Shown here: positions 1 to 64,000 of the stretch, piece by piece
How the letters are laid out: each line of letters starts with the position of its first letter
How positions within the stretch are numbered: the first letter of the stretch is position 1
Assembly: GCF_006716425.1 (NCBI RefSeq)
Contig: NZ_VFOZ01000001.1
Location: 2,728,001 to 2,792,000 of the forward strand
Source: Actinoallomurus bryophytorum
Lineage (GTDB): Bacteria > Actinomycetota > Actinomycetes > Streptosporangiales > Streptosporangiaceae
Length of the DNA stretch: 64,000 nt
Reading direction: 5' to 3'
The notes under the pieces: generated by a model
Databases searched by the model: none
Seen by the model: only the letters and a program-made list of their open reading frames with translations
Told to the model about the DNA's origin: nothing
Made by a program: the position numbers and the translations under genes

Positions 1-529
1 TCTGCTCGACGGCGTCGATGTGGCCGACGTCGCACCGCGGCTGCTGCGCCGGGAGGTCACCTACGCCTTCGAGCTACCCCGGCTGTTCGGTGACAGCGTC
101 CGGGCGGCGATCTCGTCGGGCACGGACGCGGACGCGGAGGCCGCCGCACGGCAGGCGCGGGCCGACGGCTTCATCCGGATGCTTCCGGGCGGGTACGACA
201 CGCCGCTCGCCCGCGCACCGTTGTCCGGCGGGGAGCTCCAACGGCTCGGTCTGGCCCGCGCCCTGGCCCGGCCCGCCCGCGTCCTCGTACTCGACGACGC
301 GACCAGCAGCCTCGACACCGCCACCGAGGCCGAGATCAGGCACGCGATCCGGCACGCGTGGGACGGCCGGACCGCCCTCATCGTGGCGCACCGGCCCGGC
401 ACCGCGGACGCGGCCGACCTCGTCGCCTGGCTCTATGAGGGACGGCTCCGCGCCCTGCGCCCCCACGCCGAACTCTGGCAGGACCCGCAGTACCGCGCGA
501 TCTTCCAAGGGCAAGGAGAAGGCCGGTGA
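1..529 (+). CDS. ABC transporter ATP-binding protein, C-terminal part (cut by window edge)
   Basis: The reading frame is open from base 2 and has no start in the window, so only the last ~176 residues of an ABC half-transporter are visible. They contain the ABC signature (LSGGE, about nt 224), Walker B followed by the D-loop (LVLDDATSSLD) and the H-loop His (VAHR). The Walker A and membrane part would lie to the left. The gene ends in a GTGA overlap with the next ABC gene, which suggests the two make a heterodimeric exporter at the membrane. The substrate cannot be told from the sequence. Confidence 0.9.
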   Translation, partial: LLDGVDVADVAPRLLRREVTYAFELPRLFGDSVRAAISSGTDADAEAAARQARADGFIRMLPGGYDTPLARAPLSGGELQRLGLARALARPARVLVLDDATSSLDTATEAEIRHAIRHAWDGRTALIVAHRPGTADAADLVAWLYEGRLRALRPHAELWQDPQYRAIFQGQGEGR

Positions 530-2265
530 CCCGGCCGGGCCTGCGCCTGCTCGTAGCGCAGCTGCGTCCCCATCGCCGGCCGTTCGCCGCGCTGTGCGGG
601 CTGTCGCTGCTGCTGGCCGTGCCCACCGCCTCGTCCGGCTACCTCATCGGCCGTGCCCTCGACGACGGCTTCCTCACCCACCGGCCGGACGCGGGCATGT
701 TCTGGCTCACCGTTCTCGCCGAGGTCGGCCTCGTCTCGGCGATCCTGTCCAGGGCACTGTTCCGCCCGCTCACGCGAATCGTGGAGCCACTACGCGACCA
801 GCTCGTCACGGCGACGGTCACCGCGGGACTCGGCCGCGGCCTGGATGAGGACTCCGCGACCCCCGCCACCGACACCCTCCACGCGACCGAATGGGCCGAG
901 ACGATCCGCCGTACGGTCGGGGCGATCTTGCGCAACCTCCACCTGACGGTCTCGATGGCGATCGGCGCGCTCGCCGGCCTGGCCACGCTCGATCCCCTCG
1001 CCGCCCTGATCGTCGCGCCGTGCATGCTCGCCGCTCTCGCCGCCAACTGGGCATTGGTCCGCCCGGCCCTCGACCGGCAACGCCGGCAGATCCTCGCCGA
1101 GGAGGAACTCGCCGAACGCGTCTCCCTGGTATTCGGCGCGCGGCGCGACATCCTCGCCTGCACCGCCGAGGAGGCCGCCATCGACACGGTCGCCGCCGCC
1201 GTGCGTACGGCGAGCGACACGAGCGTCGTCAACGCCCGGATGGGAATCCTGCGATCGCTCACGATCAGCATCGGCGTCGAGGCGGGCCTGCTGTCGCTGC
1301 TCTTCCTGGCCCCATGGCTCATCGCCACCGGCCGGCTCTCCGGCGGCGAGATCGTCGGCGCGGCGTTCTACGTGACGATGGCTCTCGGCCCGGCGCTGCG
1401 GTTCTTCGTCATCGGCGGCGGCGGCTGGTTCGTCTCCCTGCTAGGACTGTTCGGCCGGCTCGAGGAGGTCCTGCCGGACACGTACGACCCGGGCTCGAAG
1501 CCGTCAGGCACGCCCGCACCGCCACCACGACCCGATGTGACGGTCGACGATGTCACTTTCGCCTACTCCCCCGAGGCCGCGCCGGTGCTCGAGGGTGTGA
1601 GCGCCGAGATCCCGTACGGTCTCCACCTGGCCGTGGTCGGTCCGAGCGGATCCGGCAAGTCGACGCTCGCCACCCTCCTGTGCGGCCTGCGCCCCCCGGG
1701 CCACGGCCGCGTGGAGGTGGCGGGCTTCGACATCGCCGGCGTCCTGGAGAGACAGCGGCACCGGCTCGTGTCGCTCATCCCGCAGGAGGCCTACGTCTTC
1801 GCCGGGACGCTGCGGGAGAACCTCGCCTACCTGGCACCGGAGACGACGGACCACGTACTCCTCGACACCGCCGCGGCGTTCGGCCTGGACGCCATCGTCT
1901 CCCGGCTCGGCGGCCTCGACGCGGTCCTGCCGCCCGGGGGCGCCGGCCTGTCCGCTGGAGAACGACAGCTCGTCGCGCTCGTCCGTACGTACCTGTCCCC
2001 CGGCCCGATCATCGTCCTGGACGAGGCCACCTGCCACCTGGACCCGCCCGCCGAACGCGACGCGGAGCTGATGTTCGCCCGGCGGCCAGGCACCCTCATC
2101 GTGATCGCGCACCGGATCAGCAGTGCCATGCGCGCCGACCGGGTACTCCTCGTTGACGGCGGTCGTGTCGCCACCGGCACCCACGACGAACTGCTCAGTA
2201 CCAGCCCGCGCTACCGCGAGCTCGCCGGCCACTGGAAGGGTTCCCATGTCGAAACGGTCACTTAG
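526..2265 (+). CDS. ABC transporter, fused permease and ATP-binding half-transporter
   Basis: 579 residues, the usual length for a half-size ABC exporter. Residues 1-~300 are a six-helix transmembrane domain. The nucleotide-binding domain follows, with Walker A (GPSGSGKST, ~372), signature LSAGE (~475), Walker B/D-loop (IVLDEATCHLD, ~495) and switch His (IAHR, ~527). The GTG start overlaps the stop of the upstream ABC gene by four bases, so translation is coupled and the products probably pair. LSAGE instead of LSGGE is a mild deviation, common where one site of a heterodimer is degenerate. The cargo is unknown; a peptide or other natural product exporter is one possibility. Confidence 0.93.
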   Translation: MTRPGLRLLVAQLRPHRRPFAALCGLSLLLAVPTASSGYLIGRALDDGFLTHRPDAGMFWLTVLAEVGLVSAILSRALFRPLTRIVEPLRDQLVTATVTAGLGRGLDEDSATPATDTLHATEWAETIRRTVGAILRNLHLTVSMAIGALAGLATLDPLAALIVAPCMLAALAANWALVRPALDRQRRQILAEEELAERVSLVFGARRDILACTAEEAAIDTVAAAVRTASDTSVVNARMGILRSLTISIGVEAGLLSLLFLAPWLIATGRLSGGEIVGAAFYVTMALGPALRFFVIGGGGWFVSLLGLFGRLEEVLPDTYDPGSKPSGTPAPPPRPDVTVDDVTFAYSPEAAPVLEGVSAEIPYGLHLAVVGPSGSGKSTLATLLCGLRPPGHGRVEVAGFDIAGVLERQRHRLVSLIPQEAYVFAGTLRENLAYLAPETTDHVLLDTAAAFGLDAIVSRLGGLDAVLPPGGAGLSAGERQLVALVRTYLSPGPIIVLDEATCHLDPPAERDAELMFARRPGTLIVIAHRISSAMRADRVLLVDGGRVATGTHDELLSTSPRYRELAGHWKGSHVETVT

Positions 2266-2788
2266 GATCTCGGCACTCGCCGCCGGCGGTGTCGTGATCC
2301 TCGGCGGCAACGCCGCCGCGTACGCCGCCGTCACCCGCGACCACGAGCGGCACATCCCCGGCGTGGTCAAGTATCACGACCTGTCCCGCCGGCACACGAC
2401 CGGGCACGTGGTGTACCCCCAGGTCCCTCCGGTCGGCGGTCCCCACGCCCCGCTGCCGCTCAACTGTGGCATCTACACCACGCCCGTCCACGAGGAGAAC
2501 GCCGTGCACTCGATGGAACACGGCGCGGTCTGGGTCACCTACCGGCCCGACCTGCCCGGCGACCAGGTGACGGCCCTGCGCTCGGTGATACGGGGAAGAA
2601 GCCACCTCCTGCTCAGCCCCTTTCCGGGCCTGCCCGCACCGGTGGTGGCCAGCGCCTGGGGACGTCAGCTACGTCTCAGCGGCGCCTTCGACCCGCGATT
2701 GAAACAGTTCATCGGCGTCTACCGGGGAGGCCCGCAGACCCCGGAACGCGGCGCCCCCTGCTCGGGCGGCGTCGGCCACCCGTCCTAG
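2246..2788 (+). CDS. DUF3105 family membrane-anchored protein
   Basis: 180 residues from an ATG inside the end of the preceding ABC gene (20 bp overlap). The N-terminus has a hydrophobic anchor or signal (about residues 8-28) after a basic MSKR start. The body shows the DUF3105 pattern: a GHV.Y region, a GPHAPLP.NCGIY segment, then E..VHSMEHGAVWVTY. The conserved Cys, His and Glu residues suggest metal or ligand binding outside the membrane. Its function is unknown, but the overlap implies it works with, or is at least co-expressed with, the ABC exporter. The longer upstream in-frame extension has no coding character and was excluded. Confidence 0.85.
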   Translation: MSKRSLRISALAAGGVVILGGNAAAYAAVTRDHERHIPGVVKYHDLSRRHTTGHVVYPQVPPVGGPHAPLPLNCGIYTTPVHEENAVHSMEHGAVWVTYRPDLPGDQVTALRSVIRGRSHLLLSPFPGLPAPVVASAWGRQLRLSGAFDPRLKQFIGVYRGGPQTPERGAPCSGGVGHPS

Positions 2789-2818
2789 CTCGGCCGCACG
2801 TGACCACTCACGCCCGGC

Positions 2819-4483
2819 CTAAGGTCGGGACGCCAGGCCGTTCTCGAACGCGTACCCGGCCGCGGCGGTGCGTGAGGACAGGCCGAGCTTGGTGAAGATG
2901 TTCGACAGATGCCGGGCCACCGTCTTCTCGCTCAGCCGCAAGACGGTCGCGATCCTTCGGTTGCTGTCACCGGCGGCGACATACCGCAGCACTTCCGCCT
3001 CGCGTTCGGTCAGTCCGGCCGGCAGCCGCGTCCCTCGCCGGAGCGCGAGCAACCGGCGAGCATCGAGTGCGGCGCCCAGCCGATCGAACCCGTCGCGGGC
3101 CGCGTCGAACTCCAGCGCCGCCGCGTCCTGGTCATCGAGCTCCCGGTACGCCAGAGCGATCAACAGCCGGGTCCGCGCCACGCGGTACGGCGCGCCGATC
3201 TTCTGCCACAGCCGGCACGCGTCATGTAGAAAACCCAGCGCCTCCTCGGCCTTTCCCGAGGCCAGCGAGATGGCTCCGTACCCGCACGCGGCCTCGGCCC
3301 GTAACCCTGATGTCCCGTACACCTCCGAAGCAGACCACAGCTCCTGGCCCGCCTTCCCCATGGTCTCCGTGTCACCGACCGCGATCGCGATCTCGATCTG
3401 GGCCCCGCACAGCCGTGCGCGGGCGAGCCGGTTCCCGTCCTTCGCGACGAGCGCCGACCGGATCGACATGACCGCGGCGCCCGGGCGGCCCTGGTCGAGG
3501 CGGAGCAGGGCGAGCCCGGGCTGCGCGTCCCGGCCGAGTGCGCGAGCTCGCCGGAAGAGGTCCTCCGCGCCGCCGAGGTCGCCGCGGAGCCGGCGGATCT
3601 CGCCGAGCTCGTAGTACGCCTCGCCGACCACGTCCGACGAGAGATGGGCGGATTCCCCGACCACCAGGGCTGCCTGGTCCTCGGCCTCCTGCCACCGGCC
3701 CTGCATCCGCAACAGGTGCGCCCGGCGCACGCCACAGATCCCCCGGCCCGAGACCGCGTCAAGGCTGTTCGCGAACCGCCGGCAGACCACCCGCGTCCAT
3801 TCGGCCGCCCGACCCAGATCAAAAAGCTCATGACAGGTATCCATCAACTGCCGGTAGACCTCGCCCATCCAGATGAGATGGAGATCGTCGAAAATCGCGG
3901 TGAGCATCGCCTCATCCAGCAAAGGCAGCCCGGTTTCCGCGTCCCCGCGCTTGACCAGTGCTCGTCCCTCGGCGGCCAAGCCCAGTGCGAGCAGATTCGG
4001 ACTGTCCAACCGCCGGCCGATCTCCTGAAGCCGCTCGGCACGCTCGACCGCGTCGTCGAACTCGCCACGCGCCGTCGCGGCGAGCGTCTCATGGTGGAGG
4101 AGGTAACCGGCTTCCTTGCATTCGGGCTCATCGCGCAGCAGGTGGCGTGCGCGGCTCAGCCAACCCGAGCCGACCGCCCCGGCCCCGCGTATCCGGTGCT
4201 GGGCCGCGAGCAACATCGCCATCATCGCGGCGCGGCGCGGCCGTGCTTCGTCGCGGTACCGCTGGTAGGCCTCGATGAGGGCGTGGGACGAGTCATCGCC
4301 CGCGCCCGTCCACCAGGCCGCCTCACCCAGCACGCGAAAGTCGTCCGCGGACAGGCGATCGTGCTCCACCACCGCGAACCGCTCGATCACCGCGGCCCAG
4401 TCACGGTGCTGAAACGCCGCGTGTGCCCCCTCGATCGCGGCGTCCCCAGTACACGCCACGACCCCATCCACTCCCGCGGCCAT
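2819..4483 (-). CDS. LuxR-family transcriptional regulator with TPR-like repeats
   Basis: 554 residues. Residues ~15-470 are alpha-helical, with TPR-like pairs (for example YELGEIRRLRGDLGGAEDLF). The C-terminal ~65 residues are a LuxR/GerE HTH (LTEREAEVLRYVAAGDSNRR and EKTVARHLSNIFTKLGLSSR). There is no obvious P-loop at the N-terminus, so this is a TPR-LuxR rather than a full MalT/LAL regulator. The start is supported by GAGGGGG upstream of the ATG. It converges on the ABC/DUF3105 operon, and its targets are unknown. Two inverted repeats lie just upstream of its start and could be its own control sites. Confidence 0.88.
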   Translation of the reverse strand: MAAGVDGVVACTGDAAIEGAHAAFQHRDWAAVIERFAVVEHDRLSADDFRVLGEAAWWTGAGDDSSHALIEAYQRYRDEARPRRAAMMAMLLAAQHRIRGAGAVGSGWLSRARHLLRDEPECKEAGYLLHHETLAATARGEFDDAVERAERLQEIGRRLDSPNLLALGLAAEGRALVKRGDAETGLPLLDEAMLTAIFDDLHLIWMGEVYRQLMDTCHELFDLGRAAEWTRVVCRRFANSLDAVSGRGICGVRRAHLLRMQGRWQEAEDQAALVVGESAHLSSDVVGEAYYELGEIRRLRGDLGGAEDLFRRARALGRDAQPGLALLRLDQGRPGAAVMSIRSALVAKDGNRLARARLCGAQIEIAIAVGDTETMGKAGQELWSASEVYGTSGLRAEAACGYGAISLASGKAEEALGFLHDACRLWQKIGAPYRVARTRLLIALAYRELDDQDAAALEFDAARDGFDRLGAALDARRLLALRRGTRLPAGLTEREAEVLRYVAAGDSNRRIATVLRLSEKTVARHLSNIFTKLGLSSRTAAAGYAFENGLASRP

Positions 4484-4503
4484 CTACGACCCCCTCGCCG
4501 TCG

Positions 4504-4549
4504 TCACGCCTGTCCCTATGGCGTGACAACCCGTTCCATGCGATGGAAC
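4504..4549. promoter_or_regulatory. Two inverted repeats upstream of the LuxR gene
   Basis: TCACGCC (4504-4510) pairs with GGCGTGA (4520-4526) across 9 nt. GTTCCAT (4533-4539) pairs with ATGGAAC (4543-4549) across 3 nt. Both are perfect 7-bp arms and lie 20-65 bp upstream of the regulator start, where operators are expected. Which protein binds is unknown. Confidence 0.5.
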
Positions 4550-5367
4550 ATCTGTCCCCGACGGGCGAACCGTCCGGAGGTGGCCACCTCTACGAGCGTG
4601 ATCGTCCTACCCGTGCCCTTCATGGACGGAAGGTGACCTGGCAGATGTCGCGGCCGAGCATGCGGTCCCTTTCCATGTCAAGGTTCCGCGTCAACGTTCC
4701 GCCCGTCATGCCCGCGTTGCCGTCGATTCGTCGTGACGGAGCATCGTCGCCGGCATCTGGTCAAAGGCGCGCTGGAGCATGACGTTCGGCACCTAAGACG
4801 CCGTATGTAACGCAAAACATCCAGTGCATGCTTAGGTTAACGATTTAATCGATCTGTCATATCCCGTTCGCGCTACATTCCCTATCGGTGTTGAGACATG
4901 TGAACGCTTATGGCCGCTGACGGGTACGCCTTGGCCGAGGGCGATCTACGCGCCGTTCTCCCCGGCAAGGCCGCGCGAGCTGCCCATACAGGCGCTGTGG
5001 GTCATGCACTTGCGAAACTCCTGCGCCATCGCGTCCCGCCGCCTTGAAGATCAATTAGCGCCGACACCGGTTGCGGGACAGGCCGAAAACCGTACAGTCC
5101 CTGTACAGGTGATTGGCCGCCACTCCGAACGACCGCTCCCCCAACGCATAGCGTCACCGGCACTCATCCGCTGCCGACTTTTAATCACCCTGGGTAGCAG
5201 TTCCAGGCTGGCCAAGATCGGTCGACGTATTCCCTTCGACGTTCTCGCATGTTACTTATGTCACGACACTGACGATATTTGACTCATGCAGAAAAGGCCG
5301 CAATCGGGTCGACGGTTCTGCGAGAAGCCGCCGTCATCGCTCGGTCGCACGGAAGAACGGACATGGC
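4550..5367. other. Non-coding gap of about 820 bp
   Basis: No frame here has convincing actinomycete codon use or a recognisable domain. The part from about 4795 to 4900 is clearly AT-richer than its surroundings and could hold promoters for the glycosyltransferase operon to the right, but I cannot assign -10/-35 boxes with confidence. Confidence 0.5.
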
Positions 5368-6771
5368 GTGGCGGACACCGAAATCCGACCCCGATCCGCG
5401 ATCGTCCTCGACCAATGCCTACCAGTGCGGCTCGCCACCGGCGCCGTCCCCAGCGCCATCCCCGGCGGCGAACCGGCGGCCACCCAGCACCGCCCTTCCG
5501 CGGCGGCACACGACCGGCCTGAGACCTCCGCCAAGCCGGTGGGCGGCGCGGCCGGTTCCGGTACGGACGGCGAGCGCCACACCGCCCTCGTCGAGATCGT
5601 CATTCCGGTCTTCAACGAGGACCGGGTGCTGGCGGCCAGCATCCGGCGTCTGCATGAGTACCTGCTGGACACCTTCCCGTACAGCTTCCAGATCAGCATC
5701 GCCGACAACGGCAGCACGGACGCCACCTGGGAGATCGCCACCCGGCTGGCCGGCGAACTGGACCACGTCCGGGCCGTGCGGATCGGCCGCAAGGGGAGGG
5801 GCGGCGCGCTGCGTCAGGTGTGGAACGCCAGCGGAGCCGAGATCGTCAGCTACATGGACGTCGACCTGTCCAGCGACTTGGACGCCTTCCTGCCGCTGGT
5901 GGCGCCGCTGCTGTCCGGCCACAGTGACCTGGCGATCGGCACCCGGCACCTGCGGGGGGCGAGCGTCGCGCGCTCCATGAAACGGGCCGTCTTCTCCCGC
6001 GGCTACAACCTGCTGTTACGCACCACGCTCGGCGCCCGGTTCTCCGACGCGCAGTGCGGGTTCAAGGCGGGTCGCGCCGAGGTCGTCCGGGCGCTGATGC
6101 CGGTCGTCGAGGATGACGACTGGTTCTTCGACACGGAGCTGTTATTGGTCGCCGAACGGCATGACCTGCGCATCCACGAGGTCCCCGTGGACTTCGTCGA
6201 CGACCCGGACAGCAAGGTCGATGTGCTGCGCACGGCGCTGGACGACGTGCGCGGGATGCGGCGCGTGGCACGCCGGATCATCGCCGGCGCGATCCGCGTA
6301 CCGGTGCCACCGCGCGTCAAGTACGCCCGGCTGCCGAGCGGGATGGCCCGCCAGCTCGTCGGCTTCTCCGTGATCGGCGCGTTGAGCACCGTCGCCCACC
6401 TGCTGCTGTACCTGTGGCTGCGCAGCTTGATGCCGGCGCTCGTGGCCAACACCTTCGCACTGCTCCTCACCGCGATCGGCAACATCGCCGCGAACCGGCG
6501 CTTCACCTTCGGGATCCGGGGGTTCGAACGCGCGCTGCGGCACCAGCTCGAAGGCGGGGTGGCCTTCCTCGTCAGTCTCTCGGTCAGTACGGGCAGTCTC
6601 GCGCTGTTGCACGCTTTCGTCCCGCACGGATCGGCGCGTGTCGAAACGGCCGCCGTGCTGGCCGGTGACGCGCTCGCGACGCTCATCCGGTTCGTGTTGT
6701 TGCGTAGCTGGGTGTTCAACCCCAGACGCCTCCGCCGGTCCCCCCGGCCCGAGAGTGAGAAGTCGCGATGA
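5368..6771 (+). CDS. GT2 glycosyltransferase fused to a GtrA-like membrane domain
   Basis: 467 residues from a GTG start. Residues ~75-310 are a dolichol-phosphate-sugar-synthase-like GT2 domain (VEIVIPVFNEDRVL at ~75, ADNGSTD, and the DVD metal site in YMDVDLSSDLD at ~163). Residues ~328-455 carry four hydrophobic segments of the GtrA/DPMS type (RQLVGFSVIGALSTVAH onward). Such fusions transfer a sugar from a nucleotide donor to a polyprenyl-phosphate and help present the lipid-linked sugar at the membrane. Residues 1-70 are low-complexity and the true start may be later. ATGA overlap couples it to the GT39 enzyme, a likely user of its product. Confidence 0.88.
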   Translation: MADTEIRPRSAIVLDQCLPVRLATGAVPSAIPGGEPAATQHRPSAAAHDRPETSAKPVGGAAGSGTDGERHTALVEIVIPVFNEDRVLAASIRRLHEYLLDTFPYSFQISIADNGSTDATWEIATRLAGELDHVRAVRIGRKGRGGALRQVWNASGAEIVSYMDVDLSSDLDAFLPLVAPLLSGHSDLAIGTRHLRGASVARSMKRAVFSRGYNLLLRTTLGARFSDAQCGFKAGRAEVVRALMPVVEDDDWFFDTELLLVAERHDLRIHEVPVDFVDDPDSKVDVLRTALDDVRGMRRVARRIIAGAIRVPVPPRVKYARLPSGMARQLVGFSVIGALSTVAHLLLYLWLRSLMPALVANTFALLLTAIGNIAANRRFTFGIRGFERALRHQLEGGVAFLVSLSVSTGSLALLHAFVPHGSARVETAAVLAGDALATLIRFVLLRSWVFNPRRLRRSPRPESEKSR

Positions 6772-8750
6772 TCGTCACCGAGACCCGCCCCGAACGCCCC
6801 GTGGCGGTACGCGACCGGTTGGCCCGGATCTTCGCCGGGCCGCCCGGCGACCCCCGCTGGGCCCGTCCCGGCCTCTGGGCCGTGCTCGCCCTCGCCGCCG
6901 TGCTCTACTGCTGGGCGCTGTCGAACAACGGCGACGCCGACTACTACTACGCCGCGGCGGTGCGGAGCGGCACCGAGAGCTGGAAGGCCTTCTTCTTCGG
7001 TTCCCTGGACTCCGCGTCGTTCGTCACGGTCGACAAGCCGCCGCTGTTCCTCTGGGTGATGGAACTCTCGTGCCGCCTGTTCGGCTACGGGAGCTGGAGC
7101 ATGCTGCTGCCCGGAGCGCTCGCCGGCGTGGCCTCGGTCGCCATCCTCTACACGATGGTTCGTCGCGTGTTCGGGCCGGCCGCGGGCCTGCTGGCGGCGC
7201 TCGTGCTGACGCTCACCCCGATGACGGTCGTGGTCGACCGGGTGAACCAGGCGGAGCCGGTGCTCCTCCTGCTGCTGATGCTCGCCACGTGGGCGTGTGT
7301 CGAGGCGATCCGGACCGGGCGCCGCTCGCTGCTGATGTGGTCGGCGGTGTTCGTCGGGCTGGGCTTTGACGCCAAGATGCTTCAGGCGTACCTGATCCTG
7401 CCGGCCCTGGCCGTGACCTACCTGGTCGCCGCACGGGAACCGCTGCGCCGCCGCTTCGGGCGGCTGGCCCTGGGCGGCGGGGTGCTCGTGGCGGTCAGCG
7501 CCGTGTGGCCGGTCATCGTGGAACTGTGGCCGAAGTCCGACCGGCCCTACGTCGGCAGCAGCAGCAACAACACCGAGGCCAACCTGATCTTTTGCTACAA
7601 CGGCCTGCAGCATGTCCTCGGCCTGCGCTGCGGGGGCAATGTGGGTTTCGGTGGCGGTTCGGTGAGCGCGCCCAACGCCGGTTCCGCTCCCGAGTTCGGC
7701 GGCCCGCCCGGTATCGGACGCATGTTCTCCGAGCACCTGGCCGGCCAGATCACCTGGCTGCTGCCGTTCGCCGTGGTCGGCCTGGTCACCGGGCTGGTCG
7801 CCTGGTGGCGCACCCCTCGCACCGACCCGCGGCGCGCCGCGCTGCTGCTGTGGGGCTGCTGGCTGGTCGTCCACTTCGCGCTCTTCAGCTCACTCAGAGG
7901 GAACTTTCACACCTACTACACGACCCAGATGGCGCCGGCCATCGCCGCGCTCACCGCCGCCGGAGCCGTCGCCCTGACCCGCCTGACCGCCACCGGCCGG
8001 GCGTGGTTGCTCGCGGCGTCCCTGGTGGGGACGTCCGCGCTGGCATTCGTCATCCTGCGCCGGACCCCGGACTTCGTGCCCTGGCTGCGCTGGGCGATCG
8101 TCGTGCTGGCGGTGCTGACCGCGGCCGCGCTGCTGCTCCTGCGCCCGGTGCGGCCGGGCGGGGTGGCCGTCGCGGTGAGCGTCGCCGTACTGGTCACGGT
8201 GCTCGCCGGGCCTGCGGCGTACGCGGTCACACCGTTGACCGAGACCAGCTCCGGGTACGCGCCCCAGGCCGGACCGGTCGAGGTGTCGCAGACCGGGGTG
8301 CCGGCGTTCGTCCCACTGCCCAAGGGCGTCAAGCCGCCCAAGCCTCATCGTCCGGGCAAACGGTCCGACGGGCGGCCGGACAGCTCCAGCGGCCTGGGCG
8401 TGATACCCCCCGGCATGGCCCGCTACCTGGTCGCGCACCGTGATCGCGCGACCTGGCTGGCCGCGGCCAACAGTGGCCTCGTCGCCTCCACGATCATCGT
8501 GGAGACCGGCGGACGGCCGGTGATGGCGATGGGCGGCTTCGGCGGCCTGGACCCGATCCTGACCGTCGACCGGATCGCGGCCTACGTCCGCGACGGCCGA
8601 CTGCACTATTTCTTCCTCGACACGAAGGGCCCCTGGGCCGGCACACCGATCGCGGGGTGGATCAGGACGAACTGTCCGCCGGTCGATCCCGGGGAGTACG
8701 GCCCGCGCCCCACCGGCCCGGTCTATCAGCAGCTGTACCGATGCGGATGA
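6768..8750 (+). CDS. GT39 (ArnT/PMT-like) membrane glycosyltransferase
   Basis: 660 residues with a multi-helix N-terminal membrane part and a C-terminal extracytoplasmic region. The first luminal loop keeps the acidic pair typical of the GT39/ArnT superfamily (NNGDADYYYAAAVRSG), followed by FVTVDKPPLFLW. Enzymes of this family take a sugar from a polyprenyl-phosphate carrier and pass it to an acceptor outside the membrane. The gene overlaps the GT2-GtrA gene by ATGA, so donor-making and donor-using enzymes are co-translated. The acceptor (protein, lipid or wall polymer) is not evident. Confidence 0.88.
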   Translation: MIVTETRPERPVAVRDRLARIFAGPPGDPRWARPGLWAVLALAAVLYCWALSNNGDADYYYAAAVRSGTESWKAFFFGSLDSASFVTVDKPPLFLWVMELSCRLFGYGSWSMLLPGALAGVASVAILYTMVRRVFGPAAGLLAALVLTLTPMTVVVDRVNQAEPVLLLLLMLATWACVEAIRTGRRSLLMWSAVFVGLGFDAKMLQAYLILPALAVTYLVAAREPLRRRFGRLALGGGVLVAVSAVWPVIVELWPKSDRPYVGSSSNNTEANLIFCYNGLQHVLGLRCGGNVGFGGGSVSAPNAGSAPEFGGPPGIGRMFSEHLAGQITWLLPFAVVGLVTGLVAWWRTPRTDPRRAALLLWGCWLVVHFALFSSLRGNFHTYYTTQMAPAIAALTAAGAVALTRLTATGRAWLLAASLVGTSALAFVILRRTPDFVPWLRWAIVVLAVLTAAALLLLRPVRPGGVAVAVSVAVLVTVLAGPAAYAVTPLTETSSGYAPQAGPVEVSQTGVPAFVPLPKGVKPPKPHRPGKRSDGRPDSSSGLGVIPPGMARYLVAHRDRATWLAAANSGLVASTIIVETGGRPVMAMGGFGGLDPILTVDRIAAYVRDGRLHYFFLDTKGPWAGTPIAGWIRTNCPPVDPGEYGPRPTGPVYQQLYRCG

Positions 8751-8764
8751 GAGAGGGGCCGGGG

Positions 8765-10135
8765 ATGAGACCACGGGTCACCGGTTTACGGCGCGTGAGG
8801 ACGGCCGTCGCGGCGGCGCTGGCGCTGGCCGGCGTGCTCGGTGTGCCGGCGGCGGCCCGCGCCGACGACGTCGCGGTGTACTCCGGGACGTTCGACGGGC
8901 TGCCGTACAAGGCCGAGGTGCCGGCGCGGTGGAACGGCACGCTGCTGCTGTACAGCAACGTCAACGACCAGCAGATCCTGCTGGCCAGCTACCCCGAGTC
9001 GGAGCAGTGGCTGCTGGACCACCATTACGCGCTCGCGGCGGCGTCGACGACGGACGTCCGGGCCACGCTCCAGGGGCAGCGGTCCATGCTCGACTGGTTC
9101 GACTCCCACATCGGCAAGCCGCGCCGCACCATCTCCTGGGGGCAGTCACTGGGCGGCGTCTCCGCCGTCCTGCTGGCCGAGCGGCAGCCATGGCGTTTCG
9201 ACGGCGTCGGCACCCTCTGCGCGCCGCTCGGCGGGCTGATCAGCACCTGGAACAGCTTCCTCGACCTGAACTTCGCCACCAAGACCCTGCTCGCACCGGA
9301 CAGCGACTGGCGGCTCGTGCACGTCACCGACCCGGACGGGGACACCGCCGAGCAGCAGCGGATCGTGCAGACCGCGCAGCAGACCCCGCAGGGACGGGCG
9401 CGGCTCGCGCTGGCCAACGCGGTGGCCGGGGCGCCGGCGTGGTTCAGCCCTCTGCACCCCCACCCGACCGACCTGGCAGAGGAGATCAACCAGCTCGCGC
9501 ACTTCGACACGTCGATGTTCCCGATCAGCGGCGGCAGCCTGCGGCAGACGTACGAGCAGACCGCCGGCGGCAACGCGTCCTGGAACACGGGCGTCGACTA
9601 TGGCCACCTGCTCACCATGTCGACCGAGCGAGACCTGGTGGTCAAGGCGTACCGGGCGGCCGGGCTGAGCCTGGCGAAGGACCTGCGGACGCTGGCCCGT
9701 ACGCCTCGGATCGCCGCCGACCCCGGCGCGGTGGCCTATCAGTACCGCTACGGCACCCCGCAGGGACACACGTCCTGGCCGGTCGTGACGCTGCATACGA
9801 CCGGTGACGGGGCCTCGCAGGTCGAGCACGAGCGGGAGTACGCCGACCAGGTCCGGCGCAACGGCGACCCGGCCGAGCTGCGGGAGCTGTTCGTCGATCG
9901 CGGCTGGCACTGCACCTACACCGCCTCCGAGGAGCTGGTCGCGCTGCAGGCCCTCCTGCACCGGGTCGACACCGGTCAATGGGGCGACCTGAGACCGGCC
10001 ACGCTCAACACGGCCGCGGGCCGCCTCCCGGCCGCGTACCAGCAGGTGCTGAGCTGGTACGACGGCGCCTGGGGGCAGGTCACACCCAACTTCATCCATT
10101 ACCGGCCCGCCCCGCTACCGCGCGCCTTCCCCTGA
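8765..10135 (+). CDS. Secreted alpha/beta-hydrolase
   Basis: 456 residues from the ATG preceded by GAGAGGGG. In-frame ATGs at 8741 and 8747 would overlap the GT39 stop and are alternatives. The N-terminus is a Sec signal (RVRTAVAAALALAGVLG, then AARADD as a probable cleavage region). The nucleophile elbow GQSLGG follows SW at about residue 125. A late Asp and His (VDRGWHCTYT) may complete the triad. Its position after two glycosyltransferases suggests a cell-surface role, perhaps a lipase or esterase, but the substrate is unknown. The 3' end overlaps the convergent monooxygenase gene by 37 bp. Confidence 0.8.
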   Translation: MRPRVTGLRRVRTAVAAALALAGVLGVPAAARADDVAVYSGTFDGLPYKAEVPARWNGTLLLYSNVNDQQILLASYPESEQWLLDHHYALAAASTTDVRATLQGQRSMLDWFDSHIGKPRRTISWGQSLGGVSAVLLAERQPWRFDGVGTLCAPLGGLISTWNSFLDLNFATKTLLAPDSDWRLVHVTDPDGDTAEQQRIVQTAQQTPQGRARLALANAVAGAPAWFSPLHPHPTDLAEEINQLAHFDTSMFPISGGSLRQTYEQTAGGNASWNTGVDYGHLLTMSTERDLVVKAYRAAGLSLAKDLRTLARTPRIAADPGAVAYQYRYGTPQGHTSWPVVTLHTTGDGASQVEHEREYADQVRRNGDPAELRELFVDRGWHCTYTASEELVALQALLHRVDTGQWGDLRPATLNTAAGRLPAAYQQVLSWYDGAWGQVTPNFIHYRPAPLPRAFP

Positions 10136-11475
10136 GGCGCGCCCCAGCGGGTGAGGGCCGTGTCGAGTGTTTCGAAGCCGTCGTCGACCCAGCCGACGTA
10201 GCCGTCCGGGCGGACCAGGAGTGTGTCCACGTCGATGTCGCCGCGGGGGTGCTGCACGCCGCCGTGGCGGGGGACGTCACCCAGCTCCAGGACGACGGGG
10301 CGGCCGGAGTGGAGGACGGAGGAGTCGAGATGGGGCATGCGGTGGCCGACCAGCGGGTGTTCGCCGGGGAGGTCGTAGTGGATGTCGAGACCGGAGATCA
10401 GGCCGGCGAGGTGGCGGTTGGCCTCGGGTATCCGCAGGAGGTCGCTCAGTATGTCGCGTAGAGCGGCGATGTCGTCGTCGGGGATCAGCAGGACGCCCTG
10501 CGCGCGTGTGTTGGCCAGAACGGCGGCGCCGGCCGGGTGGCGTTCGTCGTGGTAGGTGTCCAGCACCGTGGTGTTGCCGTGTAGTGCCGCTGCCAGTTTC
10601 CAGCCCAGGTTGAACGCGTCCTGGAGACCGAGGTTGAGGCCCTGTCCGCCGGTGGGGGTGTGAATGTGGGCGGCGTCGCCCGCGAACAGCACCCGGCCGT
10701 ACCGGTATCGCTCGACCTGGCGGGACGCGTCAGTGAAGCGTGAGGCCCACCGGATCTCGCGGACGTCCGGGACGGCGTGGCGGACCTCGTCGAGGGTGAT
10801 CGGTGCGTCACGATCGATGGTCTGCTGCTCGGGGCCGGCGATCAGCGCCCGGTACACCCCGTTCTGCAGTGGCAGGACGTCGACCATGCCGCCGCCTCCC
10901 GGCCGGTCGAACGACGGCAGTCGCCACTCGCTGGAGCGCTCCTGGGTGAGGGTGACGTCGGCGACCAGCGCTGACATGCGCCCGTCACGGCCGGGGAAGG
11001 GCACTTCCAGCAGCTTGCGGATGGTGCTGCGCCCGCCGTCGCAGGCCACCAGGTAGCGGCCGTGAAACGTCTGTCCTGCCTTGAGCGTGACGCCCTGCTC
11101 GTCTTGCTCGACGTCGGTGACCTCGTGTCCGCGCAGGACCGGGACGCCGCGTTCGGTGAGACGGTCTTCGAGGTAGTTCTCGATCCGTGCCTGCGGGATG
11201 CCGATCTGACGTTCGTTCCATGGGGTGTAGTCGAGCGGGATGCCGGCGAAATGCCCGGCGGGGATCGTGTCCACCGCTTGTTCGAGGAGCGGGTTCAACA
11301 TTCCGCGCAGGTCGAGAATCTGTGCGGAGCGTGGCTGAAGGTTGAGGGCCTTGGACTGTCCGGTGCGTTCGGGCAGCCTGTCCAGCACTACGGTGCTCAC
11401 GCCGGCGAGGGCGAGCTCGTTCGCGAGCATCAGGCCGGTCGGCCCCGCGCCCACCACGATCACGTCGGCGATCAT
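10099..11475 (-). CDS. FAD-dependent aromatic monooxygenase (PheA/TfdB, Rox-like)
   Basis: 458 residues. The Rossmann FAD motif is at residues ~6-20 (VVGAGPTGLMLANELALAG). The NADPH/FAD-associated DG motif is ACDGGRSTIRKLL, and the ribityl-binding GD motif is FAGDAAHIHTPTGGQGLNLG. This is a class A flavoprotein hydroxylase closest in look to actinomycete rifampicin-monooxygenase-like enzymes. The natural substrate may be an aromatic drug or metabolite. It starts by a four-base overlap inside the upstream membrane-protein gene and is the last gene of the TetR operon. Confidence 0.9.
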   Translation of the reverse strand: MIADVIVVGAGPTGLMLANELALAGVSTVVLDRLPERTGQSKALNLQPRSAQILDLRGMLNPLLEQAVDTIPAGHFAGIPLDYTPWNERQIGIPQARIENYLEDRLTERGVPVLRGHEVTDVEQDEQGVTLKAGQTFHGRYLVACDGGRSTIRKLLEVPFPGRDGRMSALVADVTLTQERSSEWRLPSFDRPGGGGMVDVLPLQNGVYRALIAGPEQQTIDRDAPITLDEVRHAVPDVREIRWASRFTDASRQVERYRYGRVLFAGDAAHIHTPTGGQGLNLGLQDAFNLGWKLAAALHGNTTVLDTYHDERHPAGAAVLANTRAQGVLLIPDDDIAALRDILSDLLRIPEANRHLAGLISGLDIHYDLPGEHPLVGHRMPHLDSSVLHSGRPVVLELGDVPRHGGVQHPRGDIDVDTLLVRPDGYVGWVDDGFETLDTALTRWGAPQGKARGSGAGR

Positions 11476-12164
11476 GCGCGCAGGTCCTTACGCTTGGTGT
11501 AGACGAAGTGGAACGTCGCGAGCGGTGCGGCGATCACCGGCCAGATGATGTTGAGTACGAGCGGTGCGACGTCCAGCGGCAGGACGAAGGCGCCGATCAC
11601 ATGCAGCACCGCGTTCAGCACGGTGGCCACACCCCAAACGACCGTCAGTGTCCGCAGCCCGTGCCGGAACTCCGCGTCGTTGTCCCAGCGGCTCTCCCAC
11701 TGGCGCAGCCCCTCCGGCCCGACCTTGGTCAGGACGAACGACCGGAACACCACCATCAGTGCGGGCCGCCCGTACACCACCGAGGCCAGCATCCACAGTC
11801 CGGCCATGCCGACGAGCATCCAGATCCAGGAGTCGCGGATCAGCAGCGCGCGAGGATCGCCGGTCAGCAGTGACAGCACGATGCCGAACACCATGAGCGC
11901 CAGAACGAAGAGTGCGGCGTAGTCGACCACCCGCCTCCTGGCGAACCGGGCGGCCACCACCACGATGGGCACGATCGAGGAGGCGATCAGCGCCTGCCAC
12001 AGGCTCGCACCCACCGCGCGCAGCCCGTACAGCACGACCAGCGGCACGATCAGGTCGATCGCGATGGGGATCAGGGGCGCCAGCCGTCCGGGGGTCTTCT
12101 GCTGACCGGAGTGCTTCGGCTGACCGGGGGTGTCGGGACGCTCGGTGAGTTCTGAGGACATCAT
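11472..12164 (-). CDS. VC0807-family-like integral membrane protein
   Basis: 230 residues with about six hydrophobic helices (for example PIAIDLIVPLVVLYGL, ALFVLALMVFGIVLSLL, TVVWGVATVLNAVLHVIGAF) and a basic C-terminus (YTKRKDLRA). The pattern resembles small VC0807-type membrane proteins. It overlaps the tetR stop (ATGA) and the monooxygenase start, so it is the middle gene of a coupled three-gene operon. It might take part in efflux or membrane housing for the monooxygenase substrate; that is inference. A second ATG lies one codon later. Confidence 0.75.
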   Translation of the reverse strand: MMSSELTERPDTPGQPKHSGQQKTPGRLAPLIPIAIDLIVPLVVLYGLRAVGASLWQALIASSIVPIVVVAARFARRRVVDYAALFVLALMVFGIVLSLLTGDPRALLIRDSWIWMLVGMAGLWMLASVVYGRPALMVVFRSFVLTKVGPEGLRQWESRWDNDAEFRHGLRTLTVVWGVATVLNAVLHVIGAFVLPLDVAPLVLNIIWPVIAAPLATFHFVYTKRKDLRA

Positions 12165-12769
12165 GACTGGTCCTTACGGGTTGCGTGATCGAAGAGGGCT
12201 ACGAGTTCGCGGGCATAGGCGGTGTGGTCGACGTCCGGCATGATCGCCACGGCATCGATCGCCGCGCGCAGGCTGACGGCCATCACATGCGGGTCGAATG
12301 CGCGGAACGCGCCCTCGGCCTGGCCCGCACGGAAGAATTCCTCCGCCACCGTCGACCAGGTGTCCGAGACCGTCGTCTCGGCGCCTCCGCGCGTTCCGGC
12401 GATGATCTCGACCAGAGCGCGGATGTGCGCGGGGTGGTCGCGCATGAACTCCAGGTTCGACTCGATGTATGAGGCGAGGGTGTCCCGCCGGGTGGTCGCG
12501 GCTTCCATGCGGGGGCGCATGAACGCGGCCGCGTCGCTCAGGGCGCTGTCGACCACCGCCTGGATCAGTTCGCTCTTGCCCTTGAAGTGGTACGAGATCA
12601 GCCGGGTGCTGCTCAGTCCGGCGTGTTCGGCGATCCGCCCGAACGACGCCTGGCCGTACCCCTTTGCCGCGATGACCTCGATGGCCGCGGCCATGATCTG
12701 TTCCCTCCGCGCAGTGGCGGTCGGGGAAAGCTCTCGATTAGTTACTTGCATGAGTAAGAGATTACTCAT
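12161..12769 (-). CDS. TetR/AcrR-family repressor of the monooxygenase operon
   Basis: 202 residues. Residues ~18-65 form the TetR HTH (AAAIEVIAAKGYGQASFGRI, then TRLISYHFKGKSELI). The rest is a helical ligand domain. Two starts are possible, ATG at 12769 and ATG at 12751. Both lie inside a perfect 36-bp palindromic operator, so the protein almost certainly represses its own operon, and the mRNA may be leaderless or very short-leadered. Downstream genes are coupled by ATGA overlaps. The inducer is unknown; a substrate of the FAD monooxygenase is the obvious candidate. Confidence 0.92.
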   Translation of the reverse strand: MSNLLLMQVTNRELSPTATARREQIMAAAIEVIAAKGYGQASFGRIAEHAGLSSTRLISYHFKGKSELIQAVVDSALSDAAAFMRPRMEAATTRRDTLASYIESNLEFMRDHPAHIRALVEIIAGTRGGAETTVSDTWSTVAEEFFRAGQAEGAFRAFDPHVMAVSLRAAIDAVAIMPDVDHTAYARELVALFDHATRKDQS

Positions 12770-12777
12770 GCAAGTAA
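12742..12777. promoter_or_regulatory. Perfect palindromic TetR operator over the tetR start
   Basis: TTACTTGCATGAGTAA (12742-12757), a 4-nt spacer (gaga), then its exact reverse complement TTACTCATGCAAGTAA (12762-12777). Each 16-bp arm is itself near-palindromic (TTACT-N6-AGTAA), so the site looks like two adjacent dimer sites. It covers both candidate start codons of the divergently placed tetR gene and is much more AT-rich than its flanks. Confidence 0.85.
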
Positions 12778-12958
12778 AAATGTCAAACCCGAACGTCCCG
12801 GCAACGGCATCCCCGACCGGCGCCGTCGCGCCAGTGTGCGTTCACACCCCCCGGTGGGGCGTGGTTGGAACGTTCCATCTTCTGACTCTGCCTCCCTGTC
12901 GTTTGTGAGGTCAACGGCGGGGAAGGGCAGCACGACAGCCCAGGTGAAGGGGGTCCTC

Positions 12959-13432
12959 GTGGATGCGATCACGCTGTTGAAGGACGACCACAAGACGGTC
13001 GAGAAGCTCTTCAAGAAGTTCGAGGAGGCCGGTGACGGAGCGAAGAAGACCAAGCAGAAGCTGGTCGAACAGATCACCGCCGAGCTCACCAAGCACACCT
13101 ACATCGAAGAGACGATCTTCTATCCGGCCGCGCGGAAGGTCGTCCCGGCAACCGAGGACCATGTGCTGGAGAGCGTCGAGGAGCATCACATCGTGGTGTG
13201 GCTGCTGTCCGAGCTCGCCAAGCTCGACCCGTCGGACGAGACCTACGACGCCAAGGTGACCGTGCTCATCGAAAACGTCCGCCACCACGTCGAGGAAGAG
13301 GAGCAGGACTGGTTTCCCGAAGTCCGCAAGGGCATGGGCCGAAAGACGCTTCAGGAGCTCGGCGAGCAGATGACCACTGCCAAGGCCGACGCCCCCACCG
13401 ACCCGCTGAAAATCCCCAGCGCCAAGGCCTGA
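12959..13432 (+). CDS. Hemerythrin HHE-domain protein
   Basis: 157 residues from GTG at 12959, preceded by AAGGGGG. The protein is a four-helix bundle with the expected His/Glu pattern: LKDDHKTVEKLF, TYIEETIFYPAAR, EEHHIVVWLL and HHVEEEEQDWFPEV. These would bind a diiron site for oxygen or nitric oxide sensing or storage. The C-terminus (~135-157) is a disordered Ala/Lys/Pro tail. It is transcribed away from tetR, so its promoter lies in 12778-12950. Longer in-frame starts are possible but lack coding character. Confidence 0.88.
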   Translation: MDAITLLKDDHKTVEKLFKKFEEAGDGAKKTKQKLVEQITAELTKHTYIEETIFYPAARKVVPATEDHVLESVEEHHIVVWLLSELAKLDPSDETYDAKVTVLIENVRHHVEEEEQDWFPEVRKGMGRKTLQELGEQMTTAKADAPTDPLKIPSAKA

Positions 13433-13666
13433 TCGCTACAGCAGGCACAGACACCCGCTCATGCAGCGGCTCCGGCCGGTGAAAGGGATGTCCATGATGA
13501 AACGGCCGCGAACGCGACTGCGATGAAGTCGCGGTACCACAGCCATACCCGGTCGACCTCGGTGGGCGACTATCCCGCTCCTGCATCGCCAGACCAAGCC
13601 CCGAGGCAACCTAGGGACTTGCTCGGTGTTCCTGATGGGCGCGGTCGCCCACCGCACAAAAGCGTA

Positions 13667-13701
13667 GAGGCCCTGCCCCTCCGAAGGAGGGGCAGGGCCT
13701 C
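13667..13701. terminator. 16-bp perfect hairpin, bidirectional terminator-like
   Basis: GAGGCCCTGCCCCTCC (13667-13682), loop GAA, then its exact complement (13686-13701). It lies between convergent genes. There is no T-tract, as is usual in high-GC actinomycetes. Its right arm abuts the stop codon of the integrase fragment. Confidence 0.75.
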
Positions 13702-13920
13702 AGGCGTCTATGGCGATATTCAGGCTCTGACCGAGACGGGCCGCGCGCCCGACCTCGGGTATCCCGTCATCGGCCAGCCACGTTTGGTGGATGTGCCGCC
13801 CTTCGTGGAACGTGTAGCCGGGCAGGATCGGCGGGACATCCATCGGAACGGGCCGTCCGAGGTCGACGGCGGGCAAGGCCGGCCGGCATGCGAGCAGTGG
13901 ACGAGTGCCGTGCCGGCCAG
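13700..13920 (-). pseudogene. C-terminal fragment of a tyrosine recombinase/integrase
   Basis: Minus-strand translation ends in a run that matches the box II pattern of actinomycete tyrosine integrases: PPILPGYTFHEGRH, then HQTWLADDGIPEVGRAARLG. The R-H-x-x-H/T-W-L-x-x-D-G-I-P arrangement and the RLG that precedes the catalytic region are recognisable. After RLG the frame stops within 12 residues, so the final His/Tyr region is lost, and the N-terminal catalytic half is absent, replaced by the DUF3050 gene. An ATG at 13843 could start a 47-residue peptide, but a relic is more likely. Confidence 0.65.
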
Positions 13921-13926
13921 GGCGGA

Positions 13927-14712
13927 TCAGCGCTCGCGGGTGGCCGCGAGGATGCCGTCCCACAGTTTGAGCCGCGCGGCGAAGGCGAGGTTGATGGTGT
14001 CCTCGCACTCCGCCCACTTGGCGTCGTCGTCGCACAGGTCGACGAGCATCTGCATCGCCATGGGCGTGTGTTCCTCGCTGTCCACCTGGATGTGCCGCCT
14101 CAGGTAGTCGACGAATGTCGTCAGGTCGCCCGAGCCTGCGTTCAGGGCCGACACCTGGTCGAACATGTCGGGGATCAGGTCCTCGCGGCCGAACGCGAAT
14201 GCCGCGGCCTGGCAGTGCACCGGCGCGTCGGAGATGAAGTTCCAGGTCACCGCGACGAACTCGGCTGACGGAGCCGGCACCTCGGCCTCGCGCAGCGAAG
14301 CGAGTACGGGCTTGCCGGCACGCAGCAGGTCGATGAACGCGTCCACCCGGGTCGTGTCGGCGCCCGCCTGCCGCATTCCGTCCAGGTACAGCTCGAAGTG
14401 GCTGATGAAGCCGCCGTCCAGCTCGTCGCTCTCCTCGACCAGCGTGATGTCGTTGATGAGCCGCCGGCTGACCATCCCACCGGTCGGCACCCACGGCACC
14501 TCGACGCAGGTCAGGTTGCGCTGCAGGGACTTCAGCAGGGACATGAAGTCCCAGACCGCGTACACGTGGTGCTCCATGAACGTCACCACTGTGTCCTTGG
14601 TCTTCAGCCCCCCGTACAGCGGGTGGCTGACCACCTTCTGGCGGGCCGGCTCGACCGCGGCCTTGAGCTTCTCGATGGCGGGATTCGTGTCATCCCAGTC
14701 ATAGCGCGACAT
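13927..14712 (-). CDS. DUF3050 family, heme-oxygenase-like helical protein
   Basis: 261 residues, all helical. The family pattern is clear: [20 protein letters not shown] near residue 50, the [19 protein letters not shown] stretch, [11 protein letters not shown], and [14 protein letters not shown] near 205. The Glu/His placement resembles heme-oxygenase-like diiron proteins, so a non-heme iron oxidase is possible, but no reaction has been assigned to my knowledge. AAAGGGA precedes the ATG. It stands alone between an integrase fragment and a gene-poor stretch. Confidence 0.82.
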
Positions 14713-15076
14713 ACTGATCGTCCCTTTCCTGGAGCAGATGGATCACCTGGGGGTTTCCCTCAGGAGCGTGGACACCGGCGGTTATGCAGCGGGCAGCACT
14801 TCATCGGTCTGCTGCTCGTGGTTGGTATGCATGACGAGGCGCACGTTCCGGCCGGCTCAGTACCGCGAGTTCCCTATGCAGTGCAACAAACAATGACCGC
14901 AAATGCTGAGCCGGGTATTCGCAGCGACCGGCGGTGACCGGTCGACCCCGATGCCGGACCATCAGCGGTTACAAGAAGTGTGGGAACATGAGCGCCGAGC
15001 ACAGGGCCAGATCCCCCGCTGCCACATCCGGCCTAAGGCGCAACCCCGAAGGTCAAGGCGAAGGTGAAGATCCTCT
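14713..15076. other. Non-coding gap of about 360 bp
   Basis: No convincing gene. It presumably carries the DUF3050 promoter. At its right end GTGAAGA (15064-15070) and TCTTCAC (15074-15080) form a small perfect hairpin overlapping the stop of the HTH gene and may help end that transcript. Confidence 0.5.
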
Positions 15077-15313
15077 TCACTCAGGCGAGCCAGTCTGCTG
15101 CCGCGCCGAATTCTGCGGCATGAGCTCCATAATCTCTCCGAGGTCATATTCCGCGCGCCCGGGGGTACCATAGCGAGTAAGCTTGCCGCGACTCGCCCAC
15201 TTCCTAATGGTCGCCACGGATACGCCGGCGGCAAGCGCCGCGAGCTCGGTCGGCACCGTGGTGTGGCCACTGGATCTCGCCGCACCAAATGGTTCGCCAT
15301 GCGAGCGCATCAC
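15077..15313 (-). CDS. Small MerR/excisionase-like HTH protein
   Basis: 78 residues. The centre (~20-62) is a winged-HTH of the MerR/excisionase type: ELAALAAGVSVATIRKWASR, then GKLTRYGTPGRAEYDLGEI. The Gly-x-Pro turn forms the wing. Proteins like this are common in actinomycete integrative elements next to zinc-ribbon partners. The ATG overlaps the stop of the upstream zinc-ribbon gene by four bases, so the two are translated together. With an integrase fragment nearby, an excisionase or element-control role is plausible. Confidence 0.8.
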   Translation of the reverse strand: MMRSHGEPFGAARSSGHTTVPTELAALAAGVSVATIRKWASRGKLTRYGTPGRAEYDLGEIMELMPQNSARQQTGSPE

Positions 15314-15939
15314 AATGCACGCAGGTCAAGTTGGCGGCTGAGGTTCAGCCACTCCCGTGGCTGCCAGGTATGTCCGGCGCCACAGGTGACCTGGGGTGGC
15401 AAATAGTGTTGGGCGACGTTGATGCTGGCGCGAACAATCTGGCCGCATCCCTCCCTGGGACAGGGAGCAAGCTCGATCGTCCGCACCTGTACCGGATTGA
15501 GCACTCTCTTGACCGACCGGACGAGGCCGGCGATCTCTTCGACCAAGACGGGGGCAACGGCGTGAGTCGCCAGCCAGTCCGACCAAGTCTTGATGAACGA
15601 AGCGAGTCTGCGGACGTCACGGCTACCGGGGCCGGCCACCCCGCGCTCCTCCACGATCATGTCGCACCAAGAGGAGAGTACGCAGATCACGTTTTCGCGC
15701 ACGGCCACGGTCTTGTCGTTAAGAGAGATCCCCGTCGGTCGGCGACCGCCTATCACCCTGATCGGATCCTGGCGGTGTACCTCCAGCTCAGCCTCACAAG
15801 CCTGATACATCTCAGGAAGTGTGGTGAGGTGCGTGGCTAAAGAGTTCCGGCATGACACGCACAGCCTCAGACCGCGAAATATCTCGCCTCTCGTTAGGGG
15901 AGCGGCACAGCTTGAGACGCCACACTCCTGTTGCTTCAC
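15310..15939 (-). CDS. Zinc-ribbon hypothetical protein of an integrated element
   Basis: 209 residues from GTG at 15939, chosen because GAGGTGA lies 8 nt upstream. The 82 residues upstream in frame look non-coding. Two cysteine clusters bracket the protein: C..SSC...CVSC near residues 6-35, and CPREGCGQ...CGAGHTW near 165-190. The middle is helical (SFIKTWSDWLATH). The layout suggests a DNA- or protein-binding zinc protein. I do not recognise a named family. It is coupled to the small HTH gene. Confidence 0.68.
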   Translation of the reverse strand: MKQQECGVSSCAAPLTRGEIFRGLRLCVSCRNSLATHLTTLPEMYQACEAELEVHRQDPIRVIGGRRPTGISLNDKTVAVRENVICVLSSWCDMIVEERGVAGPGSRDVRRLASFIKTWSDWLATHAVAPVLVEEIAGLVRSVKRVLNPVQVRTIELAPCPREGCGQIVRASINVAQHYLPPQVTCGAGHTWQPREWLNLSRQLDLRAL

Positions 15940-16623
15940 TGAAATCACCTCGCCCGTTCTCAAGTCGTTCACGTCTTGAATTAGCCAGGGCACAGCGAAT
16001 CGACCGCGCCAGCCGATGGCCGGCCGTTGGGTGGGAAGTTGTTGCCCCGTGATCAGGCGGCCTTCGGAGGCGATCTGGAAAGCGTTGAGAGATGCTTTCC
16101 AGCGCGTGGTCCACCTCTTGCGATACTTGCCCCGTCGAACGATTGACCATATTCGCGGTACTATCACCTGCTCAGGTCGGGCCATGCCGGGTCGAGATGA
16201 TCAGCTACTTCTCGCACGAGCATAGATATCCTCCTATTTGACGTCAATAGGCATCTGCGCGGACCGCCAGCGGATTAACAAGCCTTTAACGCTAACATCG
16301 GTTGCTCTGTGTGATCCCCATATGGCGTGGCCGTTCTCGTGCGTGATGGAGCAATATAAGAACGGCGGTGATGGTCCCAGCATGCTGGGATCGGGGCCAA
16401 CCCGGCGCAGATCCTTGAACCACGCGATGAGCAGGGCGTTAACACGTTCGCGTTACTCGATCTGGCCACTGTTGCCTCATCTAAGTCGGAAAGTAAATAC
16501 TCAGCTGAGCGTATGCCGGCGAACCTCGTCCCATGTTGGCGCATGGAGTCGGACGGCTGCGGTGAGTGTGACAATGTGGCCAAGGACTTCGAGCCGATCA
16601 GAGAAGGCAGCGGGCCTTTCCTC

Positions 16624-16687
16624 TACGCATCTCGACGCATCTGCAATACGCATCTCGACGCATCTCTGTACGCGTCTCGACGCACCC
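16624..16687. repeat. Three 19-bp iteron-like direct repeats
   Basis: TACGCATCTCGACGCATCT occurs exactly at 16624-16642 and 16647-16665. A third, diverged copy (TACGCGTCTCGACGCACCC) is at 16669-16687. Spacers are 4 and 3 nt, so the period is 22-23 bp, about two helical turns. Each unit also holds two copies of ACGCATCT-like sequence. This resembles protein-binding iterons or an operator array. Confidence 0.75.
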
Positions 16688-16751
16688 CCGAACCGGACAC
16701 TCGGGCTGAGACCACTATTAAGCCGGATCCTTGGGGGCAATGACCGGGAAA

Positions 16752-16783
16752 CCGGAGGAGCTTTGACTCGCCGGAGGGGCTTT
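16752..16783. repeat. Two 13-bp tandem repeats
   Basis: CCGGAGGAGCTTT and CCGGAGGGGCTTT are separated by 6 nt about 100 bp upstream of the ECF41 start. They may be regulatory or chance; they contain ribosome-binding-site-like cores but no gene follows them directly. Confidence 0.45.
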
Positions 16784-16881
16784 AATTAGCGGGACCACCA
16801 TCCGCCGGCCGCCTCGCCACGGGGAGCTCGACTGGGAGCACGCTACCCGTCGTGGCGCCAAGGCTTCGAGGACGAACCCGC

Positions 16882-17805
16882 ATGACCCAGGACGAGGAGT
16901 TCGAGCAACTGCGGCCGCTGTTGTTCTCGATCGCCTACCGGCTCGTCGGGAGCGTGGGCGAGGCCGAGGACGCGGTTCAGGAGACCTGGCTGCGCTACGC
17001 GGGTTCCGCCACACAGCCGAGGTCGACCAAGGCCTTCCTCTCGGCCACGGTCACCCGGGTCTCGATCGACGTGCTGCGCTCGGCCCGCTTCCAGCGAGAG
17101 GAGTACATCGGGCCCTGGTTTCCCGAGCCGCTGCTCACCGACCCCTACGAGAATCCCGAGCGCGCGGCGGAGCTGGCCGACTCGGTATCGATGGCGGCCT
17201 TACTGCTGCTCGAGCGGCTGACCCCACTCGAGCGCGCGGTCTTCGTGCTACGGGAAGTGTTCGGGTTCAGCTTTCCGGAGATCGCCTCGGCGGTGGAGCG
17301 ATCCGAGGCGGCGTGCCGCCAGCTCGCGGTGCGGGCCCGCCGCCACGTGGACGCGGGGTCTCCCCGGTTCGAGGCGGATCGCAGGGCGCGGGAGAAGCTT
17401 GCGGCCAAGTTCTACGGCGCGCTACGGGAAGGCGATGTCGACGGTCTGCAGGAGCTGCTCGCCGCCGACATTCAGCTGGTCGGGGACAGCGGCGGCAAGT
17501 CCCCGGCACTGTCCAGTAGCCTCACGGGCCACGAGAAGGTGGCCCGCACGCTGGCCTCGTTCTTCGCCCGGCTCGTTCAGATCGACGTGGTGCTGGAGCC
17601 ACGCGAAGTGAACGGCCAGCCGGGAGCGATACTCCACGACCGGGACGACAAGGTGCTCGTCGCCCTGACGCTCGAAATCCTCGACAGGAAGATCCAGACG
17701 ATCCGCTCGGTCAGCAACCCCGACAAGCTCGGGCACCTGGGCCCGGTGGCCGACGCCTGGGCGATCGCCCGTGAGGTGGCTCAGGTCCGTCGGCCGGCGA
17801 ACTGA
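16882..17805 (+). CDS. ECF41-type RNA polymerase sigma factor (SigJ-like)
   Basis: 307 residues. Sigma region 2 is at ~10-80 (LLFSIAYRLVGSVGEAEDAV), a linker carries WFPEPLLTDP (the ECF41 W-x-P-E-P signature), region 4 is at ~115-165 (LTPLERAVFVLREVFGFSF), and a SnoaL-like NTF2 domain fills ~180-300 and ends with the NPDKL motif. In ECF41 factors this C-terminal domain acts as a built-in regulator in place of a separate anti-sigma. GAGGA precedes the ATG. The usual COE partner gene is not adjacent; the convergent neighbour is ispG. Confidence 0.93.
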   Translation: MTQDEEFEQLRPLLFSIAYRLVGSVGEAEDAVQETWLRYAGSATQPRSTKAFLSATVTRVSIDVLRSARFQREEYIGPWFPEPLLTDPYENPERAAELADSVSMAALLLLERLTPLERAVFVLREVFGFSFPEIASAVERSEAACRQLAVRARRHVDAGSPRFEADRRAREKLAAKFYGALREGDVDGLQELLAADIQLVGDSGGKSPALSSSLTGHEKVARTLASFFARLVQIDVVLEPREVNGQPGAILHDRDDKVLVALTLEILDRKIQTIRSVSNPDKLGHLGPVADAWAIAREVAQVRRPAN

Positions 17806-17824
17806 TCGCCCTGTGACGCGGTGG

Positions 17825-18979
17825 TCAGAAGACGCTGACCTCGGGCGTGCCGGCGACGGTGCCGTCGGCCACCATCTCGTCCGCGATCCGCATCGCCTCG
17901 TCGATCAGCGTCTCCACGATCTGGGACTCAGGCACCGTCTTGACGACCTTTCCGCGGACGAAGATCTGACCCTTGCCGTTGCCGGACGCCACCCCCAAGT
18001 CGGCATCGCGGGCCTCGCCCGGCCCGTTCACCACGCAGCCCATCACCGCGACTCGCAACGGCACCGGCAGTCCCTCCAGGCCGGCGGTGACCTCGTTGGC
18101 CAGCCGGTACACATCGACCTGGGCGCGACCGCAGGACGGACAGGACACGATCTCCAGGCTGTGCTGACGCAAGCCCAGGGATTCCAGGATCTGGATACCG
18201 ACCTTGACCTCCTCCTCCGGAGGCGCGGACAGCGAGACCCGAATGGTGTCCCCGATGCCCTCGGCGAGCAGCGCACCGAACGCGACGCTCGATTTGACGG
18301 TGCCCTGAAACGCCGGGCCGGCCTCAGTCACCCCGAGGTGCAGCGGGTAGTCGCAGGCCCGGGCCAGCTTGCGGTACGCGTTGATCATCACTGGGGGCTC
18401 GTGGTGCTTCACCGAGATCTTGATGTCACGGAAGCCGTGCTCCTCGAAGAGCGAGCATTCCCACAGTGCTGATTCCACCAGCGCGTCCGCGGTGGCCCGG
18501 CCGTGCTTGTCCATCAGCCGCTTGTCCAGCGAACCCGCGTTGACACCGATCCGGATCGAGACTCCTGCCGCCGACGCGGCCTCGGCGATCTCTCCGACCC
18601 GGTCGTCGAACCTCTTGATGTTGCCCGGATTGACCCGGACCGCCGCACAACCCGCGTCGATGGCCGCGAAGACGTACCTGGGCTGGAAGTGGATATCGGC
18701 GATGACCGGGATCTGCGAGCGACGAGCGATCTGCGGCAGGGCCTGGGCGTCATCGGTGTCCGGCACCGCCACCCGGACGATCTGGCACCCGGCCGCGGTC
18801 AGCGTGGCGATCTGCTGCAGGGTCGCGTTCACGTCGGAGGTCTTGGTCGTGGTCATGGACTGGACGGAGACCGGCGCGTCCCCCCCGACGAGGACGTCGC
18901 CGACCCGTACCTGGCGGGACTTGCGCCGTCGGACCAGGCGGTCCGACGGGGCGGATGGCATGCCTAGGGAAACGGTCAC
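17825..18979 (-). CDS. ispG: 4-hydroxy-3-methylbut-2-en-1-yl diphosphate synthase (MEP pathway)
   Basis: 384 residues. IspG converts MEcPP to HMBPP using a [4Fe-4S] cluster. Residues ~20-260 are the TIM-barrel part ([50 protein letters not shown]). The Fe-S domain carries CPSCGR (~278-283) and [11 protein letters not shown] (~311), giving the three cluster cysteines and the conserved Glu. The GTG start overlaps the dxs stop by four bases, so it is the last gene of a coupled isoprenoid operon. A copy inside a natural-product cluster is probably a second, dedicated copy beside the housekeeping one. Confidence 0.96.
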
Positions 18980-20856
18980 AGCGGATTCCTCTCCGTTGTC
19001 AGCAGACCCCTGATCTGGTCGGCGATCTCCAAGGCGGTCAGGCCGCAGTCGGCCAGCACCTCGGCGCGCGTGCCCTGTTCCAGGAAGCGCTGCGGCAGCC
19101 CGATGACGTGCACCGGTGTCGCGACCCTCTGGTCGCGGAGGCTCAGCGTGACGGCCGCGCCGACACCGCCGACCCGCCCACCGTCCTCCAACGTGACCAC
19201 CAGCCGATGCCGGCCGCCCATCCGCGCCAGCTCCGGGTTGACCGGCAGGACCCAGCGCGGGTCGACGACGGTGACGCCGAGGGCCTCCGTGGCCAGCTCG
19301 TCGGCGACCTGGAGACCGAGTCCGGCCAGTGCGCCGACACAGACCAGCAGGACGTCTTCGGGCTCGCCCACCCGCAGCACGTCCAGGCCGGCCACCTGGG
19401 ACAGCGCGGGCAGGTCGACGCCCGGCGTTCCCTTGGGGAAGCGGATGGCCGTCGGGCCGTCCACGTCCACCGCCTCGCGCAGCGCCAGGCGCAGGGTGGC
19501 GGCGTCCCGGGGTGCGGCGATCCGCAGGCCGGGCACCACCTGCAGGATGGACAGATCCCACATTCCGTTGTGCGAGGGCCCGTCAGTGCCGGTCACGCCC
19601 GCCCGGTCCAGCACGAACGTCACCGGGCACTCGTGCAGGGCGACGTCCATCAGGAGCTGGTCGAAGGCGCGGTTCAGGAACGTCGCGTAGAGGCAGACCA
19701 CCGGGTGCATGCCCCCCATGGCCAGGCCCGCGGCGGAGGTGACCGCGTGCTGCTCGGCGATGCCGACGTCGAAGACCCGGTCCGGGAACTTCTCGTGCAT
19801 CGGCTCGAGTCCGGTGGGTTCGAGCATGGCCGCGGTGATGGCCACCAGCTCCGGTCGCTCGGCGGCCAGCGCGGGCAGTTCCGCCCCGAACACCTCGGTC
19901 CAGGTGGGCGTGGTGGAGGGGATGCTGGCGCCGGTGACCGGGTCGATCTGCCGGAAGACGTGCATCTTGTCCTGCTCGTCGGTCTCAGCGGGGACGTACC
20001 CGCGTCCCTTCTCCGTGACGCAGTGCACCAGCACCGGCCCGCCGAAGCGGCGGGCCCGCCGCAACGCGGCCTCCACCGCCGTCACGTCGTGCCCGTCGAC
20101 CGGGCCGAGGTACTTCAGGCCCAGCCCTTCGAAGAGCGCCTGCGGTGCGAACAGGTCCTTGAAGCCCGCCTTGACCGCGTGTACGAGGTTGTAGAGCGGC
20201 CGGCCGATCCCGGGCGTATGACGCACGGAGTTCTTACCCCAGGCCAGGAAGCGTTCGTACGGCGCCGCGGTGCGCATCGCGGACAGCAGATCCGCCACCC
20301 CGCCCACGGTCGGCGCGTACGAGCGCCCGTTGTCGTTCACGACGATGATCACCGGCCGGTCCTCGGCCGCGGCGATGTTGTTCACCGCCTCCCATGCCAT
20401 GCCACCGGTCAGCGCCCCGTCGCCGACCACGACGACCACCGAGCGGTCGGCCTCGCCGGTCAGGGCGTACGCCTTGGCGATCCCGTCGGCGTAGGACAGC
20501 GCGGTGGAGGCGTGGGAGTTCTCGATGACATCGTGCTCGGACTCGGTCTGGCTCGGGTAGCCGGACAGCCCGCCGCGTTTGCGCAGCCGGTCGAACCCGG
20601 CGGCCCGGCCGGTGAGCAGCTTGTGCACGTACGCCTGGTGACCGGTGTCCCACAGGATCCGGTCGTGCGGCGATTCGAAGACCCGGTGCAGCGCGATGGT
20701 CAGCTCGACGACACCAAGGTTGGGACCCAGGTGCCCGCCGGTACGGGACACCGTCTGTACCAGGAACTCGCGGATCTCATCCGCCAGCGCGAGCACATCG
20801 GCCGGAGGCAACCGGCGCAGGTCGGCCGATCCTCGGATGGTGTTCAGTAACGCCAT
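18976..20856 (-). CDS. dxs: 1-deoxy-D-xylulose-5-phosphate synthase
   Basis: 626 residues, full length. Dxs joins pyruvate and glyceraldehyde 3-phosphate with thiamine diphosphate, the entry step of the MEP pathway. Visible are the substrate loop [17 protein letters not shown], the TPP motif GDGALTGG...NNI (~140-160), the catalytic Glu in [11 protein letters not shown] (~366) and the C-terminal transketolase domain. AAGAGGA precedes the ATG. It lies between the prenyl synthase (18 bp upstream) and ispG (overlap). Raising flux at this controlled step fits a cluster that needs prenyl donor. Confidence 0.97.
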
Positions 20857-20874
20857 GGGTGTCCTCTTCTCGTC

Positions 20875-21939
20875 CTACTTCTGGCGATACGCGGTCTCGA
20901 CGGCCACCCGCGCCAACTCGTCCCGCCACTCGAGGTCGAGTGGCGCCGCCGCGATCGCGGCCTGGGCCTGCTCGACCAGGTGGTCGATGCGGCGCTCGAC
21001 CTCACCGCGCACGTTCAGGTCGGTGACGATCTGGGCGAGGGTGGCGCCGTCGCCGGCGCCGTCGCCGCTCTGACCGGCCAGCACCCGGGAGACCCTGTCG
21101 TCGCGGCGCATCGCCAGCGTGACCAGCAGGGTCATCTTCTGCTGAGAGAAGTCCAGCCCGGTCGGCTTGCCGGACACGGCGCTGTCTCCGAATGCGTCGA
21201 TCAGGTCGTCACGCAACTGGAACGCCTCGCCGAGCGCGGCCCCGTACCGGGTGAACGCGGGCGTGAGGTCCTGCCGGCCGGCGATGGACGCGCCGAGGAC
21301 CAGCGGCCGGTGCACCGTGTACCGCCCGGACTTGCATATCGCGATCCACCGGGACAGTTCAGGGTCCGCGATCCGCTCGGCCGCCACCCGGATGTCCAGG
21401 TACTGGCCGATGATGACCTCGGTGCGCAGTTCGTGCCAGATCTCCCTGGCGGCAGGGGCCAGCGCGCTGACAAGCCGGTCGGCGTAGATGTGAGCCAGGT
21501 CCCCGGCCAGAGCCGCCACGCCCTCGCCGAACCGGCGCGGCTCCCCCGCCCAGCCGGCGGCACGATGCACCGAGGCATGCCGCTCGTGCGCGGTCGTCTC
21601 GCCCCGCCGCAGCGGCGAGTCGTCCAGCACGTCATCGTGCAGCAGGGCGAACGCGTGCAGGAACTCCAGCGCGGCGGCCGCGTCCACCGCGACCGGCTCC
21701 CACGCTGGATCGCCGCCGGCCGACAGGAAGCCGCTCAGGCAGAACGCCGGGCGCAGCCGCTTGCCGCCGGAGGCAATCAGGGCCGCGACCGCCTCGACCG
21801 GTACCGCCGCACGGGGGTCCACTGCCGACCACCGGGACGTCTCAGCGGCAAGCAGGCCGCGCAACCGGTCATCGACCTGGCTCAGCAGCGCGTCGCGGGC
21901 CTCGGCAGGCGTGACGATCTCTCTTTGGACGGCACTCAT
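20875..21939 (-). CDS. Polyprenyl (geranyl/farnesyl/geranylgeranyl) diphosphate synthase
   Basis: 354 residues, trans-isoprenyl diphosphate synthase family. The first Asp-rich motif is [15 protein letters not shown] (~100), the second is [11 protein letters not shown] (~243), and GGKRLRP near residue 59 binds diphosphate. A Phe sits five residues before the first Asp (HAFALLHDD) and there is no two-residue insertion in the motif, features that tend to limit chain length. The exact product (C10, C15 or C20) cannot be fixed from sequence. It overlaps ispH by ATGA and should feed the three ABBA prenyltransferases. Confidence 0.93.
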
Positions 21940-22907
21940 GACACCACCTCCTCCTCACGGGGTGGTCCGCAATGCAGTTCGCGCGGCAGGGCGAAGTGCA
22001 TGCTTTCCTTGACCGACTCGATCTCCTGCACTTCGTCGTAACCTCGTTCGGCCAGCCACGTGAGTACGTCCTGGACGAGTTCGTCGGGAACGGAGGCGCC
22101 ACTCGTCACGCCGACGGTCCTCACGCCGGCGAGCCACGACTCGTCGATGTCCGCGGCATAGTCCACCAGGCGGGCATCGCGAGCGCCGTTCTCCTTCGCG
22201 ACCTCCACCAGGCGGATGGAGTTGGAGGAGTTCGCCGAACCCACGACGACGACCAGTTCCGAGGCCACGGCCAGATCCTTCACCGCGACCTGACGGTTCT
22301 GGGTGGCGTAGCAGATGTCGTCCGACGGCGGATCCTGCAGGTCGGGGAACCGTTGGCGCAGGGCGGCCACCGTGGCCAGGGTCTCGTCCACCGACAGCGT
22401 GGTCTGTGACAGCCACGCGACACGTGCGGGGTCGCGCACCCGCACGTTGTCCACGTCTTCCGGGCCGTCGACGACATGAATGTGATCCGGCGCCTCGCCG
22501 GAGGTGCCCACGACCTCTTCATGCCCCTCGTGCCCGATGAGCAAGATGTCATAGTCCTCGGCGGCCAGGCGGACCGCTTCCCTATGGACCTTGGTGACCA
22601 GCGGGCACGTGGCGTCGATCGTCACCAGGCTTCGGGCCTTGGCCTGGGTGTGTACGGCCGGTGCCACCCCGTGAGCGGAGAAGACGACGATGGCTCCCTC
22701 CGGTACCTCATCGGCCTCTTCGACGAAGATGACGCCCCGTTCCTGGAGGCTCTTCACGACGTGCACGTTGTGCACGATCTGCTTGCGCACGTAGACCGGA
22801 GCCCCGTACTTCTCCAGGCAGACTTCGACGGTCTTCACCGCCCGCTCCACGCCGGCGCAGGAGCTCCGCGGTTTGGCCAGCAGTACTCGGCCTCGGGAAG
22901 GTGACAT
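21936..22907 (-). CDS. ispH: 4-hydroxy-3-methylbut-2-enyl diphosphate reductase
   Basis: 323 residues from the ATG with AGGAGG four bases upstream; longer in-frame starts were rejected. IspH reduces HMBPP to IPP and DMAPP. The three cluster cysteines are visible in [22 protein letters not shown] and the region around [22 protein letters not shown]. Conserved SAHGV and TQTTLS-type ([10 protein letters not shown]) segments are present. It is the first gene of the isoprenoid operon (ispH, prenyl synthase, dxs, ispG). A 220-bp gap upstream could hold its own promoter. Confidence 0.95.
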
Positions 22908-23127
22908 GGTTCCTCCTGGAGGAGTCATTCCGAACACGGTCAGCGGTCGTGGGCGATCAACGATCGGGTGACCGGCCGGGCGGCGTGGACGTAGCCGGAG
23001 GAAGTCCGAGCCGGGGGTCGCCGGGGAGGACGGGAGCACCCCCGCCGAAGTCGTGTCGGTTCAGTACTGCCGGATCCGCGGCGATGATGGGGCCGTGCCG
23101 TACGGTGTGGCGCGAAATGGCCTGGCT

Positions 23128-23622
23128 TCAGTCAGCCGACGTGGCATTCGCTCCAGCGAGATAACGCTGGACCGTAGGGGCAAGGAGGTCAAGAAGGTCG
23201 TCCGCCGGCACTGACGCGATCGGCTCGACCTTCAGGATGTAGCGGAGGATGATCGTGCCCCAAACCTGCGCCTGCGCCGCGTTGATGTTCAACGGCGGCA
23301 CTTTGAGAACATCCGCCGCCTGGTTGATGTCCGTCGTTTGCGAAGAATCAAGCGCCTTTCCGAACAACGTGAAGATCTGGGACGACAGGACGTCGCGCAT
23401 CTTGTCCGCGCCGGCCTCGGTGGTGAGCGCGGCGGTCAGGCTCTCCAGGAGCCTCGGCCTCAGCTGGGGGTCTTCCCATCGCGTCAGAGCCGCCTGGAGA
23501 AGGCTCTCTGCCAGCTGCTTCTGTTGCTGGGTGGTGAGCGACGTCGCCCCGGCCTCCGCAAGCGCGCTCGCGAAGTCGGTCAGGTCCGCCGAGCCTTCTT
23601 GGGTCTGGTTGGCATCGGTCAC
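23128..23622 (-). CDS. Stand-alone TetR-type ligand-binding domain without HTH
   Basis: 164 residues from GTG with AGGAGG upstream. The whole protein matches the C-terminal ligand domain of actinomycete TetR regulators (TetR_C_16 type): QAALTRWEDPQLRPRLLESL, ALTTEAGADKMRDVL, ILRYILKVEPIASVPADDLL and LAPTVQRYL. No helix-turn-helix precedes it; residues 1-40 are an acidic, polar lead (TDANQTQEGSADLTDFASAL). It cannot bind DNA in the usual way. It is the third gene after a methyltransferase and an ABBA prenyltransferase. It may be a ligand carrier, sensor or dominant partner of a full TetR protein. The family call rests on motif memory. Confidence 0.72.
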   Translation of the reverse strand: MTDANQTQEGSADLTDFASALAEAGATSLTTQQQKQLAESLLQAALTRWEDPQLRPRLLESLTAALTTEAGADKMRDVLSSQIFTLFGKALDSSQTTDINQAADVLKVPPLNINAAQAQVWGTIILRYILKVEPIASVPADDLLDLLAPTVQRYLAGANATSAD

Positions 23623-23682
23623 GGTTTCCTCCTGTGCCAGTAGGAAGATTGTCAACGAGGAGTCTCGCGCTGATCCGCGAGA

Positions 23683-24597
23683 TCACAGCTTGGTGCCGGT
23701 GAGTTGCTCCAATATGTTGCGCATCAGGGGTGAGAGTTGGCAGTACGGCCCGAGATTCAGATATCCTCCGCCGGTCCCCCACTTGGCGGCCGTGATGACA
23801 ACGGGCTGACCGCCGTATGCGTGCGGCGAACCTTTGATGAACTTCTCGATCTCCGGCGCGATTCGAACGGGAAGTACTGACGGATCCCAGTCGCGGGTCG
23901 GCGTATGAGCGAAGCAGATGCGCTCGACCTTTGGAGAGTCCCAGCTGAGCGTGGCATAGAACCGGAAGGACTTCTTGGCGAACTCCAGCCAGCGTTCGTT
24001 CGGTTCCGGCAGGCCGATTTCTCGGTGCAGCGAAAGAATGTTTCGCTCTTCGCGATATTCGTCAGTCAGCCCGGCGAAGTACAGATTGAACGTCTTACGC
24101 CGATAATCGATCCCGATCATCGCCACTTCGCTCAGATGGTGACGTTCGAAAAGCTTGGCGTTCTGGGCCAGAGTAGTCGGCATGGAAGGAATTTCCGCGA
24201 GTTTCGACACCCGCTGGAAATTGAATGGGAAATTCGCATAGATCTTGTTGAAACCGGCGACGACTCCAGCGTCGATAAGATATTCGGCGATGGGGACTCG
24301 TGCCTGGATATCCGAGAGCAGGGTGTCGATGGGGTGGCCCGTCTCTGCAATGAGGCCGTTCGACAGGGCCGTGGCATAGAGGTCCCCGAACGCGACAGGC
24401 ACCGTAATGGTGTAGTCCAGCTCTTCCGGAAGGCTCTCGCCGGTCGATACGCTAAAAGCGATCCCGGCCTCTGTGAAGACATCTCCGTACGCGGTCAAGA
24501 CAGGCCAGATATTGTCGCGCGAGCAGGGGACTCCCACCAGGCGACTCGCTTCATTGATGACCGAATACATGTCTTCGGCCGAAGTGACGCTGGACAT
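23683..24597 (-). CDS. ABBA aromatic prenyltransferase (NphB/CloQ family), copy 1
   Basis: 304 residues, the family's usual length. It follows NphB closely in layout: MYSVINEASRLVGVPCSRD at the N-terminus, the Asp of FGDLYATAL (Mg/diphosphate side), TGHPIDTLLSDIQ, AGFNKIYANFPF, AEIPSMP, and the WDSPKVERICFA strand. Such soluble barrel enzymes move a prenyl group from GPP or DMAPP to an aromatic carbon. The Lys pair after GF in NphB is N-K here, and the C-terminal segment is the most diverged of the three copies, so its substrate probably differs. GGAGG precedes the ATG. Confidence 0.94.
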   Translation of the reverse strand: MSSVTSAEDMYSVINEASRLVGVPCSRDNIWPVLTAYGDVFTEAGIAFSVSTGESLPEELDYTITVPVAFGDLYATALSNGLIAETGHPIDTLLSDIQARVPIAEYLIDAGVVAGFNKIYANFPFNFQRVSKLAEIPSMPTTLAQNAKLFERHHLSEVAMIGIDYRRKTFNLYFAGLTDEYREERNILSLHREIGLPEPNERWLEFAKKSFRFYATLSWDSPKVERICFAHTPTRDWDPSVLPVRIAPEIEKFIKGSPHAYGGQPVVITAAKWGTGGGYLNLGPYCQLSPLMRNILEQLTGTKL

Positions 24598-24619
24598 TCA
24601 TCCTCCAAATTCCCTCGCG

Positions 24620-25615
24620 TTACCGGGCGACGACCAACGTGGCGGGCTCCGCGGGGTGGAACGAGACTTCCCCGAAGCCGGCCTTCATCAGCCAGCCGTG
24701 GTAGTCCGCCCGCCGCCAGGTGTTGCCCTTCTTGCTCTTGAGCAACATCTCCGAGGCGAAGATCAGCGGGAAGGTCGGACCACCGCGGTCGTCATCGACC
24801 ACGTAATCGCAGATCACCAGGGCCCCACCGGGCTTGAGCGACCGCCGGAGCCGGGTGAAGACCTCGACGTTGTCCTCCGGCCCCTCCTGGTGGGCGATGT
24901 GAGAGTAGAGCGCGACGTCGTACTTCGCGGTGCCGAAGTCCGTGGTGTGGAAGTCACCGTCAATGCAGGTGAACCGCTCGGCCATGCCACGCTCTTCCAG
25001 CAGGCGACGGGCGATCGCGTTGATCGGCGCCCAGTCGAGCTGGGTCGAGCGGGCGGCGGGGTTGGCCTCCAGCCAGATGGCCGAGTAGATCCCCGAGCCA
25101 CCGCCCACGTCGAGGATCGAGATCTCGCCGGCATCGGCCAGCCCGATCACCTCGGCGGCGATCGTCGCGGCGGGAACCGACTGCGCGGCGATGGCCGGGA
25201 CGACCTGCTCCCAGTGCGGGTTGTCGGCCACCTCGGTCGTCGGGTCCGTCACCGGCCCGCCGGCGCGGACCACGTCCGGCAGACCGGCCAGGGTGCCCAT
25301 CTGCCTCAGCTTCAGCTCGGCGAAGCTGCTCAGGGAGGTGGGCTTGCCCTCGACCAGGTAGGTGGACGCCTCGGGGGTGTTGCGGTACCGGCCCTCGTAC
25401 AGCTCGACCAGGCCCCCGCTGACGAGGCCGTCAAGGAGGGTCTGCGCACCTCTCTCGGAGATCCCGGCGCGGGCGGCCAGTTCCACGACCGTGCCCGCCC
25501 CGTCCTCAAGATGCGTGAAAAGCGAGCAGCCGGCCGCGACGCCGATGATGCCGGTAACCCAGTAACCGTTTATCAGCTGAAGTACACGATCAGGTGTGGG
25601 CCGGTTGTTCATCAC
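24620..25615 (-). CDS. SAM-dependent methyltransferase (O-methyltransferase family 2 type)
   Basis: 331 residues. The N-terminal ~105 residues are a winged-helix dimerisation domain (LAARAGISERGAQTLLDGLV). The C-terminal Rossmann domain carries SAM motif I (ILDVGGGSGIYSAIW, ~160), an acidic residue at the end of strand 2 (LDWAPI), and LKPGGALVICDYVVDDD. It likely methylates a hydroxyl of the aromatic core; C-methylation cannot be excluded. GTG at 25615 is directly followed by ATG at 25612, either of which may start. It is first in a unit with prenyltransferase 1 and the TetR-domain protein. Confidence 0.9.
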   Translation of the reverse strand: MMNNRPTPDRVLQLINGYWVTGIIGVAAGCSLFTHLEDGAGTVVELAARAGISERGAQTLLDGLVSGGLVELYEGRYRNTPEASTYLVEGKPTSLSSFAELKLRQMGTLAGLPDVVRAGGPVTDPTTEVADNPHWEQVVPAIAAQSVPAATIAAEVIGLADAGEISILDVGGGSGIYSAIWLEANPAARSTQLDWAPINAIARRLLEERGMAERFTCIDGDFHTTDFGTAKYDVALYSHIAHQEGPEDNVEVFTRLRRSLKPGGALVICDYVVDDDRGGPTFPLIFASEMLLKSKKGNTWRRADYHGWLMKAGFGEVSFHPAEPATLVVAR

Positions 25616-25934
25616 GCTACCGAACCTTCTTCTTGGGTCCTGTGGGGTTAAGTGACCATGGGGAATGGCGGGGTTTCATGCCGCCGCCGCCGATGGCTCT
25701 GGACGCTTGGCCGCCCGGTTCCCGGTGACGGCCCCCGGCCACTGATGAGATGTGCGAGCGGATCGCCGTACAGGGCGAAGTCATCACTGCGTGGTCATCG
25801 ACGCGGGCTGCCGCCGTCGCGCCGGGTGGCCGATGACGAGCCGGAGCCGGCGGCCCTGATCGGCGATGCGACCGCGCTCGGGGAGGTAGTCGGGGCAGTC
25901 CGACCTGCCCGGATGCTTGGCTCGGAAATAAGGT
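25616..25934. other. Non-coding gap upstream of the methyltransferase
   Basis: About 320 bp with no gene I can support. It should contain the promoter for the methyltransferase-prenyltransferase unit. The yceI terminator hairpin lies at its right edge. Confidence 0.5.
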
Positions 25935-25973
25935 CTCGCGGGTGAGGGCGGGGACCCGCCACTCACCCGCGAG
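25935..25973 (-). terminator. Strong terminator hairpin after yceI
   Basis: CTCGCGGGTGAG (25935-25946) pairs exactly with CTCACCCGCGAG (25962-25973). The inner sequence GGCGGG/CCCGCC extends the stem with one bulged base. It starts six bases beyond the yceI stop codon. Confidence 0.85.
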
Positions 25974-25978
25974 CAGCC

Positions 25979-26515
25979 TTAGTTCTTCCTGCTCGCCTGG
26001 ATTTCAAGAGTAATCAGGATTTTGTCGCCGATCACCGACGCCGGCCCGCGGGGGACGCCGAATTCGCCCAAGCTGATCTCGGTTTGGGCCGTGAATCTGG
26101 CCGGCGACTTACCATCGGCGTCGAAGCTCGTTGGCCTCAGATTAAGCGTTACCCGCTTCGTGGTCTCGAGGATCGTGAGGTCGCCGTCGACGAGAAAGTG
26201 GTCCCCATCGGTTCGCACCCCCGTCGAAGCAAAGGTTATCGTCGGGTATTTCTCGACGTTCAGGTAAGCCTTCCGGAGGTCATTGTCACGCCTGTCGTTC
26301 TTGGTGTTCACCGAGGCGGTCCGGATGGTCACGTTCGCCGACGAGTCGAGCGGGTCCGCCGCCGTAACGACCGTACCCTCGAAGTCGTCGAAGGTACCAT
26401 GATTTTTGAAGGCGCCAAGCATGCGGGCCTGGAAAGACACGGTGGAGTGGGCGGTGTCGATGAGCCAGGTGTCGGCGACGTAACCGGGAATTTCGACCTG
26501 GGGAGTCATATCCAT
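25979..26515 (-). CDS. YceI family lipid/isoprenoid-binding protein
   Basis: 178 residues from the ATG preceded by AGGAGG. The protein is a lipocalin-like beta-barrel of the YceI family: WLIDTAHSTVSFQARMLGAF, ASVNTKNDRRDNDLRK, NVEKYPTITFAS, LVDGDLTILETTKRVTLNL. No signal peptide, so it is cytoplasmic. Some YceI proteins bind polyprenyl compounds, so a role in holding a prenylated intermediate or donor is a reasonable inference in this cluster. It forms its own unit, closed by a strong hairpin. A broken yceI relative lies at 62974-63467. Confidence 0.9.
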   Translation of the reverse strand: MDMTPQVEIPGYVADTWLIDTAHSTVSFQARMLGAFKNHGTFDDFEGTVVTAADPLDSSANVTIRTASVNTKNDRRDNDLRKAYLNVEKYPTITFASTGVRTDGDHFLVDGDLTILETTKRVTLNLRPTSFDADGKSPARFTAQTEISLGEFGVPRGPASVIGDKILITLEIQASRKN

Positions 26516-26659
26516 GGGCCCTCCTAAAGTGAATGGAACACGCATAATGAACCGTTCCCCCTCTCCGCCTCGCGCGGCTTCGGCGCCCGCACGGCGAGCA
26601 GGGTGAGACAGTCTCTTCGACCTACCTCCAGCCGCCGACGACCCCGAGCCCTGCGGCCG

Positions 26660-26960
26660 CTCCGGCGACCGTCTCGCTCTTCCCGCAGGTAGCGGTTCGG
26701 GCCGGGCTTCGTGGAGATGACGCCGGGGAGCTCGGCGCGCTTGTCCTTGCTGAGCTGTGCAGAGCCGGCGATCGCGTCCTCGGGCTGGGTGATCATCCTG
26801 GTCCTGATGGCGGCGTCGCGCTCGACGGCATCGGGGTTGAAACAGATGATGAACTGTTCGTCCTCAACGATCCGCACCTCCTTGAGCTTGAGGTCGCCCG
26901 CGACGTCCTTATGCGGCTCTGCCGGGACAGCGCGGCCTGCACTTCGGTGGAGCCGGAGCG
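26660..26960 (-). pseudogene. Remnant of an IS1634/IS4-type transposase
   Basis: Minus-strand translation gives DLKLKEVRIVEDEQFIICFN, then PDAVERDAAIRTRM, KDKRAELPGVISTKP and GPNRYLRE. This is the central block of IS1634-like transposases, which read R..VCHNPE.AERDA, KRAELRGVISTKPGLNRYLR. Both ends are lost: the frame runs into unrelated Arg-rich sequence after RYLRE and has no start. So an insertion sequence once landed between yceI and the wrbA-like gene and has since decayed. No terminal repeats were recognised. Confidence 0.72.
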
Positions 26961-27122
26961 CAGGTTCTCCCCGCTAATGTAGCCGCCGCTCTGACGCATT
27001 CAGCGACGATTTCTCACGAGGTGAAGCCGCGGTCGGGGTCCTCGGCATTCGCGTGCGGGAACAGAAGGGCGTTGGCCTCAGGAAGGCGTTGCGACGGCGC
27101 CGGTGGATGATCCCTTTCCGGT

Positions 27123-27725
27123 TTACGGGGCCGGTGCCGGGTCGGGGGTGTCGCCGCCGATGGCGGCGCGGCCGGCCTTGAGCACCGCCGCGGTCTCGGT
27201 GACGCGCCGGGCCTGGTAGCGGGCACCGTCCAGCACCAGGTCGCCGGGCGGGTTGCCGGAGGCCGTCTCGGAGGTTCCATAGGGGTTGCCCAGCTGGAAC
27301 TGGATGGGGTCGGTGTAGCCGGGGGGCACGATGATGCCGCCCCAGTGGTAGAAGACGTTCCCCAGCGCGAGGATGGTCGACTCCTGCCCGCCGTGGGGGG
27401 TGGCGCTGGAGGTGAAGGCCGAGTAGACCTTGTCGGCCAGCTGGCCCGGCTGCCACAGCACGCCGAGGCCGTCGATGAACGCCTTGAGCTTGGCGGCCGG
27501 GTTGCCGAAACGGGTGGGCGTGCCGAACAGCACCGCGTCGGCCCAGGCCACATCGTCGGTGGCGGCCTCGACGACGTCGGCGCTGTCCTTCGCCTCGGTC
27601 CCGGCGACCTTGCGGAGGCGCACCTGCGCGCCCGCCTTCTCCGCGCCCTCGGCGGCGGCCTGCGCCAGGGCATGTATGGTGCCGGTGGCGCTGTAGTAGA
27701 TGATCGCCACGTTCACGGATTCCAT
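27123..27725 (-). CDS. WrbA-like NAD(P)H:quinone oxidoreductase (flavodoxin fold)
   Basis: 200 residues. The FMN phosphate loop is at ~10-16 (IYYSATGTIHALAQA). Other WrbA-type segments are LFGTPTRFGNPAAKLKAFID and TSSATPHGGQESTIL. WrbA enzymes make two-electron reductions of quinones at FMN. In this cluster it could reduce a naphthoquinone such as flaviolin to the hydroquinone needed for prenylation or methylation; that is inference. AAGGGAAG precedes the ATG. It closes a unit with an ANL ligase and a methyltransferase. The C-terminal ~12 residues are a Pro/Ala tail. Confidence 0.9.
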   Translation of the reverse strand: MESVNVAIIYYSATGTIHALAQAAAEGAEKAGAQVRLRKVAGTEAKDSADVVEAATDDVAWADAVLFGTPTRFGNPAAKLKAFIDGLGVLWQPGQLADKVYSAFTSSATPHGGQESTILALGNVFYHWGGIIVPPGYTDPIQFQLGNPYGTSETASGNPPGDLVLDGARYQARRVTETAAVLKAGRAAIGGDTPDPAPAP

Positions 27726-27804
27726 GATCGACTTCCCTTCTCTGGGTCGGATTGCACGAGCGTCGGGTGGTCGTGGCGTTCGGGCCGGCTGGTTTCGGGT
27801 AGCG

Positions 27805-28878
27805 TCACGCGGTCTTCGTCGCGCACAGGATCGCCGGCACGGGGATGACGTCCGCCGGGATCTCCGCAGGGTCCTTGGTGATCGCCCGGGTCACCGTGAA
27901 CCCGCACTCCTCCAGCCAGCTCTGGTAGGTCGACAGCTTCTGCGGTCCGCCCTGGCCCATGGTGCAGCCGATGAAAAAGGCCGGGAAGAAGTCGACGTTG
28001 TAGTTGTCGGTGTCCGTGATCTTCTCCGGATACACCGGCACCATGATGTGGACCTGTCCGCCCACTTCCAGCGACTCGCCGACGGCTCCGAGGATCTTGA
28101 GCACGTCGCTCTTGTCGAACATGTCGAGGAAGTGCTTGATCAGCACGACGTCGAAGCCCTTGGGAACCCCGTCGAAGACGTCACCGCCGATGAACGAGCA
28201 CTGCCCGTCCACAGCCTGAGCCTTGAAGTTCCGCAGGCACTCTTCCTCTTTCTCCGGCAGGTCGAAGGTCGTCACCCGAAGTCCCGGAGAGTCCTTCAGC
28301 TTGCAGGCGTTGACCGCGCCGAGACCGGTGTTCCCGGCAAGGTCGAGCACCCGCGCGCCGGGCGGTATGTCAATGTTCGCGAAGAACCATGGATCGATGC
28401 GAGCGGTGACGGCGTCCATCAGCGTCGCCCAGGACTCGCGCAGGTCCTTGTGCTCGGCCACGGCCCCGTACAGGGTGCCCTCGTATCCGTAGAGTTCCTT
28501 CAGGCCGACAGGTATGCCCGTCCGTACGCTGTCGGTGAGGTGGAAGAGCTGCCGTAGCGCGACGACCTTGATCATGTTCATGTAGCCGAGCGCGCGCCTG
28601 AGGTCGGCCGCCTCGACGCCGGCCAGCGCGTCGAGCGCGTACCCGCCGGAGTCGTCGTCGTACTTCACGAGGCCGTCCTTGACCAGCAGGAGCAGGAGCT
28701 GCTCCAGCGGGTCCGGCTTGGCGCCGACGGCGGCGCCGAGCTCGGCGGCGGTCATCCCCGGTCTGTCCCGCAGTGCGTCGATGACACCGAGCTCGAAACA
28801 GGACAGCAGGGTCATGAAGCGCGTGGGCCCCACCATGTACTCGCGGAACCGCGCGAGCGTGCCCTCTGGTGATTGCAT
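27805..28878 (-). CDS. SAM-dependent methyltransferase (acetylserotonin-OMT type)
   Basis: 357 residues. A helical dimerisation domain comes first (FELGVIDALRDRPGMTAAEL). The catalytic domain has motif I VLDLAGNTGLGAV (~175), the Asp-ending strand TTFDLPEKEEE, and a KHFLDMF segment, then LEVGGQVHIMVPVYP. LAGNTG replaces the more common VGGGTG. It is the second methyltransferase of the cluster and differs clearly from the first, so two positions may be methylated. AAAGGGA precedes the ATG. It lies 22 bp after the ANL ligase. Confidence 0.88.
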   Translation of the reverse strand: MQSPEGTLARFREYMVGPTRFMTLLSCFELGVIDALRDRPGMTAAELGAAVGAKPDPLEQLLLLLVKDGLVKYDDDSGGYALDALAGVEAADLRRALGYMNMIKVVALRQLFHLTDSVRTGIPVGLKELYGYEGTLYGAVAEHKDLRESWATLMDAVTARIDPWFFANIDIPPGARVLDLAGNTGLGAVNACKLKDSPGLRVTTFDLPEKEEECLRNFKAQAVDGQCSFIGGDVFDGVPKGFDVVLIKHFLDMFDKSDVLKILGAVGESLEVGGQVHIMVPVYPEKITDTDNYNVDFFPAFFIGCTMGQGGPQKLSTYQSWLEECGFTVTRAITKDPAEIPADVIPVPAILCATKTA

Positions 28879-28900
28879 GGGTATCCCTTTCGGTCGGTTG

Positions 28901-30484
28901 TCAGGCCTGCTTCTCCATCTGGTCCGCGAGCCGGCGGGACAGCTTGATGCGCTGGACCTTCAGCGTCGCGGTGCGGGGCAGGTCGGCCAGCGGGATCTGG
29001 ATGGGGTCGGCGAGCTGGGGGAGGTCGGCCACGGCGTCGCGCCAGCGGTCCGGATCCAGCGGCTGGTCCCCGATGGTGGAGAGCACCGGGACCGGTTCGG
29101 AGCGGGGGCCGGGCACGATCACCATCTCGTTCAGCTCGGACAGCCTGTTCATCACGATGTCCTCGATCTCCAGGGTGCTGTCCACCCCGGGGATCACGTC
29201 CACCTCGCGGTCGAGCATGTGTACGCAGCCGAGCTTGGTGCGGTAGCCGACATCGCCCATCCGCCACCAGCCGTCGCGCAGGTTGGCGGCGTGCTTGCCC
29301 TCCTCACCGAGGTAGGTGTGCAGCAGCGCCTTCCACCGAACCTCGATGTAGCCGGGGCTGGCCTTGGACGGCCGCGCGCCGTCCCGGCTCACCACGCGGA
29401 CCCGCGGGCCGCCCAGCATCGCGTAGCCGACGCAGCGGCCGTCCATCCGCTGCGCGGACCTGCGGAAGTAAGGTCGGCCGACGGCCGGGCCGACCTCGCT
29501 CTGGCCGTAGATCTGGTAGAACATCGGCAGCCGCCGCCGCGATGACGCGAGCAGCCGGCTGATCGTCCGGGGATGGATCGCGTCGAACGTGCTGCTGAAG
29601 TACTTGACCGAGGCGAACGGCCGCCGCGGATCGCTGGTCAGCTCCTCCCAGGCCAGGAACGAGTTGGGCAGCGCCTCGATCAGCCACGGCTCGTGCTGAG
29701 CGAAGAACTCCGCGGCGTGGTCGGGATCGGAGTTGTTCACTGCCAGCACCGGCATCGCCTTGACCAGGCACAGCGACATCGCCGCGAATGTCCGCGAGTG
29801 CCCGAAAGGACAGTGGATCGCGACGCTCCCGCGATTCCACATCATCCCCAGAAGGACCAGTTGCGGGCGCAGCCTGAGGCGCATGGTCCGCGGTGTGTGC
29901 ACGACCAGCTTGGGCACCCCGGTGGTGCCGGACGTGTGGGTGATCATCGCCGGCTCATCCAGCCCCTGGAAGACCGGCTCGACCGGGGGTGCCCCCGCCA
30001 GATCGGCCAGCGACACCGCGCCCGGCCGCGACCCGGCCGAGAGGATCACGTTCCGGGTCAGATCCTTCAGCGAGATCCCGGCCAGCCCGTCGAGCCGCTC
30101 GACGTCGGTCACCAGGTGAGGGCGGTCCAGGCGGCCGAAGAGGGCGCTCATCGTCTCGGCGTCCAGGTGGTGCGAGAGCATCACCGGGACCGCGCCGACG
30201 CGCGCCGTCGCGGAGCCGAGCATCCACAGGTCGAAGTTGGGGGCCTTGTAGAACGCGACGCGATCCCCGGGTCTGACGCCGGCCGCCGCCAGCCGGCGGG
30301 CCAGGTCATCCACGTGACCGGCCAGCTCACCCACGGTCAGCCGCCGCTTCACCTCGGGCAGGACGTCCAGGTCATGATCGAGGATGGTCGGGGTGGAGCC
30401 GTCCCGCTCGGCGGCCATCTCCGGCAGCACGCCGAGATAAAGACCACGCTTGTGCACACTCCTGGGGATCACAGAGCTATTCAT
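28901..30484 (-). CDS. ANL-superfamily adenylate-forming enzyme (acyl-CoA ligase-like)
   Basis: 527 residues from the ATG preceded by AAAGGAG. The P-loop motif is THTSGTTGVPK (~182), motif A5 is near YQIYGQSEVGPA, the hinge Asp region is WWRMGDVGY (~406), and the late Lys region is TLKVQRIKLSRR (~508). It should activate a carboxylate or a related group with ATP. In amino-flaviolin-based pathways an ANL-type diazotase, like CreM, can activate nitrite against an aryl amine, so both acyl activation and diazotisation are open. No clear carboxylic substrate gene partner is visible in the cluster. Confidence 0.88.
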   Translation of the reverse strand: MNSSVIPRSVHKRGLYLGVLPEMAAERDGSTPTILDHDLDVLPEVKRRLTVGELAGHVDDLARRLAAAGVRPGDRVAFYKAPNFDLWMLGSATARVGAVPVMLSHHLDAETMSALFGRLDRPHLVTDVERLDGLAGISLKDLTRNVILSAGSRPGAVSLADLAGAPPVEPVFQGLDEPAMITHTSGTTGVPKLVVHTPRTMRLRLRPQLVLLGMMWNRGSVAIHCPFGHSRTFAAMSLCLVKAMPVLAVNNSDPDHAAEFFAQHEPWLIEALPNSFLAWEELTSDPRRPFASVKYFSSTFDAIHPRTISRLLASSRRRLPMFYQIYGQSEVGPAVGRPYFRRSAQRMDGRCVGYAMLGGPRVRVVSRDGARPSKASPGYIEVRWKALLHTYLGEEGKHAANLRDGWWRMGDVGYRTKLGCVHMLDREVDVIPGVDSTLEIEDIVMNRLSELNEMVIVPGPRSEPVPVLSTIGDQPLDPDRWRDAVADLPQLADPIQIPLADLPRTATLKVQRIKLSRRLADQMEKQA

Positions 30485-30601
30485 CGAGGCTTTCTCCTTT
30501 GCGGCCCTGTTTCGCCGTCTGCGCTGGGGGTGACGCGGACGCGCCGCGGTCGCCACGATCCGGGTGAGGACAGAGGTCGTCGATCTGACCCAGAGAGACC
30601 A

Positions 30602-30632
30602 GCACCCCGGGGTCGGCAGGACCCCGGGGTGC
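30602..30632 (-). terminator. Perfect 13-bp hairpin after prenyltransferase 2
   Basis: GCACCCCGGGGTC (30602-30614), loop ggcag, then the exact complement (30620-30632). It lies 38 bp beyond the prenyltransferase 2 stop and ~120 bp before the ANL ligase start, so it separates two transcription units. Confidence 0.85.
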
Positions 30633-30670
30633 GGTGTCGCTCGCCTATGGCCGGGCGAGCGCGGCGAACT

Positions 30671-31567
30671 TCAGCCCTTGTTGGCGTTGAACGCCGTCAG
30701 GAGCATCTGCGTCGGAGGGTTGATCGTCCAGTACGACTGGACCTGGTAGTACCGCTCGCCGGGCGTGAACGTGAACCCGTAGACGAGTAGGCGTTTCCCG
30801 TCGTACGTGTACGGGGCGCTCTTCGCGAACTGCTCGGCCTCCGGGTCGAGCCGCGCGGGAAACGCCAGCGGGTCCAGGGACGGCACGGCGAAGCAGATCC
30901 GTTCGACCTTCGGGGAATCCCAGCTGAAGGTGGGATAGACCACGAACGACTTGCTCATCAGCTCCAGTTCCGGCTCGCTCGGCTCGGGCATCCCGAGCTC
31001 CCGCAGCAGCGAGAGGATCTTGTCCTTGTCCAGGCGGAGCTCGCCGAAGTACACGCTGACCGTGCGCTCCTGGTAGTTGATCGCGGCCAGGCCCGCCAGG
31101 CCGCCCACACCGTGCTCGGCAAGAAGTCCGGCGTTCCCGGCCAGGCTGGGCGGGATGGACGGGATCTCGGCGAGCCGCTCGGTGTCCGGCAGGGCTTCGA
31201 AGTTGAAGAACGCGTGGATCTCCTTGAAACCGTCGGCGACCCCGCACTCGGCGCCGTAAAGGCTCACCCCGAGCCGCTCCTTGAAATCCGAGAGCAGGGA
31301 GCCGACAGGGTGGTCCGTCTTTTCGGCGAAGCCCTTCGCCAGGGCGCGCTCGTAGGGATCGGGACCCACCGGGGGCACCAGGAGGGCGTAGTTGAACTCT
31401 CCCGCGCGGGGGCCGGTCCACGTGGTGAAGAACACCCCCGCTGGGAGCGCGAACCCGTATTCGGACAGGAACGGCTCGATCTTCTCCCGTGAGCAGGCTA
31501 TGTCCAGCAGCCCGCACGATTCCCCGATGGCCGAGAATAGGTCTTCCAGCTCGATGGCTCCGGACAT
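30671..31567 (-). CDS. ABBA aromatic prenyltransferase (NphB/CloQ family), copy 2
   Basis: 298 residues from the ATG with AGGAGG six bases upstream. Family markers are LFSAIGESCGLLDIACSRE, the Asp in GPDPYERALAKGF, TDHPVGSLLSDF, DGFKEIHAFFNF, AEIPSIPPSLAGNA, FSWDSPKVERICFAVP and GERYYQVQSYW. The second Lys after GF in NphB is Glu here (GFKEIH), so donor or acceptor binding may be altered. It is the last gene of the unit prenyltransferase 3, lipocalin-like protein, FAD monooxygenase, prenyltransferase 2. Confidence 0.94.
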   Translation of the reverse strand: MSGAIELEDLFSAIGESCGLLDIACSREKIEPFLSEYGFALPAGVFFTTWTGPRAGEFNYALLVPPVGPDPYERALAKGFAEKTDHPVGSLLSDFKERLGVSLYGAECGVADGFKEIHAFFNFEALPDTERLAEIPSIPPSLAGNAGLLAEHGVGGLAGLAAINYQERTVSVYFGELRLDKDKILSLLRELGMPEPSEPELELMSKSFVVYPTFSWDSPKVERICFAVPSLDPLAFPARLDPEAEQFAKSAPYTYDGKRLLVYGFTFTPGERYYQVQSYWTINPPTQMLLTAFNANKG

Positions 31568-31632
31568 CTGTCCTCCTGTTTGTGCCATGGCGGCTGCTGT
31601 CACAGCGCCGGCAAAGGGGAAAATCTGTGGCG

Positions 31633-33072
31633 TCAGCGGGCGGGGCCGGGGCCGGCGGGCGGAGCGCCCGCCCTCGTCCGCTCCCGCTGGAGGGCCTTCG
31701 CCCGCCGGTTGGCCCTCAGCGAGCGGATCACCGTGGCCGGGGCGGCCATCGAGCTGGGATGCCGGAGCAGCCACGAGACCTCCTCCAGCCGGCGCGCGAC
31801 CTCCGCGTCGAAGAAGGATCCGGAGCGGGCCTGGCCGTTGACCCACCGCATCACCCGGTCGCGGCGGCCCAGGGGCGGCGCCTCGACGTGGGGCAGGGTG
31901 AAGTCGCCGGCCGCGGCGGTGCCCCACGCCACGTCCACCACGACCTTCTGGAGTCCGAAGAAGTGACGGGCCGGCGCCGACAGGTCCGGGGCGGACCGCA
32001 GGTACTCCGACAGGCACGAGGACTGAAGCGCCGCCGAGGCCATGCCCTGCCCGTAGACGGGGTTGCTCGCCGCCACCGCGTCCCCCATCGCCACCAGGCG
32101 GGCCGGCATCCGGGCCAGCGCGTGATAGTCGCGGCGCAGGCTCTCCGCGTGCCGGAACGATCGGATCTCGCCGAGGATCTCGTTCTCCGCCACCTGCCCG
32201 AACTCGGGCGGGAACTCCGTCTTGCACCGGTGCACGAGGTCCTCGGCGGTACGGCCGGGCCGGGTGCCGGCATAGCCGGCCATCCCGATCAGCCAGCGGT
32301 CACCCTCGACCTGGTTGAGCGCGGCGCCCGCCACGCCGTCGAAGGGGACGCGCAGGGCGAGGACGCCGTTGACGTCCGGGTCGCCCTCCTCGCGGCGCAG
32401 CAGGGCGGTGGAGTAGCTGAGGTCCACCGGTATCCGCTGGACCGCGGGGCGATCCCACCCGGCCCGCTCCAGCCAGTCGCCCAGCCGGGAAGACCGGCCC
32501 ATCGCGTCCACGACGAAATCGGCGCGCTGCACGCTCTCCTGGCTGCCGGACTCATGCCACACGCCGGTGACCGCGTCCGGGCCGAACTCCAGGCCGGTGA
32601 CGCGGGCCGTGATCGTCTTGACGTTCGGCAGGCCGAGCGTGTGCCGCCTGATCTGCGCCTCGAAGAACGGCCGGGTGCCGGTCAGCATCATCGCCTGCGA
32701 GCCGCCGGCCCGCCGGATGCCCTGGAAGTAGAACCGGCGGCCGGCCGGCGGGGCTCGCCGTGCCCCCGCCTTCAGCGCCTGCTCGGTGAACCCGGGGAAC
32801 CACCGCTCAAGCTGGATCAGCCCGGCAGGCAGCAGTGAATGCTGCTGGGTTCCCTGCGGCACTCCGGGCCGCAACCCGGCGCCGTCGCCCGGATCGTCCC
32901 TGTCGATGACGATGACGGTCGCGGCGTGGTCGGAGAGTACGCGCGCCGCCACAAGGCCGGCGACGCTACCGCCGAGCACCACGGCCGTGTCCATCACGAC
33001 CCGTGGCAGGCCGGCGGGCGGGTTCGGATTGCTGATCCGCGCGAATACCGCGGCTGGAGGTTGTCGCCTCAT
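31633..33072 (-). CDS. FAD-dependent monooxygenase/epoxidase-like protein
   Basis: 479 residues from the ATG preceded by GGGAGG; an alternative ATG at 32994 lacks a binding site. FAD motif: VVLGGSVAGLVAARVL (~30). DG motif: DFVVDAMGRSSRLGDWL (~185). GD motif: LVAMGDAVAASNPVYGQGM (~325). The GGSVAG glycine pattern and the PQGTQQHSLLPAG segment are typical of flavin epoxidases and halogenase-like monooxygenases acting on prenylated natural products. It could epoxidise a prenyl chain before cyclisation, or hydroxylate the ring. No FxWxWxIP-type halogenase motif was seen. It lies between the lipocalin-like protein and prenyltransferase 2. Confidence 0.88.
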   Translation of the reverse strand: MRRQPPAAVFARISNPNPPAGLPRVVMDTAVVLGGSVAGLVAARVLSDHAATVIVIDRDDPGDGAGLRPGVPQGTQQHSLLPAGLIQLERWFPGFTEQALKAGARRAPPAGRRFYFQGIRRAGGSQAMMLTGTRPFFEAQIRRHTLGLPNVKTITARVTGLEFGPDAVTGVWHESGSQESVQRADFVVDAMGRSSRLGDWLERAGWDRPAVQRIPVDLSYSTALLRREEGDPDVNGVLALRVPFDGVAGAALNQVEGDRWLIGMAGYAGTRPGRTAEDLVHRCKTEFPPEFGQVAENEILGEIRSFRHAESLRRDYHALARMPARLVAMGDAVAASNPVYGQGMASAALQSSCLSEYLRSAPDLSAPARHFFGLQKVVVDVAWGTAAAGDFTLPHVEAPPLGRRDRVMRWVNGQARSGSFFDAEVARRLEEVSWLLRHPSSMAAPATVIRSLRANRRAKALQRERTRAGAPPAGPGPAR

Positions 33073-33158
33073 AGCGCGCCTCCCAGCGCTGGCCGTGGGT
33101 CTGCCGAAGCTTGTCTGGGTTTCTGCTCCAGGTGTTCGTAAAGGGGCTGGCCTCGAGG

Positions 33159-34142
33159 TCAGCCCGCCCAGTCGCCGATCAGGTGGGCGCAGGCGTGGCC
33201 CTTGACCTCCCGGCCGCCCCATGTGCCGGTGACCGTGCTGGCGGCCTCGTAGCGATGCAGCATCGGCACCGACGCCACGACCTCCTGCTCCAGCGGGACG
33301 GGAGTGATGTCCAGGATCGCGTCGTGCTCGGGGAACCTGGCCACCCAGTGCTCGGGGTAGCGCTGGCCGGACCGCTCGCTGTGCCAGAAGCCGGACACGT
33401 CCAGGGGCTCCATCGCGATGACGGCCTGCGACCCGTCCGGATGAAGGACCGTCGCCCAGCTCTCCTCCTGGCCCGGGACGTCGGTGTCGTACAGACTGAT
33501 CACCTCGCCGTTGTCGAGGTAGATGCCCATCCAGGACAGCTTGACGGTCGCCGCCGGGTTGAAGTTCTGCCATCCGCGGTCGAACCAGGTGTAGCCCCGC
33601 CCCGTGATGTCGTAGCGCGTGCCCTCGACCGTCAGGGTGCCGGTGGTGCGCAGGTAGGGCACCGAGTAATGGTGCACGTCTATCCCGAGGAGGGAAAAAC
33701 GCCCGGTCCCCTTGGAGTAGATGGGGAACCCGACGGCCGTGGTCTCGATGTCGATGACGACGCCGGGGGCCTCGCGGTGGATCTGCATCTTGTCCCAGTC
33801 GCCGCGCAGGTGGCCGTCGGGCATGGTGATGTCGAGCCCGCCCTCAGCCGCCGTCACCGCGGTAGGGGGGTGGATCGCGTCGTGAGCGTAGAAATGGCCC
33901 GTCGTCTCGTCGGTGACCGAGACGACGGAGGCGTACAGGGTCCCGACGCCCGGGATCGTGCTCGCCAGGAGATGGAACGCGTAGTCCAGAGTGTGGCCGT
34001 CCGCCTCGAAGTGGCCGATCGCGAGCCAGGAGTTGCTGTCGTACTCCAGGGGCAGCAGGTCCGCGGCCACGTCCACCTCGGGCCGCGCGCCCGGCTGCGC
34101 GATCGTGAGATTCTCCGTCAGCGGCTTGTCCGTGACGCTCAT
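33159..34142 (-). CDS. AttH/CrtC-type lipocalin-like protein, candidate cyclase
   Basis: 327 residues, no signal peptide. The sequence has the double beta-barrel look of the AttH/CrtC (hydroxyneurosporene hydratase-like) superfamily: SNSWLAIGHFEADG, LYASVVSVTDETTGHFYAHD, GRGYTWFDRGWQNF, LSWMGIYLDNGEVISLYD. Members add water to isoprenoid double bonds or catalyse pericyclic reactions such as decalin-forming Diels-Alder steps. Placed directly before an epoxidase-like enzyme and between two prenyltransferases, it may close a ring on the prenyl chain. AAGGAG precedes the ATG. Function is inferred, not shown. Confidence 0.8.
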   Translation of the reverse strand: MSVTDKPLTENLTIAQPGARPEVDVAADLLPLEYDSNSWLAIGHFEADGHTLDYAFHLLASTIPGVGTLYASVVSVTDETTGHFYAHDAIHPPTAVTAAEGGLDITMPDGHLRGDWDKMQIHREAPGVVIDIETTAVGFPIYSKGTGRFSLLGIDVHHYSVPYLRTTGTLTVEGTRYDITGRGYTWFDRGWQNFNPAATVKLSWMGIYLDNGEVISLYDTDVPGQEESWATVLHPDGSQAVIAMEPLDVSGFWHSERSGQRYPEHWVARFPEHDAILDITPVPLEQEVVASVPMLHRYEAASTVTGTWGGREVKGHACAHLIGDWAG

Positions 34143-34186
34143 CCGCCTGCTCCTTCTGTCCTAGGAAGCCTGTTAGAGGGGAACCG

Positions 34187-35095
34187 TTACACGGAAGCCG
34201 GGTGGGCCATCAGGTCGACCATCCACGGGCGCCATTGGTAGTACGCCTGCAACTTGTAGTACTCGCCGCGGGGAGACGACGCGACGCCGCAGACGAACTT
34301 GCCCTCGGTGCCGGTGTCCTGCATGTGGCGCACGAATCCCTCGATCTTCGGATCGAGCGGGATCGGGAGCCTCATCGGATCCGGGGTCATCGCGGCGAAA
34401 CAGACCCGCTTGATTTTCGGGGAGTCCCAGCTCAGGGTGATGTAGATCCCGAATGCCGCCTGGGCGAACCTGAGCATCTGCTCGCTCGGGGCCTGCTGCC
34501 CGGTTTCCCGGAGCAGCGACAGGATGACCTCCCGCTCGATGCCATCGGGGAAGGTCTCCCCGTAGTAGATGTTCACCGTCCGGCCCGGGTAGTCGATGGC
34601 GACGCAGCCCGTCTTGTTGCTCAGGCCGTAGCGGTCGGAAAGGCCGAGATGCTCGCCCAGGCCGCGCGGCATGGACGGGATGCCGGCCAGCTCCGACAGG
34701 TCCTGCAAGTCATCCGGGGGGAAGAAGGCGTAGATCTTCTTAAAGCCGCCGACGACCCCGAAGTCGATGGCGTACGTGTCAATGGGGCACAGTTTCTGTA
34801 CGTCCGGGAGAAGGGCGCCGACGGGATGGTCCGTCTTCTCGATGAGACCCTTCGCCAGGGCGCTGTCGTACGGATCGACGTTCTTGGGAACCGTGAACCG
34901 GCAGTCGAGCTCTCCGTCGTGGCCGATGTCGGTGGCCACCCGGAAGGCGATCACGGACTGCGACAGCGCGTCCTCCCCATCCCCGAACGCCGTCAGGATC
35001 GGCCAGACCTGGTCCCGGGAGCAGGGCACATCCAGCGGCCGAGCCGTATCTTCAATGGCCGAGTAGAAATCCGCCAGTTTTATAGCCCCGGACAT
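34187..35095 (-). CDS. ABBA aromatic prenyltransferase (NphB/CloQ family), copy 3
   Basis: 302 residues from the ATG with GGGAGG upstream; an ATG six codons earlier lacks it. Family markers are FYSAIEDTARPLDVPCSRDQ, the Asp of KNVDPYDSALAKGL, TDHPVGALLPDVQ, GGFKKIYAFFPP, AGIPSMPRGLGE, LSWDSPKIKRVCFA and GEYYKLQAYYQW. Of the three copies this keeps the NphB-like GFKKxYAFFP block best, so it is the best candidate for a GPP-type transfer to a naphthalene core. It lies just after a strong hairpin and heads a four-gene unit. Confidence 0.95.
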   Translation of the reverse strand: MSGAIKLADFYSAIEDTARPLDVPCSRDQVWPILTAFGDGEDALSQSVIAFRVATDIGHDGELDCRFTVPKNVDPYDSALAKGLIEKTDHPVGALLPDVQKLCPIDTYAIDFGVVGGFKKIYAFFPPDDLQDLSELAGIPSMPRGLGEHLGLSDRYGLSNKTGCVAIDYPGRTVNIYYGETFPDGIEREVILSLLRETGQQAPSEQMLRFAQAAFGIYITLSWDSPKIKRVCFAAMTPDPMRLPIPLDPKIEGFVRHMQDTGTEGKFVCGVASSPRGEYYKLQAYYQWRPWMVDLMAHPASV

Positions 35096-35128
35096 TCGTC
35101 CTCCCAGTCTCATGCTGCAGATGTCATG

Positions 35129-35168
35129 CGAACGCCGTCACCGCCAGGACCGGCGGTGACGGCGTTCG
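35129..35168 (-). terminator. Perfect 17-bp hairpin between MFS gene and prenyltransferase 3
   Basis: CGAACGCCGTCACCGCC (35129-35145), loop aggacc, then the exact complement (35152-35168). It is 26 bp beyond the MFS stop and only 33 bp before the prenyltransferase 3 ATG. It would end MFS transcription or act as an attenuator or mRNA processing site in front of prenyltransferase 3. Confidence 0.88.
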
Positions 35169-35193
35169 GTGTCCGTCAGGTGGTGGTGTCTCC

Positions 35194-36717
35194 TCAGGCC
35201 GACTGGGCCTCGGGCTCCGCGGCCGGGGCGCCGTGGCCATGACCGCCCGCACCCTCGGGCAGCGGGCCGTTGCGCAGCAGGAGGACAGTGATGACGGCGC
35301 CGGCGGCGAAGAGGCCGGCGGACCACCAGAACACGGTGGTGAAGCTATGCACCGACGCGAGCTGGAACTCCCCCAGTGTCGGCACCCTGTGCGTGTGGCT
35401 GGTCAGCCAGCCGGCGACGGCGGTGGCGGCGATGGAGTTGAGCAGCGCGGTGCCAACGGCACCGCCCACCTGCTGGCCCGTGTTGGCGCAGGCCGAGGCG
35501 ATCCCCGTGTCCTGAAGCGCGACGCCCGCGGTGGCGGCGGTCAGCGCCGCGGCGTAGACGAAGCCCACGCCGAAGCCGACCACGATGAGCGGCCCGAGCA
35601 GGTTCGCCACGTAGCCCGAGTGCACTCCGATCGTGGTCAGCCAGACCATGCCGCCCGCGGCGATCAGCATGCCACCGGAGATCAGCGGCTTGGGCCCCCA
35701 CATCGGCAGCAGCTTGGCGCCGCCCCCGGCCGCCGCGACCGTGACGGCCGCGAACAGCGGCAGCAGCGAGACACCCGAGGTGATCGCCGAGTAACCGAGG
35801 ATGCTCTGCATGTAGTAGACGAGGAACAGCAGGACGCCGAAGATGCCGCCCCCCTGGATCAGCACGGCGAGGTACGCGCCGCCGCGGTTGCGGTCGAGAA
35901 CGATCCGGAGCGGCAGCAGCGGCTGCGGCGCGCGCGTCTGCCAGGTCACGAAGGCGGCCAGCAGCACGCCGCCGGCCGCGATGAAGCCCCACGTCCCAAG
36001 CGTGCTCCAGCTGTGCGACGCGGCGTTGGCGAAGCCGTAGACCACGCAGAACATCCCGGCCGACGCGAGGACCACGCCGGGGACGTCCATCCGGGTATCC
36101 GGCTTGGGCTGCCTGTCCAGCAGCCGCACGCCCCCGATGAGCGCGACGGCGACGAAGGCCAGGTTGACGTACAGACACCATCTCCAGTTCAGGCCCGAGG
36201 TCAGCACGCCGCCGACGATCAGTCCCAGCGCCGACGTGCCGCTCGCGACCGAGCTGAAGATGCCGAAGGCCTTGCCCCGCTCCTTCGTGTCGGTGAAGCT
36301 GGCGGCCACCAGGGCAAGGCAGGCCGGCGCCATCAGCGCGGCGAAGACTCCCTGGCACGCGCGGGCCGTCACCAGCATCGCGAAACTCGTCGAGGCGCCG
36401 CCCACGGCGGAGGCGACCCCGAAGCCGGCCACCCCGACGAGGAAACTCTCCTTGCGGCCGATCCGGTCGGCCAGCCGTCCGCAGAACAGCAGCAGGCTGC
36501 CGAAGGCCAGCGCGTACGCGGTCACGACCCACTGTCTGTCGGCGCTCGAGAACCCCAGTGCTCGCTGCGCTGACGGGAGCGCGACGTTCATCACGGTCAA
36601 GTCAAGGCCGACCATCGCGTAGGCCGTGCAGACGGTTCCGAGGATCAGCCACCTCCTCGGGTCGCCGACCACCTCCGAACTCGGCTCGGCGGCGGGGGCT
36701 GCGCTACCCCTTGCCAT
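35194..36717 (-). CDS. MFS efflux transporter, 14-TM DHA2/EmrB type
   Basis: 507 residues from the ATG preceded by AAGGAG at 6 nt; two earlier in-frame ATGs exist. About fourteen transmembrane helices and the DHA2 motifs are visible: LDLTVMNVALPSAQRALGF (motif D1), GRLADRIGRKESFLVGVAGF (motif A) and RACQGVFAALMAPA (motif C region). It probably exports the meroterpenoid or confers self-resistance. The C-terminus (~480-507) is a His/Gly/Ala-rich cytoplasmic tail. A hairpin follows directly, and 217 bp separate it from the aminotransferase upstream. Confidence 0.93.
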   Translation of the reverse strand: MARGSAAPAAEPSSEVVGDPRRWLILGTVCTAYAMVGLDLTVMNVALPSAQRALGFSSADRQWVVTAYALAFGSLLLFCGRLADRIGRKESFLVGVAGFGVASAVGGASTSFAMLVTARACQGVFAALMAPACLALVAASFTDTKERGKAFGIFSSVASGTSALGLIVGGVLTSGLNWRWCLYVNLAFVAVALIGGVRLLDRQPKPDTRMDVPGVVLASAGMFCVVYGFANAASHSWSTLGTWGFIAAGGVLLAAFVTWQTRAPQPLLPLRIVLDRNRGGAYLAVLIQGGGIFGVLLFLVYYMQSILGYSAITSGVSLLPLFAAVTVAAAGGGAKLLPMWGPKPLISGGMLIAAGGMVWLTTIGVHSGYVANLLGPLIVVGFGVGFVYAAALTAATAGVALQDTGIASACANTGQQVGGAVGTALLNSIAATAVAGWLTSHTHRVPTLGEFQLASVHSFTTVFWWSAGLFAAGAVITVLLLRNGPLPEGAGGHGHGAPAAEPEAQSA

Positions 36718-36934
36718 AATCATCTCCTTGTTCATCAGCGGACTTAAGGGCTCAAAACCTAAGACGAGCAGCGCCGCCGGTCTGTGACATCGCCGCGGCT
36801 TCCGGCGACCGTGCCCTCAGGTGGGAAAGGCCGTCGGAATTCCTTCTTCGAGCAGGTCGTCGATGTGACCTGGAAAAGCTCGTTATTGCCGCTCAACCCC
36901 CGAGGCCGGCTGGATGAAGGCGGTTCCGAGTCTG

Positions 36935-38068
36935 CTAAGGACGCGAATGGGCGCGGAGGGCGGTACGGAGGGTATCGACGACGCGTTCGACCTGGCCAGC
37001 GGTGAGTTCGGCGTGCATGGGTATGGCGAGGTGACTTTGGAAAAGACTCGCTGATACCGGGCACTCCTGCTTGGCCTCGTATACCGGCTGCAGGTGACAC
37101 GCCCAGGTGCCGTGCCCGCAACCGATGCCCTGAGCGCGCAGGTCAGCGGCGACGCCGGCACGGTCCACGCCGGCGTCCAGCTTCACCATGTAGGTCTGCC
37201 AGGCATGGGTTCGATCCGGGGGCACATGCGGCAGTGTGACGAGCTCTTCGTCAGCGAGCAGTTCGGCGTACTGCGCCGCGACCGCGCACCGGCGATCCAG
37301 CAGCTCGCCGATCCGGCCGAGTTGCACGCGCAGGATCGCGGCGGCGATGTCGGACAGCTTGTAGTTGTAGCCGATCTCGGTGAACACCGGTATCGGCAGG
37401 CCGACGATCTGTGCCTGGTCGAAAATGGGCTGAATGCCGAACGACGACTGAAGCCTTGCCTTCGCCGCGAGCGCGGGATCGGCGGTGAGCAGGGCTCCGC
37501 CTTCACCGCTTGTGGCGCCCTTACGGCCATGAAAGGACAGGCAGGCCACCGGAGCGAGCGCACCCGCCTCGCGCCCGCGGTACGTCGCGCCCACAGCGCA
37601 GGCGGCATCTTCTACGAGGAACAGCCCGTGCCGGTCCGTGATCAGCTTGAGGTCCTCGTAGTCGGCCGGCAGGCCGACCGTGTCCACCGCGATCACGCCG
37701 ACGGTCCGCGGGCCGACCAGGTCGGCCACCGCCAGCGGGTCGATGGTCCCGGTATCCGCGCGTACGTCGGCGAAGACCGGGACCGCGCCGACGTACCGCA
37801 CGGCATGGGCGGGGGCAGGAAAGGTGTAGTCGGCGACGATCACCTCGTCGCCCGGCTGGACACCGAGTGCGAGCAGGGCCAGGTGCAGCGCGGCGCCGCA
37901 GTTGCTCAACGCGACCGCGCCGGCGGCGCCGTAGCGCTCGGCCAGCTCTGTCTCCAGTGCCTTTCCCTGGGGACCTTGACCGGCCGGCCATCCTGAGGAG
38001 AACACCTCCGCGACGGCCGCGAGTTCTTGCTCACCCAAGCTCGCGTGAACCAGGGGAACCCTGTCCAT
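36935..38068 (-). CDS. DegT/DnrJ/EryC1/StrS-family PLP aminotransferase
   Basis: 377 residues from the ATG preceded by GAGGTG; the in-frame GTG at 38077 is part of that site. PLP markers: SNCGAALHLALLALGV, DEVIVADYTFPAPAHA, LVEDAACAVGATY and SFHGRKGATSGEGG with the internal-aldimine Lys (~180). In this family the enzyme normally transaminates sugars, but homologues in furaquinocin/naphterpin-type clusters aminate flaviolin to 8-amino-flaviolin. The position right after the cupin (5 bp) and type III PKS supports that role here. Confidence 0.92.
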   Translation of the reverse strand: MDRVPLVHASLGEQELAAVAEVFSSGWPAGQGPQGKALETELAERYGAAGAVALSNCGAALHLALLALGVQPGDEVIVADYTFPAPAHAVRYVGAVPVFADVRADTGTIDPLAVADLVGPRTVGVIAVDTVGLPADYEDLKLITDRHGLFLVEDAACAVGATYRGREAGALAPVACLSFHGRKGATSGEGGALLTADPALAAKARLQSSFGIQPIFDQAQIVGLPIPVFTEIGYNYKLSDIAAAILRVQLGRIGELLDRRCAVAAQYAELLADEELVTLPHVPPDRTHAWQTYMVKLDAGVDRAGVAADLRAQGIGCGHGTWACHLQPVYEAKQECPVSASLFQSHLAIPMHAELTAGQVERVVDTLRTALRAHSRP

Positions 38069-38073
38069 GGGAG

Positions 38074-38598
38074 TCACCTCGTAGGCGGTTCGTTGCGCAG
38101 CGGCGTGATCTGGTTGACGTCGTAGCGGTCACGCAGCTTCTGCACGGCATGAGGGTCCACGACCTCACCGCTTGCGAAGATCTCGCACAATTCATCGAAG
38201 TAGTGTTCGTGATTGGGCGATGGTGAGCTTTGAAACAGCATGACGGCCGGCTCGTCGGTGGGATTCGTGAAGGCATGTGGACACCCGCGTGGAACGAACA
38301 TGCAGCTGCCCGCGCCGGCACGGACCTTTCGTCGCCCATCGGGCGACTGCCAGTCATGCCAGGTCTCCTCTGTGCGTTCGATCGGCTCGAATGCCAGGAC
38401 GTCGAGTTCTCCGGCCAAGACGTAGAAGAACTCCTCGGAGTTGCTGTGGGTATGTGCCCCGACGTCGAAACCGGGCGGAACCACCACCTCGAAAGACGAC
38501 ACAGGGGAGCCGTTCGCTCCGGTGACCTTGAAGGTGACCTCCTGCACCTTCGTAATCACCTTCCGCCCTTGGCCAGGTGCGACGATCAGGCCGTCCAT
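38074..38598 (-). CDS. Cupin-domain oxygenase, MomA-like
   Basis: 174 residues. One cupin barrel with metal ligands in GAHTHSNSEEFFYVLAGE (~47-64) and FVPRGCPHAFTNP (~100-112). Cupin monooxygenases such as MomA oxidise 1,3,6,8-tetrahydroxynaphthalene to flaviolin; the gene sits 18 bp after the matching type III PKS and 5 bp before the aminotransferase, so it very likely does this step. GAGGAAG precedes the ATG. The His-x-His plus Glu plus His set appears complete. Confidence 0.88.
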   Translation of the reverse strand: MDGLIVAPGQGRKVITKVQEVTFKVTGANGSPVSSFEVVVPPGFDVGAHTHSNSEEFFYVLAGELDVLAFEPIERTEETWHDWQSPDGRRKVRAGAGSCMFVPRGCPHAFTNPTDEPAVMLFQSSPSPNHEHYFDELCEIFASGEVVDPHAVQKLRDRYDVNQITPLRNEPPTR

Positions 38599-38616
38599 AT
38601 GACTCGCTTCCTCATC

Positions 38617-39732
38617 CTAGATGCGAAATTCCGCTTGAGGCGTGATGCCGACTCCCTGCCGGATCTGGTCCATGTCGCTTGTCGCGTCACTGCTCCATCT
38701 ACCTAGGGCCATCTCGGCGGTGATGCCGGGGCCGAATCCCGCGATCACGCCGGTGGCACCGGCCGTCAGAGTCCCTTCCTCGAATAGCCGACGTGCCGCT
38801 TCGAGCACAACCGCGCTTGCGATATTGCCGTATTCGGTCAACGTGTCCCAGCTATGGCGGAACACACTGCTGTCGACATCGAGGAATTTGGCGAGCTCGT
38901 TCAGAATCCGCGGACCGCCGGCGTGAATGATGTAGAAGTCCAGGTTTCCGGCCTCCCAGCCGTGGTCCGCGGCGAGCTTTTGCAGCACCGGCGCCAGCGG
39001 TTTCATCGTTCCGGGCACGCGGCGGTCCAGCTGGAAGTGGAATCCAGTGGCCCGGACGGCGAAAGAGATCCACTCCTCGGTGTTCGGAATCAGGTACGAG
39101 GCATTGCGCTCCAGCTCTATGCCGACACCGCCGCTGCCCCGGACCACGGCGGCCGCGACCGCATCGCCGAACAGCCCGTCAGACAGCAGCGAACCGACAT
39201 CGGTGTCGTCCGGCTGGTAGCACAACGAGCACAGCTCGCAGGAAACGATCAGGACATTGCTGTCCGGATACGCCATACAGAAGTCATGAGCCCGATTGAT
39301 CGCCGCCCCGCCGGCCGCGCAGCCTAACTGCGCGATGGGTATCTGCCGAGTAGCGGACCGGAAGCCCATGTTGTTGATCAGCCATGCGGTCAGCGATGGC
39401 ATCAGAAATCCGGTACACGACACGTACACGATCAAATCGATGTCGCGTACCGTGACTCCCGCGTTCGCCAGGGCCTGCTCGATGACCTCGGGACATCTCT
39501 TCTTGGATTCGATCTCATAGACCCGATTGCGTTCCTCCAATCCCGGGTGATGGAGGATCTCCTCAATTGGCCGCACGATATGCCGCTTACGAACCCCCGT
39601 GTTCTTGATCAGTCGCAGCGCTAGCGGAAGCGAAGGCTTTCCGTGGTATACCCTCTCGGCGAACTGCAGGGTATCTTCCAGCGTGACGACGTATTCCGGG
39701 ACACTCACCGACGGCTTGCATAGCTTAGGCAT
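38617..39732 (-). CDS. Type III polyketide synthase, tetrahydroxynaphthalene synthase (RppA) type
   Basis: 371 residues from the ATG after GGGAGGTG. The chalcone-synthase-fold triad is present: Cys in PIAQLGCAAGGAAINRAHDF (~138), His in DFYIIHAGGPRIL (~268) and Asn in LTEYGNIASAVV (~301). RppA-like features include the YVSCTGFLMPSLTAWLIN block. RppA condenses five malonyl-CoA to 1,3,6,8-tetrahydroxynaphthalene. It is the first gene of the meroterpenoid cluster, coupled closely to the cupin and aminotransferase. Product is inferred from family and neighbours. Confidence 0.94.
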   Translation of the reverse strand: MPKLCKPSVSVPEYVVTLEDTLQFAERVYHGKPSLPLALRLIKNTGVRKRHIVRPIEEILHHPGLEERNRVYEIESKKRCPEVIEQALANAGVTVRDIDLIVYVSCTGFLMPSLTAWLINNMGFRSATRQIPIAQLGCAAGGAAINRAHDFCMAYPDSNVLIVSCELCSLCYQPDDTDVGSLLSDGLFGDAVAAAVVRGSGGVGIELERNASYLIPNTEEWISFAVRATGFHFQLDRRVPGTMKPLAPVLQKLAADHGWEAGNLDFYIIHAGGPRILNELAKFLDVDSSVFRHSWDTLTEYGNIASAVVLEAARRLFEEGTLTAGATGVIAGFGPGITAEMALGRWSSDATSDMDQIRQGVGITPQAEFRI

Positions 39733-39960
39733 GCCTCGACCCACCTCCCGTAGGATCCGCTGTCTTGAACATGGCCGACTGATTTCAGTGCTGTTGTGGG
39801 GCCATGATGAGACGGACGAGTTCACCCATAATGAGGAAAAGAACTGCGTCCCGATAGGACTATCTGAAGTCAGAGAATGGCGACGAGATCGCGATGACTA
39901 ATCTCGGGTGTGCGAGGGCCTAAAGCCGATTTGGGCACAACTGCGCCAAGGCCAAAAGCG

Positions 39961-39984
39961 TGACACCCACGTGGGCGTGTGTCA
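39961..39984. promoter_or_regulatory. Inverted repeat TGACAC-N12-GTGTCA
   Basis: TGACAC (39961-39966) and GTGTCA (39979-39984) are perfect arms; the overlapping CCCACGTGGG (39966-39975) is a second perfect palindrome. About 230 bp upstream of the PKS start. A candidate operator for an unidentified regulator. Confidence 0.45.
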
Positions 39985-40353
39985 ACCCCGGCCGCATCCA
40001 GGGCCATTGCGTCCTGGGATTACCGCTGGTCACTACGTTCACGATGCCGCGGACGGACGGGGCGGCACGGACGATGTCCGCCCGTCGCCGCGGCGATGTT
40101 CGCCCGGAATCCCGATTTGGGCTTCTCTCCCGAGGCGCGGACACCCTGTGCGCCCTGCGATGAGCGACCGTACGGAGACGTGCCAAGTCAACGCTCAGCC
40201 GGATGGGACTTCGACGACTTCGCCTTGCGGCCGCCGTCACGCCGGACGCATACGAGAGTGTTGATCAAGGTCGCCGTGGCGGCGGCGGCCGAGAGAACGC
40301 CACGACCGCACGCAGGATAGTGAGCCGGTTATCCATTTGGATCCCCTCACGAT

Positions 40354-40372
40354 CGCGAACCGTGTGTTCGCG
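40354..40372. promoter_or_regulatory. Inverted repeat CGCGAAC-N5-GTTCGCG
   Basis: Perfect 7-bp arms (40354-40360 and 40366-40372) about 155 bp upstream of the NTPase gene. A candidate operator for the four-gene operon. Confidence 0.5.
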
Positions 40373-40517
40373 GACGGGACCATGTGAGCAGCGCAAACAC
40401 CATTCGGTCGACGGTATGGAACGATCTCGCATGACCTCGAACGAGGCACTCCGGCAGTCATCGCACTCAACTGTGGGTATGGCTTTCCGTACGGGTGGTT
40501 CGTAAGGTGTTCCGGGA

Positions 40518-40540
40518 CGTTCGACGTTGCTTGTCGAACG
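40518..40540. promoter_or_regulatory. Inverted repeat overlapping the NTPase start
   Basis: CGTTCGAC (40518-40525), spacer gttgctt, GTCGAACG (40533-40540): perfect 8-bp arms. The candidate TTG start at 40527 lies in the spacer, so binding here would block expression; the HTH-bearing product of the gene is an obvious candidate binder. Confidence 0.55.
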
Positions 40541-42728
40541 GCATAGGGGCGTCGCAAGGGGGCTGAGCGACCTGACGACCGTCAGTGCTGCCGATCTTGC
40601 GGCCGCCCAGGACTGGGCGGATTTCGGAAGACTCCTCAGTCGGCTGAAAACCGCTGTGGGCATGTCACTTAGTGAGATCCAGCGGCGAGCCAGGCGGCTC
40701 GACCTTCCGCGGGACCTTCCACCAGCGACGGTGAGCCCGACGTTGAACGGCAGGCGCCCATCAAAAGATGTGTTGTCGTGCCTGCTCCATGTATTCGGTG
40801 TACCTCAGACCGACCATGCGGAATGGCACAATACCTGGTTACGGCTAGCCGAATTGCCGTCGGCAGGGCCCATACCGCGCTTCGACGAGGTGCCGCCCCG
40901 CCAGCTCGGCATTCACGCAGCGATCACGGTGAGAGACAGCGTTGGGGAACTTCCGGAATATGTGGAGCGCGACTTCGACTATGACCTGCGAAAACGAATT
41001 TCTGTAGGGATTGAGCGGGGCTGCTTCGTTCTCCTGATCGGCCGCTCGTCATCGGGAAAGACGAGATCGCTGTACGAGGCCGTCCAGACGGTCGCCCCGA
41101 ACTGGCCGATCGTTCAGCCGTCCGGCACTGGTGACATCGTCGAGGTGCTCGAAGGGCCACGGCAGAGGGTCATCGTCTGGCTCGATGAGATGCACCGCTT
41201 CTTCGGCGCCGACCCGCGGCTGACCAAGGAGCACGTCATACGGCTGTTCCGGTTTCCCGCGATCGTGGTCGCGACGCTGTGGCCCGATGACTATCTGAAG
41301 AGGAAGACGCCACGCGGGCTGGGAGCTCCGGCCGAGTTCGAGAACGACCAGCGCCTCCTCGATCTTGCCGAGGTCGTGAGCGTGCCGGACGCGCTCTCGA
41401 TCGAGGAGCAGGCGGAGGCCGATCGCGTCGCGAAGGCCGACACCCGGATCCGGCTGGCGCTCGACGTCAAGGACGCGGGGCTCACTCAGGTGCTGGCGGC
41501 CGGACCCGATCTGCGGCACCGGTGGGAGCAGGCGCCGGATCCCTATGCCAAGGCCGTCATCAGCTTCGCCGCCGACGCGCGGCGGCTCGGGGTCCTGTCG
41601 CCGATCGTCGAGGACGCGTTCGCAACGGCCGTGGGCGGATATCTGACCCCGCCGCAGCGCGTCAACCGACCGCTGCGATGGCTTGCCGACGCCCTGGCGT
41701 TCGGCCGGCAAGAACTGCACGGCGCGGTGTCCGCCCTGGCACCTGTCGACGACGGCCATACCGGATCACTGGCCGGCTACGTCGTGGCCGACTACGTGGC
41801 TCAGCACATCCGGCGTACCGACTGTCCTCCGCGCAGTGCGTGGGAGACGCTGATCTTCGCCACCGAGGAAGCAGAAGACCTTCGTCGCCTCGCCGCCGCG
41901 GCGAACGCACGCATGCGCTACTGCCACGAGGAGCAGGCGTTGCGGCGACTCTTCGAGTTGCACGGCGAGGGAGCGGTCGAGCTCTCGGGGGTGCTCTTCC
42001 GCGGCGGACGCGAGCGAGAGGCCATGGACCTGCTCCAGCGGCATCTGGCGGAGGTTCCCCACGATCGGTCCGCCGCCGACCGGCTCGGCCGCATCGCCGC
42101 ACTCACTCATCGGATCGACGAGATGCGCGCCGCCTCGGCGAGTGGCGATCCGGAGGCCGGCCGGCGCCTGGCCGAGATGTTCGCCGACGGTGGCGAGGCC
42201 GACGCGTTGCGGATCAAGGCCGACACGGGCAGCCTCCTTGCCGAGGAGGACCTCGCGGCGCTCCTGGCGGACCGTGGGGCGGTCGACGAACTGCGTGAGC
42301 GGGCCGATCAGGGCAGGCAACCGGCCGTCGACTCCCTGGCCGAGCTCCTGGCGGCGCACGGCCGGACGGACGCGCTTCAGCAGCGTGCCGATGCCGGTGA
42401 CCAGGCGGCCTCTCGCCAGCTGGAAAAGCTTCTCACCTCGGAGACGACCGAGGACGGCGCCGCCGTCCAGGCACAGCTGGCCCATCTGCGACGCCAGATC
42501 AGCGCCGATGGAGACGAGGTGGCGGCCCGGGAACTGACCGCGCTGCTGTTCGACCTGCGGAACGAGGCCGAGCTCAGGCGCGAGGTCGACGCTGGCACCT
42601 TCCAGGCCGCCGAGCGGCTCGTGGCGTTGCTCAACGCCGACGAGGCCGTCGACCGCGTACTCGTCGACCGGCTGCGTGCGCACGGTCTCGCCGCGGACGG
42701 CGCCCCGTACACGCCACCGGAGGCGTGA
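40527..42728 (+). CDS. HTH-P-loop NTPase with C-terminal helical repeats (STAND-like)
   Basis: 733 residues from a TTG; the start is uncertain (ATG at 40662 is the next ATG in frame but would cut the HTH). Residues ~30-95 resemble an HTH (FGRLLSRLKTAVGMSLSEIQ...TVSPTLNGRRPSKDVLSCLL). A P-loop NTPase follows: Walker A GRSSSGKTRS (~171) and Walker B VIVWLDEMHRFFG (~215). Residues ~540-730 are ~33-residue helical repeats of the form A...LAELLA.HGR.D.L..RADAGD. This sensor-switch-repeat layout resembles STAND proteins. It heads a coupled four-gene operon. Confidence 0.78.
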   Translation: MLVERHRGVARGLSDLTTVSAADLAAAQDWADFGRLLSRLKTAVGMSLSEIQRRARRLDLPRDLPPATVSPTLNGRRPSKDVLSCLLHVFGVPQTDHAEWHNTWLRLAELPSAGPIPRFDEVPPRQLGIHAAITVRDSVGELPEYVERDFDYDLRKRISVGIERGCFVLLIGRSSSGKTRSLYEAVQTVAPNWPIVQPSGTGDIVEVLEGPRQRVIVWLDEMHRFFGADPRLTKEHVIRLFRFPAIVVATLWPDDYLKRKTPRGLGAPAEFENDQRLLDLAEVVSVPDALSIEEQAEADRVAKADTRIRLALDVKDAGLTQVLAAGPDLRHRWEQAPDPYAKAVISFAADARRLGVLSPIVEDAFATAVGGYLTPPQRVNRPLRWLADALAFGRQELHGAVSALAPVDDGHTGSLAGYVVADYVAQHIRRTDCPPRSAWETLIFATEEAEDLRRLAAAANARMRYCHEEQALRRLFELHGEGAVELSGVLFRGGREREAMDLLQRHLAEVPHDRSAADRLGRIAALTHRIDEMRAASASGDPEAGRRLAEMFADGGEADALRIKADTGSLLAEEDLAALLADRGAVDELRERADQGRQPAVDSLAELLAAHGRTDALQQRADAGDQAASRQLEKLLTSETTEDGAAVQAQLAHLRRQISADGDEVAARELTALLFDLRNEAELRREVDAGTFQAAERLVALLNADEAVDRVLVDRLRAHGLAADGAPYTPPEA

Positions 42729-43783
42729 TGGGAGACGCGATCACGACGCTGCGCGATGGCGAGGCCGCCTGGCACGACCGGCTGGCGAGCGTACCGACCG
42801 ATCGAGTGGTCCACCTCTCGGGTGTCTCGGCCGAGGACATCGCCACGGCGGCCGCCCGATTCAGCGATCTTCCGGCGGCGGTCGTGGTGACCCCGTCGGC
42901 AGCCGGCTCGGTGGCCGCCTTCGTGGCCGAGGTGCTCGACGCCCTCGACACGGTCGCCCGGCGGCTCCTCCCCGGATGGCTGCCCGAAGCGGATGAGCTG
43001 GACGGTCCGCAGGGTGCCGCCCTGGCGGCGATCCGGGCCGTGGCCATCGAACGGGCGCGCGTCGTGGGTTGTTCCAGTACGTTCCTCGCCGATCTGGCGG
43101 AACGGGCGCTGACCGGCCGGCCTTCACGGGCACGGCTGCGGCCCGAGCTACGGGCCTCGGGACTTGCCCGCGTCATCGCGACGGGATTCCGGCGCGGCCG
43201 GCTGGTATTGACCATGCCGATCGAGACGGAGCCCGGGGATCCGCCGGTCCGTGATGTCGTGGTGGCGGGTGCGGAGTGGCTCGCCGATCGCGGCCGGCTG
43301 GGCGTGTGGCTCACCGGCACCGAATCGCCCGGTCCGGAGCGCATCGGCACCCTGCACCTCGTACCCGTCCCGCAGGAGACGGCGGTGACGTCATCGGGCG
43401 AGGCCGCGACGGTGGTCGGCCGGCCGCATCCGCGGAGCACCGTCGAGGCCGCGCTCGAGGCGGTACTGGCGCGACAGGAGTGGGCGTACGGCCGGATCTG
43501 GAACGGGACCTACCAGCCGACATTGGTACGGAGCCCGATCCGGCCCGACCTGCTGTGGCCCGCCGAACGCGTGGTGGTGGAGCTGGACGGGCTGGAGCAC
43601 TGCCGGCCCGAGCAGTACGACACCGATCGCGTACGCGACGTGCGGTTGCAACTGGATGGCTACGCCGTTCTCAGATTCACCAACGCGCGCGTGAAGCACG
43701 ACGTGCACGCGGTGGCGGCGCAGATCGAACACCTCATTCGGACACGAAGGCATGACATGACGAAAGGACAGCAGGGTGGCTGA
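42728..43783 (+). CDS. Protein with C-terminal DUF559/Vsr-like nuclease fold
   Basis: 351 residues; ATG at 42728 shares its A with the upstream TGA, and GTG at 42725 is an alternative. Residues 1-225 are not recognised (they begin WHDRLASVPTDRVVHLSGVS). Residues ~235-345 look like a DUF559/Vsr-type PD-(D/E)xK fold: STVEAALEAVLARQ, RPDLLWPAERVVVELDGLEH (Asp and Glu-x-Asp), then YDTDRVRDVRLQLDGYAVLR and a late Val/Ala-rich helix. It may cut or nick DNA. Coupling to the NTPase and to the winged-helix gene (8-bp overlap) argues for one functional system. Confidence 0.75.
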   Translation: MGDAITTLRDGEAAWHDRLASVPTDRVVHLSGVSAEDIATAAARFSDLPAAVVVTPSAAGSVAAFVAEVLDALDTVARRLLPGWLPEADELDGPQGAALAAIRAVAIERARVVGCSSTFLADLAERALTGRPSRARLRPELRASGLARVIATGFRRGRLVLTMPIETEPGDPPVRDVVVAGAEWLADRGRLGVWLTGTESPGPERIGTLHLVPVPQETAVTSSGEAATVVGRPHPRSTVEAALEAVLARQEWAYGRIWNGTYQPTLVRSPIRPDLLWPAERVVVELDGLEHCRPEQYDTDRVRDVRLQLDGYAVLRFTNARVKHDVHAVAAQIEHLIRTRRHDMTKGQQGG

Positions 43784-44399
43784 CAACCTCACCCCGGCGG
43801 AGAGTGCAACCCTCATGGTGTTGATGGCGGAGGCACGAGAGATCTCCAACCCGGAGTTGAACGAGCGCTACCGGATAACACTGACCGGCAAGAGCCGGCA
43901 GAAGCTCAACAACCTGGGTTACGTCAAAACTTGGAAAGTGGGCCAGGCCTTCGTTCACGTCCTGGATGACAAGGGCTGGGATCGCGTGCACCAAGGGCTG
44001 AACTTCGACAGTCCCCGGGCCCGAGCGCTGGGTGCGGCATTGAGCGCGTTGCACGACAACCTCCGGGAGCGGGTGCTGGAGCACGGCGCGTACCGGCGGT
44101 TCGGGGAGATGTTCGCCCACACGGCCGAGGCGCCGGTCGACGATCTCGAGACACGGATTCGCACGGCTTACGGCTCGCTCGCCCCGCGTCCCGGTGCGTG
44201 GCTCAGGCACACCGACGTTCGCCGGAAACTCGCCGATGTGCCGAGTGAAGCGCTCGACCAGGCCTTCCTCGCACTGAGCCGGGCGGAGGACGTGGACATG
44301 ATGGGTGAGGCCAACCAGAAGATCCTCACCGCCGAGGATCGCCGCAACGCGGTGCGGGTCGGCGGACAGGACACGCATCTGATCGCTATCGGAATCTGA
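43776..44399 (+). CDS. Winged-helix protein of the four-gene operon
   Basis: 207 residues from GTG, preceded by AAAGGA, overlapping the nuclease-like gene by 8 bp. The N-terminal ~70 residues look like a winged helix (LTPAESATLMVLMAEAREIS, LNERYRITLTGKSRQKLNNL, then AFVHVLDDKGWDRV). A second small helical module at ~140-200 (HTDVRRKLADVPSEALDQAF) is followed by a short strand end. No catalytic motif. It may bind DNA or adapt between the nuclease and the large ATPase. I do not recognise a named family. Confidence 0.7.
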   Translation: MADNLTPAESATLMVLMAEAREISNPELNERYRITLTGKSRQKLNNLGYVKTWKVGQAFVHVLDDKGWDRVHQGLNFDSPRARALGAALSALHDNLRERVLEHGAYRRFGEMFAHTAEAPVDDLETRIRTAYGSLAPRPGAWLRHTDVRRKLADVPSEALDQAFLALSRAEDVDMMGEANQKILTAEDRRNAVRVGGQDTHLIAIGI

Positions 44400-47300
44400 T
44401 GAACGAAGACGAACGCAAGGCGCTGGAGGCGCTGAGGTTCGACTGGGCACCGGTACCCGACGATGTCTGGCGCCCGTCGCCGTACCACGTCGAAGGGCTG
44501 CACCGGGGAGTCGTCAAGGATGTGCTGGCGGCCATGGCCGACGCGAAGGCGAGCAAGGACGCCAGTCCGCTCGGCTTGGTCTTAAAGGGCCGGCGCGGCT
44601 CGGGCAAGACTCACCTGCTCGGCTGGGTCCGCCAGCAGATCCAGGACCAGGGCGGCTACTTCTTCCTGGTGAGCCTGCTCGACGCCAAGGGGTTCTGGGA
44701 CAGCGTCCTGGCCTCCATGACCGAGGGCCTCTTCCGGCCGGTGCCGGGCAGCGATACCCAGCTGCGCCTGTTCCTTCGGAGGCTCTCGTCTGTGGTCAGC
44801 GCGCCCCGATCGGCGCGGCGAGCCGTCATGGGAGAGACCGAACTGACCACGGCGGCGCTGGACGCCTTCGTCCGCGGGCTGAGCGACTACGACCGCCTGG
44901 TCGCGCGCGAGTGTGACGACACCGTCCGCGCGCTCGCGCTGCACGTATCGGATGACCTCGCGCATCGCGAGCTCGCGGAGAGCTACTTCAGCTGCGAGCC
45001 GGAGGCCGAGACAGGCGAGCGCGCCCAGTGGCGCATGCGGCGGAGGCCGCGCACCGCGCAGGAGATCGTCCGCGAGCTGTCCAAACTGTTCGCGCTGACA
45101 GGCCCCACCGTGATGGCCGTCGACCAGATCGACACGTTGATCTCACAGTCGTCGGCGGCATCCCACGAGCGCCGGCAGACCGAGCCGTCGGACACCGAGG
45201 ACTGGGCGCAGTCGCTGGTGCTGGAACAGATCGCGCACGGGTTGATGGCGCTGCGCCAGGACACCCGCCGGACGCTGACCCTCGTGGCGTGCATTCCCCC
45301 ATCCTGGATGCTCATCAAGAACAGAGCGACCGACACCGTGGGCGACCGATTCCGCGAGCCCGAGGAATTGCGCCCCATCAGAGATCCGGCCATCGCACGG
45401 AGCATCGTCGAGAAGCGGTTCACCCACAGCTACGGCCAGGTCCCGTTCTCACCGCCCTACCCATCATGGCCGATCCGTCCGGAGACATTCGAGACCGCCA
45501 CAAGTTTCACTCCGCGCCAGTTGCTCATTGAGATCGACAGGCATGTCAGGAAGTGTCTGCTGAATAACGAGGTCCTAGAGCTCGGGCGCCTGGAAGAACC
45601 ATCGAGCAGTGAGGCAAGTGCGGCACCGCTCGATTCCCCTGACATCTCGGATGAGGTACGCGAACGATTGGACGCACGCTTCGACGCGCTGAAGGACGAA
45701 GCGGACGTCGGGGCACCGCTCGCACCGAACCGCGAGGACACAGTCATCCCAGGCCTGCTTTCGGCCGGGCTGATGGCATGGATCATCGAGCGGGGGATGG
45801 CCGACGAGTCCTTTGGCCAGGACGGTCCGCCGAGCCCCAAACCGGCACTCCACGCGAGACTTCGGCGCACGCTCGACGAGGACACGGAGGACCAGGCGCA
45901 TTGGTCCTTCCGGGCGATCAGTGCCGGGCACCACGGCGTCGCCGCGTTGCACCGCATCAAGCGCGCGGTCACGGCGGCTGGTGTCGAGTATCAGGTGCCC
46001 AAGCGCAGGCTCTACTTCCTGCGCAACGGCCCATGGACCGGTGACAAGACACTCAGCGTCATCGAGGAGCTCAAGTCCAAGAACACGGCGACGCTGGCCC
46101 TCGAAGAGTCCGATCTCCGTACGCTGGCCGCGCTAAAAGTCCTGTTCGACGAGGCTCCTGTCGACCTCACGGCGTGGTTGGTGCGGCGCAAGCCGGCCAG
46201 CGGAATCCAGATCTTCCGCCAGGCCATGGCGGATCTGGCGGACCCGCCGATGCGGTCGGAGGCGGACGAGCCGACGAGCGCACCGTTGGACGCATCGGCC
46301 GCTCCGAGGCGTACGAGCGGTGCATCGCAGCAGCCGGTGCCGGCGCTGACGGTGGGTCACGACTACACGAGCGGCGAGCCGGCCCGGCTGGCCCTCGAGT
46401 CACTGCGCAAGCACGTCACGATCTTCGCCGGCTCCGGCTCGGGCAAGACGGTGCTGATCCGCCGCCTGGTCGAGGAGTGCGCGCTCCAGGGCGTGTCCGC
46501 CATCGTGCTGGATCCGAACAACGACCTGGCCCGGCTCGGCGATCCGTGGCCGGCGCCGCCGGCGGCCTGGGGACCCGGTGATGCGGACAAGGCCGCCGAC
46601 TACATCGCCGGCACCGAGGTCGTGGTGTGGACGCCGAGGCGGGAGACCGGACGGCCGCTGAGCTTCCAACCACTGCCGGACTTCAAGAGCGCGCGCGATG
46701 ACCCGGATGAGTTCAACGAGGCCGTGGACTCGGCGGTGGCCGCGCTGATCCCCCGGGCACGGCTGGACAGCCGGGCCGCGAAGGCGCACCTCGGCCTCGC
46801 CGTCCTGCGACGGGCGGTTGACCACTACGGCCGGCGCGGCGGCAGCACGTTGCGCGGCCTGATCGAAACGCTCGCCGACCTACCGTACGGGGTCAGCGAG
46901 CTCGCCGACGCCGAAAAGATCGCCGGCGACCTGGCTCAAACGCTCAGGGCGTCGGTGGACAACGACCCGATGTTCGGCGGCGACAGCACGCCCCTGGACC
47001 CAGCGGTCCTGCTGACACCCTCCAGCGGAAAGCGGGCGCGCGTCTCGGTGATCAGCCTGGTCGGCCTGCCCTCCGACGAAATGCGTCAGAGCTTCGTCAA
47101 CCAGTTGCAGATGGCGCTCTTCGCGTACATCAAGAAGCACCCGGCCGGTGATCGGCCGCTGCTCGGCCTCTTCGTGATGGACGAGGCGCAGACGCTCGCG
47201 CCGTCCGGGACCATGACGGCGTGTACGCAGAGCACCCTCGCTCTCGCCTCGCAGGCACGCAAGTACGGGCTCGGGCTGGTGTTCGCCACCCAGGCGCCGA

Positions 47301-47566
47301 AGGGGCTGCACAACCGCATTCCGGGCAACGCTGCCACCCAGTTCTACGGCCTGTTGAACAGCCCGATCCAGATCGAAGCCGCCCGGGAGATGGCCAAGGC
47401 CAAAGGCGGAGACATCCCCGATGTGTCGCGGCTGCGCTCGGGCGAGTTCTACGTCGCGGCCGAGGGGGAGGCACCGCAGAAGATCCGCACGCCACTGTGC
47501 CTCAGCCATCATCCGAAGAGCCCGTTGACGAATGAGGAGGTCCTCGACCGCGCTCGGGTCCACTGA
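44399..47566 (+). CDS. Large double-ATPase with C-terminal HerA/FtsK-type domain
   Basis: 1055 residues; its ATG shares a base with the upstream TGA. Domain 1 (~20-390) is an AAA/ORC-like ATPase: Walker A KGRRGSGKTHLLGW (~63), Walker B VMAVDQIDTLIS (~238). A linker with a helical module follows (~400-640). Domain 2 (~650-1055) is of the HerA/FtsK superfamily: Walker A FAGSGSGKTVLIRRL (~678), IVLDPNNDLARLGD, Walker B GLFVMDEAQTLAPSG (~924), and GLGLVFATQAPKGLHNRIPG, the sensor segment shared with DNA translocases. It probably moves or grips DNA. Fusion of the two ATPases is unusual. Confidence 0.85.
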   Translation: MNEDERKALEALRFDWAPVPDDVWRPSPYHVEGLHRGVVKDVLAAMADAKASKDASPLGLVLKGRRGSGKTHLLGWVRQQIQDQGGYFFLVSLLDAKGFWDSVLASMTEGLFRPVPGSDTQLRLFLRRLSSVVSAPRSARRAVMGETELTTAALDAFVRGLSDYDRLVARECDDTVRALALHVSDDLAHRELAESYFSCEPEAETGERAQWRMRRRPRTAQEIVRELSKLFALTGPTVMAVDQIDTLISQSSAASHERRQTEPSDTEDWAQSLVLEQIAHGLMALRQDTRRTLTLVACIPPSWMLIKNRATDTVGDRFREPEELRPIRDPAIARSIVEKRFTHSYGQVPFSPPYPSWPIRPETFETATSFTPRQLLIEIDRHVRKCLLNNEVLELGRLEEPSSSEASAAPLDSPDISDEVRERLDARFDALKDEADVGAPLAPNREDTVIPGLLSAGLMAWIIERGMADESFGQDGPPSPKPALHARLRRTLDEDTEDQAHWSFRAISAGHHGVAALHRIKRAVTAAGVEYQVPKRRLYFLRNGPWTGDKTLSVIEELKSKNTATLALEESDLRTLAALKVLFDEAPVDLTAWLVRRKPASGIQIFRQAMADLADPPMRSEADEPTSAPLDASAAPRRTSGASQQPVPALTVGHDYTSGEPARLALESLRKHVTIFAGSGSGKTVLIRRLVEECALQGVSAIVLDPNNDLARLGDPWPAPPAAWGPGDADKAADYIAGTEVVVWTPRRETGRPLSFQPLPDFKSARDDPDEFNEAVDSAVAALIPRARLDSRAAKAHLGLAVLRRAVDHYGRRGGSTLRGLIETLADLPYGVSELADAEKIAGDLAQTLRASVDNDPMFGGDSTPLDPAVLLTPSSGKRARVSVISLVGLPSDEMRQSFVNQLQMALFAYIKKHPAGDRPLLGLFVMDEAQTLAPSGTMTACTQSTLALASQARKYGLGLVFATQAPKGLHNRIPGNAATQFYGLLNSPIQIEAAREMAKAKGGDIPDVSRLRSGEFYVAAEGEAPQKIRTPLCLSHHPKSPLTNEEVLDRARVH

Positions 47567-47640
47567 CCCGCGTGGTCCGTTCGCTCAGCACGGCTCCATC
47601 CGCCGCCCGCAGAACCCGCAGCGCGGCGGTGTGCGGCTGC

Positions 47641-49032
47641 TCAACCGGGTTGGCCGTCCAGAGGTTCGGTGGTCGCGCGGAGGTCGGTGAACTCCCGTAC
47701 GGCGCGGCTGGAGCGATGGCGGTTGAGTGCCGTGCCGAGGCGGGCGAGTTCCGAACGGACCCGTCCTGAGCCGAATCCGCGGGAAAGTGTGAGGGCCCGG
47801 GTGGCGACGGCGCCCGCCTGCTCCACGTCTCCCGTGAGGAGGTGGGCGCGGGCGGTCCGGGTGAGATAGAGGGCGTGGTCGCGGGGGAAGGTCTCCGGCG
47901 AATGGCCCGCGCGCGCCGCCGTGTCGAAAGCGCGTAGCGCCTGGTGCGGCCGGCCGAGGCTCAGCTCCGAGGACGCCGCGAGCATCTCCAGCTCACCCTC
48001 GGTGAGCCAGTAGAGCCAGGACGGGTCATCGTCATGTGATCCGAGCGCATGACAATGGCGCGCCTTGTCGAAGTCGCGCAGGCACCCGTTCAGTCCGTGG
48101 GAGGTCTTGGAGAGGGCACGGGCCCGGCGGCTGTAGAGCATCGCGCGCAGCCGTGGTATGGCGCGGCCGTCGCAGTGGTTCAGCGCCGCGTCGACGAGCT
48201 TCACGGCGTCCGTGGGGTCGCCCTCGGAGTAGGACTGGATGGCCATGAACGCCAGGATGTTGGCTCCGGTCACCTCGTCGCCGGCCATGGCCGAGGCGCG
48301 GAGCGCCGTCACGTAATAGGACTGGGCGGCCGAATGCAGACCTGAGTCGAAATACAGCCAGCCGCAGATTCTGGCCGCCTCTCCGAGTGCCTGGAAAAGG
48401 CGGCGTCCGGTCGTTTCTCCGTAGGTCGAATCGTGGGCGATCGAGCTCAGCACCTCGAAATTCGCCAGTGCGATGCGGCGGGTCAGCTCTCCGCCGAGAA
48501 CGTCGTCGAGGCGGCTGATCCTGGCGAGCGGGTCGGTGAACGCCTCGATCATTTCCTCGGTGACACGTCCCCTGCCGTTCTTGATCGTCTGGACCGGCGC
48601 CGACAGCGCGCGGGACCATTCCCCCACAAGTGCGTCAAGTCCGGCGCCTGCCGTCCACGGCGTGCGGCGGCGGTCGGCGAACCGGCCTCGCGCCGCACCG
48701 GGCAGAGCGGCGAGCGTGCCCTCCAGGTTCCACGGCTCGCGTAACAACGCCCGGTCGGCGGGGAAGGCCAACGACAGCCAGGACGGCCAGCCCAGGTCGT
48801 ACACGGAGTCCTCGGGGACACCGTGCAGGTCGGCCATGGCGAGCTGGGCCGAAAGCTGGGGGACCGAAGCACCCGACTCCCATCGGATGACCTTCTCCCG
48901 CCGTATCGCCATCGCGCCGAACCCGAGCGCCCGATGCCGGCGGTTCACCTGGTTGAGGTATTCCACGGCGGACAGGCCGCCCAGCGCCGCGCGCAGCGCG
49001 GCCAGCGGGTGACGATAGGTGAGTTCGGCCAT
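47641..49032 (-). CDS. BldD/XRE-like HTH regulator with TPR-like C-terminal region
   Basis: 463 residues from the ATG at 49032; AAGGGA is upstream at a long spacing, and a longer start at 49074 is possible. Residues ~5-60 hold the HTH region (HPLAALRAALGGLSAVEYLN, then RREKVIRWESGASVPQLSAQ). The rest is helical with TPR-like pairs (LRASAMAGDEVTGANILAFM, LYSRRARALSKTS). This is a common type of Streptomyces-group regulator of unknown signal. It faces away from the lipid operon and might control it or itself. Downstream it converges with the ATPase operon. Confidence 0.82.
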   Translation of the reverse strand: MAELTYRHPLAALRAALGGLSAVEYLNQVNRRHRALGFGAMAIRREKVIRWESGASVPQLSAQLAMADLHGVPEDSVYDLGWPSWLSLAFPADRALLREPWNLEGTLAALPGAARGRFADRRRTPWTAGAGLDALVGEWSRALSAPVQTIKNGRGRVTEEMIEAFTDPLARISRLDDVLGGELTRRIALANFEVLSSIAHDSTYGETTGRRLFQALGEAARICGWLYFDSGLHSAAQSYYVTALRASAMAGDEVTGANILAFMAIQSYSEGDPTDAVKLVDAALNHCDGRAIPRLRAMLYSRRARALSKTSHGLNGCLRDFDKARHCHALGSHDDDPSWLYWLTEGELEMLAASSELSLGRPHQALRAFDTAARAGHSPETFPRDHALYLTRTARAHLLTGDVEQAGAVATRALTLSRGFGSGRVRSELARLGTALNRHRSSRAVREFTDLRATTEPLDGQPG

Positions 49033-49312
49033 GTCACAGGGGTCCCTTCGCCCACAGAGGTCGCGCGACATCACGGTAAGTCACCACAACCTCCCTCATC
49101 GTAACGAGGCAACGCGACGCAACGCCCGGCCGGTGGATTTTGATTTTGCGGCGTGTTGACATGTTGTCCAGCGACCGAGCCATCAATTCCGCAAATGGAC
49201 TTTCGACCATTGGGCCGCGCCATCGAGCAATGCATCCGCATGAACGTAACGCGTGCGCCTGGATATCCGCGTAGAAGGGTGGGCTTCTGAAATGGGGAGG
49301 TCACGGCCCACA

Positions 49313-51586
49313 ATGGCAGCACGGCCTCGCGGCGTGCGTTCGGCACTGTTCCGCTGTGGTGCCATGGCGGCGGAGTACCGATGGACCGTCCTTCTCGTCT
49401 GGGGGCTGCTCGGCCTCGCCTCGCTCGCACTGCTGCCCTCGCTGCTGGGCGCGCTCGGTGCGCCACCGCTCAGCGTGCGCGACGCCGAGTCCGCCCGTAC
49501 GACCACGGCGCTCCGCCGGGACATGCCGGTGCTGGGGAGCGAGCAGATGATGCTCGTCTTCCACTCGGACCGGCTGACGGCCGGGACGCCGCTCTACCGG
49601 TCGACGGTCGCGGCCACCGAACAGGCGCTGACGCGACAGCCCGGTGTGATCATCACGAAGGCGTTCCCGCCCGCCGTCCGCGACGTCTCGGCGGCTCATC
49701 CGATCGGCCTGTTCGAGGTGCGCGGACTGTCCTACCGCGATCCGCACAACAGCTACGTGTTCGTCTCGGCCTACGGCGACGACCGGGAGCGGCTTGCCCG
49801 CTACCCCGCGCAGCGCGCGGCGGCCGAGCGCACGGCCCGGCAGGCGTCAGGCGGCCGGGTGGCCGCCTTCCTGGTCGGCGCCACTCCCGTGAACGCCGAC
49901 GTCAGGACGGTCGAGATCTCCGGCGTCCGTGTCATCGAGGGCGTGGCCGTCGTGCTGTCGTTCCTGGTGCTGTGGCTGGGGCTGGGCACTCTGGGGGCGG
50001 CGGTCCTGACCCTGGCGCTGTCCGGATCGACGATCCTGGTGACCCTTGGCGCCATCGGTGTCCTGTCCCGGGTGACGACGTTCGACGTCTTCGTACTGAC
50101 GGCGGTCTCGGTCGTCGGCCTGGGGATCGGCATCGACTACGCGCTGCTCATCGTCAGCCGCTTCCGGGAGGAGCTCGCGGCCGCGCACGGCGCCGCGGAC
50201 CGTACGACGGCGGCGGGGACCGCCGTGGCGACGGCGGGACGTACGGTCGTGTACTCGGCGATGATCGTGGCGGTCGCGGCGGCGAGCCTGTTCGCCGTCA
50301 AGGTGTCCATCTTCACCGAGCTGGCGCTGGCGACCCTCCTGGTGATCGCCGTCGCGGTGGCCGCCTCGCTCACCCTGCTGCCCGCCGCTCTTTCCCTACG
50401 CCACGGCCTGCTCGACGCCGGGCCGCTGCCGTGGCGGCGCGGCCGGCCGTACGAGGCCGCCTTCGCCGACGACGGACGGTGGGCACGCTGGGCCGGGCAC
50501 CTGATGCGGCGCCCGTGGCCCTACCTCCTCGCCGGCACCGCGACGCTGCTCCTGTGCGCCGTGCCGGCGCTGCACCTGCGGCTCGGCGCCGACCTCCAGC
50601 GCAGTGTGCTCGCGGGGACGCCGAGCGGCACGGGGCTCGCCCTGCTGGAGGCCGACTCCTTCGCCGGAGCGACCGGCACGCTCCTCATCGACGTCCGGCA
50701 TCCGCGCGGTGCGCCGGCCCCGGACGTGACCCGGCTGGTGGCCGCCCTCGAACGCGACCCCCAGGTCGACGCCGTCGCCGTGGGCAAGGAGCGGTCCGCC
50801 GCGGTCCTCCTGGTCGTGCCCCGCGAGGCCCCCGACCGGCCGCGGACGGCGGCCCTCGTACGCCGGGTTCGCGGTGAGATCGTGCCGTCGACCGTGACGG
50901 ACGACTCGTCCCGGGTGCTGGTCGGCGGGGTCAGCGCCCTGCTCGTGGACGCCCACGACGAGCTCGTACGGAAACTGTGGTGGGTGCTGACGTTCGTCCT
51001 GGCGTCGACGCTGCTGATCCTCGCCGCCATGATGCGCAGCCTGTTGATCCCGCTGAAGGCGGTGGTCATGAACCTCCTGACCTGCGCGAGCACACTCGGC
51101 CTGTTCGTCGTGACCTTCCAGTGGGGCAGGGGGGAGCGTGTCCTCGGGTTCCACGGCGACGGGATCATCCAGGTCTACCTGCCGCTGCTGCTGTTCGCGA
51201 TCGTGTTCGGCGTCTCCACCGACTACGAGGTCTTCCTGGTCCGCCGCGTCCAGGAGATCTACCACCGCACCGGGGACAACACCGCGTCGGTCGCCGCCGG
51301 CGTGCAGCGCACCGCCCGGCCCATCTTCGTCGCGGCGGCCGTCCTGGTCGCCGTCTCGGCCGCCCTGCTGCCGTCGCCCGTCGTCGAGCTCAAGGAGTTC
51401 GGCTTCGCCCTGCTGGTCGCCGTCGTCATCGACGCCACGATCGTCCGTCTGGTCCTCGTCCCCGCGGTGATGCGGGTCCTCGGGCGCTGGAACTGGTGGT
51501 GGCCGCGCCCGCTGCGGACCGTACTCCCAAGGCACCCACCCGTACCCGACCCCGTAGGTACCGGCCCCGTACGCGCCGACCGCTGA
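49313..51586 (+). CDS. MMPL/RND-family lipid transporter
   Basis: 757 residues, a two-times-six TM MMPL protein. Large loops follow TM1 (~30-200) and TM7. TM blocks include VVLSFLVLWLGLGTLGAAVL, SVVGLGIGIDYALLIVSRFR (the GxxxDY motif, ~265) and FGVSTDYEVFLVRRVQEIYH (second GxxxDY, ~645), and LTLGAIGVLSR-type helices. MMPL proteins move lipids or small molecules using the proton gradient via the paired Asp/Tyr. The start could also be at 49292; codon use favours 49313. A TTGACA at 49156 is a candidate -35. It heads the lipid operon and probably exports its product. Confidence 0.9.
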   Translation: MAARPRGVRSALFRCGAMAAEYRWTVLLVWGLLGLASLALLPSLLGALGAPPLSVRDAESARTTTALRRDMPVLGSEQMMLVFHSDRLTAGTPLYRSTVAATEQALTRQPGVIITKAFPPAVRDVSAAHPIGLFEVRGLSYRDPHNSYVFVSAYGDDRERLARYPAQRAAAERTARQASGGRVAAFLVGATPVNADVRTVEISGVRVIEGVAVVLSFLVLWLGLGTLGAAVLTLALSGSTILVTLGAIGVLSRVTTFDVFVLTAVSVVGLGIGIDYALLIVSRFREELAAAHGAADRTTAAGTAVATAGRTVVYSAMIVAVAAASLFAVKVSIFTELALATLLVIAVAVAASLTLLPAALSLRHGLLDAGPLPWRRGRPYEAAFADDGRWARWAGHLMRRPWPYLLAGTATLLLCAVPALHLRLGADLQRSVLAGTPSGTGLALLEADSFAGATGTLLIDVRHPRGAPAPDVTRLVAALERDPQVDAVAVGKERSAAVLLVVPREAPDRPRTAALVRRVRGEIVPSTVTDDSSRVLVGGVSALLVDAHDELVRKLWWVLTFVLASTLLILAAMMRSLLIPLKAVVMNLLTCASTLGLFVVTFQWGRGERVLGFHGDGIIQVYLPLLLFAIVFGVSTDYEVFLVRRVQEIYHRTGDNTASVAAGVQRTARPIFVAAAVLVAVSAALLPSPVVELKEFGFALLVAVVIDATIVRLVLVPAVMRVLGRWNWWWPRPLRTVLPRHPPVPDPVGTGPVRADR

Positions 51587-51600
51587 GAAAAGGTGATGAG

Positions 51601-52929
51601 ATGGCAAGCCGCGAGACCCACGCGCCACGGGACGGGCGGCCACCCGGCCACGTTCCACCGCTGAGCCCGGTGGAGCGCGCCTTCCTCGCCTACGACGCCG
51701 CACACCCCCGGGTCAACCTCGCTATCGGCGGCCTAACGCTGATGCGCGGGCGCGCGCCCGCGCTCGGTGAGGTCCGCCGATGGTTCCGTGACCGGCTGCC
51801 CTCGTTGCCCCGGCTCAGCAGCGCGCTGGTCCCGGCCGGCCGTCGCCGCAGCGCCTGGCTGCCGCTCGACCGGGACGCCCTCACCGCGCTGGTCGGTGAG
51901 CGGGTCCTGGCGCCCGAGCAGGGTCACGCGGGTCTGGTCTCGGCGGTCGACGGGCTGTTACAGGAGGCCATCCCCCGCGGCGGCCCGATGTGGCGGGCCT
52001 GGCTGCTGCACGGCCACGCCGAGGACGAGTTCGCGCTGCTCTACCTCGGGCACCACGCACTGCACGACGGCATGTCCATCCCGCACCGGGTCGCGGGGGC
52101 GCTCCTCGGTGCCGAGCCGGCCGGTCCCCCGCCGCCCGGACGCCGGGCCCAGGTCCGGCATCGGCCGAGCCTGCGTGAGACCGCGCGTGGCGGGGTCAAC
52201 CTCACGCGCGGCTTCTGGCCCCTCGCCCGGCCGGAGGCGAGCGGCGTATGGACCGGCGAGCGCAGGCTCACCTGGACGTTCACCGATCTTGATCTCCTGC
52301 GGCACGCCGCCGGGGAGCACCGCACCACCGTCAACACGATCTTTCTCGCCGGGCTCACCACGGTCCTGCGCGAGTGGCCCGGTTCGCCCTGGTACGACCT
52401 GTCCGAGCCGGTACGACGGCCATGGGCGCTGGTCCCGATGAACACGCGCGGGCGACCGGGCGATGGCGTCCTGGGCAACCGGTTCGTTCCCTTCCGTATC
52501 CAGCTGCCGTGCGACGAGCCCTCCCCCGCGCGACGCCTGGCGATCCTGCACGCGGCCACCGAACGCGGCAAGGGCGACGGCCGTACGGCGGCGGAGAGCG
52601 GACTCGGCGCGGTCATGCCGGGATGGCTGGCCCGGACCCTGGTCGAGCTCACCCAGAGCTCCCGGCACAGCCACCTGCTCGCCACCAACGTGCCCGGCCC
52701 GGACCGCCCGCTGCAACTCGCGGGCAGGCCCGTGACCGGCTTCGTCCCCGTGTCCTACCTGCCCGCTGGGCAACCTCTCGGCGCGGCGCTCACCACCTAC
52801 CGGGAAACGGCATGCGTCGCGTTCGTCACCGACAGCGGCTGCCCCGACCCGGGCGACCTCGGCGACCGGTGGCTGCACGCCGTACGGGACCTGGCGTCCA
52901 CGACCCGGCGACGCGAGGAAGCATGGTGA
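51601..52929 (+). CDS. Wax ester synthase/diacylglycerol acyltransferase (WS/DGAT) family protein
   Basis: 442 residues from the ATG with AAAAGGTG upstream. The catalytic HHxxxDG motif is clear (GHHALHDGMS, ~153). Other family blocks: LSPVERAFLAYDAAHP at the N-terminus, TTVNTIFLAGLTTVLREW, and ATNVPGPDRPLQLAGRPVTG near residue 365. It joins an activated acyl group to an alcohol, diacylglycerol or another nucleophile. In this operon it may release the fatty chain made by the ACP/KAS/enoyl-reductase set. It is coupled by overlap to the AurF-type gene. Confidence 0.9.
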   Translation: MASRETHAPRDGRPPGHVPPLSPVERAFLAYDAAHPRVNLAIGGLTLMRGRAPALGEVRRWFRDRLPSLPRLSSALVPAGRRRSAWLPLDRDALTALVGERVLAPEQGHAGLVSAVDGLLQEAIPRGGPMWRAWLLHGHAEDEFALLYLGHHALHDGMSIPHRVAGALLGAEPAGPPPPGRRAQVRHRPSLRETARGGVNLTRGFWPLARPEASGVWTGERRLTWTFTDLDLLRHAAGEHRTTVNTIFLAGLTTVLREWPGSPWYDLSEPVRRPWALVPMNTRGRPGDGVLGNRFVPFRIQLPCDEPSPARRLAILHAATERGKGDGRTAAESGLGAVMPGWLARTLVELTQSSRHSHLLATNVPGPDRPLQLAGRPVTGFVPVSYLPAGQPLGAALTTYRETACVAFVTDSGCPDPGDLGDRWLHAVRDLASTTRRREEAW

Positions 52930-53864
52930 CCAGGTCGGCCGACGACGGTCGCCCCTACGCCGACGTCGTGGACCGGCTGTCCCGCGCCTCGGTCCGCCGG
53001 CACTCGCCGGTCTACCGCGAGATCCCCTGGGACGACCCGGACTTCGGCATCGACCCGGCCGACCCTCGCTGGCGGCTCCCCGACGCCGACCCTCTGAGCG
53101 GCATCGGCTGGTACCAGGAGCTGAGCCCGGCCGTGCAGGCGCGGCTGGGCCTGTGGCGGATCACCGCGATGATGCAGACCGGCGTGCAGTTCGAGAACAT
53201 CCTCAAACGCGGCCTGCTCACCTTCGCCCGCCGGCTGCCGGCCGGCTCGCCCGCGTTCCGGTACGCCTACCTCGAGGTCATCGAGGAGGCCGGCCACGGA
53301 CTGATGTTCGGTGAGTTCGCGACCCGTACGGGCCTGCCCGTTCCCGGCCTGCCTGCCGTCCGCGGGATCCTCGGCGAGCTGGTGCCACTGCTGCCGTGGT
53401 TGTCACCGGAGCTGTTCCTGATCTTCGCACTGGCGGGCGAGGAGCCCATCGACCACGCGCAGCGCCGGGTTCTGAGCGATGCCGGCCGGCTGCATCCGTT
53501 GCAGGAGCGGATCATGAGGATCCATGTGGCGGAGGAGGCCCGGCACCTGTCGTTCGCCCGGCATCACCTCCGGCATCGCGTGCCCCGTCTCGGCCGTCTC
53601 CACCGGGTGCTCCTCGCGCTGGCGATGCCGGTGATCGTCCGCATCGTCGCCGGGCTCGTCCTCGGCCCGCCGCGCTCGATGAGCCGGGAGTTCGGTATCC
53701 CGCGCGGAGTGAGAGCCCGTGCCTACCGTCATCCGGCGTGGCGGGCGGAGTTCCGCGCGGCCGTGGCGGGCCCGCGCCGGCTGGCCGCCGAGCTCGGCCT
53801 GATGACCTCCGCCGGCTCACTGCTCTGGCGGCTGCTCGGGATGCGCGCCGAGGACCCGCGATGA
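52923..53864 (+). CDS. AurF-type non-heme diiron oxygenase
   Basis: 313 residues; the ATG overlaps the WS/DGAT stop. The seven metal ligands of AurF (p-aminobenzoate N-oxygenase family) seem all present: Glu in VQFENIL (~84), Glu and His in EEAGHGLMF (~120), Glu in LAGEEPIDH, and His-Glu-His in IHVAEEARHLSFARHH (~200-208). AurF oxidises aryl amines to nitro groups, but relatives in lipid operons may be desaturases or hydroxylases of ACP-bound chains. The substrate is open. Confidence 0.88.
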   Translation: MVTRSADDGRPYADVVDRLSRASVRRHSPVYREIPWDDPDFGIDPADPRWRLPDADPLSGIGWYQELSPAVQARLGLWRITAMMQTGVQFENILKRGLLTFARRLPAGSPAFRYAYLEVIEEAGHGLMFGEFATRTGLPVPGLPAVRGILGELVPLLPWLSPELFLIFALAGEEPIDHAQRRVLSDAGRLHPLQERIMRIHVAEEARHLSFARHHLRHRVPRLGRLHRVLLALAMPVIVRIVAGLVLGPPRSMSREFGIPRGVRARAYRHPAWRAEFRAAVAGPRRLAAELGLMTSAGSLLWRLLGMRAEDPR

Positions 53865-55000
53865 CCGTAGTCATCACCGGTGGCACCGGATTCACCGGCA
53901 CCTTCCTGCTGCGCTCGATGCTGGCACGCGACCCCGGCGAGGTGGTCGTGCTCAGCCGCGACGAGCCCGGCAGGGCACACGGCCGCCTGCTGCGGGCGCT
54001 CGACGCTCTCGCCGCGCCGTCCGCCGTACGCCAGGCGGCGCGCCGGCAGGTCACCGCCGTCCAGGCGGACATCACCCGGCCGGGGCTGGGCCTTCCGGCG
54101 GACCGGTTCGCCGCGCTCGCGGCCTCGATGACCGAGCTGTGGCACTGCGCCGCCGACACGACCTTGAACGCGGACCCCGCGAGCCTGCGGCGCGTCAATC
54201 TCGGCGGCACACAGAACGTCCTCGCCCTGGCGGAGGCCGCGCCACCGGGCGCCCGCGTCCGCCATCTCAGCACGGCGTTCGTGGCCGGCCGCCGCCGGGA
54301 AGGGCTGATCCTGGAAGACGAGCTGGACGACTCGGCGGGCTTTGAGAACGACTACGAGAGGTCCAAGTACGACGCCGAGGTCGCCGTACGCGACTGGTCC
54401 TCCCGTACCGGCCGGCCCGTCCTCGTCCTGCGGCCCAGCCTCATGGTCCACGACCGTCCAGCCCCGGCGGGCGTACCGGACCACCAGATCGGCTCGCTGG
54501 TCAGCCTGCTGGCACGGATGCGCGCCGTGCACCGGCGGCCGGGCCGGGAACCCCTGACCGTACGGCTGCCGGGCCGCCCCGACGCGCGGCTCAACATGGT
54601 GCAGGTCGGCTGGGCGGCGGAGGCGATGCTGGAGGCGTCCGCGCGGATCGCCGGCCGTCCCGCCGGCGCCGTGACGACGCTGCACGTCGTCCACCCCCAG
54701 GACACTCCGGCCGAGAAGCTGTGGCGGCTCGCGGCCGAAAACGTCCCGGAGTTCCGGCTCACGCTCGGCCCTGCCCCCGCCGACCCGAACTTCCTCGAGC
54801 GCTTCGCGGCCACGTACTTCCAGCCGTTCCTGCCGTTCGCCTGGCACCGGCGCTCCTACGACCGGGCACGGCTGGTCTCCGCGCTGCCCAGCGGGCATCG
54901 GCCCGGACCGCTGAGCTTCGACTTCCTGTTCGCCGTACTCGACTCGCCGCGAATCGAACGGCCGCATCCGGCCTCGGCAGAAAGGCGTCCCTCCCGATGA
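53861..55000 (+). CDS. Thioester-reductase-like SDR (NAD-binding domain 4 type)
   Basis: 379 residues; ATGA overlap with the diiron gene. Nucleotide-binding motif TGGTGFTGTFLLRSM (~7), LWHCAADTTLNADPASLRR (~95), LSTAFVAGRRREG and the catalytic Tyr/Lys in DYERSKYDAEVAVRDW (~165-170). This is the extended-SDR form found in fatty-acyl-CoA/ACP reductases and NRPS terminal reductases. It may reduce an ACP- or CoA-bound acyl thioester to aldehyde or alcohol, giving the alcohol half for the WS/DGAT. Coupled to acp by ATGA. Confidence 0.88.
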   Translation: MTVVITGGTGFTGTFLLRSMLARDPGEVVVLSRDEPGRAHGRLLRALDALAAPSAVRQAARRQVTAVQADITRPGLGLPADRFAALAASMTELWHCAADTTLNADPASLRRVNLGGTQNVLALAEAAPPGARVRHLSTAFVAGRRREGLILEDELDDSAGFENDYERSKYDAEVAVRDWSSRTGRPVLVLRPSLMVHDRPAPAGVPDHQIGSLVSLLARMRAVHRRPGREPLTVRLPGRPDARLNMVQVGWAAEAMLEASARIAGRPAGAVTTLHVVHPQDTPAEKLWRLAAENVPEFRLTLGPAPADPNFLERFAATYFQPFLPFAWHRRSYDRARLVSALPSGHRPGPLSFDFLFAVLDSPRIERPHPASAERRPSR

Positions 55001-55290
55001 ATCCCGTCTACGACCTGATCGCGGAGCGTCTGGTCTCCTACTTCGGTGTGTCCGCCGACCTCGTACGGCCGGAGGCGACCATGGACGACCTCGAGGTCGA
55101 CTCCCTCATGCTGGCCGAGATCGCGGTCATCATCGAGGACGAGTACGGCTTCCGCGCGGAAGACGCGGTCGCCGACGCCACCGTCGACATGACGCTCGGC
55201 GAGGTCGCCGAACGCCTGGACCGCGAACGCCGTCGCGCCGGGCCCGGTGATTCCGAAGAGCCGGTCGGGGTCGCGGAGAACGCCTCGTGA
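54997..55290 (+). CDS. Acyl carrier protein
   Basis: 97 residues. Four-helix ACP with the phosphopantetheine serine in LEVDSLMLAEIA (DSL motif, ~33-36) and an acidic helix II (IIEDEYGFRAED). The last ~15 residues are a polar tail. Start and stop overlap the genes on each side, so it is made with its partner KAS. Distinct from housekeeping ACP by context, likely dedicated to this operon. Confidence 0.93.
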   Translation: MNPVYDLIAERLVSYFGVSADLVRPEATMDDLEVDSLMLAEIAVIIEDEYGFRAEDAVADATVDMTLGEVAERLDRERRRAGPGDSEEPVGVAENAS

Positions 55291-56507
55291 ACCCCACCGA
55301 CATCGCGGTCACCGGGCTCGGCCTGGTCACGCCCGCAGGAGTCGGCGTGCCGGCGACCTGGGCGGGCCTGTGTGCCGGGCGGTCGACCGCCGCACGTGAC
55401 GAGCGGCTCGCCGGCCTCCCCGTCGACCTGTCCTGCCGGGTGCCGGACTTCGACCCGGTCGCCCGGCTGGGACAACGGCTCGTCTGGCGCATCGACCGGT
55501 TCACCCAGCTCGCCCTGGTCGCCGCCCGCGAGGCGGTCGCAGACGCCGGGCTGCGCCCGGCCGGCTGGGACGGCACGCGGGTCGCCGTCGTCATCGGCTG
55601 CGGAGGCGGGGGTGACCAGCTGACCCAGGAGTACGAGAAGTTCCGCGCCCGCCGCGTCCGGTCCATCTCACCGCTGGCCATCCCCCGCACCGCCGCCAAC
55701 ATGGTGGCCGGTGAGATCGGCATGGACCTGCGTGCGCTCGGTCCGAACCTCGTCACCTCCACCGCCTGCGCGTCGGGTGCCACGGCCATCGGTGTCGCTC
55801 GCGACCTGCTGCGCGGCGGAGCGTGCGACGTGGCGATCGCGGGCGGCACGGAGTGCGCGTGCCTGCCGCTGGTGACGGCGATGTTCGCGCAGATGCGCGT
55901 GCTGGCCGAGCGTCGCGGCGATCCGGCGTCGGCCATCCGGCCGTTCGCCGCCGACCGTAACGGCTTCGTCCTCTCCGAGGGCGCCGGGGTCCTCATCCTC
56001 GAACGCGCCGCGGACGCGGCGGCACGCGGCGCGGACGTCCACGCCTACCTGGCCGGGTACGGCGCGACGGCCGACGGCTACCACCAGACCACCCCCGACC
56101 CGTCCGCTCGGGGGGTGACCCGGGCGATGCGCGAAGCGCTGCGCGACGCGGGCCTCGACCCACGGGACGTGGACCACGTGAACGCCCACGGCACCGCGAC
56201 GCTCCACAACGACCTCGCCGAGGCTCGTGCTCTCCACGCGGTGTTCGCGGCGCCGCCGCCGGTCACCGCGACGAAGAGCGTCATCGGCCACTCCATCGGC
56301 GGCGCCGGAGCCATCGAGGCGGCCTGCACCGTGCTCGCGCTCCGGCACCAGACGATCCCTCCCACAGCCAACCTCGACCATCCCGACCCGGCCATCGACC
56401 TCGACGTCGTGGCCGGGTGCCCCCGGCGGCGGCCGATGGCCGCGGCGATGAGCAACTCCTTCGCCTTCGGTGGTCAGAACGCCGTCCTCGTCTTCCGGGC
56501 CGCCTGA
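55287..56507 (+). CDS. Beta-ketoacyl-ACP synthase (FabF/KAS II-like)
   Basis: 406 residues; GTG overlapping the acp stop. The Cys-His-His triad is intact: TSTACASGATA (~162), VNAHGTATLHND (~297) and KSVIGHSIGGAGAIEA (~333). FabF-like blocks include VTGLGLVTPAGVG at the N-terminus and SNSFAFGGQNAVLVF at the C-terminus. It extends an ACP-bound chain with malonyl-ACP. Only one KAS gene and no partner chain-length factor is present, so this is a fatty-acid-like rather than an aromatic type II PKS setup. Confidence 0.93.
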   Translation: MNPTDIAVTGLGLVTPAGVGVPATWAGLCAGRSTAARDERLAGLPVDLSCRVPDFDPVARLGQRLVWRIDRFTQLALVAAREAVADAGLRPAGWDGTRVAVVIGCGGGGDQLTQEYEKFRARRVRSISPLAIPRTAANMVAGEIGMDLRALGPNLVTSTACASGATAIGVARDLLRGGACDVAIAGGTECACLPLVTAMFAQMRVLAERRGDPASAIRPFAADRNGFVLSEGAGVLILERAADAAARGADVHAYLAGYGATADGYHQTTPDPSARGVTRAMREALRDAGLDPRDVDHVNAHGTATLHNDLAEARALHAVFAAPPPVTATKSVIGHSIGGAGAIEAACTVLALRHQTIPPTANLDHPDPAIDLDVVAGCPRRRPMAAAMSNSFAFGGQNAVLVFRAA

Positions 56508-56568
56508 CCACGGCCGGCCGCATCCTTCGATCCGCACACCCGTACGCCAGGAAAGGCCGGTGCCGTCC

Positions 56569-57348
56569 ATGCCGGGAATCGTCGCGGGCAAGAACCTCCT
56601 CATCACCGGCGTCCTCACCGACGCCTCGATCGCCTTCCACGTGGCGGCGCTCGCCCAGCGCGAAGGAGCGAAGGTCGTGCTGACCGGCCACGGCCGGCTC
56701 GGCCTGGTAGAACGCATCGCCAGGCGGCTCCCCGAGCCGGCCCCGGTGATCGAGCTCGACGTCACCGACCGGGCGCACCTCGATCCGCTCGCCGAACGGG
56801 CCGGTGAGCTCCTCGGCGGTCCGCTCGACGGTGTCCTGCACGCGATCGCGTACGCGCCGCCGGCCGCGCTCGGCGGCAACTTCCTCACCACCTCCTGGGA
56901 GGACGTGGCCACGACCCTGCGAGTGTCGGCCCACTCCCTGCACGCCCTCACCACGGCGCTGCTGCCGATACTCGCGCCGGCCAGCTCCGTCGTCGCCCTC
57001 GACTTCGACGCCGGAAAGGCATGTCCCGGCTACGGCTGGATGGGCGTGGCGAAGACGGCACTGGAGTCGTGCGCCCGCTACCTCGCCGCCGCTCTGGGCG
57101 GCCGCGGGGTGCGCGTCAACCTCGTCGCGGCCGGGCCGCTCAGCACGGTGGCCTCGCGCGCCATCCCCGGTTTCGACGGGCTCGGCACCCGGTGGGGAGC
57201 CCGCGCCCCACTCGGCTGGAGCACGGGCGACCACTCCAGCGTCGCCCGCGCGTGCGTCACGCTCATGTCCGACTGGCTGCCGGCCACCACCGGAGAGATC
57301 GTGCACGTCGACGGCGGCGCCCACGTCATCGCGCAGGCGATCGCCTGA
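56569..57348 (+). CDS. Enoyl-ACP reductase, InhA/FabI-like
   Basis: 259 residues from the ATG at 56569; a GTG nine bases earlier, closer to AGGAAAGG, is an alternative. NAD motif GVLTDASIAFHVAALAQREG (~15), LTGHGRLGLVERI matching the InhA dinucleotide loop, catalytic Tyr-x6-Lys in CPGYGWMGVAKTALE (~155), and NLVAAGPLSTVAS. It reduces trans-2-enoyl-ACP. A dedicated copy in this operon suggests a saturated chain segment, or insensitivity to an inhibitor of the housekeeping enzyme. No dehydratase gene is visible nearby. Confidence 0.92.
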   Translation: MPGIVAGKNLLITGVLTDASIAFHVAALAQREGAKVVLTGHGRLGLVERIARRLPEPAPVIELDVTDRAHLDPLAERAGELLGGPLDGVLHAIAYAPPAALGGNFLTTSWEDVATTLRVSAHSLHALTTALLPILAPASSVVALDFDAGKACPGYGWMGVAKTALESCARYLAAALGGRGVRVNLVAAGPLSTVASRAIPGFDGLGTRWGARAPLGWSTGDHSSVARACVTLMSDWLPATTGEIVHVDGGAHVIAQAIA

Positions 57349-57358
57349 CTCGTCCGGC

Positions 57359-57381
57359 GACGTGACCCGCCCGGTCACGTC
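57359..57381 (+). terminator. 9-bp perfect hairpin after the enoyl reductase
   Basis: GACGTGACC (57359-57367), loop cgccc, GGTCACGTC (57373-57381), 11 bp beyond the stop codon. It probably ends the lipid operon transcript. Confidence 0.65.
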
Positions 57382-57485
57382 CCGCACGGATGTCCACCCT
57401 CGTACGGACGAGGAGGTGAGTACGCACTCCTGCGGCCACGACCGGCCGACCGGCCAAGGCCCACCAACGGACCAAGGAGGAAGAT

Positions 57486-58091
57486 ATGGATCACCCCGCA
57501 GACGCCGCCGATCCCGGCGGCCGGCCACCGTACGCCACGAACCGGCGCATCCCCGTGTGGCTCGTCGCCCCGGCCCTGACACTGGTCACCCTCGCGTCGA
57601 TGCTCTTGCTACTCCGGCCCGCGCCCGCGCACGCCGCCGCGTCGGTCCACTGCGCCGGCGCGGCCCTGGAAGAGGTGACGCTGAGCGCGGCGTTCCCGCA
57701 GCCTGACGGCGTCAGCTGGAGCGTTCTCGGCAACCTGGGGACCTGCAAGGACCTCTCGACCGGGAAGGGCACCAAGGTGAAGGGCGGCACCTGGACGGCG
57801 TCCGGCCGCGCGACCGGCACCTGCGCGAACGCCACCATGACGGGTTCGGCCACCCTCGTGTGGGACCTGGCCGACGGCGGCAGCGCCACCAGCACGACCG
57901 GCGCCGAGACGGGCAAGGTCGGCACGTCATCGGTGAGCCTCGGCCTCGGCACCATCGACTCCGGCAAGTTCACCGGAGCGCCGATGGTCGTCACCGACTT
58001 CACGCCCGGCATCGCCTCGATCCTGAAGCGCTGCCCGATCGAGCCGCGCGACCTCGAGGGCGGCAAGGCGACCCTGTCGATCGTCGGCTAG
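57486..58091 (+). CDS. Secreted or membrane-anchored hypothetical protein
   Basis: 201 residues from an ATG with AAGGAGG. A hydrophobic segment at ~24-48 (WLVAPALTLVTLASMLLLL) ends in AHAAA and could be cleaved. The exported part is Gly/Thr/Ser-rich and beta-like (GTWTASGRATGTCANATMTG) with four Cys that may form disulfides (VHCAGA, GTCKDL, GTCANA, KRCPIE). No family recognised. It follows the lipid operon but after a hairpin and 137 bp, so it may be independently expressed; cell-surface delivery of a lipid is one idea. Confidence 0.78.
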   Translation: MDHPADAADPGGRPPYATNRRIPVWLVAPALTLVTLASMLLLLRPAPAHAAASVHCAGAALEEVTLSAAFPQPDGVSWSVLGNLGTCKDLSTGKGTKVKGGTWTASGRATGTCANATMTGSATLVWDLADGGSATSTTGAETGKVGTSSVSLGLGTIDSGKFTGAPMVVTDFTPGIASILKRCPIEPRDLEGGKATLSIVG

Positions 58092-58111
58092 CCCACACCG
58101 CGTACGCCACA

Positions 58112-58152
58112 CGGCTGCCCGGCACCCCGCCGGGTCGTGTACCGGGCAGCCG
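58112..58152. terminator. 11-bp perfect inverted repeat between convergent genes
   Basis: CGGCTGCCCGG (58112-58122) and CCGGGCAGCCG (58142-58152), 19-nt loop, in the gap between the secreted-protein gene and the convergent tetR gene. Probably serves both directions. Confidence 0.7.
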
Positions 58153-58180
58153 CTGTGTGCCGGACGCTCGCACCTGGTGC

Positions 58181-58822
58181 CTAACCGCTGGGCGGCTCGG
58201 CCGCCAGCGGGACCGTCAGCTGAGCCTGCAGGTGGGCTTGCAGGATGGCCGCCATGTCGAGCCGTCGGTGGCTGAGCAGCCACTGGATCTGCAGGCCGTC
58301 CATGAGCGCGACGAACTGCCGTGCGGCCGCCTCGACCTCGACGCCCGGCCGTAGTGCCCCATCGGCGCGGACCTGCTCATAGGCCCGCTCGGCCGTGCGT
58401 ACCGTCGTCTGGTAACGCCGCACGAAGTAGGCGTGTGCGGGATGCTGGACGGCGGTCGCCTCGGCGGATAGCACGGTGAACAGCTCGACGATGCCCGGCC
58501 GGGTGGAGTTCAGTGACGCGAGGTCGACCATGCCGCGCAGGACGGCCAGGCCGGTACCCCCGTCGGCCAGCCGTGCGCCGTCGACCTCGTCGCGGTGTTC
58601 CAGCACGGCCAGCAGCAGTGACTGTTTGGTCGGGAAGTGGTGCAGCAGGCCGGCGTGGGACAGGCCGCATCGGGTGGCGATCTCGCGCAGCGACGCACCC
58701 CGGTAGCCGACCTCGCCGAACAGCGCGATGGCCTGGTCGAGGATCTGCCGCCGCTTCGCGCGGCCCTTGGCGTAGCCGCGCGGGGCCTCCACGGTCACCT
58801 CGCGCACCTCTGGTACACCCAA
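58181..58822 (-). CDS. TetR/AcrR-family regulator
   Basis: 213 residues. The HTH (~23-70) reads ILDQAIALFGEVGYRGASLR and CGLSHAGLLHHFPTKQSLLL. A helical ligand domain follows with a basic start (GYAKGRAKRRQ). It is divergent from an MFS gene 75 bp away, and an imperfect palindrome lies between them, the standard layout for a repressor of an efflux gene. The inducer is unknown. Start ATG versus an internal GTG cannot be settled. Confidence 0.9.
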   Translation of the reverse strand: MGVPEVREVTVEAPRGYAKGRAKRRQILDQAIALFGEVGYRGASLREIATRCGLSHAGLLHHFPTKQSLLLAVLEHRDEVDGARLADGGTGLAVLRGMVDLASLNSTRPGIVELFTVLSAEATAVQHPAHAYFVRRYQTTVRTAERAYEQVRADGALRPGVEVEAAARQFVALMDGLQIQWLLSHRRLDMAAILQAHLQAQLTVPLAAEPPSG

Positions 58823-58826
58823 AGAA

Positions 58827-58844
58827 ACCTACCACTTGGTCGGT
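58827..58844. promoter_or_regulatory. Likely TetR operator in the tetR-MFS divergent region
   Basis: ACCTACCACTTGGTCGGT, an 18-bp imperfect palindrome (14 of 18 positions symmetric) placed 4 bp upstream of the tetR start and 54 bp from the MFS start. Confidence 0.6.
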
Positions 58845-58897
58845 ATTGCGGATATGGTGAGCGGGCGGTGGACGTAGCACCTGACCTGGAGCCCTTC

Positions 58898-60091
58898 ATG
58901 GCAGACACCGTTGCCGGCGGAGACGCGGCGACCGAGACCCGGCCTATCCCCACCGACCTGCGCCGCGCGCGTGTGGCGACCTGTGTGGTGTTCGCGGTGC
59001 ATGGCGCGGTGACGGGCAGCTTCGCGGCGCGGGTGCCGTGGGTGGCCGGCCACGTCGGGGTGGGTGTCGGTGGCCTCGGAGTCGCGCTGTTGATGCCCGG
59101 CATCGGTGCCATGGTGGCCATGCCGGCCTCCGGGCGCCTGGTGCACCGCCACGACCTGCGCTTCCTGGTACGGGTCATGATTCTGTTGTGGTGCACGGCT
59201 CTGCTGTTGCCGGTGCTGCCGACCTCGCTCGTGCTGCTGTGCGGCGTGCTGGTGCTGTACGGTGCGGCGGCCGGGCTGGCGGACGTGGCGATGAACGCGC
59301 ACGCCGTGGTGGTCGAGCAGCGGTACGGCCGGTCGGTGATGTCGAGCATGCATGGCTGGTGGAGCGTCGGCGGGCTGGTCGGCTCGGCCGCGGCCGCGGT
59401 GGCCGTCCGGGTCACGCCCGACGCCCGCCCGCATTTCCTCCTCACGGCGGCCGTGCTCGCGGTGACGGGCGTGGTGGCCGGTTCCTGGCTGCTGCCGCAC
59501 CGGCCGGAGCCTGAGGTGGACGCGCCGCCGGCGTTCGCGCTGCCGTCCCGTGCCGTGCTGGTGATCGGCCTGGTCGGGCTGTGCGCGGTGTTCGCCGAGG
59601 GGGCCGGGCTGGACTGGTCGGCGGTGTACGTGCACACCGCGCTCGGGCATCCGGCCAGTACGGCGGCCCTGACGGTGGCCACGTTCTCGGTCAGCATGGC
59701 CGCGGCGCGCTTCGCCGGGGACCGGGTGGTACGTCGCGTCGGACCGGTGGCCACGGTCCGCCTGGCCGGACTGTGCGCCACCGTGGGTGCGCTGGGCGTG
59801 GTACTCACCCGCGACATCATTCTGGTGGTCGGCGGGTTCGCACTCATCGGTATCGGTATCGCCGTGGTGGTGCCCCTGGTATTCGCCACCGCGGGGCGCA
59901 TCGGCCCGCATCCAGGCCGCAGCATCGCCGGTGTCGCCGGCATCGCCTACGGCAGCGGGCTGATCGCCCCCGGCATCATCGGCGGCATCGCCCACCTGTC
60001 CTCGCTGACGGTGTCCTTCGCGTTCGTCGTCCTGCTCACCGCCGCCATCGCGGGCGGCGCCGGCGTACTCCGGCCGACCGCCGACACGTAA
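58898..60091 (+). CDS. MFS transporter, 12-TM
   Basis: 397 residues from the ATG with GGAG six bases upstream; GTG at 58868 is possible. Twelve hydrophobic helices (for example LCGVLVLYGAAAGLADVAMN and GGFALIGIGIAVVVPLVFAT). The sequence ADVAMNAHAVVVE and SMHGWWSVGGLVGS are typical of the FucP/YbjJ-like branch often found under TetR control. Substrate unknown; probably an efflux pump regulated by the divergent TetR protein. Confidence 0.88.
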   Translation: MADTVAGGDAATETRPIPTDLRRARVATCVVFAVHGAVTGSFAARVPWVAGHVGVGVGGLGVALLMPGIGAMVAMPASGRLVHRHDLRFLVRVMILLWCTALLLPVLPTSLVLLCGVLVLYGAAAGLADVAMNAHAVVVEQRYGRSVMSSMHGWWSVGGLVGSAAAAVAVRVTPDARPHFLLTAAVLAVTGVVAGSWLLPHRPEPEVDAPPAFALPSRAVLVIGLVGLCAVFAEGAGLDWSAVYVHTALGHPASTAALTVATFSVSMAAARFAGDRVVRRVGPVATVRLAGLCATVGALGVVLTRDIILVVGGFALIGIGIAVVVPLVFATAGRIGPHPGRSIAGVAGIAYGSGLIAPGIIGGIAHLSSLTVSFAFVVLLTAAIAGGAGVLRPTADT

Positions 60092-60131
60092 TCCGGAGGC
60101 CTGCCGTCCGGCACGGGGCAGTGAGCGGTGA

Positions 60132-61007
60132 TCAGCTACATATGGCGCGGGCCTGGGCCGCTACGACATGGGTGAAGGTGCTCCTCGCGTCCGTCCAGTC
60201 CTTCCCTGTGTTCGCCAGGCGAACATGAAAGGGGCCATCGACATTGAAGACCGCGCTGTCCACCCATTTACCTAGAGACTTGGGCTGGTCGATACTAAAG
60301 GAAAGAAGCTTCTTATCGCCGTTTCTCTGCCCCACGGTATAGCGCGCGGGGCTCCCGCCGACGTACCTCCTGTCGGTGTTATCAGGGATATAGAGAAGCA
60401 CTTTACATTTACGCCTCAACCTGGGATCGAACTCCCACTGGGCATACAGCGTGGGATCGGCCTTCTTCGCATCGCCGGACATCGGAAGCGCGTCGAAACT
60501 CCCGTTGCAGCCAGCTCCCGCATAGCCGCCCGAACCGCTCAGCCACCCTGCTTTACCGTCCACGTAGTAACCGAAACGTTTGTAGGCGCCACCTCCGCAG
60601 CCCGGTCCGATGATGCTCGGGGCGGCACTCGAAGGGGGAGGCGTGGTGCTTGTCCCGGCCGGAGGGGGTTGTCTGGTGACCTCTGGCCGTTTGTCGCTGC
60701 TCCCTCCGGCCAGGAACGCTACGGCGAGAGCCGCTGTCAGCGCCACTAACACGGTCATGCCGGCGATGCCGAGGAGGGTGAGTGGCCTCTTCGAACCCGA
60801 AGGACCGGTCGGTCCTTCGGGCTGGGGAGGTGCCTGAGGGGCCGCCGGCTGTACGCCCCGTTCACCAGGCTGCGCGTCCAGAGGGAATGCCCAGACGACG
60901 GCGGGCGAGTAGGCCTCGGCGGGTGGAGTGTCGGGCTCCTCCGGCGGAATCGGCTCCGATCGCCGTTTCATCCGGTAGGCGTCCCACTCGGAGTTACGGT
61001 CAGGCAT
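60132..61007 (-). CDS. Membrane-anchored hypothetical protein
   Basis: 291 residues. A Pro-rich cytoplasmic N-terminus (~1-72) precedes one TM helix (~73-100, LLGIAGMTVLVALTAALAVAF), then a Pro/Thr/Ser linker and an exported domain (~130-291) rich in Gly, Tyr and aromatic residues with about four Cys (GPGCGGGAYKRFGYYVDG, AGCNGSFD, RRKCKVLLYIP, RAICS) and W/F strands. The domain is not recognised; the fold looks beta-rich. AGGGA precedes the ATG. Such single-pass surface proteins are frequent in this group. Standalone. Confidence 0.72.
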   Translation of the reverse strand: MPDRNSEWDAYRMKRRSEPIPPEEPDTPPAEAYSPAVVWAFPLDAQPGERGVQPAAPQAPPQPEGPTGPSGSKRPLTLLGIAGMTVLVALTAALAVAFLAGGSSDKRPEVTRQPPPAGTSTTPPPSSAAPSIIGPGCGGGAYKRFGYYVDGKAGWLSGSGGYAGAGCNGSFDALPMSGDAKKADPTLYAQWEFDPRLRRKCKVLLYIPDNTDRRYVGGSPARYTVGQRNGDKKLLSFSIDQPKSLGKWVDSAVFNVDGPFHVRLANTGKDWTDARSTFTHVVAAQARAICS

Positions 61008-61224
61008 GGCACCTGTCCCTGCTCACTGCGTTCCGACGGTATCGGTCAACACTGGGCATCTTCCATCTCCTGGCAGCGCCAAACGACGGATCCGAACAAA
61101 TTATGCGATGTTGCGGTGAGGGCGATACCTCCGCGTCGGATTCGCCTCAAGCGCCGTCGGTACCGAAAATCGTGTCGCCGGCTCTGACCTGCCGATTCGA
61201 CAAGAGAGTGCGGTGGCCGGGGGC

Positions 61225-62334
61225 TCAGATCGCCGTCGCCGAATGGAAGAACGCGGCCGCCTCACCTCGTGAACCGACCGAGAGCTTGGACAGGATGTTC
61301 GCGACGTGGAACTTCACGGTGGACTCGCTGATGTGGAGTTCCTCCGCGATGGTTCTGTTGCGGTGGCCGAGCGCGAGGCGTTCGAGTACCTCGATCTCCC
61401 GTGCCCCCAGACCGGCCAGCGGGTCTGCGCCCGCTGTCTCGTTCGGCGACGGGCCGTACGCGGGCCTGGGGGTCTTCGCGGCTGCGACCTCGGACAATGG
61501 CCAGGGGAAACGCCAGCTTGGTCGTCATCCCCCAGCCGGGTACGGCGTCCAGTTCGAAGGAGCCCCCCTGGGCCTCCACCCGCTGGGCGATCTGGCCGGC
61601 GCGAAGATCGTCGCGCGGCACGCCGGGCCCGTCGTCTCGTACGGTCGCCACCAGCTCGGTGAGCCCGAGCTGCCAGCCGACTCCCCGCTGGGCTTCGTTG
61701 CGCAGGTCTATGAGCGCGTCGACGGCCAGGTCGACGGCGGCCGACCGTGCGACGGTGTCGTCCAGCCGGTGGCTTCGTAGCACGCCCAGGATCCCGGACA
61801 GGGCGCTCGCGTGCGCCTCGCCCAGTTCGGCGGCGGCGTGGGACCTCGGCTGTGCGACCGCACGGGACTGGGCCAGTGTGCTCGGCGTGGCATCTGTGAC
61901 CAGCCGCTCCAGGTGAGTGGTGAACAAGTCCACCAGCGCCTGCACGGTCAGGAGGACGCCCGCCGGAAGAGGAGCGTCGTCCTCGAGGACCATGACCATT
62001 CCCGCGCCTCGGGGAGTGAAGTCGCTCGCGACGGCGAGGACCGGCCACGGGGCCCTGAGAGGTGCGCCGTCCCCTGCCACGGGTAGCCCGGTGTGATCTG
62101 GGCGACGAGCGCGCCGAGTACCGCCTCGGTGAGCGTGTCGGTGAGCTCCTGGTCGCCCACGGCCGCGACGGGTGATGACGCGCACTGGGTCGCCAGGAGG
62201 GCGACCGCCCGGTGCGGCACGTCCTCGGCCAGGGCCGAGGACAGGTGACCGGCCATCTCCGATGCCGGGGCATGCATGATGTGCGCCGCTGTGACCAGGG
62301 CTGATGAGGGCTGTGCGAATCCGGCGTACTCCAC
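61225..62334 (-). pseudogene. Broken LuxR-type regulator with HATPase-like domain
   Basis: Three minus-strand frames carry pieces of one regulator. Piece 1 (from GTG at 62334) has HIMHAPASEMAGHLSSALAE to ITPGYPWQG. After ~62070 the sequence continues in another frame (APLRAPWPVLAVASDFTPRG to FELDAVPGWGMTTKLAF). The C-terminal LuxR HTH (LGAREIEVLERLALGHRNRT, ESTVKFHVANILSKL, ~61230-61497) is in a third frame, a one-base shift near 61490. Between LRNEAQRG and LVATVRDDGPGVP about 60 residues of the histidine-kinase-type core seem lost. A TTG at 61497 could start a lone HTH peptide. The gene is probably dead, or the sequence has errors. Confidence 0.75.
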
Positions 62335-62499
62335 GTCGTCAAGCGTACGACTGCGGGGCGATGCGCCCGCCCCGCCGTTCGGCCGGGGACGAACCGTCCG
62401 AACGGACGGCGAGATCGTCCCCGCGCTCTGTCGACCATGGGTGAGACGGCCGGTCACGCGGCCGGTCGGATGTCGTTCTCACGCTGGAGGAGCGGACCA

Positions 62500-62890
62500 A
62501 TGCAGGCAATGGTTTTCGAGGAGTTCGGCGGCCCCGAGGTTCTTCGGCTCAAGGAGATCGAGGAGCCCCACGCGGGTCCAGGCGAGGTGCGCATCGCCGT
62601 ACGGGCGATCGGCGTCAACCCGATGGACTACAAGGTGCGTCGCGGCTGGTTCGAGGAGTTCATGCCCACGCCGCTGCCGTCCGTACCGGGCCTGGAGGCG
62701 GCCGGGGTCGTCGACGAGGTGGGCGCGGCCCGAAGAGGTGGCCGCAGTGATCAGTACGCAGCTGCGCGAGGTCGCCGACGGCACACTTCAGGTGCGGATC
62801 GACGAGGTACTTCCGCTGGCCGAGGCGGCGAAGGCCCAGCAGAAGAGCGAGGGCGGCCACGCCCGCGGCAAGCTCGTGCTCATCCCCTGA
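62500..62890 (+). pseudogene. Zinc-independent quinone oxidoreductase, internally deleted
   Basis: An ATG with GGAGGAG starts a clear medium-chain reductase N-terminus (MVFEEFGGPEVLRLKEIEEP, then VRAIGVNPMDYKVRRG and PLPSVPGLEAAGVVDEVG). At about 62725 the frame changes and the text jumps to the family's C-terminal end (EVADGTLQVRIDEVLPLAEA, AKAQQKSEGGHARGKLVLIP, stop at 62888). About 200 middle residues, including the NADPH-binding GxxGxxG domain, are missing. What remains cannot work as an enzyme. Confidence 0.82.
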
Positions 62891-62973
62891 TCCTGTGCGC
62901 CTGATGACGTCCCTCGACGCATAGCCAACGTGCCCGTCTTCACTTGTTTCACGCATTGCCTGAGGAGCTTCCG

Positions 62974-63467
62974 ATGACCCCTGTCCTTACTCAGCGCCTG
63001 CTCCAGTCCGACACCGCTGTCGGCTTTTGGACGCTTGACCCCGCTCGCACGACGGTCCGCATCACCCACAAGACCTTCTGGGGCATGGGGACCGTGAAGG
63101 CGGCGTTCGCCGACGTGCAGGGTGGCGGCGAGATCAGATCCGACCATTCCGTCACAGACGTCATACCGTGGGTGCGGCATCGATCGACACCGGGCACGGG
63201 AAACGCGACACACATCTGCGCGGTCGCAGGTTCCTGGACGTCGAGAAGTATCCCAGCATCGTCATGACGGTGCAGTCCGCGCGGACCTCCGGCACGGCAC
63301 TCGAACTGGCCGGCGAGATGGCGATCAAAGGTGTACGGGAGCCTCCCCATTTCCTCGAGCGCCAGGACGCCGGCCGGCGGGCGGCCGCCGTGGCCATACG
63401 GTCACTGGATGTCGGACGCGGGTGCCGTTTCGCCGGTCAACTCTTCAGCTGGAGGGTGGCGAAGTAG
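62974..63467 (+). pseudogene. Broken YceI-family gene
   Basis: The ATG with GAGGAG begins a normal YceI start (FWTLDPARTTVRITHKTFWG, MGTVKAAFADVQGGGEI). The match then breaks and continues after ~63165 in another frame (AASIDTGHGKRDTHLRGRRF, LDVEKYPSIVMTVQSA, AGEMAIKGVREP), losing roughly a dozen residues between. The end is unlike YceI. A frameshift plus small deletion and a degraded 3' end make it non-functional. It is diverged from the intact YceI at 25979, not a fresh duplicate. Confidence 0.78.
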
Positions 63468-64000
63468 GCCGTGGAGTTCTTGGAGTCGACGACGTCGATG
63501 AGTTCCCAGCCGGCGCCGGTCGCGAGCTGAGCGAGTTCGCGCGGTGCGAGGCACAGGTAGTGGAACCAGGGCGTTGCCATGTCTCGATAGCGAATTCGCA
63601 TGGTGCGCTGTCCGGCGATGCGCCCCGCTTGGAGGTTTCGCCGGTTGTAGGCAAGATGTTCGGGGTCCGTCGAGTCGGTGCGGTTGTTTCCCTGGCCCAC
63701 GATGACGGCGCCGGGTTCGGCCATCGCGGCTAGGGCCCGCAGGAACTCCGGTGCCCGTTCGCGGCTGTCCAGCAGGCCGAAGTTGGCGCCCAGGAGCAGG
63801 AAGCTGTCGTATCGCGCTCCGGTCGCGGCGTGCTCGTCCACCGTGCCGTGAAAGACACTTCGTATCCCCTGCTGCCTGCACACGTCCACCGCACCGGCAG
63901 AGACGTCCATCGCGGTGACGGGGTGGCCACGGTCCTGGAGTGCGTGTGCCGCTCGTCCTCCGCCGGCGCCGATGTCCAAGACCTTGCCCTTGAGCAGGTC
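63437..64000 (-). CDS. Class I SAM-dependent methyltransferase (partial, runs off right edge)
   Basis: At least 187 residues; the frame is open to the window end, so the N-terminus is outside. Motif I is GKVLDIGAGGGRAAHALQDR, followed by the acidic strand end (AMDVSAGAVDVC), LLLGANFGLLDSRERAPEFL and EPGAVIVGQGNN. The middle (RRNLQAGRIAGQRTMRIRYR) and the C-terminal beta strands look like a small-molecule methyltransferase of the Methyltransf_25/11 type. Substrate unknown. It overlaps the end of the broken YceI gene by ~30 bp on the other strand. Confidence 0.85.
   Translation of the reverse strand, partial: DLLKGKVLDIGAGGGRAAHALQDRGHPVTAMDVSAGAVDVCRQQGIRSVFHGTVDEHAATGARYDSFLLLGANFGLLDSRERAPEFLRALAAMAEPGAVIVGQGNNRTDSTDPEHLAYNRRNLQAGRIAGQRTMRIRYRDMATPWFHYLCLAPRELAQLATGAGWELIDVVDSKNSTAYFATLQLKS

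What the first reader, a model, noticed from the sequence alone, without database searches (positions are those of the whole stretch)
40527..47566. Undescribed four-gene NTPase-nuclease-winged helix-HerA operon, candidate defence system
Four genes are locked together by overlaps (shared base, 8 bp, shared base) and combine an HTH/P-loop/repeat sensor, a DUF559/Vsr-like nuclease fold, a winged-helix protein and a 1055-residue double ATPase with an ORC/AAA domain plus a HerA/FtsK domain. HerA-type translocases paired with nucleases, and STAND NTPases, are known building blocks of anti-phage systems (HerA-SIR2 and HerA-DUF4297; Avs), but I know of no system with this set. DNA restriction, plasmid exclusion or DNA repair are alternatives.
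Basis: partly seen in the sequence, partly recalled or inferred. Interest (0 to 1): 0.9.

Follow-up and report, generated by a model that had tools for sequence, protein, structure and literature searches.

The report
Modular DNA-pump defence operon in actinomycetes
Four tightly joined bacterial genes appear to build a DNA-gripping, DNA-pumping machine with a swappable weapon (here a DNA-cutting enzyme), probably protecting actinomycetes against viruses or plasmids; the general class was predicted in print, this particular arrangement was not found described, and no experiment on it is known to us.

Summary
The four genes overlap as described, but they are not the conserved unit. That unit is C-D (probable winged-helix protein plus ORC/Cdc6-like AAA+ - HerA double ATPase), mostly with B, a DUF559 nuclease. 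Of 84 loci, all found through D, C adjoins D in 84 and B is present in 60. In 297 genomes of the order, 76 of 77 with B also hold D; 73 of 77 B hits lie within 6 kb of D. A-B-C-D occurs in 4 of 84; A is common without C-D. The 24 loci without B hold STAND/WD40 proteins (13), AbiU-type genes (3), A (3), TIR/SEFIR genes (2) or nothing recognised (3). This suggests a defence core with exchangeable effectors. Closest printed class: HerA-FtsK capture systems (PMC10853773), which already links Orc/CDC6 genes to STAND and TIR. ORC/Cdc6-like and HerA folds are supported; the class's inactive-nuclease insert is undecided. No match was found in phage records or viral contigs; PADLOC gives only HerA-type matches. 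Flanking genes show no clear defence enrichment. New variant of a known kind; function inferred.

The parts
40527..42728 (+). Gene A: HTH - STAND-like P-loop NTPase - TPR-like repeats; optional sensor/effector module. Walker A about 41040-41063, Walker B about 41178-41189. Start codon uncertain.
   Evidence: ORF; invariant Walker motifs in 7 of 7; weak HTH_31 and TPR matches in relative L005
42725..43783 (+). Gene B: N-terminal P-loop-like fold without a conserved Walker A (about 42743-43363) plus DUF559 PD-(D/E)xK nuclease domain (about 43430-43753); probable effector
43776..44399 (+). Gene C: small, fast-evolving protein, probably two winged-helix domains; half of the conserved core
   Evidence: beside D in 84 of 84 loci; weak winged-helix matches in 6 of 53 members; not modelled
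44399..47566 (+). Gene D: ORC/Cdc6-like AAA+ ATPase fused to a HerA/FtsK translocase; the core motor
   Evidence: ORF; AF2 pLDDT 84.3, pTM 0.58; VIA-align; Pfam
44414..45604 (+). D residues 6-402: ORC/Cdc6-like AAA+; Walker A 44588-44611; Walker B DQID 45122-45133 with invariant Gln where a catalytic Glu is usual
45650..46189 (+). D residues 418-597: middle domain; order of helices and strands (a-b-b-b-a-b) would fit a restriction-endonuclease fold; identity undecided
   Evidence: DSSP on the AF2 model; no convincing sequence match
46334..47536 (+). D residues 646-1046: HerA/FtsK translocase; Walker A 46430-46450, Walker B 47180-47185, Arg finger R954 47258-47260, sensor Gln Q965 47291-47293

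Best explanation
B-C-D (with A added in this lineage) is probably an anti-invader system of the HerA/FtsK-capture type. Proposed steps: (1) The winged-helix protein C and the ORC/Cdc6-like ring of D bind DNA; its natural Glu-to-Gln change at Walker B would favour a long-lived ATP-bound clamp. (2) The HerA ring of D pumps the captured DNA. (3) This feeds or triggers an exchangeable effector; in this operon the effector is the DUF559 nuclease B, joined through a probably NTPase-dead STAND-like domain. (4) A, a STAND-like NTPase with HTH and repeats, acts as an added sensor, regulator or second effector. Shown here: gene order, domain identities of B and D, invariant catalytic residues, locking of B to C-D, and exchange of partners. 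Inferred: DNA binding, pumping, activation, cleavage, the target, and that the outcome is protection.
Against: No experiment. Genes flanking the module show no clear defence enrichment: in 140 of 297 near genes the commonest PADLOC models match 3-4 proteins and are MkoA and largely kinase-type models; in 140 of 502 farther genes at most 3. More models match in the near set (54 against 16), but many are redundant kinase models and two of the near genes are from the Ppr system of L070. In 8 Micromonospora loci B-C-D keeps the same neighbours, as a vertically inherited set would. Partner exchanges are few and clade-wise. Three Pseudonocardia loci have C-D with no recognised partner. C is winged-helix only by weak matches. 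AAA+ rows of TnsC tie with most ORC rows. The congener comparison gave no clean empty site.
Confidence: 0.6

Rival explanations
1. DNA-repair or end-processing machine: a HerA-type translocase with a nuclease, as HerA-NurA, processing broken chromosomal ends.
Against: In other clades C-D has AbiU-type, TIR/SEFIR or STAND/WD40 genes beside it in place of the nuclease; present in 102 of 297 genomes of the order, 2 of 8 of the genus; an ORC-like domain is not part of HerA-NurA (recalled).
Confidence: 0.15
2. Plasmid or conjugation exclusion: the HerA/TrwB/VirB4-like motor recognises incoming conjugative DNA, and the nuclease degrades it; phages are not the main target. (Overlaps with the best explanation in mechanism; differs in target.)
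Against: VirB4/TrwB similarity follows from the shared FtsK-HerA fold; no direct test.
Confidence: 0.2
3. The A-B-C-D set is one dedicated four-component defence system in which A is the essential sensor.
For: All four genes overlap in the window and in L003, L004, L007; A sits before C-D without B in 3 more loci.
Against: B-C-D without A in 56 of 84 loci; A-family match in 145 of 297 genomes, and 17 of 20 returned A loci show no C or D in the flank held, about 1.5 kb.
Confidence: 0.1
4. Selfish or mobile-element module (a transfer or maintenance unit), not a defence.
For: Found on one large MOBP plasmid (Methylobacterium, L084) and inside a ribosomal-protein gene cluster in Tsukamurella (L083).
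Against: No tRNA found in the window; no match in phage records or viral contigs and only 3 of 72,556 plasmid records. Repeats were sought only within each flank, not between flanks, so border repeats are not excluded.
Confidence: 0.07

Closest known systems
HerA-FtsK capture systems with Orc/CDC6 (Rakesh, Aravind, Krishnan 2024, PMC10853773)
   Same: Orc/CDC6 AAA+ ATPase, HerA/FtsK, active REase-fold nuclease and a fast-evolving winged-helix protein in one neighbourhood, in single or multiple polypeptides; proposed to intercept invader DNA. Related Orc/CDC6 genes (away from HerA) are already reported there fused to STAND or TIR or coupled to KAP (section 22)
   Different: Nuclease is DUF559 with a STAND-like N-terminal domain (DUF559: 0 occurrences in the main text); the ORC-HerA fusion protein with AbiU-type, TIR/SEFIR or STAND/WD40 genes in place of the nuclease was not seen in the parts read; inactive-REase insert not established
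DndFGH (DndH)
   Different: No dnd family hit among A-D; no ORC/Cdc6 domain in DndH in the passages read
MADS (mad8, PADLOC PDLC04140)
   Same: HerA-type ATPase domain matches mad8 at 5.6e-21
   Different: Match covers only D 653-1025; no other mad model hits A, B, C or D
HerA-SIR2 (Nezha) and HerA-DUF4297
   Different: NCBIfam HerA antiphage models far below cut-off (15.1 against 800, 11.4 against 850); effector is DUF559; ORC-like domain present
BREX-related capture (BRC) system (PMC12839542, passages read)
   Same: HerA/FtsK plus ORC/Cdc6 ATPase plus wHTH plus STAND
   Different: No PglZ, DUF6079 or DUF4007 hit among A-D

Membership tests
HerA-FtsK capture systems (Orc/CDC6-coupled) | Orc/CDC6-clade AAA+ ATPase | tested here: met
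HerA-FtsK capture systems (Orc/CDC6-coupled) | HerA/FtsK ATPase with sensor-1 Gln and upstream Arg finger | tested here: met
HerA-FtsK capture systems (Orc/CDC6-coupled) | Inactive REase inserted between the AAA+ core and the C-terminal wHTH | tested here: inconclusive
   D 418-597 has a fitting order of helices and strands, but no convincing sequence match; its fold was not tested alone, other domains filled the list
HerA-FtsK capture systems (Orc/CDC6-coupled) | C-terminal wHTH on the ORC protein | tested here: inconclusive
   Helices 570-609 precede the linker in the model; fold not resolved
HerA-FtsK capture systems (Orc/CDC6-coupled) | Active REase-fold nuclease in the operon | tested here: met
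[quoted passage not shown]
   C mean column identity 38% against 53% for D; weak winged-helix matches 6 of 53
HerA-FtsK capture systems (Orc/CDC6-coupled) | HerA domain in DndH-related clades 2, 4 or 5 | not tested
   The paper's tree and supplement were not available
MADS | Other mad genes in the operon (their kinds are recalled, not read) | tested here: not met
   Only mad8 matches, on D; no mad hit for A, B or C; the rest of the window was not scanned with PADLOC
HerA-SIR2 / HerA-DUF4297 | HerA antiphage family and SIR2 or DUF4297 partner | tested here: not met
   NF042943 15.1 of 800 bits, NF042944 11.4 of 850; no SIR2 or DUF4297 hit among A-D
HerA-NurA repair | NurA nuclease partner in the operon | tested here: not met
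   No NurA hit among A-D; partner nuclease is DUF559
DndFGH | DndF, DndG and DndH architectures | tested here: not met
   No dnd model hit among A-D; only the HerA fold is shared

The most novel reading that the evidence does not exclude
C-D is a general immune hub: an ORC-like DNA clamp, locked in the ATP state by an invariant Walker-B Glu-to-Gln change, fused to a HerA pump, which senses invading DNA and licenses whichever effector is plugged in (DUF559 nuclease, AbiU-type, TIR/SEFIR, STAND/WD40, STAND A). A single sensor-motor core would then serve both DNA-cutting and cell-suicide defences.
Probability: 0.35. Interest if true: 0.8.

Novelty: new variant of a known kind. Interest (0 to 1): 0.6.

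Why it matters
If true, about a third of the sampled genomes in this order (102 of 297 with a D relative) carry an immune core that the defence library used here does not name as a system. It would extend the predicted HerA-FtsK capture systems to AbiU-type and SEFIR partners, and give a testable case for how an ORC-like ring and a DNA pump convert recognition of foreign DNA into activation of unrelated effectors.

Tried and rejected

Considered and rejected: A-B-C-D as the conserved unit; MADS, Nezha, Dnd, BRC and HerA-NurA membership (see Membership tests).

Sampling limits: the search for related loci kept the best 80 of 237 relatives of D. Loci L001 (the window's own copy) and L002 (weak DUF87 relative) were left out of counts. 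Genes were called by a script of my own and clustered by single linkage; some starts and a few split genes (for example D in L007 and L030) are imperfect. The D tree is a quick one, with long branches for L083 and L084 that may be misplaced. Partner identities were scanned in one representative locus per family and carried to the others by clustering. Genome lists are cut at the end.

Full report
Observation. Four + strand genes lie at 40527-42728 (A), 42725/42728-43783 (B), 43776-44399 (C) and 44399-47566 (D), joined by a shared base (if B starts at ATG 42728), an 8 bp overlap and a shared base. The start of A is uncertain.

What travels together. From 237 relatives of D (best 80 kept), plus three records of the plasmid collection and the window, I called genes in 84 loci. 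C is next to D in 84 of 84, and B is present in 60 of 84 (56 without A, 4 with A). All loci were chosen through D, so the reverse was asked in 297 genomes of the order: D in 102 (E<=1e-40, 25 of 62 genera), B in 77 (E<=1e-12), and 76 of these 77 also have D (hypergeometric 7e-47); 73 of 77 best B hits lie within 6 kb of D on the same contig; of the other four, all in draft assemblies of about 60 to 810 contigs, three hold D on another contig and one (G172) has no listed D. A-family proteins are matched in 145 of 297 genomes (E<=1e-3); of 20 loci returned, 3 (the window's own among them) have C or D in the flank held, about 1.5 kb. In the window's genus D is found in 2 of 8 genomes, the other copy without a B match.

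Exchange of partners. The other 24 of 84 loci hold: STAND/WD40 proteins (13, of which 11 with the Trypco1-family gene; Pfam scanned in L019: WD40 4.8e-75, AAA_16 5.2e-8, nSTAND1 1.2e-5 below cut-off, Trypco1 2.5e-18; the N-terminal part looks trypsin-like by eye, no call shows it); A without B (3); an AIPR/AbiU-family gene 2, 12 and 24 bp downstream of D (3; scanned in L044: Pfam AIPR 4.1e-40, PADLOC AbiU 3.5e-115 over nearly the whole length); TIR and SEFIR genes with a ParA-like protein (2; scanned in L067); and none recognised (3, Pseudonocardia). On a quick maximum-likelihood tree of the 84 D proteins the seven labels need 6 changes, the least possible, against 27.0 when shuffled. Exchange therefore seems to have happened, but rarely and clade by clade. 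L070 also has a pPIWI-RE (Ppr) system directly upstream. These partners are the main evidence for defence.

Evidence against. Flanking genes beyond the module are not clearly defence-rich: of 140 near genes (drawn from 297) the commonest PADLOC models match 3-4 (MkoA and largely kinase-type models), of 140 farther genes (from 502) at most 3; the near set matches more models (54 against 16), but many are redundant kinase models and two near genes are from the Ppr system of L070. In 8 Micromonospora loci the set keeps its neighbours. No match was found in 50,697 phage records or, by peptide patterns, in viral contigs, which is neutral or mildly favourable to a host function. Plasmid hits are 3 of 72,556 records, and two of these look chromosomal (an 11.85 Mb 'plasmid', and one that carries the ribosomal-protein cluster); the third is a 1.57 Mb Methylobacterium plasmid. 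A search for an empty site in congener G214 found homology starting just after D (window 47663) but a rearranged other flank.

How it most likely works. By analogy with the model in PMC10853773 (abstract, passages, section 22 read), winged-helix and ORC-like parts find and clamp invader DNA, the HerA ring pumps it, and the nuclease cuts it. The exchange with AbiU-type and TIR/SEFIR genes suggests that C-D is the sensor-motor and the partner the effector, so activation and not mere delivery may be the shared step. A would be an added sensor or effector. All of this is inference. DNA repair and conjugation blocking remain possible.

Comparison with print. The closest class is 'HerA-FtsK capture systems': Orc/CDC6 with an inactive REase insert, active REase, HerA/FtsK and wHTH (PMC10853773). 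ORC/Cdc6-like AAA+ (with the TnsC caveat), HerA and a REase-fold nuclease are met; the inactive REase, the C-terminal wHTH and the wHTH protein are inconclusive; clade placement was not tested. The same section already reports related Orc/CDC6 genes, away from HerA, fused to STAND or TIR domains or coupled to KAP NTPases, so the idea of exchanging partners around Orc/CDC6 is not wholly new; I lowered interest from 0.62 to 0.6 and the interest of the novel case from 0.82 to 0.8 for this. DUF559 and trypsin do not occur in its main text; its supplement could not be read, so the locus may already be in its tables. PMC12839542 (passages, part of the reference list) describes a different HerA system (BRC) and has no DUF559, AIPR or MADS in the main text. 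PMC7159879 (passages) names Trypco domains as neighbours of trypsin-like peptidases in conflict systems. PMC8195603 (passages) gave nothing on this set. Searches of the open-licence library for this combination listed no paper whose title, abstract or passages seen describe it. PADLOC 2.0.0 gives for A-D only matches on D: mad8, weaker HerA models and marginal AAA models.

Verdict. Known as a class, new as a variant: a widespread actinomycete core with exchangeable effectors, probably defensive, untested.

Noticed in passing
47641-49074 (-): NsdA-family TPR regulator directly downstream, convergent with D (NCBIfam 5.5e-85); with the next gene (49364-51586) it is conserved in one congener (G214, 75% and 83%), in which no D match was found.
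   Followed up: partly
L083:13293-18261: In Tsukamurella tyrosinosolvens B-C-D sits inside the ribosomal-protein cluster between rplN and rpsQ, with a VapB/PIN pair and a DEAD/DEAH-box helicase; the record is labelled a plasmid but carries ribosomal genes.
   Followed up: no
45122-45133 (D residues 242-245): The ORC-like Walker B has an invariant Gln where a catalytic Glu is usual (68 of 68), a natural version of the classic ATP-trap change (recalled).
   Followed up: partly
L070:826-9180: A pPIWI-RE (Ppr) defence system lies directly upstream of C-D-AbiU in Lentzea.
   Followed up: partly
L019:4598-8990 and 12 more loci: A large STAND/WD40 gene, with a Trypco1-family gene in 11 of 13 loci, is transcribed away from C-D; its N-terminus looks trypsin-like by eye.
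   Followed up: partly
L064, L077, L079: Pseudonocardia C-D loci with no recognised partner: perhaps a partner elsewhere, an unrecognised one, or a remnant.
   Followed up: no
L008 and L081: Dactylosporangium siamense carries two copies of the core with different partners (A-C-D and B-C-D).
   Followed up: no
38617-39825 (-): A gene that looks by eye like a type III polyketide synthase (name recalled, no call) and other biosynthesis-like genes lie upstream.
   Followed up: no
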